The translations under genes were made by a program, and so were the position numbers. A stretch of DNA of 64,000 nucleotides from a virus, in IMG/VR virus record IMGVR_UViG_3300017917_004222, positions 1 to 64,000 of that record; one strand, 5' to 3'. The notes below the pieces were generated by a model. It did no database searches. It saw nothing but the letters and a program-made list of their open reading frames with translations, and had not been told where the DNA came from. This document shows positions 1 through 64,000 of the stretch, piece by piece; the stretch's first letter is position 1, and the number at the start of each line of letters is the position of its first letter.

Positions 1-2
1 AT

Positions 3-77
3 GGGCTGTAGGTGTTGTAGGGGGCACACGGGCTTTGCAAGCCTGAAGGAACGGTTCGATCCCGTTACGGTCCACCA
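3..77 (+). tRNA. tRNA-Ala (anticodon TGC)
   Basis: Full cloverleaf with acceptor GGGCTGT/ACGGTCC, a 4-bp D stem, anticodon loop TTTGCAA at 34-40 and T loop TTCGATC. Discriminator A and an encoded CCA follow. First member of the array. Confidence 0.9.
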
Positions 78-87
78 AAGTTTTTTT

Positions 88-166
88 CTGTGTGTATTGT
101 CAGTCAGGTCAGACGGCCGGCCTTGGAAGTCGGAGGTCGCAGGTTCGAATCCTGCCACACAGACCA
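88..166 (+). tRNA. tRNA-Pro (anticodon TGG)
   Basis: Acceptor CTGTGTG/CACACAG is perfect. Anticodon loop CTTGGAA, T arm GCAGG/CCTGC, and CCA encoded. A second tRNA with the same anticodon lies at 3250-3323. Confidence 0.9.
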
Positions 167-172
167 ATCAAT

Positions 173-269
173 CCACTGTAGGCTTGGTGCCCGGGTTGGC
201 GCGCACCCCGAAGAAACGGTTCGATTCCGTTCAATGTGGTTACTTGGGTTCGATTCCCAAGACAGTGGG
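173..269 (+). tRNA. tRNA-like sequence with two T-arm-like hairpins, identity unclear
   Basis: The ends CCACTGT/ACAGTGG pair as an acceptor stem and the 3' part has a normal T arm (CTTGGG, loop TTCGATT). A second hairpin, AACGG-TTCGATT-CCGTT, sits where an anticodon arm belongs; read that way it would give CGA (Ser). The D region is too long (about 34 nt) and no CCA is encoded. It may be a composite or decayed tRNA. Confidence 0.4.
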
Positions 270-278
270 CTTTTTCAT

Positions 279-353
279 ATACCCTTGGTGTTAACGGCAG
301 CATGTCGGTCTCCAAAACCGCGGGAGAAGGTTCGAATCCTTCAGGGTATGCCA
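279..353 (+). tRNA. tRNA-Trp (anticodon CCA)
   Basis: Acceptor ATACCCT/AGGGTAT is perfect, the anticodon loop is CTCCAAA, the T arm is GAAGG/CCTTC, the discriminator is G and CCA is encoded. The two-stem RNA element at 360-412 follows directly. Confidence 0.88.
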
Positions 354-359
354 GTTTTA

Positions 360-412
360 GGTTCCTTTCAGCAAGCAAAAAACTTTTATCGAAAAAAAGC
401 AAAAGCGGAACC
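360..412 (+). ncRNA. Two-stem RNA element, copy A
   Basis: Outer stem GGTTCC (360-365) pairs with GGAACC (407-412). The motif TTCAGCAA follows the 5' strand, an inner CTTTT/AAAAG hairpin lies between, AAAAGC precedes the 3' strand, and TGTTG follows it. Same architecture as the copies at 2634, 5852, 6789 and 12507, with different but complementary stems. Lies 6 nt after a tRNA CCA. Function unknown. Confidence 0.7.
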
Positions 413-425
413 TGTTGATTTTTGT

Positions 426-499
426 TGGGGTATTATGTAATGGTAGCATATCAGACTTTGACTCTGAGAGCGTAGGTTCGATCCCTACTACCCCTACCA
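426..499 (+). tRNA. tRNA-Gln (anticodon TTG)
   Basis: Acceptor TGGGGTA/TACCCCT (first pair T-T; U1 is usual for Gln), anticodon arm TCAGA-CTTTGAC-TCTGA, T loop TTCGATC, CCA encoded. A second Gln(TTG) lies at 2469. Confidence 0.88.
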
Positions 500-506
500 A
501 GTTTTT

Positions 507-581
507 GCCTCCATAGCTCAGTGGTAGAGCACCGTCTTGATAAGGCGTAGGTCCTTGGTTCGATCCCAAGTGGCGGCACCA
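507..581 (+). tRNA. tRNA-Ile (anticodon GAT)
   Basis: Acceptor GCCTCCA/TGGCGGC has one mismatch. The anticodon loop is TTGATAA, the T arm CTTGG/CCAAG is perfect and CCA is encoded. Its anticodon arm nearly matches the second Ile tRNA at 2699. Confidence 0.85.
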
Positions 582-590
582 AATTTCCAT

Positions 591-667
591 GGTGTCGATA
601 GTGTAGTGGTCTGCACGGGTGTCTGTGAAACACTCAGTGGCGGGTTCGATCCCCCCTCTTCACCCCA
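591..667 (+). tRNA. tRNA-His (anticodon GTG)
   Basis: Anticodon arm GGTGT-CTGTGAA-ACACT, an extra 5' G (G-1) and discriminator C, as expected for tRNA-His. The acceptor has two internal mismatches and the T stem one, so it may be partly decayed. CCA is encoded. Confidence 0.78.
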
Positions 668-675
668 TGACATTT

Positions 676-751
676 CCCGCTCCAGCTAACCTGGTGGAAG
701 CGCTGCGCTGAAAACGCAGAGGGACTGGTTCGAAACCAGTGGGCGGGACCA
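676..751 (+). tRNA. tRNA-Phe (anticodon GAA)
   Basis: Acceptor CCCGCTC/GGGCGGG, anticodon arm CTGCG-CTGAAAA-CGCAG and T arm ACTGG/CCAGT are all paired. CCA is encoded. A second Phe tRNA is at 5098. Confidence 0.92.
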
Positions 752-759
752 GATTTTTG

Positions 760-789
760 TTGACTGCTGACTGCAGTTGACTATATAAT
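760..789 (+). promoter_or_regulatory. Sigma70-type promoter inside the tRNA array
   Basis: TTGACT at 760-765, an 18-bp spacer and TATAAT at 784-789, ten bases before tRNA-Ser(GCT). It would restart transcription within the array. Confidence 0.7.
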
Positions 790-798
790 GTAGACATT

Positions 799-888
799 GG
801 TGCGGTCCCATAATGGTATTGGAGCGGATTGCTAATCCGTCGATCGGTGAAAGCCGGTTTCTGAGTTCGAGTCTCAGTCGCACCGCCA
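799..888 (+). tRNA. tRNA-Ser (anticodon GCT)
   Basis: Class II tRNA with a long variable arm, acceptor GGTGCGG/TCGCACC, anticodon loop TTGCTAA, T arm CTGAG/CTCAG, discriminator G and encoded CCA. Confidence 0.92.
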
Positions 889-896
889 AACAACAT

Positions 897-979
897 GCTG
901 GAGTCGCATAGCGGCGATTGCAACGGTTTTGTAAGCCGTCGGGAAACCCACGTGAGTTCGAGTCTCACCTCCAGCACCA
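897..979 (+). tRNA. tRNA with anticodon TGT (Thr) and a long variable arm
   Basis: Perfect acceptor GCTGGAG/CTCCAGC, D arm with GCA/TGC, anticodon arm ACGGT-TTTGTAA-GCCGT, T arm GTGAG/CTCAC, discriminator A and CCA. The 12-nt variable region contains GGG-AAA-CCC and can form a class II arm. Thr tRNAs normally have short variable loops, so the amino acid charged onto it is uncertain. Confidence 0.85.
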
Positions 980-987
980 AGTTTTAT

Positions 988-1062
988 TCCGGAGTAGCAC
1001 AGCGGTAGTGCAGTTGACTGTTAATCAATTGGTCGTAGGTTCGATCCCTGCCTCCGGAGCCA
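988..1062 (+). tRNA. tRNA-Asn (anticodon GTT)
   Basis: Acceptor TCCGGAG/CTCCGGA, anticodon arm GTTGA-CTGTTAA-TCAAT, T loop TTCGATC, discriminator G, CCA encoded. Confidence 0.92.
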
Positions 1063-1068
1063 AACAAT

Positions 1069-1143
1069 GCGGGATTAGCTCAGTGGTAGAGCGAAACGTT
1101 GCCAACGTTTAGGCCATCGGTTCGAATCCGATATTCCGCTCCA
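1069..1143 (+). tRNA. tRNA-Gly (anticodon GCC)
   Basis: Acceptor GCGGGAT/ATTCCGC, anticodon arm AAACG-TTGCCAA-CGTTT, T arm ATCGG/CCGAT, discriminator T as usual for Gly, CCA encoded. Confidence 0.93.
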
Positions 1144-1150
1144 GACAAAC

Positions 1151-1224
1151 GCTCTTGTAGTTAAGTGGCATAACAAATCCATGGTAAGGATTAGTCGACA
1201 GTTCGATTCTGTACTAGAGCACCA
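1151..1224 (+). tRNA. tRNA-Thr (anticodon GGT)
   Basis: Acceptor GCTCTTG/CTAGAGC with one mismatch, perfect anticodon stem AATCC/GGATT around loop ATGGTAA, T loop TTCGATT, CCA encoded. Confidence 0.87.
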
Positions 1225-1230
1225 AACAAT

Positions 1231-1320
1231 AGTGAGTTGCCAGAGAGGCCTATTGGCGCATCTTGGAAAGGTGATGGTCCCGCACGGGGCACGAGAGTTC
1301 GAATCTCTCACTCACTGCCA
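1231..1320 (+). tRNA. tRNA-Ser (anticodon GGA)
   Basis: Class II tRNA with acceptor AGTGAGT/ACTCACT, anticodon loop TTGGAAA, a long variable arm, T arm GAGAG/CTCTC, discriminator G and CCA. An imperfect inverted repeat starts at its CCA. Confidence 0.9.
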
Positions 1321-1393
1321 TGTAAAAACACATTACGGTCTGAAACAAACCTGCCGGCGGGAATCAGTAGGGTCCTAGTGTGTTACTATATGG
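1318..1393 (+). repeat. Inverted-repeat element, copy 1 (between two tRNA-Ser genes)
   Basis: Imperfect terminal inverted repeats: the left arm begins at the tRNA CCA and holds AACACATTA, the right arm holds TAGTGTGTT and ends ACTATATGG at the next tRNA. Related arms bound copies at 2107-2231 and 2234-2310, while the interiors differ. An RNA stem for tRNA processing and a tiny mobile element are both possible. Confidence 0.55.
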
Positions 1394-1477
1394 AAGGTTA
1401 TCTAGGCTGGGCCTGGGACTGCTTCGAACGCAGAACGATCCGCAAGGGTTGGGGTTCGATTCCTCAGCCTTCCTCCA
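1392..1477 (+). tRNA. tRNA-Ser (anticodon CGA)
   Basis: Class II tRNA with acceptor GGAAGGT/GCCTTCC, anticodon loop TTCGAAC in a CTGC/GCAG stem, a long variable arm and encoded CCA. The discriminator is T rather than the usual G. Confidence 0.82.
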
Positions 1478-1480
1478 AAC

Positions 1481-1576
1481 AAGCCCATACCCACCCCTGA
1501 CGTGACTTGAGTCACTGGGCTTGCTCATACAATTCCATACCCCAGACAGACGTGGGCGAGTCCCTGGAATCTTTTT
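1481..1576 (+). repeat. Tandem pair of related hairpins
   Basis: Hairpin 1 pairs AAGCCCA (1481-1487) with TGGGCTT (1516-1522) and contains GTGAC/GTCAC. Hairpin 2 pairs ATTCCA (1532-1537) with TGGAAT (1565-1570) and is followed by five Ts. The loops share CCATACCC, GACGTG and GAGTC in order, while the outer stems differ but stay complementary. The second could act as a terminator. Confidence 0.55.
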
Positions 1577-1579
1577 CAT

Positions 1580-1657
1580 ACCACCTTAGTTCAACTGGAT
1601 AGAACACCGGCCTACGAAGCCGTGAGGTTGGGAGTTCGAATCTCTCAGGTGGTGCCA
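1580..1657 (+). tRNA. tRNA-Arg (anticodon ACG)
   Basis: Acceptor ACCACCT/AGGTGGT is perfect. Anticodon loop CTACGAA, T arm GGGAG/CTCTC, discriminator G, CCA encoded. Confidence 0.92.
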
Positions 1658-1665
1658 GTCAGCAG

Positions 1666-1694
1666 TTGACAACAATCAACTGGTGTGCTACAAT
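1666..1694 (+). promoter_or_regulatory. Strong sigma70-type promoter of the tRNA leader
   Basis: TTGACA at 1666-1671, a 17-bp spacer and TACAAT at 1689-1694. Immediately upstream of the boxB/boxA-like leader. Confidence 0.85.
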
Positions 1695-1701
1695 GCAAGC
1701 A

Positions 1702-1733
1702 TGTTAAGAAATTAACACACGCTCTTTAACAAT
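1702..1733 (+). promoter_or_regulatory. rrn-type antitermination signal (boxB-like hairpin plus boxA)
   Basis: A small hairpin, GTTAA-GAAA-TTAAC, is followed by GCTCTTTAACAAT at 1721-1733. The latter equals the core of the boxA of bacterial rRNA leaders, which recruits NusB and S10 to suppress termination. Order and spacing match rrn leaders (boxB then boxA). It would let host polymerase read through the hairpin-rich tRNA array. The match is seen; the function is inferred. Confidence 0.75.
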
Positions 1734-1746
1734 CTAGCACACAGCA

Positions 1747-1799
1747 GTCTGAAGGCGCCCAGCAGGGCCGTCCGCTTGCGACAAGCCGACACTTCAGAC
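1747..1799 (+). promoter_or_regulatory. Leader stem-loop
   Basis: GTCTGAAG (1747-1754) pairs perfectly with CTTCAGAC (1792-1799), with an inner GCTTG/CAAGC hairpin at 1774-1786. Lies between boxA and the tiny leader ORF. Confidence 0.6.
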
Positions 1800-1862
1800 G
1801 CTATATTAGAACGCATTGATCCTCAGTGTGTTCCACTATAGCATGTTCAAAAGGAGAACAAC

Positions 1863-1892
1863 ATGAAACGTGGTAAATCTGCCAAACGTTAG
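1863..1892 (+). CDS. Nine-codon Lys/Arg-rich leader ORF
   Basis: The frame MKRGKSAKR has an excellent ribosome site (AAGGAG, 7 nt before the ATG). Five of nine residues are Lys or Arg. A hairpin (GTCATCC/GGATGGC, 1894-1927) follows at once, and then tRNA-Lys(CTT) and tRNA-Lys(TTT). This resembles an attenuation leader peptide. It could also be a short basic peptide in its own right. Confidence 0.5.
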   Translation: MKRGKSAKR

Positions 1893-1953
1893 TGTCATCC
1901 TGGATCCCCGTATGGTCCTGGATGGCACGTAAAAGACAATTGTTACGATCCAT

Positions 1954-2030
1954 CCCTTGCTGGCGTTAATGGTTAGCGTACCGGACTCTTAATCCGCGAG
2001 GTCTCAGTTCGAATCTGAGGCAAGGGACCA
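1954..2030 (+). tRNA. tRNA-Lys (anticodon CTT)
   Basis: Acceptor CCCTTGC/GCAAGGG is perfect. Anticodon arm CCGGA-CTCTTAA-TCCGC, T arm CTCAG/CTGAG, discriminator A, CCA encoded. Confidence 0.93.
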
Positions 2031-2033
2031 TAT

Positions 2034-2109
2034 GGGGCTATGGTGAAACGGTTATCACAGCGGACTTTTAATCCGTCAATTCAGGGTTCGAATCCCTGTG
2101 GCCCTACCA
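2034..2109 (+). tRNA. tRNA-Lys (anticodon TTT)
   Basis: Acceptor GGGGCTA/TGGCCCT with wobble pairs, anticodon loop CTTTTAA, T arm CAGGG/CCCTG, CCA encoded. An inverted-repeat element begins at its CCA. Confidence 0.92.
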
Positions 2110-2231
2110 TATAAAAACATTTTTGACGCGCACAGCCCGCAATTGGAGCGGGTGTTGTCTGCGGTCTCCTGGCAGAGGCGAAAGGTTCTGTGTGCCAGCG
2201 CAGAGCTGATATTGAAAGTGTTTCTATATGG
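2107..2231 (+). repeat. Inverted-repeat element, copy 2
   Basis: The left arm CCATATAAAAACATTTT (from 2107) and the right arm AAAGTGTTTCTATATGG are complementary over about 16 bp with one or two mismatches. The interior is GC-rich and has its own short stems. Copy 3 follows after two bases. Confidence 0.6.
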
Positions 2232-2233
2232 TC

Positions 2234-2310
2234 ATGCAAAAACACATTCTTTGAGGTCTTGGTCGTTACCAGCGTGGCAAAAACGGCGACAGAGTGTGTT
2301 TCTATATGAG
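2234..2310 (+). repeat. Inverted-repeat element, copy 3
   Basis: AAACACATTCT pairs with AGAGTGTGTTT (11 bp with a wobble), and TCAT/ATGA extends the stem. The central AAACAC can also pair with the right arm of copy 2, so mutually exclusive folds are possible. The rest of the gap (2311-2385) holds TGTGCAC/GTGCACA and GCCTGG/CCAGGC hairpins and no gene. Confidence 0.55.
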
Positions 2311-2385
2311 TGTGCACTGTGCTACAACTGCCAGGCCTGGGCGAGAGCCAGGCGAACCGCAGACGAACGTGCACAGGGCTTGATT

Positions 2386-2460
2386 GGTGCTATGCGATAG
2401 ACGGATGTCGACGGGTTTCATAAGCCCTGGAGGAAGGATCGATACCTTCTAGCACCACCA
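2386..2460 (+). tRNA. tRNA-Met (anticodon CAT)
   Basis: Acceptor GGTGCTA/TAGCACC is perfect, anticodon loop TTCATAA, T arm GAAGG/CCTTC with the unusual loop ATCGATA (A54 instead of T54), CCA encoded. It could be elongator Met, or Ile(CAT) if C34 is modified. Confidence 0.8.
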
Positions 2461-2468
2461 GTTTCAGT

Positions 2469-2545
2469 AGGGGATTCGCCAAGTTGGTTAAGGCACCTGA
2501 TTTTGATTCAGGCATTCGGTGGTTCGAATCCATCATCCTCTGCCA
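2469..2545 (+). tRNA. tRNA-Gln (anticodon TTG), second copy
   Basis: Acceptor AGGGGAT/ATCCTCT, perfect anticodon stem CCTGA/TCAGG around TTTTGAT, T loop TTCGAAT, discriminator G, CCA encoded. Its body differs from the Gln tRNA at 426. Confidence 0.88.
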
Positions 2546-2552
2546 TAGTATT

Positions 2553-2627
2553 CGGTCCTTGGTGAAATGGATATCATGCTGGTCTTCGAAACCAGCGGTG
2601 GGAGTTCGATCCTCTCAGGACCGGCCA
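2553..2627 (+). tRNA. tRNA-Arg (anticodon TCG)
   Basis: Acceptor CGGTCCT/AGGACCG and anticodon arm CTGGT-CTTCGAA-ACCAG are perfect. T loop TTCGATC, discriminator G, CCA encoded. Confidence 0.93.
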
Positions 2628-2633
2628 AGTTTA

Positions 2634-2692
2634 GGATAGGTTCAGCAACCAAAATGCATTCAACTTGTAATTGAAACCGCAAACAACTATCC
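2634..2692 (+). ncRNA. Two-stem RNA element, copy B
   Basis: Outer stem GGATAG (2634-2639)/CTATCC (2687-2692), then TTCAGCAA, then inner hairpin TTCAA/TTGAA. TG(C) follows the outer stem. Begins 7 nt after the CCA of tRNA-Arg(TCG) and ends 6 nt before tRNA-Ile. Confidence 0.7.
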
Positions 2693-2698
2693 TGCCAT

Positions 2699-2774
2699 GC
2701 TCTTGTAACTCAGTTGGTAGAGTAACGTCTTGATAAGGCGGCGGTCCCTGGTTCGAGTCCAGGCGAGAGCACCA
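2699..2774 (+). tRNA. tRNA-Ile (anticodon GAT), second copy
   Basis: Acceptor GCTCTTG/CGAGAGC, anticodon loop TTGATAA, T arm CCTGG/CCAGG, discriminator A, CCA encoded. Confidence 0.88.
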
Positions 2775-2775
2775 A

Positions 2776-2946
2776 TCAAAATTGTCCGAGCCAGGCGCGA
2801 GCCTGCTCCACATCAGTGAAGAATCTCATGGTGAGCTGTTCACTATAAATATCGTAGACATAGATGTAGCACACGGTGCGATCTGGGTTGAGGCTGAGAT
2901 GCACATGACCCGCCCCGTTGTTGAACACAAAGTCTCTGGTAATCAT
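2776..2946 (-). CDS. Small unknown protein, antisense within the tRNA array
   Basis: A 56-residue frame on the strand opposite the tRNAs, ending DVEQARAWLGQF. Its composition looks protein-like (alternating hydrophobic residues, acidic helix at the C-terminus), unlike most antisense frames here. The chosen ATG gives a gene lying exactly between tRNA-Ile and tRNA-Gly; a longer start at 2976 would overlap tRNA-Gly. No clear ribosome site is visible. No family recognised. Confidence 0.45.
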   Translation of the reverse strand: MITRDFVFNNGAGHVHLSLNPDRTVCYIYVYDIYSEQLTMRFFTDVEQARAWLGQF

Positions 2947-2958
2947 GCAAGTATTTAA

Positions 2959-3036
2959 GCGGGTAGATTGTGGCAAGGGGCGCCCAGCGGTCTTCCAAAC
3001 CGATAATGCGGAGTTCGACTCTCCCTACCCGCTCCA
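2959..3036 (+). tRNA. tRNA-Gly (anticodon TCC)
   Basis: Acceptor GCGGGTA/TACCCGC is perfect, anticodon loop CTTCCAA, T loop TTCGACT with one mismatch in the stem, discriminator T, CCA encoded. Confidence 0.88.
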
Positions 3037-3092
3037 AGACGTCTCCATTACACACGGAGTACATTAGGAAAAATAGTGTGTAACGAATTCAT

Positions 3093-3167
3093 GCCTGGTT
3101 AGCTCAGCGGTAGAGCAGCGCCCTTACAAGGCGACGGTCGGCGGTTCAATCCCGTCACCAGGTACCA
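3093..3167 (+). tRNA. tRNA-Val (anticodon TAC)
   Basis: Acceptor GCCTGGT/ACCAGGT, anticodon loop CTTACAA, T loop TTCAATC, canonical D arm, CCA encoded. Confidence 0.92.
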
Positions 3168-3173
3168 AACAAA

Positions 3174-3244
3174 TGCGGGGAGTCAGGCGAGGGGTCAGTC
3201 TCATAAGCTCGGCCCAGGAGGTTCGAATCCTTCCCCCGCAACCA
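3174..3244 (+). tRNA. tRNA-Met (anticodon CAT), second copy
   Basis: Acceptor TGCGGGG/CCCCGCA is perfect and the T arm GGAGG/CCTTC is sound. The anticodon loop CTCATAA sits in a weak stem with one mismatch and two wobbles. Only 71 nt with a short D region. CCA encoded. Confidence 0.75.
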
Positions 3245-3249
3245 ACTTT

Positions 3250-3323
3250 CTCGGTGTAGTGAAATGGTATCACCCGTGCTTTGGGAGCATGTAGCGCAAG
3301 TTCGATTCTTGCCACCGAGACCA
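3250..3323 (+). tRNA. tRNA-Pro (anticodon TGG), second copy
   Basis: Acceptor CTCGGTG/CACCGAG and T arm GCAAG/CTTGC are perfect, anticodon loop TTTGGGA, CCA encoded. Confidence 0.9.
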
Positions 3324-3332
3324 ATTGACAAT

Positions 3333-3377
3333 GCACAGGTACCAGAGTGGTCTTGAAAACTAGGTTTTCGGAATCGA
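3333..3377 (+). pseudogene. 5' part of an interrupted tRNA
   Basis: GCACAGG at 3333-3339 is perfectly complementary to CCTGTGC at 4166-4172, which ends a T-arm-bearing 3' half. What follows resembles D and anticodon arms (GAAA-ACTAGGT-TTTC would read TAG, Leu; TTGA would suggest Ser), but neither is clean. tRNA-Cys and an endonuclease gene separate the halves. Confidence 0.5.
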
Positions 3378-3414
3378 GGTGTGGTTTAACTACTCTGCTT
3401 TCCGCCAAAGTTAT

Positions 3415-3490
3415 GTAGATGTGACCCGAATGGCCAGGGACCGGATTGCAAATCCGGTATATGCAGGTTCAAATCCTGTCATCTACTCCA
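3415..3490 (+). tRNA. tRNA-Cys (anticodon GCA)
   Basis: Acceptor GTAGATG/CATCTAC, anticodon arm CCGGA-TTGCAAA-TCCGG, T loop TTCAAAT, discriminator T as usual for Cys, CCA encoded. Lies between the two halves of the interrupted tRNA. Confidence 0.93.
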
Positions 3491-3528
3491 TTTTACGAAC
3501 TTATGCTATATATAAAGCGAGAGTTCAA

Positions 3529-4152
3529 ATGTTTTGTGAAAATTGTAAAAAAGAGCACAACGGTAGTTACGGATCAGGAAGATTTTGCGGAGCTAAGTGT
3601 GCTCGCGGGTTTTCTACTAAAAATAAAAGAGTGGAAATAAATCGAAAAGTTTCTGCCAAAATGTCTAATAGGTCGTTGTCAGATGAACACAAGAAAAACA
3701 TAGAACAAGCAAACAATTTTAATCGAAAAGAGAAAATTACAAAAAATTGTTTGAATTGTAACACTACAATGCTATGTCGGCCATCAGATCACAGGAAATT
3801 TTGTACATCAAAATGCTGGGCAAACTACACAGAAAAAAATAAAGAACCTTTTTTGTTATACAGACAAAGATGCAACTTTGATTTCAAGTTTGAAGATCAT
3901 CCAGATAAATTTGATTTATCACTAGTAGAACAATTTGGATGGTATAGCCCGAGCAACAAAGGAAACAATTTAGATGGTGTTTCTAAAGATCACATGGTCA
4001 GTGTTAGGACCGGGTTTGAGTTGGGGATAGACCCTGAAATTATTAAACACCCGGCCAACTGTAAATTAATGTTACACCGACAAAATCAAAGTAAAAACCA
4101 AAAAAGCTCAATTAGAGTCGAGGAATTAATCGAAAGAATAAAAAATTGGTGA
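3529..4152 (+). CDS. Cys/His-rich homing endonuclease-like protein
   Basis: A 207-residue protein with two treble-clef-like zinc motifs (CENCKKEH...FCGAKCARG near the N-terminus, NCLNC...KFCTSKC near 80-105), a NUMOD-like basic linker (SDEHKKNIEQA) and a C-terminal segment, KDHMVSV...NCKLMLHRQNQSKN, that fits a degenerate HNH core. AT-rich composition unlike the flanking genes indicates recent transfer. A longer reading would run through tRNA-Cys, so ATG 3529 is preferred; TATATAAAG upstream may be a late promoter. The stop codon overlaps the T arm of the interrupted tRNA. Confidence 0.75.
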   Translation: MFCENCKKEHNGSYGSGRFCGAKCARGFSTKNKRVEINRKVSAKMSNRSLSDEHKKNIEQANNFNRKEKITKNCLNCNTTMLCRPSDHRKFCTSKCWANYTEKNKEPFLLYRQRCNFDFKFEDHPDKFDLSLVEQFGWYSPSNKGNNLDGVSKDHMVSVRTGFELGIDPEIIKHPANCKLMLHRQNQSKNQKSSIRVEELIERIKNW

Positions 4153-4176
4153 GTTCGAATCTCACCCTGTGCTCCA
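4148..4176 (+). pseudogene. 3' half of the interrupted tRNA
   Basis: T arm GTGAG-TTCGAAT-CTCAC, then CCTGTGC complementary to 3333-3339, discriminator T and CCA. The endonuclease stop codon lies inside the T stem. Confidence 0.6.
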
Positions 4177-4181
4177 ATCAT

Positions 4182-4271
4182 GGAAGATAGGCTGTATGGT
4201 GCAGACGCGGTCTTGAAAACCGTCCCGCTGTTGAGGAAACGGCGACAGTTCGATTCTGTTATCTTCCTCCA
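4182..4271 (+). tRNA. tRNA-Ser (anticodon TGA)
   Basis: Class II tRNA with acceptor GGAAGAT/ATCTTCC, anticodon arm GCGGT-CTTGAAA-ACCGT, a long variable arm and encoded CCA. The discriminator is T, as in Ser(CGA) at 1392. Confidence 0.88.
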
Positions 4272-4289
4272 CTAACAAGGAGAACGTGC

Positions 4290-4466
4290 ATGAAAGCCGT
4301 GTATTTTGAAAACCTACGCAACCGCGAACGTTTCTATTGCACTGATGTCAAGGACGTTCGCATGATCGACGGTGTAGAATATCTGCGTGTGTTCCGTGAA
4401 GGTACCCAGCGTGATTGCTTGGTCAAACGGGAACTGTTGCGCAGGATACCTGCACCAAGTAAATAA
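4290..4466 (+). CDS. Small unknown protein (58 aa)
   Basis: Begins MKAVYFENLRNRERFYC and ends LRRIPAPSK. A strong ribosome site (AAGGAG) lies 8 nt upstream of the ATG. Likely a small beta-rich protein (alternating pattern in VEYLRVFREG). It sits between tRNA-Ser(TGA) and a truncated tRNA. No family recognised; base composition matches the phage core genes. Confidence 0.75.
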   Translation: MKAVYFENLRNRERFYCTDVKDVRMIDGVEYLRVFREGTQRDCLVKRELLRRIPAPSK

Positions 4467-4467
4467 C

Positions 4468-4500
4468 GCCGCGGTAGCTCATCAGGTAGAGCAGCAGAGT
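4468..4500 (+). pseudogene. Orphan 5' half of a tRNA
   Basis: GCCGCGG, then TAGCTCATCAGGTAGAGC, is a canonical acceptor strand plus D arm. The sequence then breaks off into the leader of the next endonuclease. No matching 3' strand (CCGCGGC) is visible downstream. Probably truncated by endonuclease insertion. Confidence 0.65.
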
Positions 4501-4521
4501 AGGCATAAATAGACTTATGCT
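4500..4521 (+). promoter_or_regulatory. Late-type promoter inside a hairpin covering the endonuclease start
   Basis: GCATAA-ATAGAC-TTATGC forms a 6-bp hairpin. ATAAATA, the T4-type late core, spans its 5' strand, and the endonuclease ATG lies in the 3' strand. Early read-through transcripts would hide the start codon, while a late start inside the hairpin would free it. T4 homing-endonuclease genes use this arrangement. Confidence 0.55.
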
Positions 4522-5107
4522 AACCTGTAAATACTGCCAAAAAGAATGCAAGAGCGAGAACTCTTTAAGAAATCACGAACGTTGTTGTCCGCATAATCCG
4601 TCTAGAGTATACAAAAACGGCATGCTAGGAAAAAAAGGATCCAACCAGTTTACCTTGGCGAAGCGATTAGGGAATAATGTCCCTGCCGCATGGAACAAAG
4701 GTTTGCCGGGGTTCTTTGCAGGTAAAAAACACAGCGACGAATCTAAAAGAAAAATTAGCGAAAAACTTTCAGTCAACAACAAAGGCGGAAGAGCCAAGTG
4801 GTATGACGTTGCTGGGCAACGAGTTCAAGGTACCTGGGAAAGAGATATAGCATCGAAGTTGACTGATCTCGGAGTCCCGTGGATAAAGTTAAAGACAAAC
4901 AAAGATACACTGAAGTATGTTATGAACGGGAAAGAGCGTTCATATACTCCTGACTTTTATCTTCCTGAATTCGATATGTACCTTGAGATCAAAGGTTTTT
5001 GGTGGGGAGATGATCGAGAAAAGATGCGTATTGTACTCGAAACGCACACCGACAAACGTATTGTAATAATAGAGAAACAAGAGTACGAACAAATTTTGCT
5101 GCTTTAG
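4517..5107 (+). CDS. Homing endonuclease, zinc finger + NUMOD3 + PD-(D/E)XK
   Basis: A 196-residue protein. The N-terminus has a C2H2-like finger (CKYCQKECKSENSLRNHERCC). The middle has NUMOD3 motifs (GKKHSDESKRKISEKLS), DNA-binding elements of homing endonucleases. The C-terminus carries PDFYLPEFDMYLEIKG (about residues 150-165), the PD...ExK signature of restriction-like nucleases. AT-rich, preceded by a broken tRNA, and its stop overlaps the first bases of tRNA-Phe. Role: double-strand cleavage that spreads its own gene among related phages. Confidence 0.85.
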   Translation: MLTCKYCQKECKSENSLRNHERCCPHNPSRVYKNGMLGKKGSNQFTLAKRLGNNVPAAWNKGLPGFFAGKKHSDESKRKISEKLSVNNKGGRAKWYDVAGQRVQGTWERDIASKLTDLGVPWIKLKTNKDTLKYVMNGKERSYTPDFYLPEFDMYLEIKGFWWGDDREKMRIVLETHTDKRIVIIEKQEYEQILLL

Positions 5108-5173
5108 CTGATGTGGTCATAGCAACGGACTGAAAATCCGAGGAACCCTGTTCGATCCGGGGAGGCAGCACCA
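5098..5173 (+). tRNA. tRNA-Phe (anticodon GAA), second copy
   Basis: Acceptor GCTGCTT/AGGCAGC, anticodon stem CGGA/TCCG around CTGAAAA, T loop TTCGATC, CCA encoded. The first ten bases overlap the endonuclease 3' end. Confidence 0.87.
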
Positions 5174-5186
5174 ACAAGGACTGTGT

Positions 5187-5600
5187 ATGAAACATTTGAT
5201 TTTGGCTCTGGCTCTGTTGTTGGCAGTTCCAGCACAGGCACAAGACATTCCTGCTCGCTTTGATGTGCATACTGACTTGAGGCCGTTTGTGACTTGGATT
5301 GCCCAGCACACCCGGTTCCGGGATGCAGATCGCATCACCAGTGATGAAGTGCCAGAAATTGTGTTTCTCAACGGCAGCGACTACATGCGATTGGTTCGTG
5401 TGTGGGGGCTGGCAGCATACTCTCCAGAGATCAACACCATTGCGGTGAACATGGATCTGGATGGCAATCGAGCAGATGTGCTCATACACGAGTTGATTCA
5501 CTTTTATCAATGGCGTCAAGAATCCTGGGACCGAGGAGACAACGATTCCCGTGAGCGCGAAGCACAACAAATACAGCGCCAGTTTTTGACACGTCAATGA
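5187..5600 (+). CDS. Exported HExxH (zincin-like) protein
   Basis: A 137-residue protein. Residues 1-18 form a classical signal peptide (MKHLILALALLLAVPAQAQ, cleavage after AQA). The C-terminal half carries HELIHFYQW at about 92-100, an HExxH zinc site, with a downstream REREAQQ that could supply the third ligand. Probably a periplasmic protein. Embedded between tRNA-Phe and tRNA-Arg in the array, with weak ribosome site AAGGA. Host cell-envelope action is possible; the substrate is unknown. Confidence 0.75.
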   Translation: MKHLILALALLLAVPAQAQDIPARFDVHTDLRPFVTWIAQHTRFRDADRITSDEVPEIVFLNGSDYMRLVRVWGLAAYSPEINTIAVNMDLDGNRADVLIHELIHFYQWRQESWDRGDNDSREREAQQIQRQFLTRQ

Positions 5601-5605
5601 TCACA

Positions 5606-5680
5606 CTCCCCGTAGTTCAATGGATAGAACCACCCTCTCCTAAAGGGTAAATGGCAGTTCGATCCTGTCCAGGGAGACCA
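5606..5680 (+). tRNA. tRNA-Arg (anticodon CCT)
   Basis: Acceptor CTCCCCG/CAGGGAG with one mismatch, perfect anticodon stem ACCCT/AGGGT around CTCCTAA, T arm GGCAG/CTGTC, CCA encoded. Confidence 0.9.
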
Positions 5681-5685
5681 ACACA

Positions 5686-5761
5686 GGACGATTAGCTCAG
5701 TTGGTAGAGCGCCTCCTCGACACGGAGAAGGTCAGTGGTTCAAATCCACTATCGTTCACCA
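5686..5761 (+). tRNA. tRNA-Val (anticodon GAC)
   Basis: Acceptor GGACGAT/ATCGTTC, canonical D arm, anticodon loop TCGACAC (C at position 33 instead of T), T arm AGTGG/CCACT, CCA encoded. Confidence 0.85.
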
Positions 5762-5766
5762 CACAT

Positions 5767-5844
5767 GCCCCGATGGTGGAATTTGGCAGACACGCTGCGT
5801 TCAGGTCGCAGTTTCTGAGGGTTCGAGTCCCTCTTGGGGTACCA
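5767..5844 (+). tRNA. tRNA-Leu (anticodon CAG)
   Basis: Acceptor GCCCCGA/TTGGGGT, perfect anticodon stem CTGCG/CGCAG around TTCAGGT, short class II variable arm, T arm GAGGG/CCCTC, CCA encoded. Confidence 0.9.
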
Positions 5845-5851
5845 AGTTCAA

Positions 5852-5909
5852 GGATGCATTCAGCAAACAACTTTTTTCACTTTTTGGCTGTGAAAAGCAA
5901 ACTGCATCC
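5852..5909 (+). ncRNA. Two-stem RNA element, copy C
   Basis: Outer stem GGATGC (5852-5857)/GCATCC (5904-5909), TTCAGCAA next, inner hairpin TTTTCAC/GTGAAAA, AAAGC before the 3' strand, and TGTCG after it. Lies 8 nt after the CCA of tRNA-Leu(CAG). Confidence 0.72.
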
Positions 5910-5922
5910 TGTCGTTTTTGAA

Positions 5923-6007
5923 GCCTTTGTGGAGGAATTGGTAGACTCGCAGCGTTGAGGTCGCTGTGCCGAAAGGCGTGCAGGTTCGAGTCCTGTCAAA
6001 GGCACCA
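5923..6007 (+). tRNA. tRNA-Leu (anticodon GAG)
   Basis: Class II tRNA with acceptor GCCTTTG/CAAAGGC, anticodon arm CAGCG-TTGAGGT-CGCTG, a long variable arm, T arm GCAGG/CCTGT and encoded CCA. Confidence 0.92.
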
Positions 6008-6015
6008 TTATTAAT

Positions 6016-6087
6016 TGGCTCACTCTGGCAGATCTCGTGGGGTCCAAACCCGTCGAGTCCCAGGTTCGATTCCCGGAGGGCCAGCCA
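6016..6087 (+). tRNA. tRNA-Trp-like (anticodon CCA), atypical D region
   Basis: Acceptor TGGCTCA/AGGGCCA (one mismatch), anticodon arm GTGGG-GTCCAAA-CCCGT, T loop TTCGATT, discriminator G, CCA encoded. Only about 14 nt separate acceptor and anticodon stem, so no normal D arm forms. May be decayed or specialised. Confidence 0.6.
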
Positions 6088-6488
6088 TTTTTGTAGCAAC
6101 CAGTCCCGCGATAATCCAGCTGTGGAGACACTGTCCGGACCGTGGTAAAGGTACTGTGTAAAAGGCGTTGCGAGAGTTGTGTGCGCTCACTGATCACACA
6201 AGCTGCTAAAGATCGAAGCGCAAACTAATAGAGTTGTGTCTCTGCCTGCTACCCTTTTTTGCAAACAGAAAAACGTGCGGGGGCAATACCCCTTGGAGCT
6301 CTGGCCCTGGTAAGGCAACTGCATCTCCTATGGATCAGTTGGACGGATGAGAGGTCCGTCACTGTTGCCGGTGTAAAGAATTATCTATTGTGGAATGCCG
6401 CGTGATGCCTTTGTAGTGCAAACCCCGCATCGATGGTTCACAGCCACACGCCCCGGCGAAACCGGACTGTTTGCACCCGAAAGAATGT
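6088..6488 (+). other. Non-coding structured stretch
   Basis: No credible ORF. Contains TTGTGTG/CACACAA near 6176-6202, GGGG-CAATA-CCCC near 6277, GGCAAC/GTTGCC enclosing ACGGA/TCCGT near 6317-6372, and nested GCGTG/CACGC with GATGC/GCATC near 6398-6452. Nothing matches a canonical tRNA. It may be one large ncRNA or several decayed ones. Confidence 0.4.
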
Positions 6489-6698
6489 ATGTACAAGATA
6501 GATGAAAAAGAATTCGCTGACCTAGAGTCAGCAATGGCGCATGCCCGAACACTAGATCAGTTTGTGACCATTGAGGGTCCAGATTTTGAAGTGTGCGGGC
6601 GCTTTGGTGTCGACACCATCCGTGACGGGCTTTGCCCAGACGGAGTGGCGTATGACTGGAACAAAGCCAGCCGTATTGGTGCTACCCGGCGCCGATGA
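6489..6698 (+). CDS. Small conserved-looking phage protein (69 aa)
   Basis: Begins MYKIDEKEFADLESAM, with a core FVTIEGPDFEVCGRFGVDTI and YDWNKASRIG, and a basic tail (ATRRR). Compact alpha/beta composition and phage-like codon use suggest a real gene. The ATG is preferred to an upstream TTG; only a weak purine stretch precedes it. Function unknown; an interaction with RNA or the translation apparatus would be a guess from its place inside the tRNA array. Confidence 0.65.
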   Translation: MYKIDEKEFADLESAMAHARTLDQFVTIEGPDFEVCGRFGVDTIRDGLCPDGVAYDWNKASRIGATRRR

Positions 6699-6707
6699 AC
6701 CAAATAT

Positions 6708-6782
6708 GGGGGCAGCAGAGGGCTGCGGCGTTGCCTGGCAGGCATCGTGTCTAGAGGGGATCGTTACCCCCGGCCTCCACCA
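6708..6782 (+). tRNA. Possible tRNA-Ala (anticodon GGC)
   Basis: Acceptor GGGGGCA/GGCCTCC (6 of 7 pairs), D stem GCAGC/GCTGC, anticodon loop CTGGCAG, T loop ATCGTTA, discriminator A and CCA. Stems have mismatches, and its 3' end can instead pair with downstream sequence, so the call is uncertain. Confidence 0.5.
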
Positions 6783-6788
6783 AGTCAA

Positions 6789-6890
6789 GGATGACTACAG
6801 CAACATAAAACTTCTCCAACCACTTTTCTGGAGGCCAGCCCAGTAGGGGGCGTGTCGTGGGTTCGACTCCCGGCTTTAGACACATCATCC
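6789..6890 (+). ncRNA. Two-stem RNA element, copy E (expanded)
   Basis: GGATGA (6789-6794) pairs with TCATCC (6885-6890), followed by TGT. ACAGCAA replaces TTCAGCAA, and an inner CTCCA/TGGAG hairpin follows. The interior is about 45 nt longer than in other copies because it holds a T-arm fragment (6857-6873) and a TAGACAC end complementary to 6747-6753. Confidence 0.5.
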
Positions 6891-6902
6891 TGTCATTTTC
6901 AA

Positions 6903-6979
6903 CTCCGTATGGCGCAGCCAGGTAGCGCACTTGTCTGGGGGACAAGGGGTCGCAGGTTCGAACCCTGCTACGGAGACCA
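6903..6979 (+). tRNA. tRNA-Pro (anticodon GGG)
   Basis: Acceptor CTCCGTA/TACGGAG, anticodon arm CTTGT-CTGGGGG-ACAAG and T arm GCAGG/CCTGC all perfect, CCA encoded. Last tRNA of the array. Confidence 0.93.
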
Positions 6980-7072
6980 ACATGGTTTACATAAACCAAG
7001 AATTCAAGTAGACTATATACTTGAACAACCCGCCCGGTGGTTGCGATCCCGGGCACATTCAGAAAGCACCAT

Positions 7073-7543
7073 ATGAAAAAGCTAGATCTCGACGAAGTCA
7101 AACGATTCATCGACGCTCAATCCCCGGAGACCAAAATCTACCTGGGTTGCGACAGTGAACGACTCAAAATCGATGGCAAATGGTACGCGGACTACATCCT
7201 GGCCGTCGTGGTGCACATCAACGGCAACAACGGTTGCAAAATTTTCGGTGAAGTGCAGCGCGAACCTGTGTGGGATGCCAAGCCCGGCAAACCTGCCATG
7301 CGACTCATGACAGAAGTTTACAAAGTGTCCGAACTGTATCTCAAGCTGGCCGAAGTGCTGGATGGGCGACAGGTGGAAGTGCACTTGGACATCAACCCTG
7401 ATGAAGAATTCGGCTCCAGCTGTGTGATCAGCCAGGCCGTGGGCTACATCAAGGGCACCTGCAACGTGGTTCCATTCGTGAAGCCGCATGCATTTGCTGC
7501 CAGCTACGCTGCCGATCGATTCAAAGGTCTGCGAGCAGCCTAA
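7073..7543 (+). CDS. YkuK-like (RNase H-fold) protein
   Basis: A 156-residue protein beginning MKKLDLDEVKRFI. It shows the pattern of the YkuK/DUF458 RNase H-like family: IYLGCDSER near residue 24 (first acidic position on a beta strand), a long beta hairpin, and VEVHLDINPDEEFGSS near 105 with a second acidic cluster. The family is a predicted nuclease of unknown substrate; RNA or DNA cleavage is inferred. It follows the tRNA array and ends at a clear terminator. No strong ribosome site is seen. Confidence 0.7.
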   Translation: MKKLDLDEVKRFIDAQSPETKIYLGCDSERLKIDGKWYADYILAVVVHINGNNGCKIFGEVQREPVWDAKPGKPAMRLMTEVYKVSELYLKLAEVLDGRQVEVHLDINPDEEFGSSCVISQAVGYIKGTCNVVPFVKPHAFAASYAADRFKGLRAA

Positions 7544-7554
7544 AAACTATTATG

Positions 7555-7595
7555 GCCCCCGTCAGTTGCCTACCAGGGACTGCTCGGGGGTTTTT
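7555..7595 (+). terminator. Rho-independent terminator
   Basis: CCCCCG (7556-7561) pairs with CGGGGG (7585-7590), with an inner CAGT/ACTG stem, followed by TTTTTC. Closes the tRNA/YkuK unit. Confidence 0.85.
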
Positions 7596-7663
7596 CTTTG
7601 GCCGCAGTGACCACCACCAATGACACGCATAGACAATCCCAATAGAAAAACCTAATATTTCGC

Positions 7664-7692
7664 TTGCTTTCATTGCTATATACTATTACAAT
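7664..7692 (+). promoter_or_regulatory. Promoter of the ahpC unit
   Basis: TTGCTT at 7664-7669, a 17-bp spacer and TACAAT at 7687-7692. A CAGTG/CACTG hairpin follows in the leader before the strong ribosome site AAGGAG. Confidence 0.65.
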
Positions 7693-7742
7693 ATCAACAC
7701 AGTGTTAGCGCACTGATCTACATTCATCAACCAAGGAGAAAC

Positions 7743-8285
7743 ATGAAAACAGTAGGACACAAACTTGACAACTTCGTCGTGACCGGCGTTCGCCCAGGCC
7801 AGCCTGAGGACGCATTCTTTGACATCAACCAAGACAGCTTCCCTGGCAAGTGGAAGGTGATCGTTTATTACCCCAAGGATTTCACATTCGTGTGCCCCAC
7901 TGAAATCGTGGCATACGACCGGCTGGCCGGTGACTTTGAGGACCGTGATGCTGTGCTGTTGACTGGTTCAACTGACAACGAGTTCTGCAAAGTGGCTTGG
8001 CAAAACGCCCATGCCGACCTCAAGAAGATCACCCACACTCAGTTTGCCGATACCCAACGCGGTGAATTGAGCCTTGCTGAACAATTGGGCGTGTTCTACG
8101 CTCCAGCCGGTGCTGCACTGCGCGCCACTTTCATTGTTGACCCAGACAACGTGATTCAACACGTGACTGTAAACAACCTCAACGTGGGCCGCTCACCAGA
8201 AGAAACATTGCGTATTCTTGATTCTCTACAAACGGGAGAGTTATGTCAGTGTAACAGAAAGATTGGCGAAGCGACCTTAGGCTAA
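7743..8285 (+). CDS. ahpC: AhpC-type peroxiredoxin
   Basis: A 180-residue thioredoxin-fold peroxidase. FTFVCPTE places the peroxidatic Cys at residue 51. ELCQCN near 168-170 supplies resolving cysteines, as in the actinobacterial-type AhpC that pairs with AhpD. It would reduce H2O2, organic peroxides or peroxynitrite in the infected cell. Strong ribosome site and own promoter. The C-terminus stops right after GEATLG, apparently several residues shorter than relatives, exactly where the invading HNH gene begins. Key residues are retained, so it is probably active. Confidence 0.93.
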   Translation: MKTVGHKLDNFVVTGVRPGQPEDAFFDINQDSFPGKWKVIVYYPKDFTFVCPTEIVAYDRLAGDFEDRDAVLLTGSTDNEFCKVAWQNAHADLKKITHTQFADTQRGELSLAEQLGVFYAPAGAALRATFIVDPDNVIQHVTVNNLNVGRSPEETLRILDSLQTGELCQCNRKIGEATLG

Positions 8286-8300
8286 TAGATTATTGGGTTG

Positions 8301-8345
8301 GGAATAAATAAAGTTGTAGTTCGCGGGATTGCCGTCCCCAACTAC
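8301..8345 (+). promoter_or_regulatory. Late-type promoter and hairpin ahead of the HNH gene
   Basis: AATAAATA at about 8302-8309 matches the T4-type late core. Just downstream GTAGTT (8316-8321) pairs with AACTAC (8340-8345), with inner GGGA/TCCC. An AGAGGAG ribosome site follows. Confidence 0.5.
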
Positions 8346-8371
8346 TCTAATGCTAAAGAGGAGCACCAGCA

Positions 8372-9166
8372 ATGATATTTATTCCCAACCGTCACACTCG
8401 TATCTATTATTCAATAGTTGAGAAGGCACAACAACGATCTACTCTAAAATCTGTTTATACAGAATCTCACCATATAATCCCAAAATCATTGGGCGGTAGC
8501 GATGATAAAACTAACTTGGTAGATTTAACTTACAAAGAACACAGGCTCTGTCATAAACTCTTAGTAAAAATGACTCAAGGAAAAGCAAAGGGCAAAATGG
8601 CTTATGCTTTACTATTTTTTAGAGTTAGCGAATCAACCAAAAAAAGTTTAGTAAAATCTTTTAGCGATTATCGTAAAAGTTTGATACCTATAACTAATGG
8701 AATCGTAGATAAGTGGATACCTAAGGAAGAAGAAATACCACAAGGCTTTTGCCAAGGGTTCTCTCCTGCTATAGTTAAAAAGCACGGAGACGGTAACAGA
8801 GGTAAAAAATGGATTACTAATGGTATTGTATCGTATCAGATAAAAGATAACATCTTGCCAGAAGGATTTTATTGGGGTCAAGCAGAATACCATAAAGAGA
8901 AGAATAGCAAATCATTAAGCGGTGAGTTAAATCCTATGTATGGAAAACAAGGACAAGAACACCCAGCGTATGGTTACAAACATACCGACGATATGCTACA
9001 GTATCTTTCGCAGTCAAAACAGGGAAATAAAAATCCTATGTATGGAAAACTGCCCCATAATGCTAAGGCCATTGAAGTGAATGGTGTTTTATACAAATCC
9101 GTTTCAGAAGCAAGGCAGAAAACTGGTTTGTCAAGAAGAACAATAGAAAAACTTTACAAGGAATAA
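8372..9166 (+). CDS. HNH homing endonuclease
   Basis: A 264-residue protein. ESHHIIPKSLGG...NLVDLTYKEHRLCHKLL (residues 31-66) is a clear HNH nuclease core. Repeats ELNPMYGKQG and NKNPMYGK (about 188-230) are NUMOD3-like, and the C-terminus (VSEARQKTGLSRRTIEKLYKE) is a NUMOD1/HTH-like DNA-binding element. AT-rich relative to its neighbours. It lies precisely between ahpC and ahpD, and its last codons provide the AAGGA in front of ahpD. A free-standing mobile gene, not an intron. Confidence 0.92.
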   Translation: MIFIPNRHTRIYYSIVEKAQQRSTLKSVYTESHHIIPKSLGGSDDKTNLVDLTYKEHRLCHKLLVKMTQGKAKGKMAYALLFFRVSESTKKSLVKSFSDYRKSLIPITNGIVDKWIPKEEEIPQGFCQGFSPAIVKKHGDGNRGKKWITNGIVSYQIKDNILPEGFYWGQAEYHKEKNSKSLSGELNPMYGKQGQEHPAYGYKHTDDMLQYLSQSKQGNKNPMYGKLPHNAKAIEVNGVLYKSVSEARQKTGLSRRTIEKLYKE

Positions 9167-9170
9167 CAAA

Positions 9171-9686
9171 ATGACCCAATGGGTAGACCAACTGAAAGAA
9201 ACCATCCCTGACTATGCCAAGGATGCTCGGCTCAACATCGACGCTGTGATCAAGCGCAGCACCTTGCCAGTGGAGGAAGCCGAAGCTGTGGCCTTGGCTG
9301 CTGCATTTGCCACTGGCAACACCAAGTTCTGGACTTGGTTGCACAGCGTGGTCGCCAACCGTGTGGAGGCCGATGCTGCAGTCACTGCTGGCAGCATCAT
9401 GGCTCAAAACAACACCTGGTACCCCTATGTTGAAATGGCCGACGATGAGCAACTCAAGGGACTGCCAGCTCAGCTGAGAATGAATGCCATTGCCACTCAC
9501 GGTGGAACCACAAAGGCTCGTTTTGAAGCCTACAGCCTGGCAGCGTCGATTGTGGGCAAGTGCCATTTCTGCGTCAAGGCTCACTACGAGACCTTGAAAC
9601 AGGAAGGTTACACGGTGGAGCAACTGCGTGACATCGGTCGCATTGCTGCTGTGATCAATTCGGTAAGCCGAGTGCTTGCTGGCTGA
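9171..9686 (+). CDS. ahpD: AhpD-like alkylhydroperoxidase
   Basis: A 171-residue all-helical protein of the AhpD/CMD family. KCHFCVKAH (C131, C134, H138) is the catalytic CxxC plus His. In the known system AhpD is the thiol reductant of AhpC, itself recharged through dihydrolipoamide-linked enzymes. Phage ahpC lies just upstream, separated only by the endonuclease, so the two were presumably one operon. ATG chosen because of the AAGGA 9 nt upstream. Confidence 0.9.
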   Translation: MTQWVDQLKETIPDYAKDARLNIDAVIKRSTLPVEEAEAVALAAAFATGNTKFWTWLHSVVANRVEADAAVTAGSIMAQNNTWYPYVEMADDEQLKGLPAQLRMNAIATHGGTTKARFEAYSLAASIVGKCHFCVKAHYETLKQEGYTVEQLRDIGRIAAVINSVSRVLAG

Positions 9687-9732
9687 CACAATATCTGCTA
9701 CAATAGTGAAACAGTCACCGCACTGTTTCACT
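9676..9732 (+). promoter_or_regulatory. Promoter with a perfect 11-bp inverted repeat at the transcript start
   Basis: TTGCTG (9676-9681), a 17-bp spacer and TACAAT (9699-9704). The inverted repeat AGTGAAACAGT (9705-9715) / ACTGTTTCACT (9722-9732), loop CACCGC, begins at the next base, covering +1. It could be a repressor operator or a 5' mRNA-protecting hairpin. Confidence 0.6.
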
Positions 9733-9743
9733 GTTGGAGTAAC

Positions 9744-10001
9744 ATGAGCAACAAACTGGCAAAATTCATCAACAGCCGTCGACGACACAAAACTGATGTG
9801 GCCATTGCCCGGCAACTGAGAATCGCCCAACAACGCACCTCTGATCCCAACCACCCTGGAGTTCGACAGCCGCATCGTCATGCCAAACGGCATGCTATGG
9901 ACTGTGGCAATCCCCGGTGTTTCCTGTGTGGTAACCCGCGCAAGATTCACAAGGATCGCTTGACCTATCAGGAAAAGAAACTGTTTCAACCACTTGATTG
10001 A
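9744..10001 (+). CDS. Small basic protein, CxxxxCxxC motif
   Basis: An 85-residue basic protein. The N-terminus is rich in Arg/Lys (INSRRRHKTD) and the C-terminus has CGNPRCFLCGNPRKIH, three cysteines and a histidine that could bind zinc, followed by LTYQEKKLFQ. Good ribosome site (TTGGAG). First gene after the inverted-repeat promoter and cotranscribed with the omega-like, QueF-like and ahcY genes. A nucleic-acid-binding role is inferred from charge only. Confidence 0.75.
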   Translation: MSNKLAKFINSRRRHKTDVAIARQLRIAQQRTSDPNHPGVRQPHRHAKRHAMDCGNPRCFLCGNPRKIHKDRLTYQEKKLFQPLD

Positions 10002-10010
10002 CCATTGACC

Positions 10011-10265
10011 ATGAACAAACAAATTTACAAGAGTGACCCCACTGACGGTTTGTCCAACGAGGAGGCAGTGTCTGCCGTTGGCAACCGCTATGACCTGGTG
10101 CTGATTGCTGCGCGTCGAGTTCGAGAACTGGCACATGGCGGCTATCGACCCAAGATCGCAACACCACATGGTCCGGTGTTGACTGCACTGAAAGAAATCG
10201 AACAGGGCAAAGTGGATCGGTCATATTTGCTCAAGCCAACTGAGCTGGCACAACGCAAAAGGTAA
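10011..10265 (+). CDS. RNA polymerase omega subunit-like protein
   Basis: An 84-residue protein. AVGNRYDLVLIAARRVRELA (residues 22-41) and PVLTALKEIEQGKV (55-68) match the conserved core of bacterial omega (RpoZ): the NRFDLV helix and the ALREIEEG helix. In bacteria omega holds the beta' subunit and mediates some ppGpp effects. The phage copy lacks the long acidic C-terminal tail of E. coli omega and may replace or compete with host omega. ATG 10011 is preferred to TTG 10005; the ribosome site is weak. Confidence 0.8.
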   Translation: MNKQIYKSDPTDGLSNEEAVSAVGNRYDLVLIAARRVRELAHGGYRPKIATPHGPVLTALKEIEQGKVDRSYLLKPTELAQRKR

Positions 10266-10268
10266 CGC

Positions 10269-10673
10269 ATGACTCGTCGCTTGTGGGATAGCATTGATGG
10301 TTCCCTGCTAAAGAGCCTGCCAAACGCGGCAAGGGGCTACGAGCAACGAATCACCATTCCTGAGTTTACATTCCTTGGGGTCAAGGACCAACCCGATTTT
10401 GGCCACATCACCATTTGGTTTTATGGCCGTGATCGCACCATTGAACTCAAAAGCCTCAAGGAATATCTGTTTCAGTATCGAGATACTGTGATCAGTTACG
10501 AACGAGCCGCCGATGTGCTGTTCAAGCACCTCATGGCAGCATATGAACCGGATCGCATCAGACTTGAAATTGAATTTAGGCCACGAGGTGGCATCAGCAG
10601 TCGTATGACTGTGGACAGTGACTGGGGCCATTTGGGTGGCACAGACTCACTGTGGCAACATCACAAAAACTAA
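10269..10673 (+). CDS. QueF-like T-fold protein lacking the catalytic cysteine
   Basis: A 134-residue protein resembling NADPH-dependent 7-cyano-7-deazaguanine (preQ0) reductase: [14 protein letters not shown] (31-44), [10 protein letters not shown] (59-68), FRPRGGIS (103-110). The family's general-acid Asp (QPDF) and substrate-binding Glu (E59) are kept. The nucleophilic Cys position is Leu/Gly (about 36-37), and the protein contains no cysteine at all. It cannot use the thioimide mechanism. It may bind preQ0 or a pteridine instead, or be a structural homologue. It starts 4 nt after the omega gene and ends 1 nt before ahcY. Confidence 0.75.
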
Positions 10674-10674
10674 C

Positions 10675-11958
10675 ATGGATTACAAAGTAGCTGACATTGG
10701 ACTCGCAGACTGGGGTCGCAAAGAAATCACCATGGCCGAGCATGAAATGCCCGGTCTCATGGCAATACGCCAAGAGTACGCAGGACAAAAGCCACTGAGT
10801 GGCGCCCGCATCGCAGGGTCATTGCACATGACCATTCAAACAGCGGTGCTGATTGAGACCTTGGTGGAACTGGGTGCCAGTGTGCGCTGGAGTTCGTGCA
10901 ACATCTTCAGTACTCAGGATCACGCTGCCGCCGCCATTGCCGCTGCAGGAATCCCAGTGTTTGCCTGGAAGGGCGAAACCGAACAAGAATATTGGTGGTG
11001 CATTGAGCAAACAGTGTCGGGACCCGACGGCTGGCGACCAAATCTGTTGTTGGACGATGGGCACGATCTCACCCACTATGTGCACGAGCACCGTCCCGAT
11101 CTGTTGCGTGATATCCGTGGCGTGAGTGAAGAGACCACAACTGGAATTCACAAACTCATGGAACGTGTGGCCGCTGGTACCTTGGCCATCCCTGCCATCA
11201 ACGTCAATGACTCGGTGACCAAGAGCAAGTTCGACAACCTCTATGGCTGCAGAGAAAGCCTTGTGGATGCGATCAAACGTGCAACCGACGTCATGATTGC
11301 CGGCAAGATTGCTGTGGTGGCCGGGTACGGCGACGTGGGCAAAGGATCAGCACAGGCCCTGCGAGCCTTGAGTGCACAGGTCTGGGTTACTGAGATTGAT
11401 CCCATTTGCGCATTGCAAGCGGCCATGGAAGGCTTCCGTGTGGTAGACATGGATCAGGCCTGCCGCGAAGCTGACATTTTTGTCACTGCAACTGGCAACA
11501 TCAACGTGATCACAGCACAGCACATGTTGCAGATGAAACACAATGCTATTGTGTGCAACATTGGTCACTTTGACAGCGAGATTGACATTGCTGGCATTCA
11601 GGACGCACACTGGGACGAAATCAAGCCATTGGTGGATCAAGTCACCCTCAGCAACGGTCGCAAGATCATCATCTTGGCCAAAGGCCGCTTGGTGAACTTG
11701 GGCTGTGCAACTGGGCACCCCAGCTATGTCATGAGCAACAGCTTTACTAACCAAGTGTTGGCACAGATCGACTTGTGGCAGAATGGCAAAACCTACCAGC
11801 CTGGAGTGTACCTGCTGCCCAAGCACCTTGACGAAAAGGTTGCTCGACTGCACCTGGCGCAACTGGGTGCACAGCTGACCCAGCTGACTCCCGAACAGGC
11901 AGCCTACATCGGGGTAGACAGCAACGGTCCGTTCAAGCCCAACACCTATCGCTACTGA
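10675..11958 (+). CDS. ahcY: S-adenosylhomocysteine hydrolase
   Basis: A 427-residue enzyme converting SAH to adenosine and homocysteine, relieving product inhibition of methyltransferases. Recognised from [15 protein letters not shown] (73-87), [17 protein letters not shown] (179-195, with the conserved Lys and Asp), the NAD Rossmann motif GYGDVGKG (217-224) and the C-terminal KPNTYRY (421-427). Length and motifs look complete. The extended start upstream is rejected because ATG 10675 follows the previous stop directly. Cotranscribed with the QueF-like and omega-like genes. Confidence 0.95.
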
Positions 11959-11960
11959 TC

Positions 11961-11989
11961 TTGACACAAAATCTCCTTGAGTGTACAAT
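11961..11989 (+). promoter_or_regulatory. Sigma70-type promoter
   Basis: TTGACA (11961-11966) with downstream AAAA, 17-bp spacer, TACAAT (11984-11989). Drives the phosphatase gene. Confidence 0.85.
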
Positions 11990-12007
11990 GCACACAAGGA
12001 GATCAAC

Positions 12008-12448
12008 ATGCCTTGGATTCAAAATATTCCCTTGGCTGCTGTGGCCAAAAGGCATCACATCGCAGCCAAACCCAACTCCATGCTGATTCAGATCGTGGAT
12101 CCAGGAACCCCATTCCCGGTGCCAGCTCACGAGTTTCGCGAAGTGCATCAGTTTGAGTTCTTGGATGTGGAAGAGGACGGCATGACCAATGACGGATCAG
12201 GCAACTGGGTGGACTGCAGTGATCAAGCCTGCACCCCTGCCCAAGCTGCCGAGCTGGTGCGGCTGTTGCAGCATGCCTTGGACAACCGCATGGACGTGAT
12301 TGTGCACTGCCATGCTGGCATCTGCAGGTCTGGTGCTGTGGCCGAAGTGGGTGTGATGATGGGGTTCTGGGACACCAACACCTATCGTTCGCCCAACCTC
12401 TTGGTCAAACGGCTTATGATGCAGCACCTGGGCTGGACTTACGACTAA
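12008..12448 (+). CDS. Dual-specificity/tyrosine phosphatase-like protein
   Basis: A 146-residue protein with the Cys-phosphatase loop HCHAGICRSG (residues 100-109; nucleophile Cys101, Arg107) and an upstream acidic loop near DVEEDG that could supply the general acid. Family members dephosphorylate proteins, RNA 5' ends or phosphoinositides; the target here is unknown. ATG 12008 is favoured by AAGGAG 6 nt upstream. Single-gene unit with its own promoter. Confidence 0.85.
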   Translation: MPWIQNIPLAAVAKRHHIAAKPNSMLIQIVDPGTPFPVPAHEFREVHQFEFLDVEEDGMTNDGSGNWVDCSDQACTPAQAAELVRLLQHALDNRMDVIVHCHAGICRSGAVAEVGVMMGFWDTNTYRSPNLLVKRLMMQHLGWTYD

Positions 12449-12490
12449 ACCAGTTTGCCCAAAACAGCACACACGAATGTCAGTGTGCTG

Positions 12491-12496
12491 TATAAT
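12491..12496 (+). promoter_or_regulatory. -10 element ahead of the Ro-like gene
   Basis: TATAAT with no good -35 (17 bp upstream reads CACACA). If used, the transcript would start within about ten bases of RNA element D. Confidence 0.45.
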
Positions 12497-12506
12497 GTGT
12501 TTTTAA

Positions 12507-12560
12507 GGATGCATTCAGCAACTTTTAAATTTCACTGCAAATGAAACCAAAAGCGCATCC
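12507..12560 (+). ncRNA. Two-stem RNA element, copy D (in the leader of the Ro-like gene)
   Basis: Outer stem GGATGC (12507-12512)/GCATCC (12555-12560), TTCAGCAA, inner hairpin TTTCA/TGAAA, AAAAGC before the 3' strand, TGTTG after it. It is the only copy outside the tRNA array and lies 29 nt before the start codon of the TROVE/VWA gene. A cis-regulatory role is likely. Confidence 0.72.
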
Positions 12561-12589
12561 TGTTGCATAATTCATAGAAAGGAAAAGCC

Positions 12590-14014
12590 ATGCAATTCGC
12601 AAACGCAATCGACAACCAAAAGACTCGTACCGCCAACGGCATGAAGGCTCGCGTGAGTTCGGCCAACGCCTGTGTTGACCTGTTCTACAACGTGGGTGCC
12701 AGCCGCGGCAAGGACATCATCCCTGCATTCACTGCGGCCTATGTGGAAAACAGTGACCTTGCCCTGCGAATCATGGCTTGGGCCCGAGACGTGCGCGGCG
12801 GTAGTGGCGAACGCCAACTGTTCCGTGACGTCATGGCGCACTTGGAAAACACTAACCCAGCGGACGCTGCTCGACTGATGGCTGTGGTCCCTGAATTGGG
12901 TCGCTGGGACGACTTGTTTGTGTTCAAGACCGATGCCTTGAAGCACAAGGCATACACCATGTTGGGTGACGCACTTCGCGCAAACAATGGCTTGGCTGCC
13001 AAGTGGACTCCTCGCAAGGGTGCTGTGGCTCGCGAAATTCGCGAATTCTTCGGTATGACTCCCAAGCAATACCGCAAGAGCTTGGTGGCCTTGACCAACG
13101 TGGTTGAAACTCAAATGTGTGCCCGTGACTGGGACAACATCAATTACAACCATGTGCCCAGCTTGGCGCATGCACGTTACAAGAAGGCGTTTGGTCGTCA
13201 CGGTACTACCTACGCTGAATACGTGGCCAAGCTGGCCAAGGGCGAAGCTGGTGTCAAGATCAACGCAGGTGCGGTGTTCCCGTACGATGTGTTGAAGGGT
13301 GCAGTGAGCGCTTACGGTATGAAAGCCCTGAGCAAGACCGAACAAGACGCCATGCAAGCCCAATGGGATGCATTGCCCGACTATGTTGGTGACGCTGACG
13401 TGTTGCCTATGGTTGACAGTTCGGGTTCCATGTCTTGCCCAGCAGGCGGCCACAGTTCCAAGTCTGGCTTGACTTGCTTGGAAGTGGCGTTGAGTTTGGG
13501 TCTGTATTTTGCAGACAAGAACCGGGGCAAGTTTGCTGACTGTTTCTTGACTTTCAGTAACCGTCCCAAGCTGGTGAACTTGAAGGGTAACATCATTGAA
13601 AAGATGAACCAAATGAACACCGGCGAAGTTGCTAACACCAACTTGAATGCGGCGTTTGACTTGATCCTTAAGACCGCTGTTGACAACCAGGTGCCTCAGT
13701 CAGAAATGCCTGGCACACTGTTGATCCTGAGCGACATGCAGTTCGACGGGGCCGTAGATGGTCGTGACGAATCTGCCTTGAAGATGATCCGGCGCAAGTA
13801 TCAAGACGCTGGGTACGAAATGCCTCGCGTGGTGTTCTGGAACTTGAATGCCGCATATGGCAACACTCCTGTCAAGTACGACAAGAGTGGAACTGCACTG
13901 GTCAGTGGCTTTGCCCCTGCATTGGCGCAGTCGATCATGGCTAACGATCTTGACGACTTCACCCCAGAAGCTGTCATGCTCAAAACCGTGATGCAGGCGC
14001 GCTACAACGTGTGA
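12590..14014 (+). CDS. Ro/TROVE-like VWA protein (DUF2828 type)
   Basis: A 474-residue protein. Residues about 25-240 are helical repeats with RDVRGGSGERQLFRDVM (67-81) and PELGRWDDL (101-109), characteristic of TROVE/DUF2828. Residues about 268-450 form a von Willebrand A domain with an intact metal site DSSGS (276-280) and a later ILSDMQFD. The Ro60 relative binds Y RNAs and misfolded RNAs through a ring of helical repeats closed by the VWA domain. A ring-type RNA chaperone is therefore the best hypothesis. Ribosome site AAAGGA; strong terminator downstream. Confidence 0.82.
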   Translation: MQFANAIDNQKTRTANGMKARVSSANACVDLFYNVGASRGKDIIPAFTAAYVENSDLALRIMAWARDVRGGSGERQLFRDVMAHLENTNPADAARLMAVVPELGRWDDLFVFKTDALKHKAYTMLGDALRANNGLAAKWTPRKGAVAREIREFFGMTPKQYRKSLVALTNVVETQMCARDWDNINYNHVPSLAHARYKKAFGRHGTTYAEYVAKLAKGEAGVKINAGAVFPYDVLKGAVSAYGMKALSKTEQDAMQAQWDALPDYVGDADVLPMVDSSGSMSCPAGGHSSKSGLTCLEVALSLGLYFADKNRGKFADCFLTFSNRPKLVNLKGNIIEKMNQMNTGEVANTNLNAAFDLILKTAVDNQVPQSEMPGTLLILSDMQFDGAVDGRDESALKMIRRKYQDAGYEMPRVVFWNLNAAYGNTPVKYDKSGTALVSGFAPALAQSIMANDLDDFTPEAVMLKTVMQARYNV

Positions 14015-14017
14015 TAA

Positions 14018-14047
14018 AATGCCCTGCTAGACAGGGCATTTTTTTTT
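14018..14047 (+). terminator. Rho-independent terminator
   Basis: AATGCCCTG/CAGGGCATT (9 bp, loop CTAGA) followed by eight Ts; closes the Ro-like gene. Confidence 0.95.
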
Positions 14048-14064
14048 GACTTGGAATACACATC

Positions 14065-14526
14065 ATGAACTACACAGACCACCCACTGGACAATCTAGCT
14101 GCGGCCATGGCCCACGCTGCCTACGAGGCCTTTTCGGAATACCACTACCGAGATCGCGACTGGTCACGGGTCGAACAATGGCGAGCCACCCTGACCCCGG
14201 AACAACGCAGGACCGCAGTGATTCCAGACGAGTGCTTGGTGGAAAAAACACGCCGACACTGTATGAACGACATCACAGTGGTGGGCATGTTCCCGCAGAC
14301 CTGGGGCAGCACTGCTCTGGGGTTCGGCGGCGTTGGTGGCCAGGCCATCACCACTGCCTACACCATTGTGTTGGAATCCAATCTCACAGGCGAACATGCG
14401 GTGTATTTTGGCGGGCGGTTGGCCTACGTGATTCGCCGTGCCACGCCGTTGTTTTTTGAACACATGGCTGCTCGCAACATGCACCGGGTGGCTGGGGCTG
14501 TGGAATTGTATCAGCTGCCCACTTGA
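14065..14526 (+). CDS. Unknown phage protein (153 aa)
   Basis: Helical N-terminus (LAAAMAHAAYEAF), a middle with DITVVGMFPQTWGSTALGFGGVGGQAIT, and a beta-rich end (YTIVLESN...AVYFGGRLAYVI). The Gly-rich loop could bind a nucleotide or form a compact turn; no catalytic signature is certain. Starts just after the terminator, so it must depend on an unseen promoter or read-through. No family recognised. Confidence 0.75.
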   Translation: MNYTDHPLDNLAAAMAHAAYEAFSEYHYRDRDWSRVEQWRATLTPEQRRTAVIPDECLVEKTRRHCMNDITVVGMFPQTWGSTALGFGGVGGQAITTAYTIVLESNLTGEHAVYFGGRLAYVIRRATPLFFEHMAARNMHRVAGAVELYQLPT

Positions 14527-14551
14527 CCAAAATGGCATGTGGTGCTATAAT
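14523..14551 (+). promoter_or_regulatory. Sigma70-type promoter
   Basis: TTGACC then AAAA, 17-bp spacer, TATAAT (14546-14551). Drives the 49-aa ORF, phosphoesterase, YqeY and kinase genes. Confidence 0.88.
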
Positions 14552-14578
14552 ACATAGACAACAGCAACACATGAACCA

Positions 14579-14728
14579 ATGCAATACACACTGATCACAG
14601 CTCGTGGCAAGGTTTTTCAATTCTTTTTGAAGTCGGCTGCTGAACAGTTTCAGCAAGCATACGGGGGTGTTGTGTTTTCACAACAGGTGTTGCAGCAAAA
14701 TCAAAATCAAACTAAAATAACACAATGA
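14579..14728 (+). CDS. Small unknown protein (49 aa)
   Basis: Starts MQYTLITARGKVFQFFLK and ends in a Gln/Asn-rich tail (QQVLQQNQNQTKITQ). First gene after its promoter; its TGA overlaps the next ATG (ATGA), a coupling typical of this region and support for its being real. No family recognised. Confidence 0.65.
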   Translation: MQYTLITARGKVFQFFLKSAAEQFQQAYGGVVFSQQVLQQNQNQTKITQ

Positions 14729-15267
14729 CAACTTGGATTACTTCTGACCTTCACTTTGGTCACAAAAACATCATGAAATTCTGTCCTGCCACTCGCGGGC
14801 ACTTTCGTGATATCGACCACATGCATGCTGAAATGATCAGTGCGTGGAACGAGCGAGTTCAACCCGATGATGTGGTGTACGTCTTGGGTGACGTGGCATT
14901 CTTGCCTGCTGCTGAAGCGGTGAAGATTCTCAACCGCTTGGCGGGTCGCAAAATCCTTGTCAAAGGCAATCACGACCGCAAATTGCTTGAGGACCCTGCG
15001 TTCCGCGCATGCTTCGAGGAAGTGCATTCTGACTGGACTGGCCGCGTCAACGGTACCTATGTTCACATGTATCACTTCCCGATTCAGGAATTTGATCAAA
15101 TGCACCGCGGCGCTGTTCACTTTCACGGGCACGTTCACGGCAAGCCCACTGGCTTGGAACGGTATCGCATTCGTGACGTTGGTTATGACGCTACTGGTCA
15201 TGTGGTTGTCAAGATTGACGACATGATTGCTGATGCATTGCGGGGCGAGATTGGCTCTCACCACTAA
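14725..15267 (+). CDS. Calcineurin-like metallophosphoesterase
   Basis: A 180-residue protein with all metal-binding motifs: SDLHFGH (7-13), GDVAF (about 52-56), GNHD (about 77-80) and HFHGHVHG (about 132-139). The family hydrolyses phosphomono- and diesters. Close phage relatives are small stand-alone enzymes. In the same transcription unit as a YqeY-like protein and a P-loop kinase, so removing 2'-3' or 3' phosphates during RNA repair is a reasonable guess. Confidence 0.9.
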   Translation: MTTWITSDLHFGHKNIMKFCPATRGHFRDIDHMHAEMISAWNERVQPDDVVYVLGDVAFLPAAEAVKILNRLAGRKILVKGNHDRKLLEDPAFRACFEEVHSDWTGRVNGTYVHMYHFPIQEFDQMHRGAVHFHGHVHGKPTGLERYRIRDVGYDATGHVVVKIDDMIADALRGEIGSHH

Positions 15268-15276
15268 GGAATAACA

Positions 15277-15690
15277 ATGTCTATCGTAAATCAAATTCGC
15301 GAAAAGTCCATCCAGGCTCGTAAAGCAAAAGACAACGAAGCCGCAAGTCTGTTGGTCACTCTGTTGAGTGAAGTCTCTATGGTTGGTAAAAATTCCAACC
15401 GTGAAACCACAGATGCAGAAGCTGTTGCTGTTGTTCGAAAATTCATCAACAACAACCGCGAAACGTTGGGTGTGGCTCTCAAACTCGACCAAGCTCGTGC
15501 CAACGCATTGGTTCGAGAAAATCAGATTCTGGAACAGTTCATGCCACGCCAACTGGGCGAGTATGAACTCAAGGCAATCGCAGTAGGCCGTTCAAACATG
15601 CCTGACTTTATGAAATATCTCAAAGAGCATTTCAACGGTCAATACGATGGTAAGTTGGCTGCTCAGGTGGCCAAGGAAATCTATCAATAA
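15277..15690 (+). CDS. GatB/YqeY domain protein
   Basis: A 137-residue helical protein matching the YqeY family: the N-terminus is IREKSIQARKAKDNEAASLLVTLLSEV, followed by ENQILEQFMPRQLGEYEL and a C-terminal helix ending DGKLAAQVAKEIYQ. The family is related to the tRNA-binding tail of GatB amidotransferase; tRNA interaction is known for GatB and inferred here. Good ribosome site (AAGGAA). Fits the translation/RNA theme of the operon. Confidence 0.85.
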   Translation: MSIVNQIREKSIQARKAKDNEAASLLVTLLSEVSMVGKNSNRETTDAEAVAVVRKFINNNRETLGVALKLDQARANALVRENQILEQFMPRQLGEYELKAIAVGRSNMPDFMKYLKEHFNGQYDGKLAAQVAKEIYQ

Positions 15691-15699
15691 GGAATCATC

Positions 15700-16164
15700 A
15701 TGCCTCGTTGCTATCAATTGATTGGTGTACCTGGCTCGGGCAAAAGCACCTGGGTGGCCAATCAAGACTGGACTGGTGCCTGCGTGATTGTCAGCACTGA
15801 CGCGCATGTTGAAGCCTATGCGGCTGAACAGGGCAAGACCTACAACGAGGTGTTTCATGACTACATGAAGACTGCCACTGCCCTCATGACCGAGGACGTG
15901 CATCGTGCCCGTGAAGCAGGCCTGGATGTGATCTGGGATCAAACTTCCATGAGCGTGAAAAGCCGCCGCAACAAGTTTCGTATGTTACCCAACTACGAAC
16001 ACATTGCCGTGGTGTTTCGCACTCCTGATCGTGAGGAACATGCACGACGATTGGCCAACCGTCCTGGCAAGCTGATTCCCGAGTCAGTGATTGCCAGCAT
16101 GATCGCCAACTACGAGGAGCCTTCTGAAGCGGAAGGCTTCTCTGAAATCTGGTTTGCAGCCTGA
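15700..16164 (+). CDS. P-loop kinase (polynucleotide kinase-like)
   Basis: A 154-residue protein with Walker A GVPGSGKST (9-17), a DAH lid-proximal motif, DVIWDQTSM (Walker B-like, about 85-93) and an Arg-rich lid (SVKSRRNKFR). Resembles the kinase half of T4 Pnkp (AAA_33 type) without the phosphatase half. Probably phosphorylates 5'-OH ends of nucleic acids. A separate phosphoesterase is encoded in the same unit and an RNA ligase at 20395. Confidence 0.85.
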   Translation: MPRCYQLIGVPGSGKSTWVANQDWTGACVIVSTDAHVEAYAAEQGKTYNEVFHDYMKTATALMTEDVHRAREAGLDVIWDQTSMSVKSRRNKFRMLPNYEHIAVVFRTPDREEHARRLANRPGKLIPESVIASMIANYEEPSEAEGFSEIWFAA

Positions 16165-16168
16165 GACC

Positions 16169-16516
16169 ATGACACGGATTGAACTTAGAGATTTTGCTGT
16201 GTGGATGCTTAGGCGTCCGTTTCGTGCCCTGCGGCTTGTGGGTCCTGTGCTGGGCTGGGGTTACCGTGTGATCGCCCACGTGGAGCTATTCCTGCTGGTG
16301 CCGGCAGTAGCACTGTTGGGCGCCGTGATGGTGGCAGTGTATGACTCTGCGTTTCTCAACGGTGCGTGGGATCTGTCCCTGCTTCAACAGTTTGGGATTC
16401 ATCGGGTTCCGTTGTATGCAAGCTGGGCAGTGATCCTGTTGGCGTTATTTTTGATCCGCAGCCTGGCCACATTCCGGCGCGAGCGCGAACAACTGCTGCG
16501 GCATCTGCGAGGCTAA
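16169..16516 (+). CDS. Small two-helix membrane protein (115 aa)
   Basis: Two hydrophobic segments (FLLVPAVALLGAVMVAVY, about 40-57, and YASWAVILLALFLIRS, about 82-97) with a basic N-terminus and a basic C-terminal tail (FRREREQLLRHLRG). An inner-membrane protein. ATG 16169 avoids the overlap that an upstream ATG would give. Function unknown; a holin-like or host-interaction role is possible but nothing in the sequence decides. Confidence 0.75.
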   Translation: MTRIELRDFAVWMLRRPFRALRLVGPVLGWGYRVIAHVELFLLVPAVALLGAVMVAVYDSAFLNGAWDLSLLQQFGIHRVPLYASWAVILLALFLIRSLATFRREREQLLRHLRG

Positions 16517-16520
16517 ACGG

Positions 16521-16549
16521 TTGCCCGAAATTGCCACCTGTGCTATAAT
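16521..16549 (+). promoter_or_regulatory. Sigma70-type promoter
   Basis: TTGCCC (16521-16526), AAA block, 17-bp spacer, TATAAT (16544-16549). Confidence 0.8.
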
Positions 16550-16577
16550 AACCACATAGCACAGCAAGGAGCAAGTC

Positions 16578-16847
16578 ATGTCCGCACCTCAACAAACAAT
16601 CAAACTCTACACACAAGCCTGTGAATTTGCCTACGCTGAGTGCAAAAAGCATGGACGCACGGGCGGTCCCAGTGATCACGTCTGGCTGGCGCTGTCAACA
16701 GGACGATTTGCCGAGTTGCTTGTTCGAGCCTGTGCTGATGCAGCCGACGAGGCGCATGCGGCTGGTTGCGAATACGCAGGCGACTTTGTTGCTGAACACA
16801 TGGGCTTCGGTGAACAAGGTGGCGTGGCTGCTTGGAGAGCAAAATGA
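16578..16847 (+). CDS. Small unknown protein (89 aa)
   Basis: Ala-rich helical protein (LLVRACADAADEAHAAGCEYAGDFVAEHMGF) with two Cys in the middle. Excellent ribosome site AAGGAG and its own promoter. Its stop overlaps the next start (ATGA). No family recognised. Confidence 0.75.
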   Translation: MSAPQQTIKLYTQACEFAYAECKKHGRTGGPSDHVWLALSTGRFAELLVRACADAADEAHAAGCEYAGDFVAEHMGFGEQGGVAAWRAK

Positions 16848-17023
16848 CCGGCACTTACGAACGCATCGCTGAAACCCTGCTCCGTGGGCAGCCCCGGCCA
16901 CGCCGACTTGCACGATTTGTTGACGGGCGCATGCTGACGGGCACTGCCAGTCTGCACCTCACACCGCAGAGCCGTCGCTGGCGCCTGTTCTGGCGACTCA
17001 AATACAACCGACCCAAAAATTGA
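16844..17023 (+). CDS. Small basic protein (59 aa)
   Basis: Begins MTGTYERIAETLLRGQPRPRRLARFVDG and ends RLFWRLKYNRPKN; strongly Arg-rich. Translationally coupled to the gene before it through ATGA. Nucleic-acid or host-protein binding is plausible from charge only. Confidence 0.65.
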   Translation: MTGTYERIAETLLRGQPRPRRLARFVDGRMLTGTASLHLTPQSRRWRLFWRLKYNRPKN

Positions 17024-17048
17024 CAATAAAACAGTTTGGGCATATAAT
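17020..17048 (+). promoter_or_regulatory. Sigma70-type promoter
   Basis: TTGACA with following ATAAA, 17-bp spacer, TATAAT (17043-17048). Nearly identical over its length to the promoter at 17718. Confidence 0.9.
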
Positions 17049-17073
17049 CTAGTTTTAGATGAAAGGGTTGTGC

Positions 17074-17283
17074 ATGAGAAACGCCGATCAACTGCTGGCC
17101 GCAGCGCTCAAGACCCAAGACCCAACTGAGTTGTTTCAATTGGTGCAAGAGGCCGTGGATTGCATTCGATTTGTTGAAGCTCGGGAAGCATTTACCAAAA
17201 CCCGTGAAACTCGATTGCAGGACCAAGTCAAGCGTCAAAGCGCAATGATTGAGAACTTGGAACGCACCCTCTGGAAGAAGTAA
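17074..17283 (+). CDS. Small helical protein (69 aa)
   Basis: Predicted coiled-coil/helical throughout (NADQLLAAALKTQDP...QDQVKRQSAMIENLERTLWKK). ATG 17074 is preferred because AAAGGG lies 7 nt upstream; an in-frame ATG at 17059 overlaps that site. Cotranscribed with the next gene. No family recognised. Confidence 0.7.
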   Translation: MRNADQLLAAALKTQDPTELFQLVQEAVDCIRFVEAREAFTKTRETRLQDQVKRQSAMIENLERTLWKK

Positions 17284-17294
17284 GGATCTGCACT

Positions 17295-17702
17295 ATGCCC
17301 AACATCAAAGTAAAACAACTGGAATGGTACATGCAAGATGACCATGAAGAACTGACGGACCAGGCAGTTGGTCCCGAGTTTGTGTTGATTGGTCGCGATG
17401 GTTACTACTGTCAAGGTGACGTGGTCTGGTTTGAGTATGAGGGCCGCGGTTACCTTGCTTACCCGTCGTCCACTCGCAAGCGCGCACGGGAATACTTCTG
17501 CCATACACTCACAGTCAACGACGAAGCAATCCTGCCCCAACGTGAAGTTGAAGCCATGCGTGAAGTCTTGAAAACTTGTCGCGATGCTGGTGTTCGCCGT
17601 GCTATCACCCGGCGTTTGCAATTGCACGACAATGCACAAGCCCTGCGAGAAACTGGCCGCTGCGCTCGTATTGCACGCCGTCGAATCTTGGGCAAATTCT
17701 AA
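17295..17702 (+). CDS. Unknown protein with basic helical tail (135 aa)
   Basis: N-terminal beta-rich part (KVKQLEWYMQDD...FVLIGRDGYYCQGDVVWFEYEGRGYLAY), then a basic helical part containing REVLKTCRDAGVRRAITRRLQLHDNAQALRE. The first half looks like a small beta barrel. Good ribosome site (AAGGATC). No family recognised. Confidence 0.75.
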   Translation: MPNIKVKQLEWYMQDDHEELTDQAVGPEFVLIGRDGYYCQGDVVWFEYEGRGYLAYPSSTRKRAREYFCHTLTVNDEAILPQREVEAMREVLKTCRDAGVRRAITRRLQLHDNAQALRETGRCARIARRRILGKF

Positions 17703-17717
17703 TGTCCAGGGCTGGAG

Positions 17718-17746
17718 TTGACAATAAATCAATTTGGGCATACAAT
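17718..17746 (+). promoter_or_regulatory. Sigma70-type promoter
   Basis: TTGACA, ATAAA block, 17-bp spacer, TACAAT (17741-17746), followed by the HD-domain gene. Confidence 0.9.
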
Positions 17747-17773
17747 AACAATATAGACAGTAAGGAGTTGGCA

Positions 17774-18307
17774 ATGGATGTGATTGAACGCGCTGATATG
17801 TTTGCAATGCATGCCCATGAAGATGTGGGTCAGCGCCGCAAATACACCAACGAAGCCTACTACTTTCACCCCCAAGCTGTGGCAGCAATGGTGGCAGCGA
17901 TTCCGGGTGCTACCCCGGCAATGATTGCGGCAGCGCATCTTCATGACGTGTTGGAAGACACTCGGGTGACCGAGCAGGAAATGCGTCAAGAGTTTGGTGA
18001 CGAAATCACTGACCTTGTGTTGTGGCTCACGAATGTGAGTCGCCCGGAAGATGGCAATCGTGCCGCCCGCAAGGCCATCGACCGCGCTCACACTGCGGCG
18101 GCTCCTGGTGCTGCACAGGATATTAAGATTTGTGACTTGATCGACAATATAAAGAGTATTGTGCAACACGACCCGGCATTTGCCCAAGTTTATCTAACAG
18201 AAAAACGAGCACTGCTGGACGTGATGACAAGGGCCAGGCCAGAGTTGCGAGCCGAAGGATATCAACTGTTAGATGACTGCGAAAAGATTTTGCAGCGGTC
18301 AAAATGA
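17774..18307 (+). CDS. SpoT/MESH1-like HD hydrolase (probable alarmone hydrolase)
   Basis: A 177-residue HD protein. GQRRKYTNEAYYFHPQAV (19-36), AHLHDVLEDT (54-63; HD at 57-58, ED at 61-62) and KICDLIDNIKSI (with the later Asp) reproduce the (p)ppGpp hydrolase half of RelA/SpoT and MESH1. The synthetase domain is absent. It would strip pyrophosphate from ppGpp and dampen a host stringent response. ATG 17774 has AAGGAG 7 nt upstream. The 3' end is overlapped antisense by a homing endonuclease. Confidence 0.85.
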   Translation: MDVIERADMFAMHAHEDVGQRRKYTNEAYYFHPQAVAAMVAAIPGATPAMIAAAHLHDVLEDTRVTEQEMRQEFGDEITDLVLWLTNVSRPEDGNRAARKAIDRAHTAAAPGAAQDIKICDLIDNIKSIVQHDPAFAQVYLTEKRALLDVMTRARPELRAEGYQLLDDCEKILQRSK

Positions 18308-19044
18308 TATCTTTTCATTCCCGAAACATCACCGCGTTTCCCACAGTGCGGGCATTCGACTTGAATTCGAGGATTCATTTTCCAATCCAATGGTCTACTA
18401 CTAACAGTCTCTTGAAACCTCTTTAATGATTCGGTCTTTGCTGGGCCGCGACTGCCTTTTCCTTTAAATCCGTTATTACCTCTCCGTTTTGATGATTCAC
18501 TAATTTTTTGTTTGTGGTCTGCAGTCAATGCCCGCCCTTTATGAGCTTGGCTTATTTTAATTCGGGTAGCTTGACTCATAGGCAGTCGTGGTTTTCCTCG
18601 GTTAGATTTACCGATTTTCTTTTTAGTTTCTTCTGAGAGCTTGCGGCCAGTCAAATGCTCGGAGATTTGCTGTCTACGTTCTGTCGATAAAGACTTCCCT
18701 CTCGAATGTTGGCCGAAATCTATGTTTATTTTGGCCTTTTCATAAAATCTCGAAGCTCCATTATAACGCTTGTGCGTTTTATAGATCATTTTGCTCATGC
18801 AACGTAATGCCATCCACATTTTCTTTTTATGGATAGGATCTAACACCATATGCGGCAATAGGAGATGAACAATATAGTGTTCTTTAGCTGTTAAATTTAC
18901 TATATTGCACGGTTCATTAGACCCGCCCAACGATCGAGGCACAATGTGATGCCGTTCTTTATAACCAACTAGAAGCGTTCTTGATTGTGCATTATGGACT
19001 ATGTTGTAATACCATTTGGTGTATTTCGATTGATTGAATAGCAT
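18262..19044 (-). CDS. HNH homing endonuclease with NUMOD3 repeats
   Basis: A 260-residue protein. KERHHIVPRSLGG...NIVNLTAKEHYIVHLLL (about 29-62) is an HNH core very like the endonuclease at 8372. GRKLSEETKKKIGKSNRGK and GRALTADHKQKISESS are NUMOD3 DNA-binding repeats. A C-terminal zinc knuckle (CPHCGKRGDVSGMKRYHFDRC) follows. It is the only minus-strand gene in the early block, AT-rich, and its last 46 bases overlap the end of the HD gene. TAAATAAAT lies upstream as a possible late promoter. Confidence 0.92.
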   Translation of the reverse strand: MLFNQSKYTKWYYNIVHNAQSRTLLVGYKERHHIVPRSLGGSNEPCNIVNLTAKEHYIVHLLLPHMVLDPIHKKKMWMALRCMSKMIYKTHKRYNGASRFYEKAKINIDFGQHSRGKSLSTERRQQISEHLTGRKLSEETKKKIGKSNRGKPRLPMSQATRIKISQAHKGRALTADHKQKISESSKRRGNNGFKGKGSRGPAKTESLKRFQETVSSRPLDWKMNPRIQVECPHCGKRGDVSGMKRYHFDRCKIFSQSSNS

Positions 19045-19082
19045 TTCTGTGAAATATTAAAAAGGTTGTTATATCCTGCTTG

Positions 19083-19091
19083 ATTTATTTA
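19083..19091 (-). promoter_or_regulatory. Possible late promoter of the minus-strand endonuclease
   Basis: Read on the minus strand, CTAAATAAATC resembles the T4-type late core. It lies about 40 nt ahead of the endonuclease start. Confidence 0.35.
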
Positions 19092-19120
19092 GCACAGACC
19101 ATCAAGTGTATTGACTCAAC

Positions 19121-19149
19121 TTGACAGAAATTGATGATTGTGCTACACT
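19121..19149 (+). promoter_or_regulatory. Sigma70-type promoter
   Basis: TTGACA then GAAA, 17-bp spacer, TACACT (19144-19149). Confidence 0.8.
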
Positions 19150-19188
19150 ACTGACAATGAAAAGCCGCACAATCAACCAGGAACAACG

Positions 19189-19707
19189 ATGAACTCACCA
19201 GTAGAACGATCAGCCAACATCTGGGCTAACCGACGCGAACAGCATCCTGACTTGGGCACAGTGTATGTGTTCACTCCCCAGGCGCTGGAGCAGTTTATGG
19301 AGCGTTTCCCCAAACCAGAACTGGCAGGACATTTCCTGGAAAACTTCGGTGGCGAAGGATACTGGCATCAGTGCAAACAAGCAATGCCTGGTATGACAGA
19401 ACCCCTCTATCGAATCCCAGTGGTACCGCAGCCCGTGTCGGAAGAACCCTCGCAATACGGTTCTGCTGAGTTGCAGGCCATGATTGTGTCGCGGGCCTGT
19501 GAAAAGGATCGTGCGGTGTCTGAGTTGAGCGACCAGAAGATCAATGACTTGGTAGTTGAGTATGCCACTGCCGTTGATCAATTGGCCGAGCTTGGCAGGT
19601 ATGTGGATTATGACCCCGACGTGGGTCGAGTGCCTGAGCATTGGGAGGCTGACCCCCGAGTAGTGGCGGCGGTGAAGTACGTTCTTGCCGCGCTGGACAA
19701 CAAATAA
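19189..19707 (+). CDS. Unknown protein (172 aa)
   Basis: Starts MNSPVERSANIWANRREQHP. Acidic, with a middle VFTPQALEQFMERFPKPELAGHF and a helical C-terminal half (SDQKINDLVVEYATAVDQLAELGRYVDYDPDVGRVPEHW). ATG 19189 (GGAAC upstream) is preferred to a TTG further up that overlaps the promoter. No family recognised. Confidence 0.75.
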   Translation: MNSPVERSANIWANRREQHPDLGTVYVFTPQALEQFMERFPKPELAGHFLENFGGEGYWHQCKQAMPGMTEPLYRIPVVPQPVSEEPSQYGSAELQAMIVSRACEKDRAVSELSDQKINDLVVEYATAVDQLAELGRYVDYDPDVGRVPEHWEADPRVVAAVKYVLAALDNK

Positions 19708-19720
19708 CCCAGGAGTTGAC

Positions 19721-19951
19721 ATGAGTTTGCAAGGTGAAATGGACGGACCGTGCACCAGCTGGCGCTGCAGTGGACGGGCGGAAAAAACTCGTGCTACTTT
19801 TTGGAACCGGCGTGACCACAAATGGGTGTGCTACGATTGTGCAGTCACGCACAACCGTGACATAGTTTCCAGGCATTCACCGGAATTCATCAAAGAGTAT
19901 AAATGCGTCCCTGGCAAAGAACACATGTGGGAGTTGTTGACAAATGGCTGA
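19721..19951 (+). CDS. Small zinc-knuckle protein (76 aa)
   Basis: Contains CTSWRCSGRAEKTRATFW and WVCYDCAVTHNRD: two Cys pairs in CX4C and CX2C spacing that could bind one zinc. Ribosome site CAGGAG 5 nt before the ATG. The end overlaps the L7/L12-like gene. Probably a nucleic-acid- or protein-binding zinc ribbon. Confidence 0.7.
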   Translation: MSLQGEMDGPCTSWRCSGRAEKTRATFWNRRDHKWVCYDCAVTHNRDIVSRHSPEFIKEYKCVPGKEHMWELLTNG

Positions 19952-20345
19952 TATGTCTGAGGAAGAATTCATCGGGCGCGCTCACTCCTTCATGCAGGCG
20001 CTGTCTCAGTTCTACGGTGCCGAGCGTGGACATGAGTTTTGGACTCAACTGGCGCCCATTGTAGGCGACGACATTCAAAATCAAATCTTTTGCCGCATGT
20101 TGCGGGGCGACAACATTGGCACTACTGTTCGATTCATGAGCCAGGGCGTGATACCTCCCAGCCTAGCAATTCTGGTTATCAAAGCCCTACGTCACGCCAC
20201 TGGCATGAGTCTCAAGGACGCCAAGTCAGCATGGGAAGATGTCTCCCGCGGGTATGATGTTACAGTGAAATGCACAGATGCCAGTTGGGCGCGAGAACTT
20301 GCTGGTGAATTGCGTGGGTTTGGGTTTGCGGTCGAGCGTGGTTGA
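19944..20345 (+). CDS. Protein with ribosomal L7/L12-like C-terminal domain
   Basis: A 133-residue protein. Residues about 72-133 (LAILVIKALRHATGMSLKDAKSAWEDV...ARELAGELRGFGFAVE) follow the KIxVIKxVRxxTGLGLKEAKxLVE...LxxAGAxVE pattern of the L7/L12 C-terminal domain. In the ribosome this domain recruits EF-Tu, EF-G and other GTPases. Residues 1-70 are a different helical region in place of the L10-binding part. It could bind host translation factors. Overlaps the preceding stop. Confidence 0.7.
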   Translation: MADMSEEEFIGRAHSFMQALSQFYGAERGHEFWTQLAPIVGDDIQNQIFCRMLRGDNIGTTVRFMSQGVIPPSLAILVIKALRHATGMSLKDAKSAWEDVSRGYDVTVKCTDASWARELAGELRGFGFAVERG

Positions 20346-20370
20346 CCCAAAACCCTGTTTCGTGTAAAAT
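20342..20370 (+). promoter_or_regulatory. Sigma70-type promoter
   Basis: TTGACC, CAAAA block, 17-bp spacer, TAAAAT (20365-20370). Confidence 0.8.
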
Positions 20371-20394
20371 AGTGTTTTAGACAGCGAGAATACC

Positions 20395-21309
20395 ATGAAC
20401 AAAGATCAATTGCGAGAATTCGTTGAGTCCAATCCTCAGTTGGTGCGGGCTCGTGACGCCGGCAATGGTCTGCAGGTTCTCAAATACTCCAAGCGAGTGT
20501 TTTTTGACAACTTGTGGAACGAGTTCTTGGAAGAATGTCGCGGCACTATTGTGGATTCGGACTACAATCTTGTGACCCGTCCGTTCACTAAAATTTACAA
20601 CTATGGCATCGAAAGCCGTGCTCCTGTGTTGGCACCTGACACCCCTGTGACTGCGTATCGCAAGGTCAACGGGTTCATGGTTGCAGTAACCTGGTACAAC
20701 GGAGACATTCTGGTCAGCACCACTGGGTCCACTGACTCGCCTTATGTGGTTATGGCTCGTGAAATGATGCTGAAACACCAGTGCTGGGAAGATTGGCAAA
20801 TCGCAGTGCGCGGAGCCAAAGACTTCACCTTGATGTTTGAATGTGTGCATCCTGACGATCCGCACATCATCACCGAGGACCCTGGCATGTATTTCTTGGG
20901 CTATCGCGAAAACACTTGGGATAGCAAAGTCAAAATGTACGGCCGGGATATGGCTGACTGGTCGCGTGATTACGCAATGGGTCAACTCAAATGTTATTAT
21001 GCAGAACCTGAGTTCATGACTGTTGCAGAATTGGTTGAAAAGACCCGCTCTGTTCGTCACGAAGGGTTTGTGTTCTACACCGAGGACAACACCAGCGCCA
21101 AAATCAAGTCTCCCTACTACTTGACTGCCAAGTGGGTGGCTCGTAATCCTCGCACCGACAAGTTGGTGGATTTGAAAAACGATATCAAGAAAAATCTTGA
21201 CGAGGAATACTATCCATTGGTTGACGCTATCCGCGCCAACATCGAGTCTTACACTGCCATGGACGAGCAAGCTCGCCTGGCTTGGGTGCGAAACTTTGTG
21301 GGTGCATGA
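20395..21309 (+). CDS. RNA ligase (T4 Rnl1-like nucleotidyltransferase)
   Basis: A 304-residue protein with the covalent nucleotidyltransferase motifs in order: motif I KVNGF (adenylated Lys90), IIIa LMFECVHPDDPHI (about 160-172), IV HEGFVFY (about 222-228), V AKIKSPYY (about 234-241). This matches Rnl1-type ligases that seal broken tRNA anticodon loops after end healing. Together with the kinase and metallophosphoesterase it completes an RNA repair set beside a large tRNA array. First gene of a long overlapping series. Confidence 0.88.
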   Translation: MNKDQLREFVESNPQLVRARDAGNGLQVLKYSKRVFFDNLWNEFLEECRGTIVDSDYNLVTRPFTKIYNYGIESRAPVLAPDTPVTAYRKVNGFMVAVTWYNGDILVSTTGSTDSPYVVMAREMMLKHQCWEDWQIAVRGAKDFTLMFECVHPDDPHIITEDPGMYFLGYRENTWDSKVKMYGRDMADWSRDYAMGQLKCYYAEPEFMTVAELVEKTRSVRHEGFVFYTEDNTSAKIKSPYYLTAKWVARNPRTDKLVDLKNDIKKNLDEEYYPLVDAIRANIESYTAMDEQARLAWVRNFVGA

Positions 21310-21620
21310 TGGCTATTCGCAGCGGTGATTGTGTGGTTCGCATACGCGACCTACAGATTGGCTCAGTCGAAGTCAAGGACGTTTGGGGCGACCGCGCTTG
21401 GCTCGATCCCAAATATGAACCTTTCTGGGAGAATTTCCTTGCGCATGTCAGAAATGTGGCGCGAGGGATTCGAGAGCGCTACGTAGACGAGGATGTGATC
21501 ATCAACCAACAACTCAGTGCATTCAACGCCACGTTCAAACGCACCCGGCGTTGGGACGACAGTTACATCAAGTTCAAGTCAGCTGCCGACTATACCTTTT
21601 TTTTATTGAAGTGGTCATGA
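21309..21620 (+). CDS. Unknown protein (103 aa)
   Basis: Starts MAIRSGDCVVRIRDLQIGSVEVKDVWGD, a short beta-rich segment like a small SH3/KOW-type barrel, then a helical part with aromatic residues (WENFLAHVRNVARGIRERYVDEDV). ATG 21309 overlaps the ligase stop (TGATG). No family recognised. Confidence 0.7.
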   Translation: MAIRSGDCVVRIRDLQIGSVEVKDVWGDRAWLDPKYEPFWENFLAHVRNVARGIRERYVDEDVIINQQLSAFNATFKRTRRWDDSYIKFKSAADYTFFLLKWS

Positions 21621-21850
21621 AAGACGAATCACACTTGCCAATGAGCCAGCAAAGTCTGGTGTTCCGCTTGCGCCGTCGGGCACAAATACGCCGACAAATC
21701 CCCGGACGCAAGAGCGTGGAGGAGGGTGCGCCCGACCGCATCGCTGATTTGCTGGAGGAAGCTGCCGGTGAAATTGAACGCCTGCAGACTCTGGTGAACC
21801 GTTATGCGCCGCAACCTTACGACCCATTAGACAATCCGGGGCCAGGATGA
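21617..21850 (+). CDS. Small helical protein (77 aa)
   Basis: Basic N-terminal half (FRLRRRAQIRRQIPGRKS) and acidic helix DRIADLLEEAAGEIERLQTLVNRY. Overlaps both neighbours by ATGA. No family recognised. Confidence 0.65.
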   Translation: MKDESHLPMSQQSLVFRLRRRAQIRRQIPGRKSVEEGAPDRIADLLEEAAGEIERLQTLVNRYAPQPYDPLDNPGPG

Positions 21851-21960
21851 TGATAACCAACAAATATGGCACTGTTCAACTGCCCTGGCAACCGGGACTG
21901 TTGGAGTGGTTGCAAGCCCAATACCCCCACAGTGAATATAGGCTGGTGGAGACCACATGA
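21847..21960 (+). CDS. Very small protein (37 aa)
   Basis: Begins MMITNKYGTVQLPWQPG and ends EYRLVETT. Exactly fills the space between two coupled genes, with ATGA junctions at both ends, which is the main support. No family recognised. Confidence 0.55.
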   Translation: MMITNKYGTVQLPWQPGLLEWLQAQYPHSEYRLVETT

Positions 21961-22211
21961 TAGTTTTTTACTTGGAATTTGAAGGCGCCCAACAGCAAGA
22001 GTATGGTGCCAGATACATGCGGGTCGTGGTAGACGATTCTGTGCAAATGCCTGCAACACGACCCTTGTATGCTGCTGTCAGGGCCTGGCGCATGCATGAG
22101 GAGCATGGTCTGATCAAAATCAAAGATCGCTACACTGGACTGCCCGGGTTCGAAGAACCCACCCCCGAAACCACATTAATGATGTTGTCAGCGAAGGAAC
22201 TGGTGTTATGA
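21957..22211 (+). CDS. Unknown protein (84 aa)
   Basis: Starts MIVFYLEFEGAQQQEYGARYMRVVVDDS, alternating beta-like pattern, then a helix (YAAVRAWRMHEEHGLIKI). Coupled by ATGA on both sides. No family recognised. Confidence 0.7.
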   Translation: MIVFYLEFEGAQQQEYGARYMRVVVDDSVQMPATRPLYAAVRAWRMHEEHGLIKIKDRYTGLPGFEEPTPETTLMMLSAKELVL

Positions 22212-22516
22212 AAATGTATATCTGTATCAAAAACAGCGTGGCGCCGGGCATGGCAATGAATTCTGCTGCCCACGCTGGACTCATGTGCCACATGAAGTTT
22301 TGCGACGACGGGGACTACCTGGAATGGTTGGACAAGAGCTTCAAAAAGGTCACCTGCTCGGTCACTGAGGCTGAATTTGCCATGCTCAAAACTGTTGAGC
22401 ATCACTTGATTGTGACCGAAAGCCGGCTCAACAACGCCGAGGTGGCCATTGTGCTGAAACCTCGACACGACAACGACTGGCCAGAATTTGTGAGCCTGTT
22501 GCAGTTGTGGAAGTGA
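22208..22516 (+). CDS. Peptidyl-tRNA hydrolase Pth2-like protein
   Basis: A 102-residue protein. KMYICIKNSVAPGMAMNSAAHAGL fits the start of Pth2 (a Val/Ile-rich strand, then LxxGKxAAQxxHA), and the spacing to a second strand (HHLIVTESRLNNAEVAIVLKPRH) is similar. Pth2 frees tRNAs from stalled peptidyl-tRNAs. The glycine-lysine loop is replaced (PGMAMNSAAHA), so activity is uncertain. It fits the tRNA-maintenance theme. Confidence 0.55.
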   Translation: MKMYICIKNSVAPGMAMNSAAHAGLMCHMKFCDDGDYLEWLDKSFKKVTCSVTEAEFAMLKTVEHHLIVTESRLNNAEVAIVLKPRHDNDWPEFVSLLQLWK

Positions 22517-22519
22517 GCC

Positions 22520-22783
22520 ATGCGCTTCAAGCACACTCGTGACATTGCACGGGCGCCACGCGGCACCTTGGACAAATGCCGAGAAGAATTGGATGAACTG
22601 CAGGATGCTGACAGTCAGAACAACCGCTGGCATTCAGTGATTGAAGCTGCGGACCTGATCAACAGCACCTACACCTTTGTGTGGCGCAAGTATCGAGTTC
22701 CGTTCTTTGTTGTGATCCCGGTGGCTTTGTTGTCGGGTGTTTACAAGCCTGTGGTCAGGTGGATTCGGCGTCGACGGGGGTAA
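22520..22783 (+). CDS. MazG-like fragment with membrane anchor (87 aa)
   Basis: KCREELDELQDADSQNNRWHSVIEAADLINSTYTF resembles the helix pair of all-alpha NTP pyrophosphohydrolases (EExxEL...EaaDl). A hydrophobic segment (PFFVVIPVALLSGVY, about 66-80) and a very basic tail (RWIRRRRG) follow. Too short for a full MazG domain; dimerisation could complete it. The function assignment is weak. Confidence 0.5.
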   Translation: MRFKHTRDIARAPRGTLDKCREELDELQDADSQNNRWHSVIEAADLINSTYTFVWRKYRVPFFVVIPVALLSGVYKPVVRWIRRRRG

Positions 22784-22790
22784 ATACACC

Positions 22791-23021
22791 ATGTTCAAGT
22801 GGCTCAAAAATTCATTCACACAGGGTGAGGTTCGTTTTGAATTCATTGCACTGGACGAAAACGACGAACCCTATCAAGACACTGCGACCTTGCAATACAG
22901 GGGCGCCTACGATGCGTTTGAAATGCAGAACAAGCTGAGAAAATTCCTGCGGGCTACCCGCAATCACTTGGTGGTAGAAATCACTGAACTGGATCGCCGC
23001 GAGTGGCAGAGTCTGAATTGA
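22791..23021 (+). CDS. Unknown protein (76 aa)
   Basis: Starts MFKWLKNSFTQGEVRFEFIALDENDEPYQD; one beta-rich unit and one helix (DAFEMQNKLRKFLRAT). Closes the overlapping series begun by the RNA ligase. No family recognised. The following 23022-23230 holds no gene, only short stems such as CCGG..CCGG at about 23112-23130. Confidence 0.65.
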   Translation: MFKWLKNSFTQGEVRFEFIALDENDEPYQDTATLQYRGAYDAFEMQNKLRKFLRATRNHLVVEITELDRREWQSLN

Positions 23022-23230
23022 CTGTGCATGGGTAGCGTCTGGCCCTGCTCACTGGATTCCATAGCCAAGCCGACGGGAGAGTTGAAGAGCCGCTGACTCC
23101 AAAGGGCAGCCCGGGATTCGGTAATCCGGTAATACTTTCGTTGATCTTGTCCAACACTTTCAACTAATCGACAAAATAACAAAACTAACATATACTGTGG
23201 TTTTAGCAATTCAATCTGCTGAGGCCCCGA

Positions 23231-23428
23231 ATGTGTCGAATCTTGTTGTTGAGTGCGTTGATCCTGAGCGGGTGCGCCACTGCGCCACACTACGAACCCG
23301 GCGCAGGTAGCCACAGTGGTCAAGACTTTCGCTTGGCAGTGACCCTGTGCAGGATTGCATACTGTGCAGAAACTCGCGAACAAGCTCAGGCCTTGCATGC
23401 CGTAGCGCTTGACCAAAAATCCCAGTGA
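23231..23428 (+). CDS. Small lipoprotein (65 aa)
   Basis: Signal sequence MCRILLLSALILSGCATAP with lipobox LSGC (lipidated Cys15), then a short soluble part (YEPGAGSHSGQDFR) and a C-terminal helix with two Cys. Could be an outer-membrane lipoprotein, such as an o-spanin-like or superinfection-exclusion protein. No partner i-spanin is visible nearby, so the role is open. Confidence 0.7.
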   Translation: MCRILLLSALILSGCATAPHYEPGAGSHSGQDFRLAVTLCRIAYCAETREQAQALHAVALDQKSQ

Positions 23429-23437
23429 TGCTATAAT
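23409..23437 (+). promoter_or_regulatory. Sigma70-type promoter
   Basis: TTGACC, AAAAA block, 17-bp spacer, TATAAT (23432-23437), within the end of the lipoprotein gene. Confidence 0.9.
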
Positions 23438-23466
23438 ACTCACATAGCAACACAAAACAGGAGTTG

Positions 23467-23673
23467 ATGATGGGATACCGTGTGCTGGGCGAGCGTGATG
23501 CAAAATGGCAACCCCGGGAAGGTCTAGAAGGTCCCTTCTTCTATCCCAACGGTCAGGTGTTGTATTACGATCCTCGCGAAGGTTCGTACTATGACCCCAC
23601 CACCGACTTCTATGTGAGCGATGAAGATGTTGCGGAATTGCAACAACTGTTTCTTGAAACGTTGACTCGCTGA
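23467..23673 (+). CDS. Small acidic Tyr-rich protein (68 aa)
   Basis: FFYPNGQVLYYDPREGSYYDPTTDFYVSDEDVAELQQLF: repeated YYDP motifs and a C-terminal acidic helix. CAGGAG lies 6 nt upstream of the ATG. Two adjacent ATGs leave the exact start open by one codon. No family recognised. Confidence 0.7.
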   Translation: MMGYRVLGERDAKWQPREGLEGPFFYPNGQVLYYDPREGSYYDPTTDFYVSDEDVAELQQLFLETLTR

Positions 23674-23674
23674 G

Positions 23675-23703
23675 TTGACACAAAATCCACCCTGTTGTAA
23701 AAT
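23675..23703 (+). promoter_or_regulatory. Sigma70-type promoter of the MoxR gene
   Basis: TTGACA, CAAAA block, 17-bp spacer, TAAAAT (23698-23703). Confidence 0.85.
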
Positions 23704-23740
23704 AGAGTTTGTTAGTTAATCAACCCACTGAAAGGCAATC

Positions 23741-24826
23741 ATGAGCGATACCCGTACCGTCACCGCAACCCAAGCCCGTCGCAGCATCCTGACCGCGTTC
23801 AAGGCCCAGCGTCCCATCTTCCTGTGGGGCCCTCCTGGCATTGGCAAGAGCGAGCTGGTGGAGGGCATCACCCAGGACTTGGGTGGCTACATGATCGACC
23901 TGCGCTTGGGTCAGATGGAGCCCACTGACATTCGTGGCATTCCGTTCTACAACAAGGACCTGGGCAAGATGGACTGGGCTCCGCCTGTGGAACTGCCCGA
24001 CGCTGAACTGGCCAGCCAGTATCCTGTGGTTGTGCTGTTCCTGGACGAACTGAACTCTGCTCCGGCCAGTGTGCAGGCCGCTGCCTACCAGCTGATCTTG
24101 AACCGTCGCATTGGCAAATATGTCCTGCCCGACAACGTGGTCATGGTGGCTGCAGGCAACCGTGAATCGGACAAGGGCGTGACTTACCGCATGCCGACTC
24201 CGCTGGCCAACCGCTTTGTGCACCAGGAAATGAAGGTGGACTTTGCTTCGTGGCAGGACTGGGCCGTGAACCACAAGATCCACAAGGACGTGGTGGGTTA
24301 CCTGAGCTTTGCCAAGCAAGACCTCTACGACTTTGACGCCAAGAGCGCCAGCCGTGCATTCGCTACTCCGCGTTCGTGGAGCTTTGTGAGCCAGCTGTTG
24401 GACGACCAGGTGGACGACGAGACCCTGACCAACCTGATTGCAGGTACCGTGGGCGAAGGCCTGGCTGTGAAGTTCATGGCTCACCGCAAGATTGCCAGCA
24501 AGATGCCCGCACCGCGTGACATCCTGGACGGCAAGGTCACTGACCTGCAAGTGAAGGAAGTGAGTGCCATGTACTCGCTGGTGATCAGCATGTGCTACGA
24601 GCTCAAGGCCGAAGTGGAAGCCAAGGTGGACACTGCGGAGTTCCACAAGCATGCAGACAACTTCTTGGCCTACATGATGAAGAACTTCGAAACTGAACTG
24701 GTGGTGATGGGTGCGCGAATTGCGCTGACCACTTACGGTCTGCCCCTGCAGCCCACCAAGATGAAGACGTTCGACGAGTTCCACAAGAAGTTCGGCCACT
24801 ACGTGCTCAAGGCACAAGGCAACTGA
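23741..24826 (+). CDS. MoxR-type AAA+ ATPase
   Basis: A 361-residue AAA+ protein: Walker A GPPGIGKSE (30-38), Walker B VVLFLDELNSA (about 94-104), sensor 1 VMVAAGNRESD (about 133-143), and a C-terminal lid. MoxR ATPases act as chaperones that load or remodel a partner carrying a VWA domain. The VWA metallopeptidase gene at 26100 is the obvious partner; the Ro-like VWA protein at 12590 is another. GC-rich and optimised in codon use, suggesting high expression. Ends at a terminator. Confidence 0.92.
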   Translation: MSDTRTVTATQARRSILTAFKAQRPIFLWGPPGIGKSELVEGITQDLGGYMIDLRLGQMEPTDIRGIPFYNKDLGKMDWAPPVELPDAELASQYPVVVLFLDELNSAPASVQAAAYQLILNRRIGKYVLPDNVVMVAAGNRESDKGVTYRMPTPLANRFVHQEMKVDFASWQDWAVNHKIHKDVVGYLSFAKQDLYDFDAKSASRAFATPRSWSFVSQLLDDQVDDETLTNLIAGTVGEGLAVKFMAHRKIASKMPAPRDILDGKVTDLQVKEVSAMYSLVISMCYELKAEVEAKVDTAEFHKHADNFLAYMMKNFETELVVMGARIALTTYGLPLQPTKMKTFDEFHKKFGHYVLKAQGN

Positions 24827-24846
24827 TCACCCCGGGGTGACATTGG

Positions 24847-24875
24847 GGGCTGTGCTAATACCACAGCCCTTTTTT
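24847..24875 (+). terminator. Rho-independent terminator
   Basis: GGGCTGTG/CACAGCCC (8 bp, loop CTAATAC) followed by six Ts. Confidence 0.93.
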
Positions 24876-24877
24876 AC

Positions 24878-25111
24878 ATGCACAAGATCGCACACTATCC
24901 TGGCGAAACATTTCCAGACCGCATTGAGTTCAACACGGGAGAGCACAGCGTGATCATGGCCTCTGTATATTGGAGTCAGGCTTGTCGAATTGCTCGCGCT
25001 GTGTTTGGAGCTGACGACACAGTGTGGATACAGGATTCCTGGCAGTTGACCATTGCATTTCGCAGCCAACAGGAATTGTCGTGGTTCCTGTTGCGTTACC
25101 GGCCATCATGA
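24878..25111 (+). CDS. Unknown protein (77 aa)
   Basis: Begins MHKIAHYPGETFPDRIEFNTGEH immediately after the terminator U-tract, with no visible ribosome site. Ends QQELSWFLLRYRPS. Its last part (WIQDSWQLTIAFRSQQELSWFLLRY) resembles the end of the next protein (HLDFFNDAAQSLFLLKYVPD), suggesting a duplicated pair. No family recognised. Confidence 0.65.
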   Translation: MHKIAHYPGETFPDRIEFNTGEHSVIMASVYWSQACRIARAVFGADDTVWIQDSWQLTIAFRSQQELSWFLLRYRPS

Positions 25112-25401
25112 AAATCACTGTAAAACATCGCTTGGTGATATTTCACCGCGAGCATGAATGGAATCAAGTGTATGCCCAGATTCGTCGGGATTATGGCATG
25201 AGAATGGCACTGCAATCTGCCCTGTGTCGTGAGCTGGGGTTCAGTGTGCGCCGACATCGTGCCCTGGTGCCCAACGAAGTCCAATACAAGCATGGCCCCA
25301 GCATGCATTACGAACAGCATGTTCACCTGGACTTTTTCAACGATGCTGCACAAAGCCTGTTCCTGCTCAAGTATGTGCCCGATCAGGAGAACCCGCAATG
25401 A
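25108..25401 (+). CDS. Unknown protein (97 aa)
   Basis: Starts MKITVKHRLVIFHREHEWNQVYAQIRRDYGM. Alpha/beta pattern with basic middle (RELGFSVRRHRALVP). ATGA overlaps at both ends. No family recognised. Confidence 0.7.
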   Translation: MKITVKHRLVIFHREHEWNQVYAQIRRDYGMRMALQSALCRELGFSVRRHRALVPNEVQYKHGPSMHYEQHVHLDFFNDAAQSLFLLKYVPDQENPQ

Positions 25402-25682
25402 CATCTCGGTTCAGCCCCATCAGCAACCTGGACATTGTCCGGGGTGGTGGCCGATATTGGCCAGCAATGGCGGTGAACATATTGTTTTCGGCCTCGATTC
25501 TTGTGCCTATGGCACTGGCGTTGATAGCGGCTGAGCGTATCACTGTCATATTCAGAAAACGGGAACCCATCCGAGCCGGGTGGCGTGTTTACCACCGTGT
25601 GTTTAACTTCAAGGTTTGGGTAATACAAAGGGTTTACCTGGGCTGTGATCCGCAGTTGTGGGCAGCATTGACCCAGATTTGA
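25398..25682 (+). CDS. Small protein with one membrane segment (94 aa)
   Basis: A hydrophobic stretch MAVNILFSASILVPMALALIAAE (about 24-46) is flanked by Arg-rich sequence (FRKREPIRAGWRVYHRV). Likely an inner-membrane protein. No family recognised. Confidence 0.7.
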   Translation: MTSRFSPISNLDIVRGGGRYWPAMAVNILFSASILVPMALALIAAERITVIFRKREPIRAGWRVYHRVFNFKVWVIQRVYLGCDPQLWAALTQI

Positions 25683-25707
25683 CCAAAAATGCCCCAAATG
25701 CTATAAT
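25679..25707 (+). promoter_or_regulatory. Sigma70-type promoter
   Basis: TTGACC, AAAAA block, 17-bp spacer, TATAAT (25702-25707). Confidence 0.9.
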
Positions 25708-25738
25708 AACAACATAGCGTAAACAAACGGAACCTGCA

Positions 25739-26038
25739 ATGATTGAAATCCTGGGCTACATTTTTGCAACGATCCTGACTGCTGCGGCTGTGTGGTTTGT
25801 GTATCACATCATCCGCGGTGCTGTGCTGGGTTTTGACATGACTCGTTGGATGCTGATTGGTGTGAATTGGCAGCAAATCCGCAGCAACAAGAACTGGATG
25901 CGCAAACTGGTCCTGATGTTCCTGCACTGCTGGTATGAGTGCGTTGGCTACAACGGCGGCATCACTTACAGCCGCAACGGTCGCACCTGGTCCGGCTTTG
26001 GCACTGGTCGTGTGCAGGGCCAGGAAACACAAGACTGA
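25739..26038 (+). CDS. Small membrane protein (99 aa)
   Basis: N-terminal membrane helix (ILGYIFATILTAAAVWFVYHII, 4-25), an amphipathic middle and a soluble tail with YNGGITYSRNGRTWSGFGTGRVQ. Lies between the MoxR and VWA-peptidase genes; possibly a membrane anchor for that pair, but only by position. Confidence 0.7.
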   Translation: MIEILGYIFATILTAAAVWFVYHIIRGAVLGFDMTRWMLIGVNWQQIRSNKNWMRKLVLMFLHCWYECVGYNGGITYSRNGRTWSGFGTGRVQGQETQD

Positions 26039-26065
26039 CTGTCGCACATAATTCATGATCTGTGC

Positions 26066-26071
26066 TATAAT
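26066..26071 (+). promoter_or_regulatory. Extended -10 promoter of the VWA peptidase
   Basis: TGTGCTATAAT matches the 3' half of the recurrent early promoters, but the -35 region is poor (CGCACA). Confidence 0.6.
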
Positions 26072-26099
26072 TGCACATCGCAACAAGGAGTTGATCTCG

Positions 26100-27374
26100 A
26101 TGACCGCAAAGACCACCGCAAAGAAAGAAGACCAGTTCAAGGACCTGTTGGGTCCCACTGACCCCAAGCTGGACCGTGAGGTTCGCGAAAAGCTGATCAC
26201 AGCCCGTGTGGGCCTGTTGCTCAAGGCCAGCTTCTTCGGCAACCTGGCAACTCGACTCAAGCTGATCAACGCTGACGAGTGGTGCAGCACCGCTGCCACT
26301 GACGGTCGCAACTTCTATTACAACACCCGTTTCGTCAACATGCTCAAGCCACGCGAGATTGAGTTCTTGTTTGGTCACGAGGTGTTGCATGCGGTGTATG
26401 ACCACATGGGCCGACGTGGTGATCGCGACCCGCAGATCCACAACATCGCCTGTGACTTTGCTGTGAACGCAGACTTGAAAAAGCACCGCGTGGGCGAATT
26501 CATTACCACTGTGCCTTGCTTGTATGACAGCAAGTATGAGGGCATGAGCTCGGAACAGATCTACGACGATCTCATGAAGAACGCCAAGAAGATCGACCTC
26601 AACAAGTTGATTCAGCAGATGCTGGACGAGCACTTGGACGGTGACGGTGACGGCGAAAGTGACGGTGACGGTGACGACAAAGAAGGCAAGGGCAAGGGTC
26701 GCCCCAAGCTGACCGAAGCTGAGAAGCAGGCCATTCGCGACGAGCTCAAGGAAGCTGTGCTGGCTGCGGCACAAACTGCCGACGGTGCAGGCAACATCCC
26801 GGCCAACGTGCGCCGCATGATCCAGGAGTTGACCGAGCCCAAGATGAACTGGCGCGAACTGTTGCGCATGCAACTGGAAAGCACCATCAAGAGCGACTAC
26901 ACCTGGATGCGAGCCAGCCGTCGTGGTTGGCACATGGACGCTGTGATGCCTGGCATGCAGAACGAGCCCATGATCGACATTGCTGTGGCCATTGATACGT
27001 CGGGCTCGATCCAAGACAGCATGCTGCGAGACTTCCTGGGCGAAATCCAGGGCATCATGGATTCGTTCCCTGCGTATCGCATCCATGTGTTCTGCTTCGA
27101 CACTTCGGTGCACAATCCTGCACAATACAACAGTGACAACCTGGACAGCATCTGTGAATACGAGCCCGGTGGCGGTGGCGGTACTGACTTCACTGCCATC
27201 TACGACTACCTCAAGTCGGAAGAGATTGAGCCCAAGCGCTTGGTGGTGTTCACTGACGGTTACCCGTTTGGCTCGTGGGGTGACGAGAACTACACTGATA
27301 CGGTGTGGATCTTGCATGGCACCACCAGCATTGTTCCGCCCTGGGGTCAATATGCCTACTACGAAGAAAAGTAA
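26100..27374 (+). CDS. VWA-like metallopeptidase (DUF2201 type), MoxR partner
   Basis: A 424-residue protein. N-terminal zincin-like domain with FGHEVLHAVYDH (HExxH at 93-97). A highly acidic Asp/Gly linker (about 179-198, DGDGDG repeats) that could bind calcium. A helical stretch follows, then a VWA-like domain with AVAIDTSGS (about 296-304; DTSGS metal site) and FTDGYPFG. Such proteins occur beside MoxR ATPases. Substrate unknown. Good ribosome site (AAGGAG) and a terminator at the end. Confidence 0.85.
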   Translation: MTAKTTAKKEDQFKDLLGPTDPKLDREVREKLITARVGLLLKASFFGNLATRLKLINADEWCSTAATDGRNFYYNTRFVNMLKPREIEFLFGHEVLHAVYDHMGRRGDRDPQIHNIACDFAVNADLKKHRVGEFITTVPCLYDSKYEGMSSEQIYDDLMKNAKKIDLNKLIQQMLDEHLDGDGDGESDGDGDDKEGKGKGRPKLTEAEKQAIRDELKEAVLAAAQTADGAGNIPANVRRMIQELTEPKMNWRELLRMQLESTIKSDYTWMRASRRGWHMDAVMPGMQNEPMIDIAVAIDTSGSIQDSMLRDFLGEIQGIMDSFPAYRIHVFCFDTSVHNPAQYNSDNLDSICEYEPGGGGGTDFTAIYDYLKSEEIEPKRLVVFTDGYPFGSWGDENYTDTVWILHGTTSIVPPWGQYAYYEEK

Positions 27375-27394
27375 CAGGCACTGACCCACTCACA

Positions 27395-27419
27395 AGCCCG
27401 CACCTGATGCGGGCTTTTT
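27395..27419 (+). terminator. Rho-independent terminator
   Basis: AGCCCGC/GCGGGCT (7 bp) followed by a T run. Confidence 0.92.
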
Positions 27420-27448
27420 CATGACTGCAATGTCGGGCGGTGCTAAGT

Positions 27449-27634
27449 ATGTCAATGATTGACAAATTTATCAACTGGTTCCGATTCAATCAAGATGCAG
27501 TGTGCTGGTTCACCATTGGTTTTTGCTTGCATGCCATGTTCGCTGCACTGCAGAGCGGCCGCTATCTTTCGGTCATTGTGGCCCTGATCATCATGCGAGT
27601 CATGTATCGTCTGGCGCAAGCAAGGATCCGCTGA
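27449..27634 (+). CDS. Small membrane protein (61 aa)
   Basis: MSMIDKFINWFRFNQDAV followed by hydrophobic VCWFTIGFCLHAMFAALQ and YLSVIVALIIMRVMY: two short membrane helices. Stop overlaps the next start (TGATG). Start may be 27449 or 27455. No family recognised. Confidence 0.65.
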   Translation: MSMIDKFINWFRFNQDAVCWFTIGFCLHAMFAALQSGRYLSVIVALIIMRVMYRLAQARIR

Positions 27635-27873
27635 TGGGCAACCTATCCGACTATTTTGATCGCGAGGGCTACAAATCCACCTGGCGCATTGGCGACCGTG
27701 TGCGTGGCCGCTGGAACCGCATTCCGTTTGTGGGCACAGTGGGCAATGATCGCTTGGTGAGTCCTGCAGTTGGACCTCAAGTCACAGTGCACCTGGACCT
27801 GCCTATCCAGTATCAAGAGCAACTGGTGCGCATGATCACAGTGCGTCCAAGTGACCTCAAGGGTCTGGACTGA
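27634..27873 (+). CDS. Unknown protein with KOW/SH3-like barrel pattern (79 aa)
   Basis: WRIGDRVRGRWNRIPFVGTVGNDRLVSPAVGPQVTVHLDLPI has the alternating pattern of a small beta barrel (GDRVxxxW...GTV). AAGGATC precedes the ATG. No family assigned. Confidence 0.65.
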   Translation: MGNLSDYFDREGYKSTWRIGDRVRGRWNRIPFVGTVGNDRLVSPAVGPQVTVHLDLPIQYQEQLVRMITVRPSDLKGLD

Positions 27874-27936
27874 GCAGGTTGTCCGAAACCACCTCTAAAA
27901 TCTAAAAGGGCTGGCGGGCCAGCAGTAAATATCTAT

Positions 27937-28143
27937 ATGGAACAAACAACTTTGACTGTGTCTGACTTGATCGGACTCCGAGATATAATCAACATGGCCA
28001 CCAAGCGTGGTGCCTTTGACGCTAAAGAATTGTCCACAGTTGGCAGCATTTACGACAAGCTGAACAACTTTATTGAAACTGCCCAAAGGCAACTGCAGGA
28101 TCAAGAAACCCAGGCTCAACCACAAGGAGATGAACATGCTTAA
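27937..28143 (+). CDS. Small helical protein (68 aa)
   Basis: Helical with amphipathic segments (VSDLIGLRDIINMATKRGAF, VGSIYDKLNNFIETAQRQLQ), acidic and Gln-rich tail. Reminiscent of short early phage proteins in T4-like cyanophages, but no firm match. Its end carries the AAGGAG of the following gene. Confidence 0.7.
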   Translation: MEQTTLTVSDLIGLRDIINMATKRGAFDAKELSTVGSIYDKLNNFIETAQRQLQDQETQAQPQGDEHA

Positions 28144-28909
28144 ACACGTAGGACGACACGGCGACCGCAAGGTTGCAATTGTATTCAGAGAGATCCCAGG
28201 AGAAGACCACATGTGTCTGGTGGTATACCCTGAAACCCTGCCCACACACTTCCATGACGCCATCATGCGAGTACTTGAAAGTCCTGCTGGACAGCAAGAA
28301 AACACCTTTGCCAATGCACTGCATCGCAATCTCTTGCCCGACGGCCGAGTGATGCTGGAAGCATTGCACCGTGAAGGCATGCTGAAAAAGATCCCCACCA
28401 GCCAAGTGATCGTGACTCCCACTCCAGCCAGCACCGTCAAGCTCGACGAACTCAACCGCTTGGTACGTGAAATGGAAAGCGGCGATGAAGCTCGCAAGCG
28501 CATGGAAGAAATTGATTCCAGCAAGGGCTTGGTTGATCCCGCAGTCAAGCGAGATCAAGAGCGTGAGTTCAAGCGCCGACGTCTTGAAGAAGAAGCGCGC
28601 CGTGCTGCTGCTGGTCAACCCTTAGTCGCAGCCGAAGGCTCTGCACTAGATGATCAGGCGCTGGCGTCTACCATGCTGGCACAAGCCAAGCGCATGGAAA
28701 TCGAAGCACAGGGTCTGATTGCTGAGGCTGCTCGCATGAAAAAAGAAGCCGAGCGCATGCACCCCGGTGTGGTGGCCAAGGCCACTGCAACCACTGGGCA
28801 ATGGGCTCCTGTTTCTGAGACAGCGGCCGCTGCTGTGGCCGAGCCAGTGGCACCAAAAACACGCGGGCGCAGCAAATCCAAAGCCGTAGTGCCCAATGCA
28901 GTTCAGTAA
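28136..28909 (+). CDS. Conserved-type phage protein of unknown role (257 aa)
   Basis: N-terminal domain MLKHVGRHGDRKVAIVFREIPGEDHMCLVVYPETLP looks like a compact alpha/beta fold. A coiled coil follows (EREFKRRRLEEEARRAAAG and AQAKRMEIEAQGLIAEAARMKKEAERM), then an Ala/Pro-rich basic tail. ATG 28136 is chosen because AAGGAG lies 8 nt upstream. A scaffolding or structural-accessory role is possible from the coiled coil. No function recognised. Confidence 0.75.
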   Translation: MLKHVGRHGDRKVAIVFREIPGEDHMCLVVYPETLPTHFHDAIMRVLESPAGQQENTFANALHRNLLPDGRVMLEALHREGMLKKIPTSQVIVTPTPASTVKLDELNRLVREMESGDEARKRMEEIDSSKGLVDPAVKRDQEREFKRRRLEEEARRAAAGQPLVAAEGSALDDQALASTMLAQAKRMEIEAQGLIAEAARMKKEAERMHPGVVAKATATTGQWAPVSETAAAAVAEPVAPKTRGRSKSKAVVPNAVQ

Positions 28910-29207
28910 TGAATTCATTTCAAGATGGGAGCACATCATCAATGATGTCGACATCACCGATGTGCCTCTCACTTGCATCAAAAAACTTGTTATTCGGTTA
29001 GAAGATAAAAAACAGCGCACGGTCAATCTTTCGGTCTTGAGGAAACAAGGACTCACTGATGACGAAATTGAGGCTGTGATCAATCGAATTCTAACCGAGT
29101 TTGACACCAGCAACCAAGTTCTTGCCATATCGTTTGTTATTGATGTGGCCTTGATTGCAAACCTTGTTCAACCCGAAACTGATAAACTACTAAGCAACCT
29201 AAAATGA
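28896..29207 (+). CDS. Unknown small helical protein (103 aa)
   Basis: Helical with LEDKKQRTVNLSVLRKQGLTDDEIEAVINRILTEFD; ends TDKLLSNLK. Overlaps the preceding gene by 14 bases and the ThyX start by 4. AT-richer than its neighbours. No family recognised. Confidence 0.7.
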   Translation: MQFSNEFISRWEHIINDVDITDVPLTCIKKLVIRLEDKKQRTVNLSVLRKQGLTDDEIEAVINRILTEFDTSNQVLAISFVIDVALIANLVQPETDKLLSNLK

Positions 29208-29890
29208 ATGTTCGTCTCGTCTCTTACTCACAACCAACTGCGGAATTTGCAGACCTGGGCCTGCACGATGCTCAAGAGCTCATTGCGTATTGCGCCCGTG
29301 TGTCCAACCCCGCCAATCAATTCAACACCGAAACCAGCGAGCGACTCATCAACTACCTGGTGCGACACCAACACTGGAGTCCACTGGAAATGGTGTCAGC
29401 CTGCGTGGAAATCACAACCACCCGGGACATTGCCCGACAGATTCTACGTCACAGAAGTTTCAGCTTCCAAGAGTTCTCCCAGCGATATGCTGATCCTACA
29501 GCTGAACTCGACGAAGCGTTTGTGCTACGTGAGGCAAGATTCCAGGACCTCAAGAATCGACAGAACAGTGTAGAGCTGGACATGTCGGACGAACATCAAC
29601 GTGGACTCAGTATCGAATGGGAACGTGCCCAGAAGCGTGTGTTGCATGTGGTCAAGCAGGAATACAAGTGGGCTTTGGACAATGGCATTGCCAAAGAACA
29701 AGCCCGCGCTGTGTTGCCTGAAGGTCTCACAGTGAGCCGCATGTATATGCAAGGTACGATTAGAAGTTGGATCCACTATATTCAATTGAGAAAAGAAAAC
29801 GGCACCCAAAAGGAACATGCCGAGATTGCTCTGGCTTGTGCCCGGGCCATTGCCGCTGTGTTTCCCATGAGCACCAACATGGTTGCATGA
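29204..29890 (+). CDS. thyX: Flavin-dependent thymidylate synthase
   Basis: A 228-residue ThyX: the signature RHRSFSFQEFSQRY (about residues 83-96) binds FAD and dUMP, and EQARAVLPEGL (about 166-176) lies in the C-terminal catalytic part. It converts dUMP to dTMP using methylene-THF and NADPH, supplying thymidylate for phage replication. Motifs and length are complete. Confidence 0.95.
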   Translation: MNVRLVSYSQPTAEFADLGLHDAQELIAYCARVSNPANQFNTETSERLINYLVRHQHWSPLEMVSACVEITTTRDIARQILRHRSFSFQEFSQRYADPTAELDEAFVLREARFQDLKNRQNSVELDMSDEHQRGLSIEWERAQKRVLHVVKQEYKWALDNGIAKEQARAVLPEGLTVSRMYMQGTIRSWIHYIQLRKENGTQKEHAEIALACARAIAAVFPMSTNMVA

Positions 29891-29917
29891 TGCGGCACAG
29901 TCATGCTACACTATGGC

Positions 29918-30238
29918 ATGGCTAGCACTGTTGACAATCCTTTTCGCCAGCACCGGCGCCCGCCCGAGACACGTGTGATCAATGGCGAGCCGGTGCTGTT
30001 CTCTGACGTTCGGGTGTATGAGTTCACACTGGATCCAGTGACCGCTTACCGAAACCGGGCATACGAACTCTTGGAACAGTGGTTGGCCAGTGAGCAGGGC
30101 AAATGGATACAAGCGCACAGCATCGCTCCGCTGCAGTGGCATGTGGAAGAATCGCCTGGCACATTTCTGCACCACTTTGGCATATACGCCAGACTCAGCG
30201 AAGCTGATCAAGTGTTTTGGAGTTTGAGATGGAAATAA
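29918..30238 (+). CDS. Unknown protein (106 aa)
   Basis: Contains VYEFTLDPVTAYRNRAYELLEQWLASEQGKWIQ...HVEESPGTFLHHFGIYARLSEADQVFWSLRW. The ending resembles that of the next protein (MMFTLRWGSQH), so the pair may be related. An ATG at 29903 would add five residues but overlaps a TACACT -10-like box. No family recognised. Confidence 0.7.
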   Translation: MASTVDNPFRQHRRPPETRVINGEPVLFSDVRVYEFTLDPVTAYRNRAYELLEQWLASEQGKWIQAHSIAPLQWHVEESPGTFLHHFGIYARLSEADQVFWSLRWK

Positions 30239-30483
30239 AATACACAGATGCAGTGCCTGAGCCTCGTGTTCCTGTACGCAAACAGATATGGAATGGCCAG
30301 GAATTTGTGCCGGTTACCATGTATCGCATCACGGGACGTCTAACCAAAGATCAAAAAGACTGGCTGTATGACGTGTTTGGGCGACCTGGAGCGCGGTGGG
30401 ACTATGCCAGTTCTGGCAGTTACTGGACTGCTGACGAACAAACGTTGATGATGTTTACACTGCGCTGGGGCAGCCAGCATTAA
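30229..30483 (+). CDS. Unknown protein (84 aa)
   Basis: Starts MEIKYTDAVPEPRVPVRKQIWNG, then TKDQKDWLYDVFGRPGARWDYASSGSYW and a C-terminal beta strand. Overlaps the previous gene and converges tail-to-tail (4-bp overlap) with a minus-strand ORF. Last plus-strand gene of the early block. Confidence 0.7.
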   Translation: MEIKYTDAVPEPRVPVRKQIWNGQEFVPVTMYRITGRLTKDQKDWLYDVFGRPGARWDYASSGSYWTADEQTLMMFTLRWGSQH

Positions 30484-30617
30484 CGCTCACGAGGTGTGGG
30501 TTGCGATGGGTCTGAATCCAGTGGCAGCTTGCTGGGTCTATACAGTGCCCAGCCGATGATGGCATAGATTAGGACAACAAAAGCAAGCGCAATCAATATC
30601 GGTGTTGCTTCAGACAT
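30480..30617 (-). CDS. Tiny membrane protein (45 aa)
   Basis: MSEATPILIALAFVVLIYAIIGWALY is a single membrane helix, followed by a polar Pro-rich tail ending PRER. A near-perfect ribosome site (GGAGGGT) lies 6 nt before the ATG. Last gene of the late minus-strand operon. Could be a small lysis or envelope protein; unproven. Confidence 0.7.
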   Translation of the reverse strand: MSEATPILIALAFVVLIYAIIGWALYRPSKLPLDSDPSQPTPRER

Positions 30618-30640
30618 AACTCACCCTCCATTTCCTGTAC

Positions 30641-31288
30641 TTATGTTGCCCGGGCCTGACATTGAGTCCACCAAGCCTGCAGTTCAGGAAAGGTCTCGGC
30701 CAAACTTGTACCGTGAGTTGCATCATGCTGTGTGGTCCACTGATAAAACTTGGCCTGCTGCTGACTCCAATCATGTTGCTGACCCTGACGCATCCATGCA
30801 ATGATTTGATCCAGCTGTTGAATTTCGTGTGATTGAAATCCGTGAATGCCGTCCTCGGGACGTTCAATCTGCCGTATCATCCAGGCCCAGAGATATTCCA
30901 AGTGCTCGGCATACGACTCAGGCAACATCTGCAGACTCAACCAATCAGGAGTGGATGGTGCAGATACCTGTAGCTCAATGCGCTGACTGTTGTGGTTGTG
31001 TACTCTGCGCAGTCCCAGTACTCCGGCATAGAGATTTTCAACACTGGTGACCGACAACACTTGCAAGTCTACTGCAATGGTCAACCGGGTGTGATTGTCA
31101 GTGCTGAGATACTGGTTGATTCTATCCCATACTAGATAAAAGTCAAGTCCGGGCTGTATATACTCGGCCTGCTGGGCCCATGCCGGCAGTGATATCACAG
31201 GTGCGTGAATCACTGGCGAGTCAACAAACTGTTGCCATTGAGCCTCGGGCATGCAGAAATCAATCAATCCCGGCATGGCGGCAATCAC
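30641..31288 (-). CDS. Unknown protein downstream of the tail fibre genes (215 aa)
   Basis: Trp- and Gln-rich soluble protein (MPEAQWQQFVDSPV, WAQQAEYIQPGLDFYLVWDRINQYL, QQLDQIIAWMRQGQQHDW). Overlaps the upstream gene by ATGA and so is cotranslated with it. Position after the fibre genes suggests a fibre-assembly or host-range accessory. No family recognised. Confidence 0.75.
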   Translation of the reverse strand: MIAAMPGLIDFCMPEAQWQQFVDSPVIHAPVISLPAWAQQAEYIQPGLDFYLVWDRINQYLSTDNHTRLTIAVDLQVLSVTSVENLYAGVLGLRRVHNHNSQRIELQVSAPSTPDWLSLQMLPESYAEHLEYLWAWMIRQIERPEDGIHGFQSHEIQQLDQIIAWMRQGQQHDWSQQQAKFYQWTTQHDATHGTSLAETFPELQAWWTQCQARAT

Positions 31289-32136
31289 ACAGTATCGGAA
31301 TCTTGCCTGACCATGACGCCACGATTGCGCCAGTCACTGCGATAGTGAAATTTGAAGAAAGCCGACTGCTCGTTTTCAAGTATGGCCATGGGCAGGTCTA
31401 ACTGGGCACCCAATTCTGGGCCCAGCTTGTTAGACAACAGCCGTGGCTCGCTATGTTCAACAGTTTGCCAGAGATTGCACACTGCATCGTGGTCATGCAC
31501 TTGTGCATGATCCCAGTTGGTGAGCATGGTCATGTATGTGCCTTGCCTTGCACCAGCCATGGCCCATTCTCCGTTCTCTACGTCGGCGCCGATGTTGTGC
31601 CATATGGTCAGGTGGTCCAGGTTACGCAACACCTGCGTCTTGAACTCGTCCACTGTGGGGCGACGGCCCTGCATCAAACACAACTCAACTCCGGCCACAA
31701 ACCCTGCATGCCATGCCTGGCGTGGTGTGCTGTTGGGGTATCGTGTGCCAAGGCAGTCGTGCATGAGCCAACTGTGCTTGGTGTTGGGAGTGCCAGATTT
31801 TGCACTGTTGCGGGTGTATGAGCTGATGCCTGTGGTGGCAATCACACCATTGACATGATTGCGAGAGTTCCAATGCAGTGCCACGTCGTGATCAGGCAAG
31901 GTCAGAGTTTGCGAGAACATCGTGGGATCGGGAACACAGTCGCTGCTGATCAATAAAAACCGTTCAGTTGAACTGGCATCAGCTGCGGCTGCGATAGCGT
32001 CAGCCCCGGTGCCTACGGCGTTGACCAACAGTGCTTGGGGCACTATGTTTTTGATTTTGGCCCAGACATCGGGTGAGATATCACTGTGTCCGGCCAAGAC
32101 CACACAGTCCATGATCGATATGTCAATTTTTTTCAT
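31285..32136 (-). CDS. Possible glycosyltransferase-like protein (283 aa)
   Basis: A 283-residue protein. VVLAGHSDISPDVWAKIKNIV near the start, then a repeated Ala-rich helix (ADAIAAAADASS) and ERFLLISSDCVPDPTMF (about 60-75), in the position and style of the acidic sugar-nucleotide motif of GT-A enzymes, though without a strict DxD. Later TRYPNSTPRQAWHAGFVAG and NWDHAQVHDHDAVCNLW. A GT-like role modifying virion or host glycans is suggested only by this pattern. Confidence 0.6.
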   Translation of the reverse strand: MKKIDISIMDCVVLAGHSDISPDVWAKIKNIVPQALLVNAVGTGADAIAAAADASSTERFLLISSDCVPDPTMFSQTLTLPDHDVALHWNSRNHVNGVIATTGISSYTRNSAKSGTPNTKHSWLMHDCLGTRYPNSTPRQAWHAGFVAGVELCLMQGRRPTVDEFKTQVLRNLDHLTIWHNIGADVENGEWAMAGARQGTYMTMLTNWDHAQVHDHDAVCNLWQTVEHSEPRLLSNKLGPELGAQLDLPMAILENEQSAFFKFHYRSDWRNRGVMVRQDSDTV

Positions 32137-32167
32137 AGTTCATTTTAACAAAAACACAGGCAAAAGT

Positions 32168-32187
32168 AAAGGGCCCACGGGCCCTTT
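32168..32187 (-). terminator. Terminator-like GC hairpin (both strands)
   Basis: AAAGGGCCC/GGGCCCTTT, 9 bp with a two-base loop, just after the 14-repeat propeller gene. T tract short. Confidence 0.65.
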
Positions 32188-32205
32188 AGATTGAAGCGCA
32201 CCAAT

Positions 32206-33906
32206 TTAGAGAGTCGCAACTGGCGGTGGTGGCGACATCACTATTTGAGAATCACTTGCAACTGCAATCAGTTGTCCGCCTCCCCAGACTATCTCATTCA
32301 GATTAGAAGCGGTGTTACTGGTTACCGAGCTCCATGTAATTCCATCTGTGCTAGTAATTATGGTACCGCCTGTGCCCACAGCGTAAAATGCTGTGTTGGA
32401 CCATACCACCGAATACAACGGGGCAACCACGCCGCTGGTGCGGGAAGTCCAAGTTATACCATCGGTGCTACTGCGAATAGTTCCAGTATCGCCAGTGGCA
32501 ACAAACGTATTACCTGATGCAGCTACCGCCCAGAATGTAGTGGATCCTGCACTTCTAGCCGTCCAAGTAACTGCGTCGGGACTGGTGCGAACTGCCCCAC
32601 TGTTGCCCACAACAACGTACTGACCGTTGGCAAAGACTACCCCTCTCAATGCCGATGTGGTGCCGCTAGACTGAGTGGTCCAAGTAATTCCGTCGGCGCT
32701 AGTTAGTATGGTTCCACTATTACCCACTGCCACAAAAATACTACCAGTCCAAGTCACAGCATTAAGAACGTTTGATGTGCCACTGGTTCTAGCAGTCCAA
32801 GTAATTCCGTCAGCGCTGGTTAGTATGGTTCCAGATCCGCCGACGACAACAAATACACTGCCCGACCATGCCGCACCATTCAAGACTTGTATTGTTCCGC
32901 TTGATCTCGAAGTCCACTCAAACCCACCTTGGCTGGTAACAATAGTACCTTCGGCACCTATTACAATATATTGGTTATTCCCATACCCAATACCAGTCAA
33001 CGTGAGGGTCGACCCTGTGACTCTCGATACCCAGGTCGCACCGTCTGTGCTAGTTGCCAAAGCTGGCAAGCCACCAAAGTACAGAAACCTATTGTTGGCC
33101 CATATTACTCCATTGATATCATTAGAGGTTCCGCTTGTCCTTGATGTCCACGGCCCTGCAGCGCTGGTGGCTGTAAACAGTGACCCAGTAATGCCTACTG
33201 CCACAAAAGTGGAGCCACTCCAGGCTATGTTGTTGAGCTGGCTTCCGATCCCACTAGTCTGCACAGCCCAAGTTACCCCGTCGCTAGAGGTTACTACCGC
33301 ACCCCCAGAACCCACAGCAACGTAGAGGCTACCCGTTGCAGTGATACCAAATAAATTGCTTGCAGTACCACTGGTTCTTGATGTCCAAGTAACACCATCT
33401 GGACTAGTAAGAATTGTGCCGGTGTTTCCTACTGCGACGTATTGGCCAGCAGAATAAACAATATCACGTAACAACACTGTTGTTCCGCTTGATCGAACAG
33501 TCCATGATGCTCCGTCAGAACTGGAAATGATTGTACCAGTTGCCCCAACTGCAACAAATCCTGTACCCGATGTTGCTACACGGTTGAGTGCGTTTGCAGT
33601 GCCGCTGGTCTGGAGGGTCCATACGTATCCGTTGGTGCTGGTAACAACTGTTCCACTTGCACCAACTGCAACAAATCTGCTGTTGCCCCATGTAACTCCA
33701 AATAGGTTAGAACTGGTTCCGCTGCTGCGTGTGACCCAAGTAACCCCATCGGTGCTGGCAATGATAGATCCAGAGAATCCAACTGCAATATATTGACTGC
33801 CGTCCCATGTTCCGTAGCCAAAAGCATTCGGCCGACTGAGTCGCTGCCCCCAGAGTTGGCCAGGGGCTTGCGACGATGCACTTAACACAATGCTACCAAT
33901 ACTCAT
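32206..33906 (-). CDS. Tail protein with 14 propeller repeats (566 aa)
   Basis: Made of about 14 repeats of 40 residues with the pattern WTSRTSGT..LN.V.W....FVAVG..GTI.TS.DG.T, like BNR/Ycf48 propeller blades. Fourteen blades would make two seven-bladed propellers. Short N-terminus (SIVLSASSQAPGQLWGQRLSRPNAFG) and C-terminus (MSPPPPVATL). Probably a receptor-recognition or fibre-tip protein at the end of the fibre operon. Overlaps the preceding fibre gene by ATGA. Confidence 0.8.
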   Translation of the reverse strand: MSIGSIVLSASSQAPGQLWGQRLSRPNAFGYGTWDGSQYIAVGFSGSIIASTDGVTWVTRSSGTSSNLFGVTWGNSRFVAVGASGTVVTSTNGYVWTLQTSGTANALNRVATSGTGFVAVGATGTIISSSDGASWTVRSSGTTVLLRDIVYSAGQYVAVGNTGTILTSPDGVTWTSRTSGTASNLFGITATGSLYVAVGSGGAVVTSSDGVTWAVQTSGIGSQLNNIAWSGSTFVAVGITGSLFTATSAAGPWTSRTSGTSNDINGVIWANNRFLYFGGLPALATSTDGATWVSRVTGSTLTLTGIGYGNNQYIVIGAEGTIVTSQGGFEWTSRSSGTIQVLNGAAWSGSVFVVVGGSGTILTSADGITWTARTSGTSNVLNAVTWTGSIFVAVGNSGTILTSADGITWTTQSSGTTSALRGVVFANGQYVVVGNSGAVRTSPDAVTWTARSAGSTTFWAVAASGNTFVATGDTGTIRSSTDGITWTSRTSGVVAPLYSVVWSNTAFYAVGTGGTIITSTDGITWSSVTSNTASNLNEIVWGGGQLIAVASDSQIVMSPPPPVATL

Positions 33907-35831
33907 TTAACATCTCTTCCCAGTAGAAGTCCAGTCCAGGTGGTACCACCATCATATGTAAAGAATCCCAATACATCGCGCCCTGACGCTGTGAGTGCAG
34001 GTACTACTCCGCTGGGCCACTTCACCCCGCTCCACCAGGTAATAGCTGCACTACCGCCGTTGGTTAGATCTAGAATAAAGCTCACTGCAGTGCCAGTAGT
34101 GGGCACATTACTCACTGTCAGCGTCGTTGAACCACTGATAGTGCGAGAAAAATAGTTACCAGTCGCTAGGTCAATGTTGCTTGCTGGAACTGCAACACTG
34201 GTCTCGCGTGTGCCTATCAACCTAGGCGTAGTAAGCACGCCAGAAGTTGCTGCGGCAGCGCCAATTTCGCTCAACGACCAGGCCACGTTGGCCGATCCAT
34301 CAACGCTCTTGCCTGTAGATCCCAGAGTAATTGTTCTGGCGGTTCCCCAGGTAGCAGTAGTGATGTTGGCAGTACCGTTAAATGCAGTACCATTGATATT
34401 TCTAGCAGTGGTTAGACTTGCTGCAGATCCAGTAGTGTTGATGCCGAGCGTACCAGTTACATTGGCTCCTGGCACCGAAGTTAGGCCTGCGCCGCTGCCG
34501 TTGTATTGTGCAGCATACACTTGGTTGAAGTAACTGGATACTGATCCAATGTTGCCCACTGCGTTGGTTCCAGTTTTTGCAATGGATCCGGTGGCCAAGT
34601 TGGCATACAGTGTGGTAGCGTCCACAACAACCACGTTGGCGGTACCAGCCACCTGCATGGCGATGTTGCCGCCTGTGGCAGCAATCTGCACGTTTGATGT
34701 GCCATTTTCAATTTTGCTTACCGAAATGGCTGCATCAAGCCCAGTTAGTTGGCTGCCGTTACCAATAAAGTACTGTGCTGAAATATTGGCTGCCGACACA
34801 ATGTTGCCTGTGGCCGACACAATACCAGCTGTGATGATGTTGCCACCCGACACGTTGCCAACAACGTTGGCGATGCCACTGACGCTTAGGTTTGCGCCTG
34901 CTAGGTTTGCAGTGGTGGTGATGTTGCCTGTGGCCGATACAATACCAGCGGTGGTGATGTTGCCACCAGTTACGTTGCCTGTTGCAACCACACGTCCAGC
35001 GGTGACCAAGTTGCCACCTGACACGTTGCCTGTGGCCGCTACTGCACCGGCAGTGACCAAGTTGCCGCCTGACACGTTGCCTGTGGCTGTGACTGTGCCC
35101 GGTGTCGAAACATTGGCGCCAGCAATGTTGCCAGTGACGTTTAGATTGCCCAGCACGTTGCCGCTGAAGCTGGCGCCCACGCCGTTGAAGTAACTGCCGT
35201 TGACGTTGCCGGTAACAGTGATCACGTTGCCTGCGTATGTGGCGATTCCAGACATAGCCGAACTGAGTGTGACCCCAGTATACACATACGGAAAGCTGGT
35301 GCTGATTGGCGATGCTGGTGTAAACGCATCTTGACTCACAATTGCCACTCGAGCGTTATTCACATAGATCGACGTTACAAAATGCGGGGTCGCTGTGTTG
35401 TCGTTGATGGTTTCAGGGATGGCGCCTGCTGTGCCGCTGGCACTGGAATAAGCAGGACCGACCACCAAGAATGCTGCACCTGTCCAAATTTTCAACTGTT
35501 GATTGGCAGTGTCAAACCAGAGATCGCCAACCACGTTGTTGGAGGGAGCCGAGGCACCTGCAGTGGATGAGCTGATGACTTTCCACGCTGCACCTTGCCA
35601 AACTTTCATGACTGCATTTGCACTGTCCCACCACAGCTGACCAGTCAGTGGCGCAGGGGGTGCAGTGGTGTTGCTGGAATTTTCTAAGAGATGAACAAAG
35701 TTTTCGTCAAGGAATTCGCCATAGTTGGCAACGTTTTTGCCCACCAGCACCATGCTTGACGAGCTGTTGACTGTGCCGTCAGGAATGGTAGCAAAAATCG
35801 TACCGTTTGTTAGATTAATTGTATATGCCAT
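33903..35831 (-). CDS. Tail fibre protein (642 aa)
   Basis: N-terminal part has two related units (LTGQLWWDSANAVMKVWQGAAW, VGDLWFDTANQQLKIWTGAAF) seen in phage fibre attachment regions. Residues about 215-345 are about 16-residue repeats (ATGNVSGGNLVTAGAV type), a beta-helix shaft, mirrored by 48-bp DNA repeats near 34.9-35.1 kb. The C-terminus (ARTITLGSTG...GLLLGRDVK) resembles fibre-tip domains. Role: host contact. Confidence 0.85.
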   Translation of the reverse strand: MAYTINLTNGTIFATIPDGTVNSSSSMVLVGKNVANYGEFLDENFVHLLENSSNTTAPPAPLTGQLWWDSANAVMKVWQGAAWKVISSSTAGASAPSNNVVGDLWFDTANQQLKIWTGAAFLVVGPAYSSASGTAGAIPETINDNTATPHFVTSIYVNNARVAIVSQDAFTPASPISTSFPYVYTGVTLSSAMSGIATYAGNVITVTGNVNGSYFNGVGASFSGNVLGNLNVTGNIAGANVSTPGTVTATGNVSGGNLVTAGAVAATGNVSGGNLVTAGRVVATGNVTGGNITTAGIVSATGNITTTANLAGANLSVSGIANVVGNVSGGNIITAGIVSATGNIVSAANISAQYFIGNGSQLTGLDAAISVSKIENGTSNVQIAATGGNIAMQVAGTANVVVVDATTLYANLATGSIAKTGTNAVGNIGSVSSYFNQVYAAQYNGSGAGLTSVPGANVTGTLGINTTGSAASLTTARNINGTAFNGTANITTATWGTARTITLGSTGKSVDGSANVAWSLSEIGAAAATSGVLTTPRLIGTRETSVAVPASNIDLATGNYFSRTISGSTTLTVSNVPTTGTAVSFILDLTNGGSAAITWWSGVKWPSGVVPALTASGRDVLGFFTYDGGTTWTGLLLGRDVK

Positions 35832-35851
35832 GGTATCTTACCTGTTCCTTG

Positions 35852-36457
35852 TTACACTGCATTGATGTTGCTGAGAGTTTGAATTCGTACAGTGTAATCG
35901 ATCTGAATTTGTCTGTTCAAACTCTTTTGTACCGGGTGAAACACCACATGTGTGATGAGTCTTAGGTCGTCGGGTGCCCCGTTCCAGGCCTTGAGACCCA
36001 GTTCGTCAAACACAAATTCCCCGTTGAAATCGGTACTGTTGTCAAACGCCTGTTGTCCTGCAGGTTCACCGTAGTCCAGCAAACAAGTGACCAAGACATC
36101 GCTGTACACCGTGCCAGCTGTGTGCAACACTGTGAGCTTGTTGTTTTCAGGGTCGGTATCAGCTGCTGAATTGTCGTTGACAACTTTTGCGTATGTTTGG
36201 TTGTACAAGGCAGCATTTTGCCCTGTGGTGTTGGGTGGCAAGTATGTGATCACACCAGTTGCATCCACCGAGCTGCCGCCGTTGCCAAATGCCATCTGAT
36301 AGATGTATCCCAGCTGACGATCTGCAAGGCTCTGGGCCAGCGCGATGCTCATGTTCTCATAGTGAATGGCATTGCGTTTGTCAACAAATACTTCGCCACT
36401 GTTGGGATCATGGATCTTAAGAAAACCTTCAATTTTGCACAGTCCTGACGTAATCAT
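35852..36457 (-). CDS. Virion structural protein (201 aa)
   Basis: Begins MITSGLCKIEGFLKIHDPNSG, then DKRNAIHYENMSIALAQSLADRQLGYIYQMAFGNGG and, near the end, HPVQKSLNRQIQIDYTVRIQTLSNINAV. Lies between the giant wedge protein and the fibre, the region where T4 has gp8-gp10, so a baseplate-fibre connector is likely; no residue-level match was made. Overlaps the small ORF upstream by ATGA. Confidence 0.7.
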   Translation of the reverse strand: MITSGLCKIEGFLKIHDPNSGEVFVDKRNAIHYENMSIALAQSLADRQLGYIYQMAFGNGGSSVDATGVITYLPPNTTGQNAALYNQTYAKVVNDNSAADTDPENNKLTVLHTAGTVYSDVLVTCLLDYGEPAGQQAFDNSTDFNGEFVFDELGLKAWNGAPDDLRLITHVVFHPVQKSLNRQIQIDYTVRIQTLSNINAV

Positions 36458-36618
36458 CCTCGAGTCTCCACAATAGTCTTGTTTGTATTTGGATCAAAAA
36501 TTCTCATGTGAGCTTGCACACTGATTGACCCCAGTTCGTTGGGTCTGCGTGGTGCAGCCGGCTTGTTGGGCTCAGCCGGCTTTTTTTCCGAATTTGCTGG
36601 TATATTTGACATGGTCAT
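36454..36618 (-). CDS. Small protein, apparent N-terminal paralogue of the 201-aa protein (54 aa)
   Basis: Pro/Lys-rich N-terminus (SEKKPAEPNKPAAPRRPNE) followed by SVQAHMRIFDPNTNKTIVETRG, which echoes GFLKIHDPNSGEVFVDKRN of the next protein. Its stop overlaps the next start (ATGA). Start may be 36618 or 36612. ATAAATA at its 5' end may be a late promoter for the following genes. Confidence 0.65.
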   Translation of the reverse strand: MTMSNIPANSEKKPAEPNKPAAPRRPNELGSISVQAHMRIFDPNTNKTIVETRG

Positions 36619-36619
36619 T

Positions 36620-36626
36620 TATTTAT
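36620..36626 (-). promoter_or_regulatory. Possible late promoter
   Basis: Minus-strand GGATAAATAAATG contains the T4-type late core ATAAATA. Confidence 0.35.
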
Positions 36627-36630
36627 CCGG

Positions 36631-39600
36631 TCATAAACCACGCAGAAACCTTGCTGGTGCTGTGTTGGTTTCTTGCAGCGCAACACCATTGCTGGGTGTG
36701 CTGATTCCAGGTGCATACCAAGTCACACCACGACGCTGCAGTATGGTTACTTCAACCCCAGCTGGCGGTGCTGCCAATTCAGGGCTTGCGCCCGAATCCA
36801 CAACAAATTCAACAGTGGCCGGGGTGCCCGAAGTCACATTGTAGCGATACTGGCTGACCGCCGAAGTATCGTCTTGCGCATATTGCCGGACTCCGCCTAC
36901 ATACACCTCAAGACTTCTTGCAAACTGCGAGAATGTTCCGCCAAAAGTTGCGGTGGATATATCGCTGGCCACAAACACTGTGTTAACACCATCTCCCAGT
37001 GCGGTGTTGCGCACCACATAGTCTTGGTACTCTGGTGCCAACAAGTTGCCCTGATTGATGTCAGTTACCACAGCGCCCACCGAGTGATCAGCTGCTGCTG
37101 TTCCTGCTGTGCCGCGCATGAGTCCACCAATGGTGTTGTTGACAATGTTGCGATCGCGATACATTATGCGCTCGCCGTCGATTGTGACCACACCAAAGAT
37201 GCCAGCAACAAGATCAGGTTCGGTCAACGCTGCGGCATTGTCAACAAAGATCACAGTGTCTGCTGAGGACACTGGGCGAGCAACCACAGTGGAAGTGGCG
37301 CTGGTGATTCTGTATGTTGCCTGCACTCCGCGCATGTCCTGGAAGATCCTAAACGCAATTGCTTCGGGTACCACATTCTCAGTGAACTCAGTGACCGCTA
37401 GGGTTTGAGCAATTGATATTGTGCCCGAGCTCAGGATCAGGTATTGCCCATCAATTGTGAAGTCAATACCTTCGCTGAGTCGATATCCATCCAATGTTAC
37501 CCACAAGCGGTTGGGCGACACTGTGCGGTTCAAGAAGAAGTTGTTGCTGGTTGTGACCACACCCACTTGATACGAGAACGATCCTGGGTCGCCAGTGACT
37601 GAGCCCTCGTCAAACAGTGTGGTATCGTAGCCTTGTTCAACACCCACAGTTTCAGTGACAGGTCCCCTGAACACCAGTGTGGCAATGTCTTGTTGCGCAG
37701 TATCGTTCCAGGTTGTGATTTCCACACGATCGTTAACAGACAAGATGGTGTTGATGTTCAAGAACTCGCCTGAAACATAGTAGTCGGCTTGTGTGCTCAC
37801 ACTGATGAGGACGGTTGCACCAGCTGGTGGCGCTGTAATGAACTCAACTTGTCGTCCTGGAACATTGCTTCCGTCCCAGTTTGTGACCACGTACTGTCCA
37901 GACACTGGTCCGATAGACTGCACCTGTAGCACACCGTCGACCCATACCAGCACATCGGTGGCCGAGTCAATGATTTGTTGGCTGAAGCCGCCGCGCTGGG
38001 GCAATCCAAATCTAACGGTGCTGTCGTCGCCAAACCACTCAATACATTCATAAGGGCGTAGTCGTCGACCGTTGACAGTGACCACCATGTTGGCTGGGTT
38101 GGTTCCGCCAACGTAGTTGGTCAGCTGAATGGTCTTGGACACCGCAGTGGCCGCATCAATCACAACCGACTGCACTTGCGGTGCACTCCAGCTGTACTGC
38201 ACTGGAGAAGTGGTGCCCAGTGCTGCAACAAACACACCATCTGATGGGTTGAACGTGCTGTTGAACTCGATCAGGGTCTGAGTTGTGGGCACAAAGTTAT
38301 CCCAGTAGTTGGTATCTGTGATGTCTATACCAATCGGCACATCAGCATTGGCTCGATAGTAGTCGTTGCCATTCTTGACCACGTCAAGGCGCAACCAACT
38401 CACAGTGTCTGACCACGGAGTGCTGGGGTAGTAGGCAGACCAAGTGGCTCCAGACTGGGCCAGGCCATTCACAATCACCGCCAGCTCTTGTATCTCGGCT
38501 GCATTGACTGGAATCACAACCGTTTCGGTGAACAAATCTGCACCCAAGTAGTTCTGTCTGAACAGTTCGCTACCGCCGCCCAGGCTGTAGATCTGGATGT
38601 TGATGACATCGCCATTGGTGGCGTTCAACACTGTCACGGTCTTGTTCTCGTAGTCAATGGTGTAATCGACGTCAAGTGCGAGATCCAGGCCAGTGGTTGC
38701 ATTGTAAACCAAAAGCACTACTGGGGCTGCTAGATCAACATCGCCCCAGCTGTAGGTGGGTTCTGCAGTGTCAAAAAAGTAGCGAGCGGTTTGAATTGCA
38801 AATCCGTGACCGTTGCTGGTCCAGTCGCTGCCCGGGCGAGTGTACACTCTGAAGTCCAAGGTGTCGTACTCTGAGCCGTTTACCAGTTCTTCTGGGGCAT
38901 GACCTTCGTATGGTCCCACAAACTCACCGCCTGCCACGTTGATGTCAGTTGGACGAGTTCCCAGATATTGGTCAGCAAAGCTGCTGGCGTACACTGCATC
39001 AATTGGAGTTGTGTCCATGAAGTCTGGACCAAACACCTGAACTCCGGGGTAATCGGTACCGTTGATCAGCAGTGGCAGATCCAAGCCAGGCTGATCAGCG
39101 GTTGGGTTGTAATAGCCCATGGTTCGATCCACGCCCGACAGTTCGGTTGCTGGCACCGGAACCCAGTTGTCAAGATCAAAAGTTGGTCCTTCCACTGCGG
39201 TGCTGCCATCGGTGTTTTCAGCGCGCCACACACTGTTGTTGTAACGAACCAATGTGCCGTTTTCATAAGTGACGTTGGGTTGCCACTCTTGGATCTGGCT
39301 CTGATATTCGTAGCGGTCAAATTTGATCACAGTCTTGATGCTGCGAACCACTGGATTCAGCATGACTGGGTATGCAGTGGCTCCTTGGCCGTTGCCGCCA
39401 GTGATGGTGATGACCGGAGTAGTCACATAACCTGATCCTGGGTTGACCACAGAGATAGCAATCACTTGTCCGCTGCTGTTTATTGCTGCCTGCAGCAGGG
39501 CTGGTTCTACTGCATCTCCAGTGACAGTCACCGTCGGAGCAGATGTATAGCCGCTGCCACCGTTGGTCACTCGAACACTGTCCACATGCAGTGTGTAATT

Positions 39601-42600
39601 TTCAAACCACTGACTCCATGGCCACTGTGTCCAAATTGTGTCAGACGCTGCCGCGCTGCTGGGCGATGTGCCTGGCGATGCAGTAGAAGCAGTGTAAGGC
39701 AACAGTACAGGGCTTGTGAACTGCGGCACCGGCAGTGTGCGATTCCAATAGGCCGGTAGATCAAAGTCCGACATGTCGCCAGCGAACTGATCCAGACCAT
39801 TGTAGGTGAGGTTGAATTCACGCACTTGCACATGGTATGGCTTGACTTCTTGGATGTAGTCGGTCACAAACTCTTGATTGTCCTGCACATAGTTGGGGAA
39901 AGGCAGTAGTTCGCGAATTCGGTGATCCACGTCAATCAAGCTGGTCTTGACCAGCCAATCAGGTGCACGGAACTGACTCAAGATGAAATCAAACATCGAA
40001 GTCAGGCTTCGGTTGCGTTCGATCTGCAGTTCTTCCACAAACAATTCTTGGTTGATGGCTTGTAGAATCTTTCGTGTTTCCACAACTGGATCCTGGTCAA
40101 AATACTGAGAGTCAAACACATCAGCATCAAAACCAAATCGTCCAATGGAGTAATCGTACAGCACTGCCGAGATAGCAATGGTACCGTCTTGCAGTGCAAC
40201 TCGGTCCCAGCCAGTGGCCGAGCGAATATAAATCTCCCACTTGCCTTGACTGTTGGATGTGACCTTGACACTGCTGCCCACAGGTGCTTGACTCAAGCTC
40301 AGAGAGCTCAAGTTGGCGTACAATGGAACTTCAGCGGCCAACTGCGAAGATGGGTTGTATCCCACTTGATACCAGTTGATATAACTCCAGTAGTCCGAAG
40401 TCACGTAATTTTGCACCTTGGTCAGCCGCAGCTCGCGCAAGGCTGGGTTGACTTGTGTGGGGCTCACAGTGTAAATGGTCCAGCGGCCGTTGTTGTCAGC
40501 GTCGGTGCTGACCAGGTACTTGTAGCCCATGGGCACTGCATAGATGTTCTGATAAGACAGTACTTCCAAGTTTGCCACTTCAAAATCCCACTCACCAGAG
40601 CTGGCAGTGGGTTTGGGGTCGCTGCTGTTCAACAACGAAAAGTTTCGGGTTTCCGATACTGGGAACTGAGCCAGCACACGGTTCACGCGGGTTATGTAGT
40701 TCTTGAGCGCCAAGAATCGATCCGCAAACATGCTCTGACGTGGGCGGAACTGCACACCGTAACGCTGGCTGATTGGCAGATTGGGGTCTGGCACAAGGTT
40801 GCCCGAAGTATCGACGCCGCAGAAGGAGTCCAGCAACTTACGGTACAGCGACGAGCTCAAGAATGCATCTGCACGACCTTGCGCGATCAACTCATATTCA
40901 GTGTGAACGTTGGCATCAGTCAACTGCTGATCAAACTCAATGCTGATCACAGTGTCTTGCGCTTCGATGAATCGCAAACCGTTGTAGATGGCAATGGTAC
41001 TGCTGTTGATCGGTGCCACATAGGATACACCGCTGCTGCGAGGATTGGCAATGTACTGCGCCACCGCTGCGGCGCTGAGTGTTTTGCCTTGCGATGTGTC
41101 AATTGTGGTAATACCTCGGACCCAGAAGTAGTAGGTGGTCTCGAAGATTCCTTCCTGAGTCAATCTGGTACCAATAGAGTAACTCACAGTACTCAACACA
41201 GTGCCTGGTCCAGTGTAGTTGGCAGGCGGTACACTGCTGCTGATCCACTGATACACATCAACACTGGAGCCAGGGAAAATCTGTCCCCAACGTCGGCTGG
41301 CATACACAATATCATCTTGGTTAGGGTCCAGGAATCGCACGGTACTGATATCCCACCAAATCTGTCCCACTTGTGTTTGACCCCAGGGCTGGCCAATGTT
41401 GTTGACTGGGCCCACGTTGTAGCCTGCAGGATCAACTGCACCAACAAAGTCAATGTTTTCTTGTGCAGCGCCCAGCACTTTGCCTTGCAATGGATCAAAG
41501 AAATCAAAGTACTCGGTGTTGGCACCAGTCACGCGATCATACATGAATACAGAATTCAGCAGGCGAATATCAATCACTGGCTGCTGTTGGTGAATCACTG
41601 CCCATGCTGGGCGCTGTGTTTCGTTGTCAAACAGGAATGCCGAGCCATATGCTGCGGCGCTGTCGCCGGCATCGTTGCCCGGTGCACCCACGGCCAACAG
41701 ACCCGAAGTGTAGTTCACTGCTATACCAAACTGATCGTACGGAAGAACCTTGTTGTTGCCAATCTGCTGACCAAACACATAGTTTCCAACACTGGTGATT
41801 TTGCTTGCATCAGCATCAGCCAAGAAGTCGTATGTGTAAACAGCACCGCTCTGAACTTCAAGTGAGTAGAACTCGGTTCCACCGCCATCAAATGTCGTGG
41901 CCGGAACCTGCAGAGTTGCATCAAAGTCAAAAGTCACTGGCAAATACAAGGAACCGTTGGGCGCGCCCACTACTAGAGTAGAGCCAGTGTTTTCGATACT
42001 GAGACTGTGTCCAAATGCAGCATAGTCAACTGCTCTTGGGCTGAAAATGGTCTGTGCGTACACAAATACTTCAAAGCCCAGGGCTGCCCATGCAGTGCCT
42101 ACCGAGCCAGGTTGCACTCGCAACTTGTTGCGTGGTGGTACTGACTCAAGATTCACAACCGAGATGGTCAGTCGCCCATCAGCGCTGGCGCTGGCAGTGA
42201 CGTTGGGAACCTGTGCAGAGATAGCTGCCGCCAGACTTGCTACAGTGGCTGCCAGTGGTACTGCAATCTCTTGTTCGTTCACACGGATGGTGTGTCCTGC
42301 AGTCAAAACTGGGTTGGTATTCTTGCTGGTAATGGTGCCAAACACTTGTGGCTGGTTCACCATCCACTGTACTGCGCCGCCTTTGAATGCTTGCTGGCTG
42401 TTTTGCGGTGCACCAATAAACACACTGCTGCCTGCTGCCACAATTTCAACCGACTGTCCAAAGTTGGTCATCTCAGTTGAGTTGTTGACCACAGTGCCCG
42501 AGCTGTCTACGGTTTGCTGGACCAGCTCTTGCATCAGCGCGAAGCGGTTGGTTTCAATCTCAATCACATCGCCAATTTCGAGGTCAGCGTAGATTGTGAT

Positions 42601-45600
42601 GTTGTTGCCAGACACTGTGAAGCTGTTGTCACGATTTAGTGTGGTATCAGCTTGGTTTACCAAGAACACGCCGTTGACGCTAACTGCCACAGGGGCAATT
42701 GGTGCCGAACCATCAACAGTGAATGTGGTTGAACTGGGATCTTGTCCGTAAATGAATTTCTGAACGTTGCGAGTGAACACATATGCTTTTCCAGCCTGTG
42801 TTTTGCCATCAACTGTTTGATTGCTGCATCCAACAATTATTTGACGGCCGTCTGACGTGCAATTTACACTGTGACCAAATCTAGATCCAGCGGGTAGCCC
42901 TGCTGGAGCAATACCTCCAGACATCAGTCTAAAATAGCTGTTGGCTCGCACCACAATTGCTGCACCCGCAGGCGGCACGTTGGAGAACGATATAGTAGCT
43001 GGGAACAGGATTGTGTCAGTGAAACCATAGTCGGTTCCTGCTCGCTGAATCACACCGTTTACATATACCGAGAACGAGTACAAGTTGTTGACTGTGAAGA
43101 AGTACGGAGCTATTAAAAATTCATGCGCCAACGCAGGCGGGGTGTAGCTGGTGACTGCAATGGACAAGATACCACCAGATGTGTCAACTGTGCTCACTGT
43201 GATCAAGAGATTGCTGGGGGATCCTGGGCCGTTACCGCCAAAGTCGTCTTTGTCGATGGTCAACACATCGCCCGCTGTGTACCCTGTACCAGGTGCAGAC
43301 ATACTGACACTACCAGCAGTGGCGCCGGGTTGGCCTACCTGGCCTCGCTGACGCACCACAGTGAACTCAGCATTGCTGCCGGTACCACCTGTTGCAGTAA
43401 CATTGCGATACACACCGTAATCCAACTGCTTGCTGGACACACGAGATATAATCACAGTAGATCCTGCTGCTGGCGGGGTATTGAATTGCACCGACGCAAA
43501 GTCGCCTGCCACAGTGTAGTCTGTGGGATTCTCCAACAGAGTAGTGTCCACGACCACAGTGAGTTGCTCATCGTCGTCAATTTGTATGGTGTCTGCGATG
43601 GCTACAGTTGTTTCGGTTCCAGTGGCAGTGAATCGAATCACTTGATCTTCCCAGTCCACACGGCCATATGCTACCAAACGGTTGTTGCCAGGTTGGCCCA
43701 CGTACAGCCACTTTTCATCCTGACTCATGGCAACCGAGTATCCAAATTCTACCGGAGGCAGTGCCCCAGCTGACACAGTGGGAGTAGAAAGCACTTGCCA
43801 GAATTGATATGGGTTAGACCCAGGTGCGCTGGCAGAAAAATCCTGGTGAATTATGGTAACCGCGCCCACGTTGGCTTCGCCTGCAGGACCAAGACTGCGA
43901 CTTGCGCCTGCTGCGGCCCAGTCTCTGAACCCTGCAGTTACCGAATTACCCAGCCCCAACACATTTGATGTGTTTAGAGTCATGACAATGTCAGTGGAGT
44001 CGCTGGCAGTTACTGGAGTGTATTGCGTTTCATTGCCCTTGAGGTACACATACACTGCACCACGCTGTGTACCAGTTCCGGCATCATAGCGCGGACTACC
44101 CACAAACAATGAATTTTTGTTCAAGGTTTGTGCAACGCTGGCGCCAAACTGTTCAGTTTCGTCCAACAACTTTGGACGCAACAGGTACTGAGGATCACGG
44201 AACACAAACGGATCTTGTTTCTCCAGCACTTGCCACAGACCAGCACCGTTGTTGTCCACCCAAACTCGGGTACCCGAAGCAATTCGTGATGCAAATGGCA
44301 GGTCAATGATGTCGCTGGCTTGCACCACACGCTGAGATTGCAGGGTGAATCCAAGCCCATTGCCGTTGATCACAGTCTGTCCGCCTGGTGGCAGCGCCAA
44401 TGCAATAGACAATTCAGTTGGCGAAGACACTGACAACACAGTGTACACTCCGTCCACCTGGCTGTCAAAGAATCGAATGATCAAGGGATCATTGGCTTTG
44501 AGGTTGTGCTGATCACTAAACACCACACGGCAAGTGAGGTTCAAGTTGTCGCAAATGTGTGTGATGCGACCTGGCACAGTTTGCACACGATACACATTCC
44601 AGTCATAACTGTTGACCTTGGCCACCCAGACTGATGCACCTGCAGTGACTTCGTCAATGTTGGCTCGCAAGTTGTCAAGATCGTCAATGCTGAACACTGT
44701 GATATCCACATCGTCGATGTTGACGTAACCAGCAGTGGGCAATGCAATATCAGTAGGCAGAGTGTAGGTTGTGGGCAGAATATCCGGCGAGGTCAGTTTG
44801 AAACTGCTTTTCCACACATCGCTCAACACCACTGTTTGATCAGCTTGGCTGGGTTGATCAGGATTGATTACTTGAACCAGGCATGGGTTGCTGTTGAGCA
44901 GGCTCTTGTTGAGTCTCAAGTCAAAATAGCTGCGGTTGGCGTTGGCGCCGTAAGTGGCACGCAAAATCGCCCAGTTTTCATACACTGTGTAGTCGGCAAC
45001 TTCTTTGCCAAAGTCGCCTGGCGACAGCAACTGCAGGCTGCCCAGAGTACCTTTGGTGGAAGTGAACTGCTTGTAGATGTTGACCTGGCTCACATCGTCA
45101 AGATTCAACGCTGCAAAATATGTGCGTGGGCGGAATCCAATCAAGCCATAACTGAGCAGATCGTTATCTACTTCAAGGTTGGCCACGTTGACATTGTAGC
45201 TGTTGGACAACTGATCTGCCTTGTTGGCAATGTTGGGCAGCAGGCCGCGCTCGACCATGGTGTAATCACTTTGTGCCCAGTCAGAGTAGTTGAATGTGGT
45301 GCCCGGCTGCACAATGTTCAGTGCGCTCCAGTACACGTTCTTGTACTTGACCAGCTCACCCTTGGTGTACTTTTTGGTGGGTTCCCACTCGGCAACAGTG
45401 TCCTGATTCAGGATAAAGCCCTGTGCATCCACAGTGCCGTTCCATTCCGATGACACGTTTCCAATCAACAACAGTCGGCTCTGGCGAGCGCCGGTCACAG
45501 GATCCAGCACAAGATCGCCAAACGCACTGGTGTTGTTGAACACCAGGATATGCTCATAACTGGTGTAACGCAGATCAGCAAAGCTCAGGGCCTGACCGTT

Positions 45601-48600
45601 GAGCGGCTGCAGAGTCAGTGTGTTGTCAATACGCACAATGTTGATGTCACGTACTGCAAACTCGTTTTTGTTTTGGTCAGTCAACAACTTTTGCTGAGTC
45701 TGAGTGCTGATCTTGTCAGCAACAGCTTGTTCTTTTGTGATTGTGAGTCCGTTGGCCAAGGGGTTGAGGTTGATCAATCCGCCCACGCCCCAGGCCTGTG
45801 CACTCCAATACAAGAACTCGTCCACCATTTGTGGCCAATCCAGCACGTAGCCGTTTTCGTAACCCTTGAATTCAAATCCCAGAGAGTCAAGGTACTTGCC
45901 ATAACTGAGCAAGAAGTCGGCCACTTGTTCGGTTGTGGCAAAGGTTTGTCCGTAGGGCACCTGTACCACTGTGTCGGTATAAGATGCCGGCACGCGCACG
46001 CTTGCGCCACCAGACAAGAAGGTCCTAAACACACCCACTGGAATACTCTGGAATGTGTTGAAGAATGGCTGTGTGCTGCTGTAGCCAAACACGCTGTAAC
46101 CGTTGGTTTCTTTACGAACGATCACGCTGCTGTAAACACTGCGATCAAACGGTTGGTTCTTGTAAACAAACAACTCGTAGGTGTCATCGGGCAACAACAA
46201 GCTGGTGTTGGTAGTGGTTGGACTTGACTTCTCGGTGTAGATCTTGAGGTACTGCTTGTCACTGAAGGCGCCCAGGCGATAGCACAGTCGCACATCGAGG
46301 TTCTGTAGATCTGCTGTGAGGTTGGCGGTGCTGTTCACACCCAGCACTCGGTTGTAATCCACAATCCAGTCAATGTAGCTGGCCTTGCTGACGCCATCGC
46401 CGTAGACTTCAATGCCGCCGGCATCCAGGCGATAGCGACCGTTGTACAAGAACTGATCAAACTCGGTGTTGAAGCGATACAAGTCGCGGTCTGCAAACAG
46501 TGCAAAGAACTTGGCTGGACGAGTCAACGCCAACAGTCGCATGACTGCAAACGGATAGTCACTGGAATTCCACCAGGATGCTTCAACTGGGCCGCCGTCG
46601 CCCACTGCCCAGTTTTGTCGGAATTGTCCGTTGGCATACGAACCCATGACTGACTGGAATGGCGGCAGCAACTCGCCGCTGGAGTCCACTGGGATCACAC
46701 GCAACAGGCTTGGTCTTGCATATTCAGGGCGAACTTGAATGTTGCCAGGTTCGCGCACGATACCTGCAGCAAGGTCTTCCCACAACACCAGGTTGTCGGC
46801 AGTGTAAGGTGCAGGACCATATGTGATTTCCCACCAGGTGGGCTTTTGAGTCAGTCCCAACATTTCCCACGGGGTTGATTGTGGTTGTTCAGTGTCGTAG
46901 AACCAACGGTTCACACTGCGCCATGCACCAGGAAGATTCTGATTGGAAATCTTGCTCTGGGCACTGCTGTAGTTGTAGGAGAACTGGTTGGCAGCATTGT
47001 ATTGCTGTGCGTTGTAATCCAGCTTGTTCCAGCTCACGTAGGACAAGAAGCTTTGGCCAAGAATGCCCATGACCGTTTGATAGCTGTATCCAGTGTTTCT
47101 GAATTCACCCGGGATCACATCCGCGGCAGTGAGTGGCACAGGGTTTCCATCCAGCTTGAGGTTGTTGAAGATTCGTGTTTCAAAGTTCAACAACACTTGA
47201 TCTCGCACATCACCAAAGATTGGTGTGATGCTGCCATCGTGTCCGCGGATCACCTGCTGAGTTCCATTAGTGGCTTGAACTGTGATGATTTCGGGTATCC
47301 AGCTTGGGTACAGACCCAGCTTGGTGGGTGTGTTTGGAACAAAGTTGCCGTATGTGGTGGCGTATTCTTGAATCAACAAAACATCGCCCAACACAAGATC
47401 AACAAGAACTGTGATGCGTGGACCATCTGTAGCCACAGTGTAATCACGCCCACGTGTGAGCAGCTGGTTGTTCAAGTACACGTTCATGCCCAGGAAGTTG
47501 GCGCTGGTGTAATTGTAGACCTGCAGGGTGTCAAATACTGATGTAGTGGTGTTACCAATCACATAAGTGGTATTGGTGACATCGCTACCTGCCGGGATCA
47601 TGTCACTCCAGTAGAATGGACTCTGTTGAATCTTGCCATGAATAACTTCGGCCATGGCCATGTCAAGAATCTGACCTGGGGTTTCAAAGTTGATGGTGAG
47701 TTTGGTCACGGCATTCAACAGTTGATTCTTGAACTTGACGTACTCTTGGCTGGCAAACTGTAGCGAATCAAAAATGTTGTACTTTTCACTACGCAGGAAG
47801 TATCCAGCCAGGGTCAGTGGCGCGCTCTGCTGCAGAATAGTTTGGCCGTAGGGCACAATGTTGCCTAGATCGCGAGTGTTGTTGGCACCGTTGATCACAC
47901 CTGAAAACGCATTCAAGTTTTGGCAGATGCTTTGGTAGTGAGTACGAATGGTGCCCAGGGTAAAGCTGCTGCTGTTGATGTTGAACGGGTTGTTTTCGAG
48001 GTTGGCAGGCACCTGATAAAAACCAGTCTTGCTGACCTGTTGACTGATCACCTCAACAATGATCGACGACTCCAGTGCAGGCTCAGTCACGAATGTGATT
48101 TGTGTGGTGTCGGCACCAATGTCCACGCGGAAGGTACTGGGGTCTTGATACACATTCTCAACAAATACCTTGACTGATGGCAGCACTGTTTCACGAGAAG
48201 CTGCCACGTCCAGTACCAGCGGACGTCCTTGATACACAAACTCCAGCTGTTGCGGCGACGCGCTGTCAGCTGCGGCTGTTTGCCAGCCCAGCAACGAAAC
48301 ATAGTTGGTTCGATCGCTGTATTCGCGTGGTGTGCCCACGCTGATGTTCTCGTCAACACTGCCTGCAGAGGTATTGTACAAGAAAGTGCTGGTGTAAAGG
48401 TCATTGTTGAACACAATGTCGCCAATGCTGCCCAGGGCACTGTATTCCAGCTGAAGTCCCAACACACTGTCAACAGCACCCGAACCCACAGCATAGCCAA
48501 ACAGTCGAGACCCAGCAAATGTGGAACTTGGATATTTGACTCGATTGGACAGGCTGATGCCAGCAGAATCGTACACATCAAACAGTGGAGCCTGCTGTAC

Positions 48601-51156
48601 CGAAGTTTTTTGTTGTGCCAGCTGCCATGTAGCGCCGTCGAACCAGTAGGTCAGTCCGGCTTGCTCGCCGCCAAGACACAGAGCACAGTTGTCAATTTCC
48701 GTCACACCGTCAGATTCCAGTGTGAGCACAATCACCGGCTGCGAAATCAACGGTGCAACCGAATCCGGAGACACAAATTGCACACGATAGATATTGTTGC
48801 GCACCTGGCTATCGCCATCGTTGGCAAAAATGATTCTGCTGCCTTCCACCAACGAGTATCCAGCCACGCTGTACGAAGTAGATCCTTCCACATTGCTGAA
48901 GGCATCAGTTTGCGTGAAATCAATAATGTCAACTGGCTGCTTGGCCTGAGTGCCCATGTTGAACAATCTAATGCCTGGGCGGAACTGCAAAATTGGACGC
49001 TTGGCGCGCTGATTGTTGTCTAGTACCATGTCTGAATTATTGTATTCAGCTGTGGCTTTGATCACGTCAATGTGGAACCAACGGTTGCTGCGACTCCATG
49101 CGTTTTGACTTTTTGCCGAGCGGTCAATGGTCAAGTAATCCTGCTGGGTGGGTTCGCCGCCTGCAGAAGAATCCTCTCCAGGGACCACATAGCTTTCGGG
49201 TGTGATAAAGTTGCTGACTGGCAGCAATTCAATGGCCGAGCCCACGCCGCTCACAAAGTATTCAAGGTTGAGACCAGCTGTGGCAACCATTTCACCAAGA
49301 GCACTTTCCAACTCAAACACTGCGCCGTCAGGCAGCAAGCTGATTGAGAATTGGGTGTTGCTGACCACTTGCTTGACATAGTACACTGCATTGGCAGTGA
49401 TGCCACCAAACACGTCGCCGCTGAATACCACTTGCTTTCCGGGGAATAGATTTTCAGTGCTAAGGCATGTGATCAAGTTGATGGTGCTGGTGGTCTCGGT
49501 ACAGGTAACCACTGTTTCTTGGCTGCTGAATGTGTTAGGCACAGTTTCAGCATCAAACCGAACCTTGAGACCGTTGGTGAACACCACGCCGTTGGGCGAT
49601 GTGTAGTTTTCGCTGCCAACAATTTCACTGATGAAGATCTTGCTTTGATCCTGAGGTTCAACCAAGCGGATGATACCGTAGAATCCTGGATTTTCACTGT
49701 CTTGGTAGTACAGGGTATCTTGCACTGCAGTCAACAACGGGATCTGACTGAACACACCCGAATTCAATTTGTACCACTGAGTATTGGCATAGGTTTCGCC
49801 AAACAGGATATCAAACTTCTGCTGAAGGCCAACAGTTGCCACGTTAGACAATTGCAGAACAACATTGCTACCAACGATTTGGTAGTTGATGCGCCACACT
49901 TGATAACGCAAGGACAACGGCACTGATCCCCAGCCACCGGTGCTGGTGAATACCACGGTGCGGCCTTGCAGGTTGGTGATACCGTCAATACCACCATATG
50001 TGGCGTTGAAAGTGTCTAGATCAGCACCATTGATTTGATCGTAGTTCAGTGTGGTCAACAGGTCCACAGAACCAAAGTAATCAAGATCATAGAAGAACTG
50101 CTGTGCAGTTTTGCTGGGTGCGTTGAATGTCACAGTACCGTAATCGATACCATTGTTGGTCACACCAAATACCTGTCGAACACCAATATTGGGTGTGGCT
50201 GGATCTTGGCCCGACACGCTGGGCTTGGTTTGAATCCAGAACTTGGGTCCGGTGTTGACTGCTGGATCAACGATGTTGAGTTGACCACGCATGGTAAACT
50301 GATTGCCAGCCTGGTAGTACAAGGTGTTGGGTGCATCAGTTGGCACCACAAATGTCACAACACCATCAACAGATCCGTTGTTTGAAACTCCGCTGGTGTA
50401 TTGATCACCAACACCCAAGGTGTACGCAGTCTTGATGTAGAATGGGAAGTCACCTTCGCAGTCGATGGTGAATGTGTAGCTGCTGCCGCGCACCAGTGTG
50501 AGTGTGGGGTTCTGTTGCTGCTGAATCAAGTATGCAACTGTGCCAGCATTGCTGACCACAAAGCTCTGATTCTGGCTAGGAGCTTGATTGATGTTGAAAC
50601 GATATGAACCGCCACGCACCAGGTTGATTGTGGGGTTGGTGCCAACCACGCCATCAAATTGATAACCAGTGGCAGCACGATTCACAGTGTATGTGGTGTC
50701 AAGGCTGAGCGAACCTGCTGTGACATCCACCACTTCGGGCCCGCTGGGCAGCCAGTAATACTGACTGTAATTCACAAAAGAATCGTAGTCAACAAACGGA
50801 TCAAATGTGTAATACTGACTGCTGTAGAGTTCAGATTGCTTGGCGACATCGGCACCGTTGGACGACAAAGCGTCAACCATGCCCGGGTATGTGATCACGT
50901 CACGCACTGTGCGTGATCCGGGATCCAGGCTTACAACACCAGGCTCCAGTTGATAGTTGCTGCGAACATCACTGGATTCTTGTACATAACGATCCCCGGG
51001 TGTGACTCCAGGTCCCAATTTACGTCCAATATAGCCCTGAGTACGACGAAACTTGGGCTCTTGAATCAGCTGATCAAGAGTTGCTGCCAAGAATTGCTTG
51101 TTGGCATCAGTTTGGAAGATTTCAGGTAGAAAGTTTACAGATCTTACTCGGGACAT
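36631..51156 (-). CDS. Giant baseplate/virion structural protein (4841 aa), gp7 position
   Basis: At 14.5 kb this is far longer than T4 gp7 (about 1030 aa). The N-terminus (SRVRSVNFLPEIFQTDANKQFLAATLDQL) is of the type seen in large structural proteins of T4-like marine phages. Residues about 2330-3200 hold six FG-GAP-like blades (FGASVA, FGYSVAM, FGHSV, FGQSVE, FGHSLS, FGIAV...), an integrin-type propeller. The C-terminal 1000 residues repeat VxVNG/VWVDGVLQ beta units. ATG 51156 overlaps the gp6 stop (TGATG). Likely baseplate wedge plus extended adhesin. Confidence 0.85.
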   Translation of the reverse strand: MSRVRSVNFLPEIFQTDANKQFLAATLDQLIQEPKFRRTQGYIGRKLGPGVTPGDRYVQESSDVRSNYQLEPGVVSLDPGSRTVRDVITYPGMVDALSSNGADVAKQSELYSSQYYTFDPFVDYDSFVNYSQYYWLPSGPEVVDVTAGSLSLDTTYTVNRAATGYQFDGVVGTNPTINLVRGGSYRFNINQAPSQNQSFVVSNAGTVAYLIQQQQNPTLTLVRGSSYTFTIDCEGDFPFYIKTAYTLGVGDQYTSGVSNNGSVDGVVTFVVPTDAPNTLYYQAGNQFTMRGQLNIVDPAVNTGPKFWIQTKPSVSGQDPATPNIGVRQVFGVTNNGIDYGTVTFNAPSKTAQQFFYDLDYFGSVDLLTTLNYDQINGADLDTFNATYGGIDGITNLQGRTVVFTSTGGWGSVPLSLRYQVWRINYQIVGSNVVLQLSNVATVGLQQKFDILFGETYANTQWYKLNSGVFSQIPLLTAVQDTLYYQDSENPGFYGIIRLVEPQDQSKIFISEIVGSENYTSPNGVVFTNGLKVRFDAETVPNTFSSQETVVTCTETTSTINLITCLSTENLFPGKQVVFSGDVFGGITANAVYYVKQVVSNTQFSISLLPDGAVFELESALGEMVATAGLNLEYFVSGVGSAIELLPVSNFITPESYVVPGEDSSAGGEPTQQDYLTIDRSAKSQNAWSRSNRWFHIDVIKATAEYNNSDMVLDNNQRAKRPILQFRPGIRLFNMGTQAKQPVDIIDFTQTDAFSNVEGSTSYSVAGYSLVEGSRIIFANDGDSQVRNNIYRVQFVSPDSVAPLISQPVIVLTLESDGVTEIDNCALCLGGEQAGLTYWFDGATWQLAQQKTSVQQAPLFDVYDSAGISLSNRVKYPSSTFAGSRLFGYAVGSGAVDSVLGLQLEYSALGSIGDIVFNNDLYTSTFLYNTSAGSVDENISVGTPREYSDRTNYVSLLGWQTAAADSASPQQLEFVYQGRPLVLDVAASRETVLPSVKVFVENVYQDPSTFRVDIGADTTQITFVTEPALESSIIVEVISQQVSKTGFYQVPANLENNPFNINSSSFTLGTIRTHYQSICQNLNAFSGVINGANNTRDLGNIVPYGQTILQQSAPLTLAGYFLRSEKYNIFDSLQFASQEYVKFKNQLLNAVTKLTINFETPGQILDMAMAEVIHGKIQQSPFYWSDMIPAGSDVTNTTYVIGNTTTSVFDTLQVYNYTSANFLGMNVYLNNQLLTRGRDYTVATDGPRITVLVDLVLGDVLLIQEYATTYGNFVPNTPTKLGLYPSWIPEIITVQATNGTQQVIRGHDGSITPIFGDVRDQVLLNFETRIFNNLKLDGNPVPLTAADVIPGEFRNTGYSYQTVMGILGQSFLSYVSWNKLDYNAQQYNAANQFSYNYSSAQSKISNQNLPGAWRSVNRWFYDTEQPQSTPWEMLGLTQKPTWWEITYGPAPYTADNLVLWEDLAAGIVREPGNIQVRPEYARPSLLRVIPVDSSGELLPPFQSVMGSYANGQFRQNWAVGDGGPVEASWWNSSDYPFAVMRLLALTRPAKFFALFADRDLYRFNTEFDQFLYNGRYRLDAGGIEVYGDGVSKASYIDWIVDYNRVLGVNSTANLTADLQNLDVRLCYRLGAFSDKQYLKIYTEKSSPTTTNTSLLLPDDTYELFVYKNQPFDRSVYSSVIVRKETNGYSVFGYSSTQPFFNTFQSIPVGVFRTFLSGGASVRVPASYTDTVVQVPYGQTFATTEQVADFLLSYGKYLDSLGFEFKGYENGYVLDWPQMVDEFLYWSAQAWGVGGLINLNPLANGLTITKEQAVADKISTQTQQKLLTDQNKNEFAVRDINIVRIDNTLTLQPLNGQALSFADLRYTSYEHILVFNNTSAFGDLVLDPVTGARQSRLLLIGNVSSEWNGTVDAQGFILNQDTVAEWEPTKKYTKGELVKYKNVYWSALNIVQPGTTFNYSDWAQSDYTMVERGLLPNIANKADQLSNSYNVNVANLEVDNDLLSYGLIGFRPRTYFAALNLDDVSQVNIYKQFTSTKGTLGSLQLLSPGDFGKEVADYTVYENWAILRATYGANANRSYFDLRLNKSLLNSNPCLVQVINPDQPSQADQTVVLSDVWKSSFKLTSPDILPTTYTLPTDIALPTAGYVNIDDVDITVFSIDDLDNLRANIDEVTAGASVWVAKVNSYDWNVYRVQTVPGRITHICDNLNLTCRVVFSDQHNLKANDPLIIRFFDSQVDGVYTVLSVSSPTELSIALALPPGGQTVINGNGLGFTLQSQRVVQASDIIDLPFASRIASGTRVWVDNNGAGLWQVLEKQDPFVFRDPQYLLRPKLLDETEQFGASVAQTLNKNSLFVGSPRYDAGTGTQRGAVYVYLKGNETQYTPVTASDSTDIVMTLNTSNVLGLGNSVTAGFRDWAAAGASRSLGPAGEANVGAVTIIHQDFSASAPGSNPYQFWQVLSTPTVSAGALPPVEFGYSVAMSQDEKWLYVGQPGNNRLVAYGRVDWEDQVIRFTATGTETTVAIADTIQIDDDEQLTVVVDTTLLENPTDYTVAGDFASVQFNTPPAAGSTVIISRVSSKQLDYGVYRNVTATGGTGSNAEFTVVRQRGQVGQPGATAGSVSMSAPGTGYTAGDVLTIDKDDFGGNGPGSPSNLLITVSTVDTSGGILSIAVTSYTPPALAHEFLIAPYFFTVNNLYSFSVYVNGVIQRAGTDYGFTDTILFPATISFSNVPPAGAAIVVRANSYFRLMSGGIAPAGLPAGSRFGHSVNCTSDGRQIIVGCSNQTVDGKTQAGKAYVFTRNVQKFIYGQDPSSTTFTVDGSAPIAPVAVSVNGVFLVNQADTTLNRDNSFTVSGNNITIYADLEIGDVIEIETNRFALMQELVQQTVDSSGTVVNNSTEMTNFGQSVEIVAAGSSVFIGAPQNSQQAFKGGAVQWMVNQPQVFGTITSKNTNPVLTAGHTIRVNEQEIAVPLAATVASLAAAISAQVPNVTASASADGRLTISVVNLESVPPRNKLRVQPGSVGTAWAALGFEVFVYAQTIFSPRAVDYAAFGHSLSIENTGSTLVVGAPNGSLYLPVTFDFDATLQVPATTFDGGGTEFYSLEVQSGAVYTYDFLADADASKITSVGNYVFGQQIGNNKVLPYDQFGIAVNYTSGLLAVGAPGNDAGDSAAAYGSAFLFDNETQRPAWAVIHQQQPVIDIRLLNSVFMYDRVTGANTEYFDFFDPLQGKVLGAAQENIDFVGAVDPAGYNVGPVNNIGQPWGQTQVGQIWWDISTVRFLDPNQDDIVYASRRWGQIFPGSSVDVYQWISSSVPPANYTGPGTVLSTVSYSIGTRLTQEGIFETTYYFWVRGITTIDTSQGKTLSAAAVAQYIANPRSSGVSYVAPINSSTIAIYNGLRFIEAQDTVISIEFDQQLTDANVHTEYELIAQGRADAFLSSSLYRKLLDSFCGVDTSGNLVPDPNLPISQRYGVQFRPRQSMFADRFLALKNYITRVNRVLAQFPVSETRNFSLLNSSDPKPTASSGEWDFEVANLEVLSYQNIYAVPMGYKYLVSTDADNNGRWTIYTVSPTQVNPALRELRLTKVQNYVTSDYWSYINWYQVGYNPSSQLAAEVPLYANLSSLSLSQAPVGSSVKVTSNSQGKWEIYIRSATGWDRVALQDGTIAISAVLYDYSIGRFGFDADVFDSQYFDQDPVVETRKILQAINQELFVEELQIERNRSLTSMFDFILSQFRAPDWLVKTSLIDVDHRIRELLPFPNYVQDNQEFVTDYIQEVKPYHVQVREFNLTYNGLDQFAGDMSDFDLPAYWNRTLPVPQFTSPVLLPYTASTASPGTSPSSAAASDTIWTQWPWSQWFENYTLHVDSVRVTNGGSGYTSAPTVTVTGDAVEPALLQAAINSSGQVIAISVVNPGSGYVTTPVITITGGNGQGATAYPVMLNPVVRSIKTVIKFDRYEYQSQIQEWQPNVTYENGTLVRYNNSVWRAENTDGSTAVEGPTFDLDNWVPVPATELSGVDRTMGYYNPTADQPGLDLPLLINGTDYPGVQVFGPDFMDTTPIDAVYASSFADQYLGTRPTDINVAGGEFVGPYEGHAPEELVNGSEYDTLDFRVYTRPGSDWTSNGHGFAIQTARYFFDTAEPTYSWGDVDLAAPVVLLVYNATTGLDLALDVDYTIDYENKTVTVLNATNGDVINIQIYSLGGGSELFRQNYLGADLFTETVVIPVNAAEIQELAVIVNGLAQSGATWSAYYPSTPWSDTVSWLRLDVVKNGNDYYRANADVPIGIDITDTNYWDNFVPTTQTLIEFNSTFNPSDGVFVAALGTTSPVQYSWSAPQVQSVVIDAATAVSKTIQLTNYVGGTNPANMVVTVNGRRLRPYECIEWFGDDSTVRFGLPQRGGFSQQIIDSATDVLVWVDGVLQVQSIGPVSGQYVVTNWDGSNVPGRQVEFITAPPAGATVLISVSTQADYYVSGEFLNINTILSVNDRVEITTWNDTAQQDIATLVFRGPVTETVGVEQGYDTTLFDEGSVTGDPGSFSYQVGVVTTSNNFFLNRTVSPNRLWVTLDGYRLSEGIDFTIDGQYLILSSGTISIAQTLAVTEFTENVVPEAIAFRIFQDMRGVQATYRITSATSTVVARPVSSADTVIFVDNAAALTEPDLVAGIFGVVTIDGERIMYRDRNIVNNTIGGLMRGTAGTAAADHSVGAVVTDINQGNLLAPEYQDYVVRNTALGDGVNTVFVASDISTATFGGTFSQFARSLEVYVGGVRQYAQDDTSAVSQYRYNVTSGTPATVEFVVDSGASPELAAPPAGVEVTILQRRGVTWYAPGISTPSNGVALQETNTAPARFLRGL

Positions 51157-54100
51157 CAAATAACTCCACTGCCAGGGGCGGTACGTAGATTGGTACTTGT
51201 CAATGCTTCAATCACTTCGATATTTTCGATCAATGCAGCATTTGCAAAAATTTCATTTGGTTCACAGCGAATTTCATACAGATCACCAAAGCTCTTTTGT
51301 GTATCCAGGGGAACTAGAACCACGCTGCTCACAATGGTTCCCAGCTGCTGGTGCAGGTATGCAGCCAACTCGCTGAAATAGAAGGTGTCGCCGAAGTTCC
51401 ACTTGTCAATGCTGAAGTAGTCGTTCATGGCCGACAGAACCGAGTTCTTGATTTCGCTCGAACTGGCTGTGGATCCTTGTGCACGGATCACTTTGACAGT
51501 TGCTCGCAAGCTGGCATCGGCTTTGGCGCCAAACAACGGCTTGAACGTCACACTGTTGAGAACGATGTTGTCACTCAGCATCTTGTAGTCTTGTAGTCCC
51601 TGGTAAGCTGTATTTAACTCGTCCATGGTGGGCACTTCTGGCTTGGCCACAGTGTTTGTGGTATCTCGCAGCCAGTTCTGATATGCTGTGTAGTAGGACT
51701 GTGTTACCACATAGATGTCAATGATGTTTGTGGTGCCTGGATCAATACGATTGGTCAAGGGCGAGTTGTGACGATACTGGAAGTACAGTCCCTGGCGTCC
51801 GGTCTTGGCAATCCACCCGGTCAGCGCTGTGAGCTGGCGTGCTCCAGTTGGTGTCAAGTCCAAGCGATAAAACACTTGGTCAGTTGTGGTGTAGAAAATT
51901 TGTCCCGGAGTCCATTCGGCCTTGGCCAACTCCAGCTGTGCCAAGGTGGCATAGTCATAGTTGACTCGGCCAGGCTCGACCAGCACATATCGTTGCAGGT
52001 TATCAAAGTCCACAATCTGTTCAAATGACACCAGCTTGCTGTTGGCGTTGACATTGGGTGCAACAATTTCGTCAAAGAAGTCTGGATTGTCAGGCACCCC
52101 ATCACTGTCGTTGTCGCGATAGCTGACCAGGACCTGGAAGTCATCCACATAGCCGTCGCTTTCAACCGGCTGACCCACAATGGTCATGTAGATGTCGCTC
52201 TGCAGCGGACTGGTGCTGTCGGGTTGGCTGTTCATGGCCAACACGTTCACATAGTCGCGAATCACAGTACCACTGCGGCTGTCGTAAATGGGCGAGCCAT
52301 CGTAGTAGAAGAATCTGGTTTGAAGCACACTGCCAAATGAGTAGGCTAGACCACGAGTGGTCACGGTGTAAATGTCGTTCTGTGCCACAAACTGCACCAG
52401 CCATGATGCATCCAGCACACCAGGAGTAGTGGAACCTGCATTGGCCAGACTCCATGCGGCATCAACTGCTAGGTTTGCACCTGGGATCAAGTACCAGGTG
52501 CCTGCAGTGCCAGTGACCACACCGTCGTTGTCGTATCCAATACCAAAATTTCTGTACAACAACATCTGTTCAACCATTTGTGTCTGCAATGCAGATGGCA
52601 GTGTTGTCACAAAAGCTGGAATGATGCTGTCAACCACAGCGCCAGTGGGCACAAAGTTGTTGAGTGTAACTGGACCTTGGCCGCTGGCAAGATTGCCTTG
52701 GCCGTTGTTGCTGCCATCGCCCACGATGCTGACTGGGGACGCCCAGATTTCCAGCTTTTCTTCGGGACGAGTGGGCACTCCGGTGCGGAGTCGATTGTTG
52801 GCGTCAAAGTAGTATCCTGCTGGCGGAACAAACTTGATCAAGCTGCGCGGAGCCACATACTGGAAGCTGGTGCTGCTGTAGGTGGGACCCACGGCCACTG
52901 GTGCCTCGGCTTGGTTCCTAAAGAAGCCAGTGGTCTCGTTGGTGAGTGTGGTGCTCTGCGACCAGGTGCTGCCAATAGTGGTGCCAGTGTTGACTGTGAT
53001 TCTTGGATAGTTAGCGTAGTAGAACTGCTTGACCACCTCCTTGAGCAGTTCGGGCTGCACCTGGTTGGTGATAAAGTTACTGATCTCGTTGCGGTTTGTG
53101 TAACTGAACAACAAGGTGGGAGTCACGTCTTCTTGCCACAATCCGCCGTCGCTACCAAATGTGTTGGTAGAGCTGTATTTGCCGGTATTGTCTACCAAGT
53201 CAAGATAACGACTGGTTCCAATGCTGGCACGGTTCACAGCCTTGCTCTTGATGATGCTGTTGTACTGAGTGTATGGGAACAGGTTGTAGTCTTCGCCGTT
53301 GACCATGCGGTTCTGGGTGTAGTAACGAGCAGGTGCACGTTGCTTGATTTGGTCCAGACTTTCACGAGCTTGTGAGTTTGTGACCGGCTGAGTGATACCG
53401 CAAGTGAATGTGATGGTTTGCAGGTTGCCGTTGCGATCAATATAGCTGATGGGCAGCACCACATTCTGCATTTCTTCAGGGTTGATGATGTACTGCAGGC
53501 CGTTGCTGCTGCGAACATATGCGCGGAATGTGCCCACTGGAATTTCGCTGAACACGCCGTCGCCAAACACCATGGTGATTTGATCGTTGGCGCGACTTGT
53601 GGTGGTGTAAATGGGTCTCAACTGTGTGGCCAACTGTTCAGCACCTGCGGCATAGATGTTTTCAACATAGGTCCACTCGCGGCTGATGTTGCCCACGTTG
53701 TCCAGCTGGAACAACCAACGATCGCTGTTGTTGATACCTTCAATGTTGATGTTGACTGTGCGGTTGGCAATGCGCTCGGGCAAGTTGAAGTCTTGGTTCA
53801 GCAGGGTGCCTTGCTTGAACAAAAAGAAGAAGCCGTTGTTGGCGCTGCTGTAGCCCAGGCTATCGTTGCGATACAACACGTTGAACGCAGAGTTTGGCAC
53901 CGGGCTGGGTTCATACACATAGTCTTCGCCCACGCTGGTGGATGTCACAGCCTCAAACGGCATGTTCACCCCGTCAACAATAGACGAGTATGGAATCACT
54001 GGAATGAAACCAGGCACCAAATTGATGGCGTACTCTTCGGTCCGCACGCCCAGGATGTTTTGACTGTTGCCCGGACGGCCCACACGCTGGCTGTCTACTA

Positions 54101-54590
54101 GGGATGCATTCACAATCGCGGTCCACTGTTCCAACCAATCGGGGTTGGTGGGATCAGCCCAGTTCACAGTGATGTTGCTGAGATTCACACCGTTGTAGTC
54201 CACCACGTTTTCGGTTGTGGTCACACTGAATGCTTTGAGATAGCCCGAAGCGCAGGTGTTGCGCTTGGGAGTATAGCTCACAAGATTGGCCAGGCGCACT
54301 GCTGAGTCACGACGTTCGGCAGTGTCAAGATAGTTTTCACGAGTGTTGAGGTCAGTACGGAATGCAAGGCTCTGACCCATGAATGCAATGATGTCCAACA
54401 AGGCAATGAATTCACTGCTCTCGATGTAGTCGTTGAATGTTTCGGGGTAGTACAGTCGAAGATAATCAACAAAGCTCTTGCGCAGAGTTTCAAAGTCATA
54501 GCTTTGGAAGTCTGCTTCGCGGTAGGTTTGATAGATCTGTTTCCAGTCTTCAACCCCAAAAATTGCTGTTTGTCGTGTGGTTTTTGCCAT
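51156..54590 (-). CDS. 6: Baseplate wedge subunit gp6-like (1144 aa)
   Basis: N-terminus IFGVEDWKQIYQTYREADFQSYDFETLRKSFVDYLR, then PETFNDYIESSEFIALLDIIAFMGQSLAFRTDLNTRENYLDTA, is the classic start of T4 gp6/J-family baseplate wedge proteins. Longer than T4 gp6 (660 aa), with an enlarged middle and C-terminus. In T4 gp6 forms the ring that links the wedges and triggers contraction. Next to gp25, its structural partner. Confidence 0.93.
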   Translation of the reverse strand: MAKTTRQTAIFGVEDWKQIYQTYREADFQSYDFETLRKSFVDYLRLYYPETFNDYIESSEFIALLDIIAFMGQSLAFRTDLNTRENYLDTAERRDSAVRLANLVSYTPKRNTCASGYLKAFSVTTTENVVDYNGVNLSNITVNWADPTNPDWLEQWTAIVNASLVDSQRVGRPGNSQNILGVRTEEYAINLVPGFIPVIPYSSIVDGVNMPFEAVTSTSVGEDYVYEPSPVPNSAFNVLYRNDSLGYSSANNGFFFLFKQGTLLNQDFNLPERIANRTVNINIEGINNSDRWLFQLDNVGNISREWTYVENIYAAGAEQLATQLRPIYTTTSRANDQITMVFGDGVFSEIPVGTFRAYVRSSNGLQYIINPEEMQNVVLPISYIDRNGNLQTITFTCGITQPVTNSQARESLDQIKQRAPARYYTQNRMVNGEDYNLFPYTQYNSIIKSKAVNRASIGTSRYLDLVDNTGKYSSTNTFGSDGGLWQEDVTPTLLFSYTNRNEISNFITNQVQPELLKEVVKQFYYANYPRITVNTGTTIGSTWSQSTTLTNETTGFFRNQAEAPVAVGPTYSSTSFQYVAPRSLIKFVPPAGYYFDANNRLRTGVPTRPEEKLEIWASPVSIVGDGSNNGQGNLASGQGPVTLNNFVPTGAVVDSIIPAFVTTLPSALQTQMVEQMLLYRNFGIGYDNDGVVTGTAGTWYLIPGANLAVDAAWSLANAGSTTPGVLDASWLVQFVAQNDIYTVTTRGLAYSFGSVLQTRFFYYDGSPIYDSRSGTVIRDYVNVLAMNSQPDSTSPLQSDIYMTIVGQPVESDGYVDDFQVLVSYRDNDSDGVPDNPDFFDEIVAPNVNANSKLVSFEQIVDFDNLQRYVLVEPGRVNYDYATLAQLELAKAEWTPGQIFYTTTDQVFYRLDLTPTGARQLTALTGWIAKTGRQGLYFQYRHNSPLTNRIDPGTTNIIDIYVVTQSYYTAYQNWLRDTTNTVAKPEVPTMDELNTAYQGLQDYKMLSDNIVLNSVTFKPLFGAKADASLRATVKVIRAQGSTASSSEIKNSVLSAMNDYFSIDKWNFGDTFYFSELAAYLHQQLGTIVSSVVLVPLDTQKSFGDLYEIRCEPNEIFANAALIENIEVIEALTSTNLRTAPGSGVI

Positions 54591-54618
54591 GCTCGGTCAA
54601 CCTTGAGTTTTAGTCATG

Positions 54619-54626
54619 TATTTATT
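54619..54626 (-). promoter_or_regulatory. Possible late promoter upstream of gp6
   Basis: Minus-strand TCAATAAATACATG contains ATAAATA about 30 nt before the gp6 start, in the only sizeable gap (56 nt) of the baseplate block. Confidence 0.5.
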
Positions 54627-54646
54627 GACTCTAAAAACTGTGGGTT

Positions 54647-55021
54647 TTATACGTAGCTGGCGTTGCGAGTTTGTTGATCGAAAAATATGCTGAGTATCTC
54701 AGCGTTGGTTGTGCTGACCTGTTGCAACAACAGTTCAATCAGCACACCGTTGTCTTGTGGGAAGATGTTGATTTGACTCACAAAAAGTCTAGGGTCGCCG
54801 CCGGCCAAGCGCTGCACTTCACTCACAATGCCTTGACTGGTGGCTTCCACTTGGTTTTCAAACAAGAAGTCCCAGATCACAGTTCCGTAACCTGGGCGGC
54901 CCGGCAACTCGCCCTGCCGTATGTTAAAGGCATTGAGAAAGTCGCGTTTGATCAATTCAAAGTCAGTTAGGGTAAACTTTTTGAATTGGCCTTGTGTGTT
55001 GAAACCAATGTATGTAGGCAT
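54647..55021 (-). CDS. 25: Baseplate wedge subunit gp25-like (124 aa)
   Basis: FTLTDFELIKRDFLNAFNIRQGELPGRPGYGTVIWDFLFE matches the GPW/gp25 family, including the EPR-like core motif region (GDPRLFVSQINIFPQDNGV). In T4 and related contractile systems gp25 nucleates sheath assembly. Standard length. Confidence 0.93.
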   Translation of the reverse strand: MPTYIGFNTQGQFKKFTLTDFELIKRDFLNAFNIRQGELPGRPGYGTVIWDFLFENQVEATSQGIVSEVQRLAGGDPRLFVSQINIFPQDNGVLIELLLQQVSTTNAEILSIFFDQQTRNASYV

Positions 55022-55029
55022 ACTGATAT

Positions 55030-56547
55030 TTACCTGGCTTGATTGATGTAGACATCACCGGAGTTTCTCAGCACAATCTGCTGAACTTCTGCAAACAGTC
55101 TAGCAATGACTTCTTGTAATCTTGCAATCTCAGCTTCGGTTGAACTCTGGGCCTGTGTGAGCGTGCCAATCAAGCTGGTGCTTTGATCCCGCTGCAATGT
55201 TCCTTGTGCAATGGCTGCCAGTGTTTGCAACCTTGGACCAGACTGATACACAATTTGTAAATATTCCTCTTGCAGTGCGAACAACTGCTCGGGCGTGATG
55301 TTTCCGGTATCACGATACACCTGTAGTCGGTCTTGAATACTGGTGAGTGTGGCCACTGTGCTGGCGCCAAATCTAGACACAACATCAACAGCCAACACCG
55401 AACTGTTGACTTCTTTTGGCAGCGGATTCGGAATCTTGGCACTGGAAAGAATTCGTGCGGCAGCGGCGTTGACTGTGGCTCTGGAAATGGTGTTCACTGC
55501 CGGTACTGGTACTCGTGTGCCACGCTCGCCCCCACCGCCGCCAAACAGCGAGCCCACTAGATTTACTGCGAACCCAGCCATGCTGCCCAGCTTGCTAAGG
55601 GCACCAGACACACCCTGCACCAGGGGCGAATTCTTGACCCAGGCAGCGGCTTGTGCCACACCCTTGGATGCCACGCTGGCCAGGGCACCGATTGAGCTGG
55701 ATGCCATGTTGGCAATGCTGACACCCAGTTGCTTGATCTGCTGCACCCCTTCGGTCATGAGTTTTTGTTGAACAAACGACTGCAGGTTGCCATTGGACAA
55801 CATGCCTTCGATGTTCTTGATGCCATCTTTGCCGGTCCATACCGACGAACTGGACAGCACATCTGACAGTGGGTTTTTGCCGCCGGCCAAGAACTTGTCA
55901 AATGTGCCAGGCTTGAGATAACCAGCTGCTTCTAACTGGGTTGCATTCAGCGCATATTTGCCGATACCATTTTCGGTGACACTGTTAACAGCCTGTCCAA
56001 ACTCTTTTTGTACCCCTGCCATGGCTGCCGACAGTTGCTGTGTGGACAAATTTGGGATCTGTGATGTCAACCCCGAAACAGACTTGGCGTATTCGCCCAC
56101 AGTCAACGGATCCGGAAGTGCAGTGGTGTTGATTTTGATTCCAACAGATGCTGCTGATTTTGCTCCAGCATCTGCAAATGCAGCTAGGTTGGGCACAGAA
56201 TCCACAACTCTTGTGCTGACTTGACTGAGCAGTGTGGCTGGTTGCAGCGATGTCAACGTGGTTGAGATTCCCGACACTTGTTGCAACAACGGTGCTGCTG
56301 CAGAAATCAATCCGTCAGCCACTTGTGTTGCTGCACTGAGCACATTGCCTGACTTGAATCCCACAAGGCTGCCCGACTTGATCTGTTGTTCAAAAATTGC
56401 CTTGGCTTGGTCCAAGGTCATGCCAGCTGGGCCTTTGATTTCAAAAACACGTGACGAACCTGGTGTGGCCACTAGAGTCGCTGCCAACTGGGCCGACGAC
56501 GAATTCAGTGAACCCGGCTCTGGAAGTTGGAATGTAAATGATGCCAT
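55030..56547 (-). CDS. Baseplate-region structural protein of unknown fold (505 aa)
   Basis: Ala/Ser/Val-rich. N-terminal MASFTFQLPEPGSLNSSSAQL and an EIKGPAGMTLDQAKAIFEQQIKSG segment, a long middle rich in small residues (NMASSSIGALASVASKGVAQAAAW), a Gly-rich turn (LFGGGGGERGTRVPVP) and a C-terminal coiled coil (QSSTEAEIARLQEVIARLFAEVQQIVL). Between gp5- and gp25-like genes, so a hub component is likely. The coiled coil may act like a tape or fibre bundle. No homologue recognised. Confidence 0.75.
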   Translation of the reverse strand: MASFTFQLPEPGSLNSSSAQLAATLVATPGSSRVFEIKGPAGMTLDQAKAIFEQQIKSGSLVGFKSGNVLSAATQVADGLISAAAPLLQQVSGISTTLTSLQPATLLSQVSTRVVDSVPNLAAFADAGAKSAASVGIKINTTALPDPLTVGEYAKSVSGLTSQIPNLSTQQLSAAMAGVQKEFGQAVNSVTENGIGKYALNATQLEAAGYLKPGTFDKFLAGGKNPLSDVLSSSSVWTGKDGIKNIEGMLSNGNLQSFVQQKLMTEGVQQIKQLGVSIANMASSSIGALASVASKGVAQAAAWVKNSPLVQGVSGALSKLGSMAGFAVNLVGSLFGGGGGERGTRVPVPAVNTISRATVNAAAARILSSAKIPNPLPKEVNSSVLAVDVVSRFGASTVATLTSIQDRLQVYRDTGNITPEQLFALQEEYLQIVYQSGPRLQTLAAIAQGTLQRDQSTSLIGTLTQAQSSTEAEIARLQEVIARLFAEVQQIVLRNSGDVYINQAR

Positions 56548-56551
56548 GATT

Positions 56552-58054
56552 TTACCTCGCTATGATTTCTACGCCGCCCGGCAGTGGTGTGGCACCTGGT
56601 GGCGGTGTTGGTGTTCCTTGTTCAAACTCCACGCTGACTTCAACACCTTTGTTGTGCCAGGGGTATGGTTCATGAGTGGGGGCTCGACTGACAATGCTCT
56701 GCAGCGATCCTGGTGCTTGTTGCCAACCCGAGCTGGTGTCAAACTTGGTGTCATCCAGCATGGTGGTTTCGGTTCCCTTGGGAGCAGTCACTGATGGGGC
56801 AGGGGCTGAATTGAGATCAATACCAGTGGCACTGAAAATCAAGCTACCGCCGCCGCTCCAGCTGCCAGCAGATGAACTTTGAAGAGCCAGTGTACCATCA
56901 GATTTTACACCAATGCCACTGCGGCTGTAGATGTTCAGCTTGTCTTGTGAAATCAAGTTGAGCTTTTTGGTGGCATCCAGTGTGATGTCGGCGTCGGCTC
57001 GCACATTGAAATTGCGCTTGGCATACATGTTGATGTCCTGGTCAGCATGCATGTTCAAGTCACCCTGTGTTCTAAGATTGATAGAGTTGGCTGCATACAC
57101 GTCCACAGTGCCCTCTGAACCCAGTTCAATCCAAGTCTGTCCGTTGGCATGAACAAAATACATGAAGTTGCCGCTGTCGCTCATGAGAATCTGATGCCCA
57201 GCCGATGTTCTGAATCGCATGAGCTTTTCATTGCCGTTGATGTCGCCATCGTCCATGACCAGGGTATGTCCACCCATGCGCCCAATCACTCGCATGTCGT
57301 TGGGAGTCAGCTGGCCAGCATCGGCACGAGATTTGAGGTTTTCCGGTGACATGCCACCTTGATAAATGGGGGTGCCTGGCGTACTGATACCGTAGCACTG
57401 ACTGGGACTTTCGCGCTGGCTGCTGGACATGATGGGGCCGCGCTCAAAATCGTTGATCAAGCCTTGTTGGAACATCACCGCAGCCACAGCACTTTGCACC
57501 GGACGAGGCTTGTCACTAAATCTACCCGAGCCCTCGTATGCTTGGTTGTTGATGTTGATTTCAGTCACAGGCAATCGGGCCGCTTGCGAAAAATACGCGG
57601 CCTGATTTGCATTCTCGGGCACAAAGTTGCTGCTGGCGCCAATTGCTGGCACCATGTAGCCCACGCTCTGCTCGGGTACTACGCCAATGTAAAACCCTTG
57701 GCTGCGGTCGCCGTTGGCAAAAATACACAACACAGTCAGCCCAACATCAGGGGGCGTAAACCACATGCCATAACTGTTGGGGTTGCCTGGGTAAGCACCG
57801 TCCCCGCTGTTGCCCGAGCTTGGCGGAGTGTAGCCAAAGAAGCTGGGCAAATAGCTGACTGTGGTCCACTTGCTGCTGTCGTCGGGATCGCCGTCGGCAA
57901 AGGTGGCAATGTACACTTGCAAGCGGCCGCTGCGGGTTGGGTCAATGTTGTTTTTGACTATGCCATAAAACGGACCAAATTCCGTGGGCACATCACCACG
58001 GTCCATTTTGTAGTTGACCGGGCGTCCACGACTGCGCTGATTATCTTGTGCCAT
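56552..58054 (-). CDS. 5: Baseplate hub/tail spike gp5-like (500 aa)
   Basis: Residues about 20-160 are the OB-fold of the gp5/VgrG family (TEFGPFYGIVKNNIDPTRSGRLQVYI...GLTVLCIFANGDRSQGFYIGVVP). Residues about 315-420 (INLRTQGDLNMHADQDINMYAKRNFNV...) form the triple beta-helix spike. The lysozyme domain inserted in T4 gp5 is not visible. Role: membrane-puncturing spike. Confidence 0.92.
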   Translation of the reverse strand: MAQDNQRSRGRPVNYKMDRGDVPTEFGPFYGIVKNNIDPTRSGRLQVYIATFADGDPDDSSKWTTVSYLPSFFGYTPPSSGNSGDGAYPGNPNSYGMWFTPPDVGLTVLCIFANGDRSQGFYIGVVPEQSVGYMVPAIGASSNFVPENANQAAYFSQAARLPVTEININNQAYEGSGRFSDKPRPVQSAVAAVMFQQGLINDFERGPIMSSSQRESPSQCYGISTPGTPIYQGGMSPENLKSRADAGQLTPNDMRVIGRMGGHTLVMDDGDINGNEKLMRFRTSAGHQILMSDSGNFMYFVHANGQTWIELGSEGTVDVYAANSINLRTQGDLNMHADQDINMYAKRNFNVRADADITLDATKKLNLISQDKLNIYSRSGIGVKSDGTLALQSSSAGSWSGGGSLIFSATGIDLNSAPAPSVTAPKGTETTMLDDTKFDTSSGWQQAPGSLQSIVSRAPTHEPYPWHNKGVEVSVEFEQGTPTPPPGATPLPGGVEIIAR

Positions 58055-58057
58055 GTG

Positions 58058-60811
58058 TTATGTCTCTTTGTTGATTTTTTGTGCTAGATTCGTCGCTGTG
58101 AGGCTGTTGGTTTCCAGCAATGCATTATTTGTCAGTCTTTTCACCACTGGTAGATCAAATGTGGCCACTACTTCTTCTGCTCCGCCTATGCCCGATGTTG
58201 GCGGTTGTGGTGGCGACGAGAAGTCCAGCGTGGGCGCAGGTTGTTGATTTGGCACGTTGGTTCCTTGCACTGTTCTAGCAGATGCAACCAGTGGTGCCGG
58301 CATCATGGGCAAGTTTGCCCTACCAAATTGCCCAGCTGATACCGATCCTGTGACCCCGCCAGTTGAAATTACAGAGGTGCCTGCAGCTCGTAGTCCCAGC
58401 CCTGTTGACTGAGGCAACGACAGTCGAGCCTGCCCCGAGTCTGCTCGTGCCACTGCTTGGGGCGAGCTTAGACCAAAGTTGGCCGATGCTTGCGGGTTGT
58501 TTCTTGATGAATCAGAGTTCTCTAGCAATGACGGTGTTTGAATCGAGTATGCTTTGTTTGTGGGATTGGGTTTGAGATACAAGTACAGACCACCCTCAAT
58601 TGTTTGTTCAAACTTGCCCTGCTTGAAATCATTTGTTACTTTGTAACATTGGTACACACGGGTTGCTACCGAGGATGTTTTTCCACGGGGATCAATAACT
58701 CCAGAATCCGCATTGTAATCAAACGGACGATTCCAGTTGATTTCAAACATCACCTGAGCGCTCTCATAATTGATGCTACCGTCAGGATTGAACGGTCCGC
58801 TGGGCTGAACCTGTCGGCCATATGCCAGACTACCTTGTTGAATCCATGCAGGATCGCCAAGAATTTTCATTTTGCATACAGCCAAGTCGCCTGGACTGTA
58901 CAAGCTGTCGGCCAGGCTGGCAGCCACTTCGTTGCCACGACCATCGCTACCTTGCCTAGATTCAGCGCTGGCGGGACTGTACTGATAGAATGGCTGATCG
59001 CGCTGAGCTTGTATTAGACTGCGGCGGGTCAGCTCGGCCAAGCTGTTGTTTGGATTGCTGCCACTGACAGTGATGTTGAACAATGTATTAAGCTGTTCTT
59101 GATAGTCCAAGACTTCAGTGTTTTCGCCAGTGAACCAATATTGATAGCTCTTGTGAACTCCTGGGAACTTGGGAGGCGCAAAATATTTACTTTCGTAGTT
59201 GGTCAGTTGATATTTGCTGATAACAAACGTCACCCGCTGAGCATAATCATTTCGCAGATCGTCGTAAGGTTCTATCTGTTCGCTGTAGGAAGTAATGTGA
59301 AACCAGCTTACTGGCTTTGTCTGCCCGTCTTTGGCTACTTCATCACCTGTTGTGGCATCAATTTGTGTTGTGGCTTGGTTGTAAACGTAGCTGCTGTTTC
59401 GAATGGCCAGTTCAATAGCTTGCACAATCTGCATGCCTGCTGTGATTGCATAATTTTTGCTGGTAGTGTCCTTGGACAAACGGTCCTGATTCACATTGCT
59501 GGGACTTTGGCTGGTTGGCGCAGCCATTGGTGTTTGTGCATCTTCTTTTTTGTTGCCCACCAATACCACTGTGGCGTCGCGAATTTCCTCAGCCCCTTCG
59601 GCAAACTCAATCCGATATTCGTCGGCAATGCGAGCCCTGGCGTTTGGCCCTACCAAGAGAGTGCGCTGAAACTCGTTCAGGGCGGCCATGAGACCTTGTT
59701 TGATATATCGTTTGGCACTAGGCGCCGAGTTGGCTTTTGAAGGATTGCCAGCTCTATCAAGTCCTCTCAACACACGTGGGTCTGACTCTGCTGTCTGTCG
59801 ACCTCGCTGGTCGACTGTGACCGAATCCGCATACACAGTGCCACCGCCCAGCAATTGTCCCACAGTGATTTCGCTCAACTGAATGTCGTACGGAATAGTT
59901 CCGCGCTTGGTTCCAAACCCAATGCCTTGCCCATACGGAAGGCACTCAAAATCATAGGTTACTGTTTTGTTTGATATGCCCCAGTTGATTTTTGCAATAC
60001 GGAAAGGAATGTACTTTTCCACAATTGCACTGGGGTCGGTGCGAGCACCTGCGCCGGGTTCAGAGATGCCAGTCACTAGGTTGCCGTTGGCGTCGTAGCC
60101 GTAAAATTTTAGCACCATGAGATATGCCGAGGCACCGTAATTTATAGTGCCACCAGCGCCCCGGGGCGCCTGATCTTGCACAGCTTGATATATGCGGTCG
60201 ATTAGACTGATACCATTGGGTTCTACTACCGTAAACTTCAAAGTAGCTGCCGAGTGTGCAGATCTAGTAGCCTTGCCAGCAGTGAGCGTCACTAGTTCAA
60301 TATCGTCAATGTAAAAATCAAGATCAAATGCCGGGTTTCTACCAGCATTGGCTTGATTTGCCTCGGTGGTGTCAGCTGCAATACTTTTGCTAGCCAGGGC
60401 CTTTTGGAATCCACCAACGTTGTCTGGTGCACCACCGCTTTGAAACAAAAGATTGTACGAATTCACAACCTTGCGATCGCCGCCCATGAAAGCGTTGTAT
60501 TGCCCCGGAGTCAACAAATAAACACTGGCTCGGTAGGTGTAACTGGCATAGTTAGACAACACATTGGGGCGAGGATCAACCCGGTCAATTGTTTGATTTC
60601 CTGCGGCGTTGACATTTAATTGACTGCCAACAAGGGTCGGTCCGGCGCTGTCATCGGCCTTGCGATTGTCTCCTGGTGCAGCCGCAGATGCAGCGCCAGG
60701 CACAGGTGAACTCACTGTGCTGATGCTGTTGCCGTTGGGACGGAAACTGGAACTTTTTACGCCCGGATCCGTCGCAGGATTGACCGGCTGCGGAGCATTG
60801 ATTTCACTCAT
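58058..60811 (-). CDS. Baseplate hub-region structural protein (917 aa)
   Basis: Middle region has YRASVYLLTPGQYNAFMGGDRK (about 95-115), LDFYIDDIELVTLTAG, FRIAKINWGISNKTVTYDFECLPYGQGIGFGTKRG (about 270-305) and FEINWNRPFDYNADSGVIDPRG. Both ends are disordered and rich in Ser/Pro/Gln. Lies between gp53- and gp5-like genes, where a gp27-like hub or tube-attachment protein is expected; the large size argues for a fused or extended version. Confidence 0.75.
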   Translation of the reverse strand: MSEINAPQPVNPATDPGVKSSSFRPNGNSISTVSSPVPGAASAAAPGDNRKADDSAGPTLVGSQLNVNAAGNQTIDRVDPRPNVLSNYASYTYRASVYLLTPGQYNAFMGGDRKVVNSYNLLFQSGGAPDNVGGFQKALASKSIAADTTEANQANAGRNPAFDLDFYIDDIELVTLTAGKATRSAHSAATLKFTVVEPNGISLIDRIYQAVQDQAPRGAGGTINYGASAYLMVLKFYGYDANGNLVTGISEPGAGARTDPSAIVEKYIPFRIAKINWGISNKTVTYDFECLPYGQGIGFGTKRGTIPYDIQLSEITVGQLLGGGTVYADSVTVDQRGRQTAESDPRVLRGLDRAGNPSKANSAPSAKRYIKQGLMAALNEFQRTLLVGPNARARIADEYRIEFAEGAEEIRDATVVLVGNKKEDAQTPMAAPTSQSPSNVNQDRLSKDTTSKNYAITAGMQIVQAIELAIRNSSYVYNQATTQIDATTGDEVAKDGQTKPVSWFHITSYSEQIEPYDDLRNDYAQRVTFVISKYQLTNYESKYFAPPKFPGVHKSYQYWFTGENTEVLDYQEQLNTLFNITVSGSNPNNSLAELTRRSLIQAQRDQPFYQYSPASAESRQGSDGRGNEVAASLADSLYSPGDLAVCKMKILGDPAWIQQGSLAYGRQVQPSGPFNPDGSINYESAQVMFEINWNRPFDYNADSGVIDPRGKTSSVATRVYQCYKVTNDFKQGKFEQTIEGGLYLYLKPNPTNKAYSIQTPSLLENSDSSRNNPQASANFGLSSPQAVARADSGQARLSLPQSTGLGLRAAGTSVISTGGVTGSVSAGQFGRANLPMMPAPLVASARTVQGTNVPNQQPAPTLDFSSPPQPPTSGIGGAEEVVATFDLPVVKRLTNNALLETNSLTATNLAQKINKET

Positions 60812-60812
60812 G

Positions 60813-61115
60813 TCAATATCCTAGTGTCGATTTAAGGGTTGTGCCCTTGGGTAGATAGATGGTAACCCCTGCGGCAAAATCCAAAGGAGGTGCAGTGAGT
60901 GCGTTGGGGTTGCGTTGATAGAACACCCACCACAGGTTGCTGTTTTGATACAAGTCATGTGCCAGCAGGTCAGGCCTGTACTGATATGTTTGTGTGATGG
61001 TCCACAGCTGGTCATCGTTTTCTTTGGGTATGGGTCGATTCACCATGACATCAAGAAAGAACTGACTGTAGCCAGTGAGATAATACGGACTTGTGGCATC
61101 GTAATTTGCAGCCAT
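60813..61115 (-). CDS. 53: Baseplate wedge subunit gp53-like (100 aa)
   Basis: TGYSQFFLDVMVNRPIPKENDDQLWTITQTYQYRPDLLAHDLYQNSNLWWVFYQRNPN is the core of gp53/LysM-like wedge proteins; the end (FAAGVTIYLPKGTTLKSTLGY) fits the family. T4 gp53 is longer (about 196 aa), so this is a compact form. Joins wedges around the hub in T4. Start overlaps the previous stop by one base. Confidence 0.87.
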   Translation of the reverse strand: MAANYDATSPYYLTGYSQFFLDVMVNRPIPKENDDQLWTITQTYQYRPDLLAHDLYQNSNLWWVFYQRNPNALTAPPLDFAAGVTIYLPKGTTLKSTLGY

Positions 61116-62368
61116 TACCAGAACCCTCCTCTAAGCAGACGTCCATTAGCAAACCCTTCCAGACTGAACTGCTGGCTCACTTGCGATCGTGTTTGAACCG
61201 GCAACAGAATCACGCTCACCTGCATTTTGGTAGGCACATACGTGGCGTTGGTGGTTGTGGGTGTGTTGACGTTTTGCGACAACACATCAGGTTCGGGCGG
61301 CCTAGGCACAGCGTTTGGAAACAAATTGGCGTTTTTGAGACGATTGGCCATGGACATGAACGGGCCTGCTTGAGTTATACCGCTGGACCTAGAGTTGCGG
61401 TTTTCCAAGTTCACACCAATTTGATTGGGTGCGTCGGCTCGTATGTAGTCCACATCTGCTGGCAGGCTGTAGGTAAAATTGGTCACCAAGCAGGGGTGAT
61501 TGTTGAAGTGATTGGGACCAAATCCCGAAATGTACACCAAGGGCGGCGGTGTGCCAGCCTGGGCATCCTTGCCGTAAAACATCTTGGTCACAGATCTAAA
61601 AAAGTGTATCACAGCCAGCAAATACTGTGCTTCCACTGTGTCTTGTGCTGTGAATTGCCCGGTCACTGTGATTTCGTTTACAGCGCTGTTCTTGTAGAAA
61701 TAACCACGGTAGTTGCTGTGTATGAGGTCATAGCGATCGTAGTTGGCCACATACTGTGTGTCAACTGTGGGTGTGTACGGAAAAATCACACCCTTTTCTT
61801 TGAGCGGGGCCAGAATGCCTGCATTAGACCCTGCATACAGATAATTGGCTCCCGGAGCCAACGTGATCCTGAAACGCCAATCATCGTTGTTGCCAATGTT
61901 TCTGCGAGCCGACAGCGTTTTTTGATTACGTGCTCGATCACGAGCAGCCGCTTCAGTAGCTGCAGCCTCGCGTTCGCGCTGTTCAGCATTCACCTGCTGT
62001 GCAGCTACTGAACCTGCAGGCAACTGTTCACCTGTTACTGGGTCAAACACAAATTCAGGATTGTTTGGCACGCTGGCTGCGGGCACTGGCTGGGGCGTAC
62101 TCACTTCTGCTGCTGGTGGCGGGGGCGCAGGCGGGGGCGGTGTTATTTGTGTGGTTGAGGGTGGTCTCACAGGATTTGCTGTGGTACCAGATGTGGCCCG
62201 CAACTGCTGGTATAGCGATTGCAGTCGCTTGTCAAGATCAAAGATCTGCAGGGTCAGCTGTGTTTGAGTAGTGGACCCAGGAGGAGCCACAGCCAACTGT
62301 TGCCGTAGCACTCGTAATGCATTCTCTATAGGAGTTATTTGTGATTCTATTTCTGAGCGTGTGGCCAT
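61115..62368 (-). CDS. Baseplate/tail tube-associated structural protein (417 aa)
   Basis: N-terminal coiled coil (ENALRVLRQQLAVAPP, LQIFDLDKRLQSLYQQL), a Pro-rich linker (TPPPPAPPPPAAEVSTPQP), then a beta-rich domain with NNDDWRFRITLAPGANYLY, NYRGYFYKNSAVNEITVTGQFTAQDTVEAQYLLAVIHFFRSVTKMFYG and FNNHPCLVTNFTYSLP. The latter region recurs in marine T4-like phages as a virion protein. It may correspond to gp48/gp54 (tube cap). First gene of the late operon. Confidence 0.75.
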   Translation of the reverse strand: MATRSEIESQITPIENALRVLRQQLAVAPPGSTTQTQLTLQIFDLDKRLQSLYQQLRATSGTTANPVRPPSTTQITPPPPAPPPPAAEVSTPQPVPAASVPNNPEFVFDPVTGEQLPAGSVAAQQVNAEQREREAAATEAAARDRARNQKTLSARRNIGNNDDWRFRITLAPGANYLYAGSNAGILAPLKEKGVIFPYTPTVDTQYVANYDRYDLIHSNYRGYFYKNSAVNEITVTGQFTAQDTVEAQYLLAVIHFFRSVTKMFYGKDAQAGTPPPLVYISGFGPNHFNNHPCLVTNFTYSLPADVDYIRADAPNQIGVNLENRNSRSSGITQAGPFMSMANRLKNANLFPNAVPRPPEPDVLSQNVNTPTTTNATYVPTKMQVSVILLPVQTRSQVSQQFSLEGFANGRLLRGGFW

Positions 62369-62384
62369 GTCTAGTTTCCTGTAT

Positions 62385-62393
62385 CTTATTTAC
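62385..62393 (-). promoter_or_regulatory. Possible late promoter of the baseplate operon
   Basis: Minus-strand GGTAAATAAGATAC resembles the late core TATAAATA, 17-25 nt before the first baseplate gene; the ribosome site CAGGAAA follows. Confidence 0.5.
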
Positions 62394-62424
62394 CCAAAAA
62401 ATTTTCGGCGTAGATTATGAAAGG

Positions 62425-62452
62425 TTGACAGCGCTTACTTTTGTGTTACAAT
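62425..62452 (+). promoter_or_regulatory. Sigma70-type promoter of the late sigma gene
   Basis: TTGACA (62425-62430), 16-bp spacer, TACAAT (62447-62452), divergent from the baseplate operon. Confidence 0.85.
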
Positions 62453-62477
62453 AATTACATAGGAGATATCTCAACCC

Positions 62478-63368
62478 ATGACCATACCCAAGACCTCGCC
62501 CCGGGTCAATTACCTCAACAACCGGGACATTCTCAAAGAAATTCACCTTAGCAAGAACACATACTGCTCATTCCTTGATCCTGTTAACGATCATCAATAC
62601 GACATAATTCTTGCCAGCGTTGACATGATCGGCCCGCGCACAGTGGCAGAAGCACAAAGCAATCGTGCAGACCGTATCAAGCGCGAGACCGGCGAAGCGG
62701 TTGACCCAGTTAGTATTCCCACCAGTGATCTAGTGTTTAGAGTCATGACCTGGGAACACATACCCATGGCGCCCAAAAAGCCGCCCAAGGCGGCCAACAA
62801 AAAGCGCAAAGTAGAAGACATTTTGGATCTTGACGACATCACCAGCGATGTGGAAGATCTAGTTGACGAGCCCATTGGAGATCCCACTCATGTGCGAGTA
62901 AACTTTCCGCCCTTTTTTCACTATCGGATTGACAGCAATCAACAGCCGTTCTTGGTTGGCAAGAGTCACTGGCAAGGCGATTTGCACACCGGGCACTACA
63001 GCCGAGAACATGGACAAATGACCAAGAAACTGGCCATGATGTTCATGAAGCTGTGCGAACGCTATGCCACTAGATCCAACTGGCGCGGTTACACCTACAA
63101 CGAAGAAATGCGCGGCCAGGCCCTGTTGCAGCTGAGTCAGATTGGCCTGCAATTTGACGAGAGCAAGAGTCAAAACCCCTTTGCTTACTACACCGCTGCC
63201 ATTACCAACAGCTTCACCAGGATCCTCAACATTGAGAAAAAGAATCAAAACATACGCGACGACATCTTGGAAATGAACGGGCTCAATCCATCATGGACTC
63301 GACAAAACTCCGGCGCACCCAGCATGGCTGACATGTCCGGACCGGTTGTTTCTAGCTTGGATGAGTAA
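62478..63368 (+). CDS. 55: Late-transcription sigma factor gp55-like (296 aa)
   Basis: Central and C-terminal segments MTKKLAMMFMKLCERYATRSNWRGYTYNEEMRGQALLQLSQIGLQFDESKSQNPFAYYTAAITNSFTRILNIEKKNQNIRDDILEMNG match the sigma region-2-like core of T4 gp55. N-terminal 150 residues are an extra domain with a basic/acidic linker (KKPPKAANKKRKVEDILDLDDI). It directs host RNA polymerase to TATAAATA-type late promoters. Longer than T4 gp55 (185 aa). Confidence 0.92.
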   Translation: MTIPKTSPRVNYLNNRDILKEIHLSKNTYCSFLDPVNDHQYDIILASVDMIGPRTVAEAQSNRADRIKRETGEAVDPVSIPTSDLVFRVMTWEHIPMAPKKPPKAANKKRKVEDILDLDDITSDVEDLVDEPIGDPTHVRVNFPPFFHYRIDSNQQPFLVGKSHWQGDLHTGHYSREHGQMTKKLAMMFMKLCERYATRSNWRGYTYNEEMRGQALLQLSQIGLQFDESKSQNPFAYYTAAITNSFTRILNIEKKNQNIRDDILEMNGLNPSWTRQNSGAPSMADMSGPVVSSLDE

Positions 63369-63380
63369 TATACTGTTGTG

Positions 63381-64000
63381 ATGAGTAACCTATTCCGCAA
63401 AGCTGCTATCTTCACAGACATTCATTTCGGGCTCAAGTCAAACAGTGTGGTTCACAACGAGGACTGTTTGGCTTTTGTTCAATGGGCCACTGCCACTGCC
63501 CGGGCACAGGGGTGTGAAACCTGTCTGTTCCTGGGCGATTGGCACAACAACCGCAGTAGCCTGAACATTGTGACCCTGAACTACAGCCTAAGGGCTCTGG
63601 AGCACTTGAATGCCAACTTTGATCGAGTGTATTTTATACCTGGCAACCACGATCTTTATTATCGCGATCGGCGTGACATACAGAGCGTTGAGTGGGCTAG
63701 ACATCTCCCCAACGTGGAAATTTGTAATGATTGGGTCACTAGCGGCAACGTCACTATCGCTCCTTGGCTGGTGGGCGATGATCACAAGCGTTTGACCCGG
63801 ATGTCTGGACAATACTTGTTCGGGCACTTTGAACTGCCAGGTTACCTCATGAACGCCATGGTGGAAATGCCCGATCATGGCGAGGTCAAGAAAGAAGACT
63901 TGTCGGGCTTTGGTCATGTGTTTACCGGACACTTCCACAAGCGTCAGACCAAGCGCAACATCACCTACATTGGCAATGCATTCCCGCACAACTATGCCGA
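63381..64000 (+). CDS. 47: Recombination nuclease gp47/Mre11/SbcD-like, partial
   Basis: Metallophosphoesterase motifs in order: FTDIHFG (about 10-16), FLGDWHNNR (about 51-59), IPGNHDLYY (about 88-96), then FGHFELPGY (about 150-158) and FTGHFHKRQ. This layout and the neighbourhood (gp55-gp47 order as in T4) identify the nuclease subunit of the gp46/gp47 complex, which resects DNA ends for recombination-dependent replication. The gene runs off the window. Confidence 0.93.
   Translation, partial: MSNLFRKAAIFTDIHFGLKSNSVVHNEDCLAFVQWATATARAQGCETCLFLGDWHNNRSSLNIVTLNYSLRALEHLNANFDRVYFIPGNHDLYYRDRRDIQSVEWARHLPNVEICNDWVTSGNVTIAPWLVGDDHKRLTRMSGQYLFGHFELPGYLMNAMVEMPDHGEVKKEDLSGFGHVFTGHFHKRQTKRNITYIGNAFPHNYA

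What the first reader, a model, noticed from the sequence alone, without database searches (positions are those of the whole stretch)
12491..14014. Phage Ro/TROVE-like protein with the same RNA element in its own leader
The DUF2828/TROVE-VWA protein at 12590 has an intact metal site. Ro60 relatives bind small structured Y RNAs. The only copy of the two-stem element outside the tRNA array sits in this gene's 5' leader. An RNA-binding protein whose mRNA carries the same element as its other ligands suggests autoregulation and a Ro-Y-RNA-like system acting on the tRNA transcripts (processing, protection or quality control). The binding itself is inference.
Basis: partly seen in the sequence, partly recalled or inferred. 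Interest (0 to 1): 0.85.

Follow-up and report, generated by a model that had tools for sequence, protein, structure and literature searches.

The report
Phage Ro protein with Y-like RNAs
A virus of bacteria carries a ring-shaped RNA-binding protein of the Ro family together with several small RNAs that imitate pieces of transfer RNA, one of them at the very start of the protein's own message, and the same pairing recurs in very different phages, which suggests a widespread and largely undescribed RNA system.

Summary
The gene at 12590-14014 encodes a Ro-fold protein (best PDB fold matches: Deinococcus Rsr, frog Ro60) with an intact metal site. The element at 12506-12561 probably starts its mRNA; four more copies lie in the tRNA array. 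It is far beyond chance: a 7-bp covarying stem, then CAGCAA, then a variable insert. A full copy precedes the Ro gene in 70 of 75 relatives (variants in four more). A model of it matches 14 of 15 complete Ro phages from very different hosts (the 15th has copies by other scans) and none of 6 phages without Ro. Array copies carry tRNA mimics: an anticodon arm, or a circularly permuted tRNA as in the bacterial Y RNA YrlA. Leader copies keep stem and motif but mostly lose the anticodon loop. Best reading: phage Y-like RNAs, with an autoregulatory operator in the Ro leader. The layout also matches Dictyostelium Class I RNAs. Ro binding, regulation and function are inferred, not shown. That the system acts on tRNA transcripts is not supported; the elements look like separate tRNA-mimic RNAs.

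The parts
12590..14014 (+). Ro-family ring protein (phrog_850; DUF2828 + DUF7788 vWA), 474 aa
   Evidence: AF2 + Foldseek: 2nvo, 1yvp, 1yvr top hits
13415..13429 (+). MIDAS metal-site core DSSGS (D276-x-S278-x-S280); T350 and D382 further on
   Evidence: invariant in 31 homologues
12491..12496 (+). -10 box TATAAT; transcript predicted to start at the element
   Evidence: sequence; in 17 of 42 distinct leaders a promoter of at least 9/12 lies upstream, mostly 8 or 11 nt before AGG, versus 17 of 326 other copies
12506..12561 (+). Element E, leader copy: 7-bp stem AGGATGC/GCATCCT, CAGCAA at 12516-12521, hairpin with loop CTGCAAA at 12535-12541
12577..12584 (+). Shine-Dalgarno region between element and start codon
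   Evidence: sequence; a Shine-Dalgarno + ATG follows 46 of 49 leader copies
14016..14050 (+). Intrinsic terminator directly after the Ro ORF, so the unit is probably monocistronic
359..413 (+). Element A; fills the spacer between tRNA-Trp and tRNA-Gln; hairpin loop ATCGAAA (anticodon-like CGA)
   Evidence: weak match to Dictyostelium Class I RNA, 27.4 bits
2633..2693 (+). Element B; fills the spacer between tRNA-Arg and tRNA-Ile; hairpin loop CTTGTAA (anticodon-like TGT)
5851..5910 (+). Element C; fills the spacer between two tRNA-Leu genes
   Evidence: lowest folding z-score, -2.47
6788..6891 (+). Element D, long insert holding a T-arm-like sequence (GTGGGTTCGACTCCCGG)
20395..21309 (+). T4 Rnl1-type RNA ligase, possible functional partner (RNA repair)
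   Evidence: PF09511 E 4.8e-14; link to Ro is inference
14725..15267 (+). phrog_547 phosphoesterase; its homologues in three related contigs carry the same element in their leader

Best explanation
The phage encodes a Ro ring protein and a family of small Y-like RNAs built on one Ro-recognition frame: a short covarying stem joining the ends, and the motif (U/A)NCAGCAA next to the 5' stem arm. Into this frame different tRNA-mimic modules are set: an anticodon arm alone, a circularly permuted tRNA (anticodon arm - T arm - capped acceptor stem - D arm), or other tRNA-like folds. Array copies fill whole spacers between tRNA genes, so processing of the flanking tRNAs would release them as small RNAs that Ro binds and protects. 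The copy in the Ro leader starts the Ro mRNA and acts as an operator: free Ro binds it and lowers translation or stability of its own message, so Ro is made in proportion to its RNA ligands. The tethered modules most likely engage enzymes that act on tRNA anticodon loops, as decoys for host anticodon nucleases and/or as a platform for the phage's RNA repair enzymes. Shown: anatomy, covariation, conservation, Ro fold, co-occurrence, tRNA mimicry. Inferred: Ro binding, autoregulation, release as small RNAs, decoy function.
For: Ro fold and intact MIDAS. Leader element in 70 of 75 relatives, with variants in L041, L042, L050 and L074; full form in 17 of 21 Ro clusters at 90% identity. Near-consensus promoter 8 or 11 nt before the element in many leaders, rarely before other copies. 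In minimal lineages the 3' arm runs into the Shine-Dalgarno (AACCTGAAAGG: L030, L041; similar in L050, L076). Stem covariation. Co-occurrence: 14 of 19 records with genuine elements encode Ro, against 0 of 9 records fetched as chance matches and 681 of 50,697 phage records overall; model R1 matches 14 of 15 complete Ro phages at E 1.5e-5 or better and 0 of 6 complete phages without Ro at E<0.1. tRNA mimicry: 121 of 175 small array copies have a 7-nt-loop hairpin with U33; U33+A37 in 101 versus 6.6 in shuffles; position 36 is A/U in 96 of 101 versus 58% of 2531 tRNAs in the same contigs; leader copies 5 of 25 (Fisher p 3.5e-6). Permuted tRNA in 46 long elements. YrlA model RF02553 aligns full length to EFDG1 and LeBron elements (43.2 and 39.8 bits, E 1e-9 to 1e-8). 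Salmonella work already raised YrlA as a possible anticodon-nuclease competitor (PMC7790460).
Against: No binding, expression or regulation data. YrlA matches stay below Rfam's gathering score of 69. The Ro-stem sequence differs from YrlA's. Some Ro phages (e.g. LeBron, VpaE1, Ci1, BF, phiAS5) show no clear element in the Ro leader, only elsewhere, so autoregulation would not be universal. The window's own leader copy keeps an anticodon-like loop. In the window the element ends 28 nt before the start codon, so direct blocking of the ribosome is not obvious there. Related contigs are not independent, so p-values overstate. The decoy role rests on loop anatomy alone. One contig with genuine elements (G020, 130 kb, possibly incomplete) shows no Ro gene.
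Confidence: 0.66

Rival explanations
1. The leader copy is simply a Y-like RNA gene transcribed together with Ro and cut out of the message, as a Y RNA gene next to a Ro gene; there is no autoregulation.
For: Bacterial Y RNA genes lie next to Ro genes (rsr-yrlBA operon, PMC7790460). The window's leader copy keeps a full hairpin with an anticodon-like loop. In several phages (LeBron, VpaE1) the copies near Ro lie downstream of it.
Against: Leader copies lose the anticodon loop (5 of 25 versus 121 of 175) and in some lineages shrink to stem + ACAGCAA running into the Shine-Dalgarno (L030, L041, L050, L076), which suits an operator better than an effector RNA.
Confidence: 0.25
2. Ro acts on the tRNA array transcript: the elements are tags that bring Ro to tRNA precursors for processing, protection or quality control.
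For: Copies sit between tRNA genes; Ro proteins are known in RNA quality control (general knowledge).
Against: Copies fill the spacers and would be cut away from the tRNAs. Inserts mimic tRNA parts, as in YrlA, instead of being mere tags. The leader copy has no tRNA attached. The tRNA-rich phages T4, T5 and XacN1, which lack Ro, have no element.
Confidence: 0.12
3. The elements are binding sites of another protein or processing signals of the array (for instance for an RNase), and Ro is a bystander that tends to sit near tRNA arrays.
For: Copies are found mainly in arrays; some contigs have elements but no detected Ro.
Against: The Ro leader carries a copy, often with its own promoter, in most relatives. 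In Serratia phage BF the Ro gene is about 200 kb from the element array. Complete tRNA-rich phages without Ro have no element.
Confidence: 0.08
4. The array copies are pseudo-tRNAs or degraded permuted tRNA genes without function.
For: Many contain recognisable tRNA pieces in permuted order.
Against: The outer stem covaries at every pair and CAGCAA is constant across phages of very different hosts; the anticodon loop is conserved by position, not by composition.
Confidence: 0.03

Closest known systems
Bacterial YrlA Y RNA (Rfam RF02553) with Rsr
   Same: Ro-fold partner gene; stem joining the RNA ends; insert made of T arm - capped acceptor hairpin - D arm, i.e. a permuted tRNA; full-length alignment to phage elements at 34-43 bits.
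   Different: Below Rfam's gathering score; different Ro-stem sequence, with (U/A)NCAGCAA in place of AAUGC; many copies inside tRNA arrays; most small copies carry only an anticodon arm, which YrlA lacks; a copy in the Ro leader; the phage protein is DUF2828/DUF7788 rather than a Pfam TROVE match.
Dictyostelium Class I RNA (Rfam RF01414; PMC7919456)
   Same: 42-65 nt; 6-bp covarying stem joining the ends; constant motif next to the 5' arm (Rfam consensus CCUUACAGCAA); AAG start and CUGU end; variable middle; many copies. Its Rfam model finds the phage elements as top hits in Ro phages (best E 9e-6; 19 of the top 20 examined are genuine elements).
   Different: Below gathering score (33.9 versus 41.5 bits). 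Eukaryotic, own promoters, reported bound by the RRM protein Rnp1A/Cibp and described as unique to dictyostelids. Whether Dictyostelium has a DUF2828-type Ro protein was not tested.
Putative Y RNAs next to an Rsr homologue in Listeria phage CKA15 (PMC12282133)
   Same: Strongly transcribed regions just upstream of a phage Rsr homologue were suggested to be Y RNAs. The P100-like relative P100 has three elements there (L087).
   Different: That paper gives no structure, motif or family; no leader element, anticodon mimicry or wider spread. That the P100 elements correspond to the CKA15 transcripts was not checked here.
Phage tRNAs that evade tRNA-cleaving defence (PMC10264068, PMC11555353)
   Same: Same arrays, same possible opponents (anticodon nucleases).
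   Different: Those are functional tRNAs; the elements here cannot be tRNAs and sit on a Ro-type stem.

Membership tests
Ro60/Rsr protein family | Helical-repeat ring plus vWA fold of Ro | tested here: met
   Foldseek top three hits are 2nvo, 1yvp, 1yvr at E 2e-6 to 1e-5, next E 0.02; TM 0.37-0.54
Ro60/Rsr protein family | MIDAS metal site in the vWA domain | tested here: met
   D276, S278, S280, T350, D382 invariant
Ro60/Rsr protein family | Sequence match to the Pfam TROVE model | tested here: not met
   Pfam hits are DUF2828 and DUF7788 only
Ro60/Rsr protein family | Binds Y RNA | not testable with these tools
   needs gel shift or CLIP
YrlA Y RNA (RF02553) | Score above the curated gathering threshold | tested here: not met
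   best 43.2 bits versus 69 in other phages; no match on the window's small elements
YrlA Y RNA (RF02553) | End-joining stem plus T arm - capped acceptor hairpin - D arm insert | tested here: met
   46 long elements in relatives have T arm before D arm; full-length alignment in EFDG1 and LeBron; not met by the small copies nor by window element E
YrlA Y RNA (RF02553) | Adjacent to a Ro gene | tested here: met
Dictyostelium Class I RNA (RF01414) | Score above the curated gathering threshold | tested here: not met
   best 33.9 bits versus 41.5; best in control contigs 18.5 bits, and that one proved to be a genuine element
Dictyostelium Class I RNA (RF01414) | Covarying end stem of about 6 bp, motif next to the 5' arm, CUGU end, 42-65 nt | tested here: met
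Dictyostelium Class I RNA (RF01414) | DUSE promoter element and occurrence in dictyostelids | tested here: not met
   phage genes, in tRNA arrays or behind sigma-70-type promoters; DUSE itself was not searched for
Autoregulatory mRNA operator | Presumed ligand site in the protein's own 5' leader, conserved across relatives | tested here: met
   70 of 75 relatives, variants in four more
Autoregulatory mRNA operator | Protein represses its own message through the site | not testable with these tools
   needs a reporter assay

The most novel reading that the evidence does not exclude
Phage Ro-linked RNAs and dictyostelid Class I RNAs are one RNA kind, Y-like ligands of DUF2828-type Ro proteins, and the small phage forms are Ro-tethered anticodon-arm decoys that shield phage translation from tRNA-cleaving host immunity, with Ro supply matched to RNA supply by a leader operator.
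Probability: 0.25. Interest if true: 0.93.

Novelty: new variant of a known kind. Interest (0 to 1): 0.82.

Why it matters
Ro and Y RNAs have been studied mainly in animals and a few bacteria, and their role in phages is essentially undescribed. Here a single, easily recognised RNA frame accompanies the Ro gene in phages of cyanobacteria, enterobacteria, vibrios, rhizobia, Campylobacter, Listeria, Enterococcus and mycobacteria. It gives defined candidate ligands for the 'RNA-binding protein' (phrog_850) found in 681 phage records, a testable autoregulation, and a testable reason why RNAs shaped like anticodon arms should sit on a Ro ring: interference with tRNA-cleaving defence. The resemblance to Dictyostelium Class I RNAs could give that orphan class a protein partner and a kinship outside amoebae.

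Tried and rejected
Rfam at gathering score gives only tRNAs, and the YrlA model does not match the window's small elements. phmmer and a profile search against PDB sequences find no Ro relative; only the fold comparison does. Folding energy alone does not single the elements out. T4 rnaC/rnaD small stable RNAs were considered as relatives and dropped: no CAGCAA frame and no model match. RtcB as partner: none in the record, which may be incomplete. A bacterial genome scan for the Ro protein gave a single MAG contig (L248), possibly phage, with elements upstream. My first chance-match classifier mislabelled a few genuine elements (L113, L122, L176) as random because it preferred longer stems; G020 among the 'random' controls also turned out to carry real elements. 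Two papers and two phage records sought are not held. Literature searches found no description of the phage element.

Full report
WHAT IS THERE. The window begins a 147.8-kb phage record whose first 7 kb hold an array of about 30 tRNA genes. The ORF at 12590-14014 matches phrog_850 'RNA-binding protein' at E 1e-139 and Pfam DUF2828 and DUF7788. No sequence in the PDB is clearly similar. A model built from 31 relatives (pLDDT 77, pTM 0.79) finds Deinococcus Rsr (2nvo, E 1.9e-6) and frog Ro60 (1yvp, 1yvr, about 1e-5) as its three best fold matches, with everything else at E 0.02 or worse. The MIDAS residues are invariant in the alignment. So the protein belongs to the Ro fold by structure, though it is not matched by the Pfam TROVE model.

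THE ELEMENT. Five copies are in the window: A 359-413, B 2633-2693, C 5851-5910, D 6788-6891 and E 12506-12561. Each has a 7-bp stem AGGNNNN/NNNNCCU, a few bases and CAGCAA, then an insert. A, B and C fill nearly the whole spacer between two tRNA genes (4-12 nt left on either side), so cutting at the tRNA ends would release them as RNAs of about 71-78 nt; this release is inferred. E starts ten bases after a TATAAT box at 12491-12496 ends, so the Ro message probably begins with it; a Shine-Dalgarno and the start codon follow, and an intrinsic terminator lies directly after the gene.

IS IT MORE THAN CHANCE. A scan of 80 related viral contigs found 172 elements on the Ro strand against 4 on the opposite strand and 4-9 in simulated sequence. 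Of 75 relatives with enough upstream sequence, 70 carry an element whose end lies 19-57 nt before the Ro start, and four of the other five carry a reduced or variant form. The 75 fall into 21 clusters at 90% protein identity; 17 have the full form. Among 138 elements chosen without regard to pairing, 135 pair at all four unconstrained positions, with 25 different four-base sequences, against 21.7 expected on re-dealing the arms. On an alignment spanning phages of many hosts all seven pairs show compensatory changes; 97.9% of cells pair, against 70.7% in shuffles and at most 50.6% when slid.

SPREAD AND LINK TO RO. tblastn finds the protein in 681 of 50,697 phage records. A covariance model of the element matches 14 of 15 complete Ro phages tested at E 1.5e-5 or better, including KVP40, Citrobacter Ci1, Serratia BF, Stenotrophomonas DLP6 and Aeromonas phiAS5, whose sequences were not used to build it; the fifteenth, Enterococcus EFDG1, has elements by the stem-motif scan and the YrlA model. 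Six complete phages without a full Ro gene (T4, T5, phiKZ, XacN1, RaK2, BcepF1) have no match below E 0.1. Of 19 records fetched by a sequence pattern and judged to hold genuine elements, 14 encode Ro, against 0 of 9 chance matches; one of those nine later proved to hold genuine elements, and all may be fragments. In Serratia phage BF the array with the elements lies about 200 kb from the Ro gene, so mere neighbourhood does not explain the link.

WHAT THE INSERTS LOOK LIKE. In 121 of 175 distinct small array copies the insert is a hairpin with a seven-base loop and U at the place of U33; U33 with A37 occurs in 101, against a mean of 6.6 (maximum 12) in shuffled inserts. Position 36 is A or U in 96 of 101, against 58% of the 2531 tRNAs in the same contigs, while positions 34 and 35 vary more. 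This is the loop signature of tRNAs whose A37 is hypermodified (general knowledge). At least 46 long copies hold a circularly permuted tRNA: anticodon-like arm, T arm, acceptor stem capped by a short link, D arm. The bacterial Y RNA YrlA has T arm, capped stem and D arm in the same order; its Rfam model aligns from end to end with elements of EFDG1 (43.2 bits) and LeBron (39.8 bits), below its curated threshold of 69. A few copies hold a normally ordered tRNA body whose acceptor stem is replaced by the element's stem (L161, L186).

THE LEADER COPY IS DIFFERENT. Only 5 of 25 distinct small leader copies keep a U33 loop, against 121 of 175 elsewhere (Fisher p 3.5e-6; relatedness makes this optimistic). 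In several lineages the leader copy is reduced to stem and ACAGCAA, and its 3' arm runs straight into the Shine-Dalgarno. A promoter of at least nine matches out of twelve lies upstream in 17 of 42 distinct leaders, against 17 of 326 other copies; in most it ends 8 or 11 nt before the AGG. An operator needs only the protein-binding part, which is what leader copies keep. In three related contigs a second gene, a phrog_547 phosphoesterase, has a copy 26-27 nt upstream; the window encodes its homologue two genes after Ro.

HOW IT MAY WORK. The most economical reading is a phage Ro-Y RNA system: array copies give stable small RNAs with the Ro frame and a tRNA-mimic module; Ro binds them; surplus Ro binds the leader and limits its own production. 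What the modules do is inference. Since several host defences cut tRNAs and phages answer with tRNAs of their own (PMC10264068, PMC11555353), decoys for such nucleases are the leading idea, and competition by YrlA was already proposed for Salmonella (PMC7790460). The window also encodes an Rnl1-type RNA ligase and a kinase-like protein, consistent with a tRNA repair kit. Recruitment of tRNA-modifying enzymes is an alternative use of the same loops.

A LINK TO AMOEBAE. Dictyostelid Class I RNAs are 42-65 nt long, start with AAG and end with CUGU, have a 6-bp covarying stem joining the ends and a constant motif beside the 5' arm, and are otherwise variable; they were reported as unique to dictyostelids (PMC7919456). 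Their Rfam model finds the phage elements as its best hits in Ro phages (to 33.9 bits, E 9e-6; 19 of the 20 top hits examined are genuine). In control contigs the best score was 18.5 bits, and that hit proved to be a genuine element. The scores are below the curated threshold, so common descent, shared protein recognition or convergence are all possible, and the presence of a DUF2828-type protein in Dictyostelium was not tested.

LIMITS. Nothing here shows binding, expression or regulation. Viral contigs are related to each other and often incomplete. The YrlA and Class I RNA matches are below curated thresholds. Several Ro phages have elements only away from the Ro leader, so the leader operator is common, not universal.

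Noticed in passing
L061:4123-4177, L068:2320-2374, L079:2450-2504; homologue at window 14725-15267: The same element sits 26-27 nt upstream of a phrog_547 calcineurin-like phosphoesterase gene, suggesting a small regulon with Ro.
   Followed up: partly
L009:9113-9276, L010:8275-8438, L011:8595-8758, L022:8853-9016: A third, longer class of element (about 160 nt, extra conserved stretches) lies 23-28 nt upstream of a 155-aa ORF, a rubrerythrin-like gene in L009; similar long forms precede the leader copy in many relatives.
   Followed up: partly
L161:2721-2819 (minus strand), L186: Elements holding a normally ordered tRNA body whose acceptor stem is replaced by the element's stem.
   Followed up: no
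window 12464-12490: Inverted repeat CAGCACAC..GTGTGCTG just upstream of the Ro -10 box, a possible transcriptional operator (sequence).
   Followed up: no
window 10618-11958, 10269-10673: The phage encodes S-adenosylhomocysteine hydrolase (E 1.5e-136) and a QueF-like protein.
   Followed up: no
window 7743-9686: AhpC-like peroxiredoxin and a CMD/AhpD-like gene with an HNH/NUMOD homing endonuclease between them.
   Followed up: no
window about 4467-5107: A tRNA gene start (GCCGCGGTAGCTCATCAGG...) is interrupted by a homing-endonuclease-like ORF (4517-5107).
   Followed up: no
window 23741-27374: MoxR-type AAA ATPase followed by a DUF2201 metallopeptidase-like vWA protein.
   Followed up: no
L271 (G020:95300-97400): A 130-kb contig with tRNAs and two clear elements (AAGATGGTTCAGCAA..AACCATCTTG) but no detected Ro gene; the contig may be incomplete.
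   Followed up: partly
annotated phages: S13 132703-132945, Ci1 77205-77318, B23 220408-220517, PhiImVa-1 20388-20502: Odd 110-121-nt tRNA annotations (tRNA-OTHER, Undet, Sup, Pseudo) near Ro genes may be tRNA-mimic elements misread as tRNAs.
   Followed up: partly
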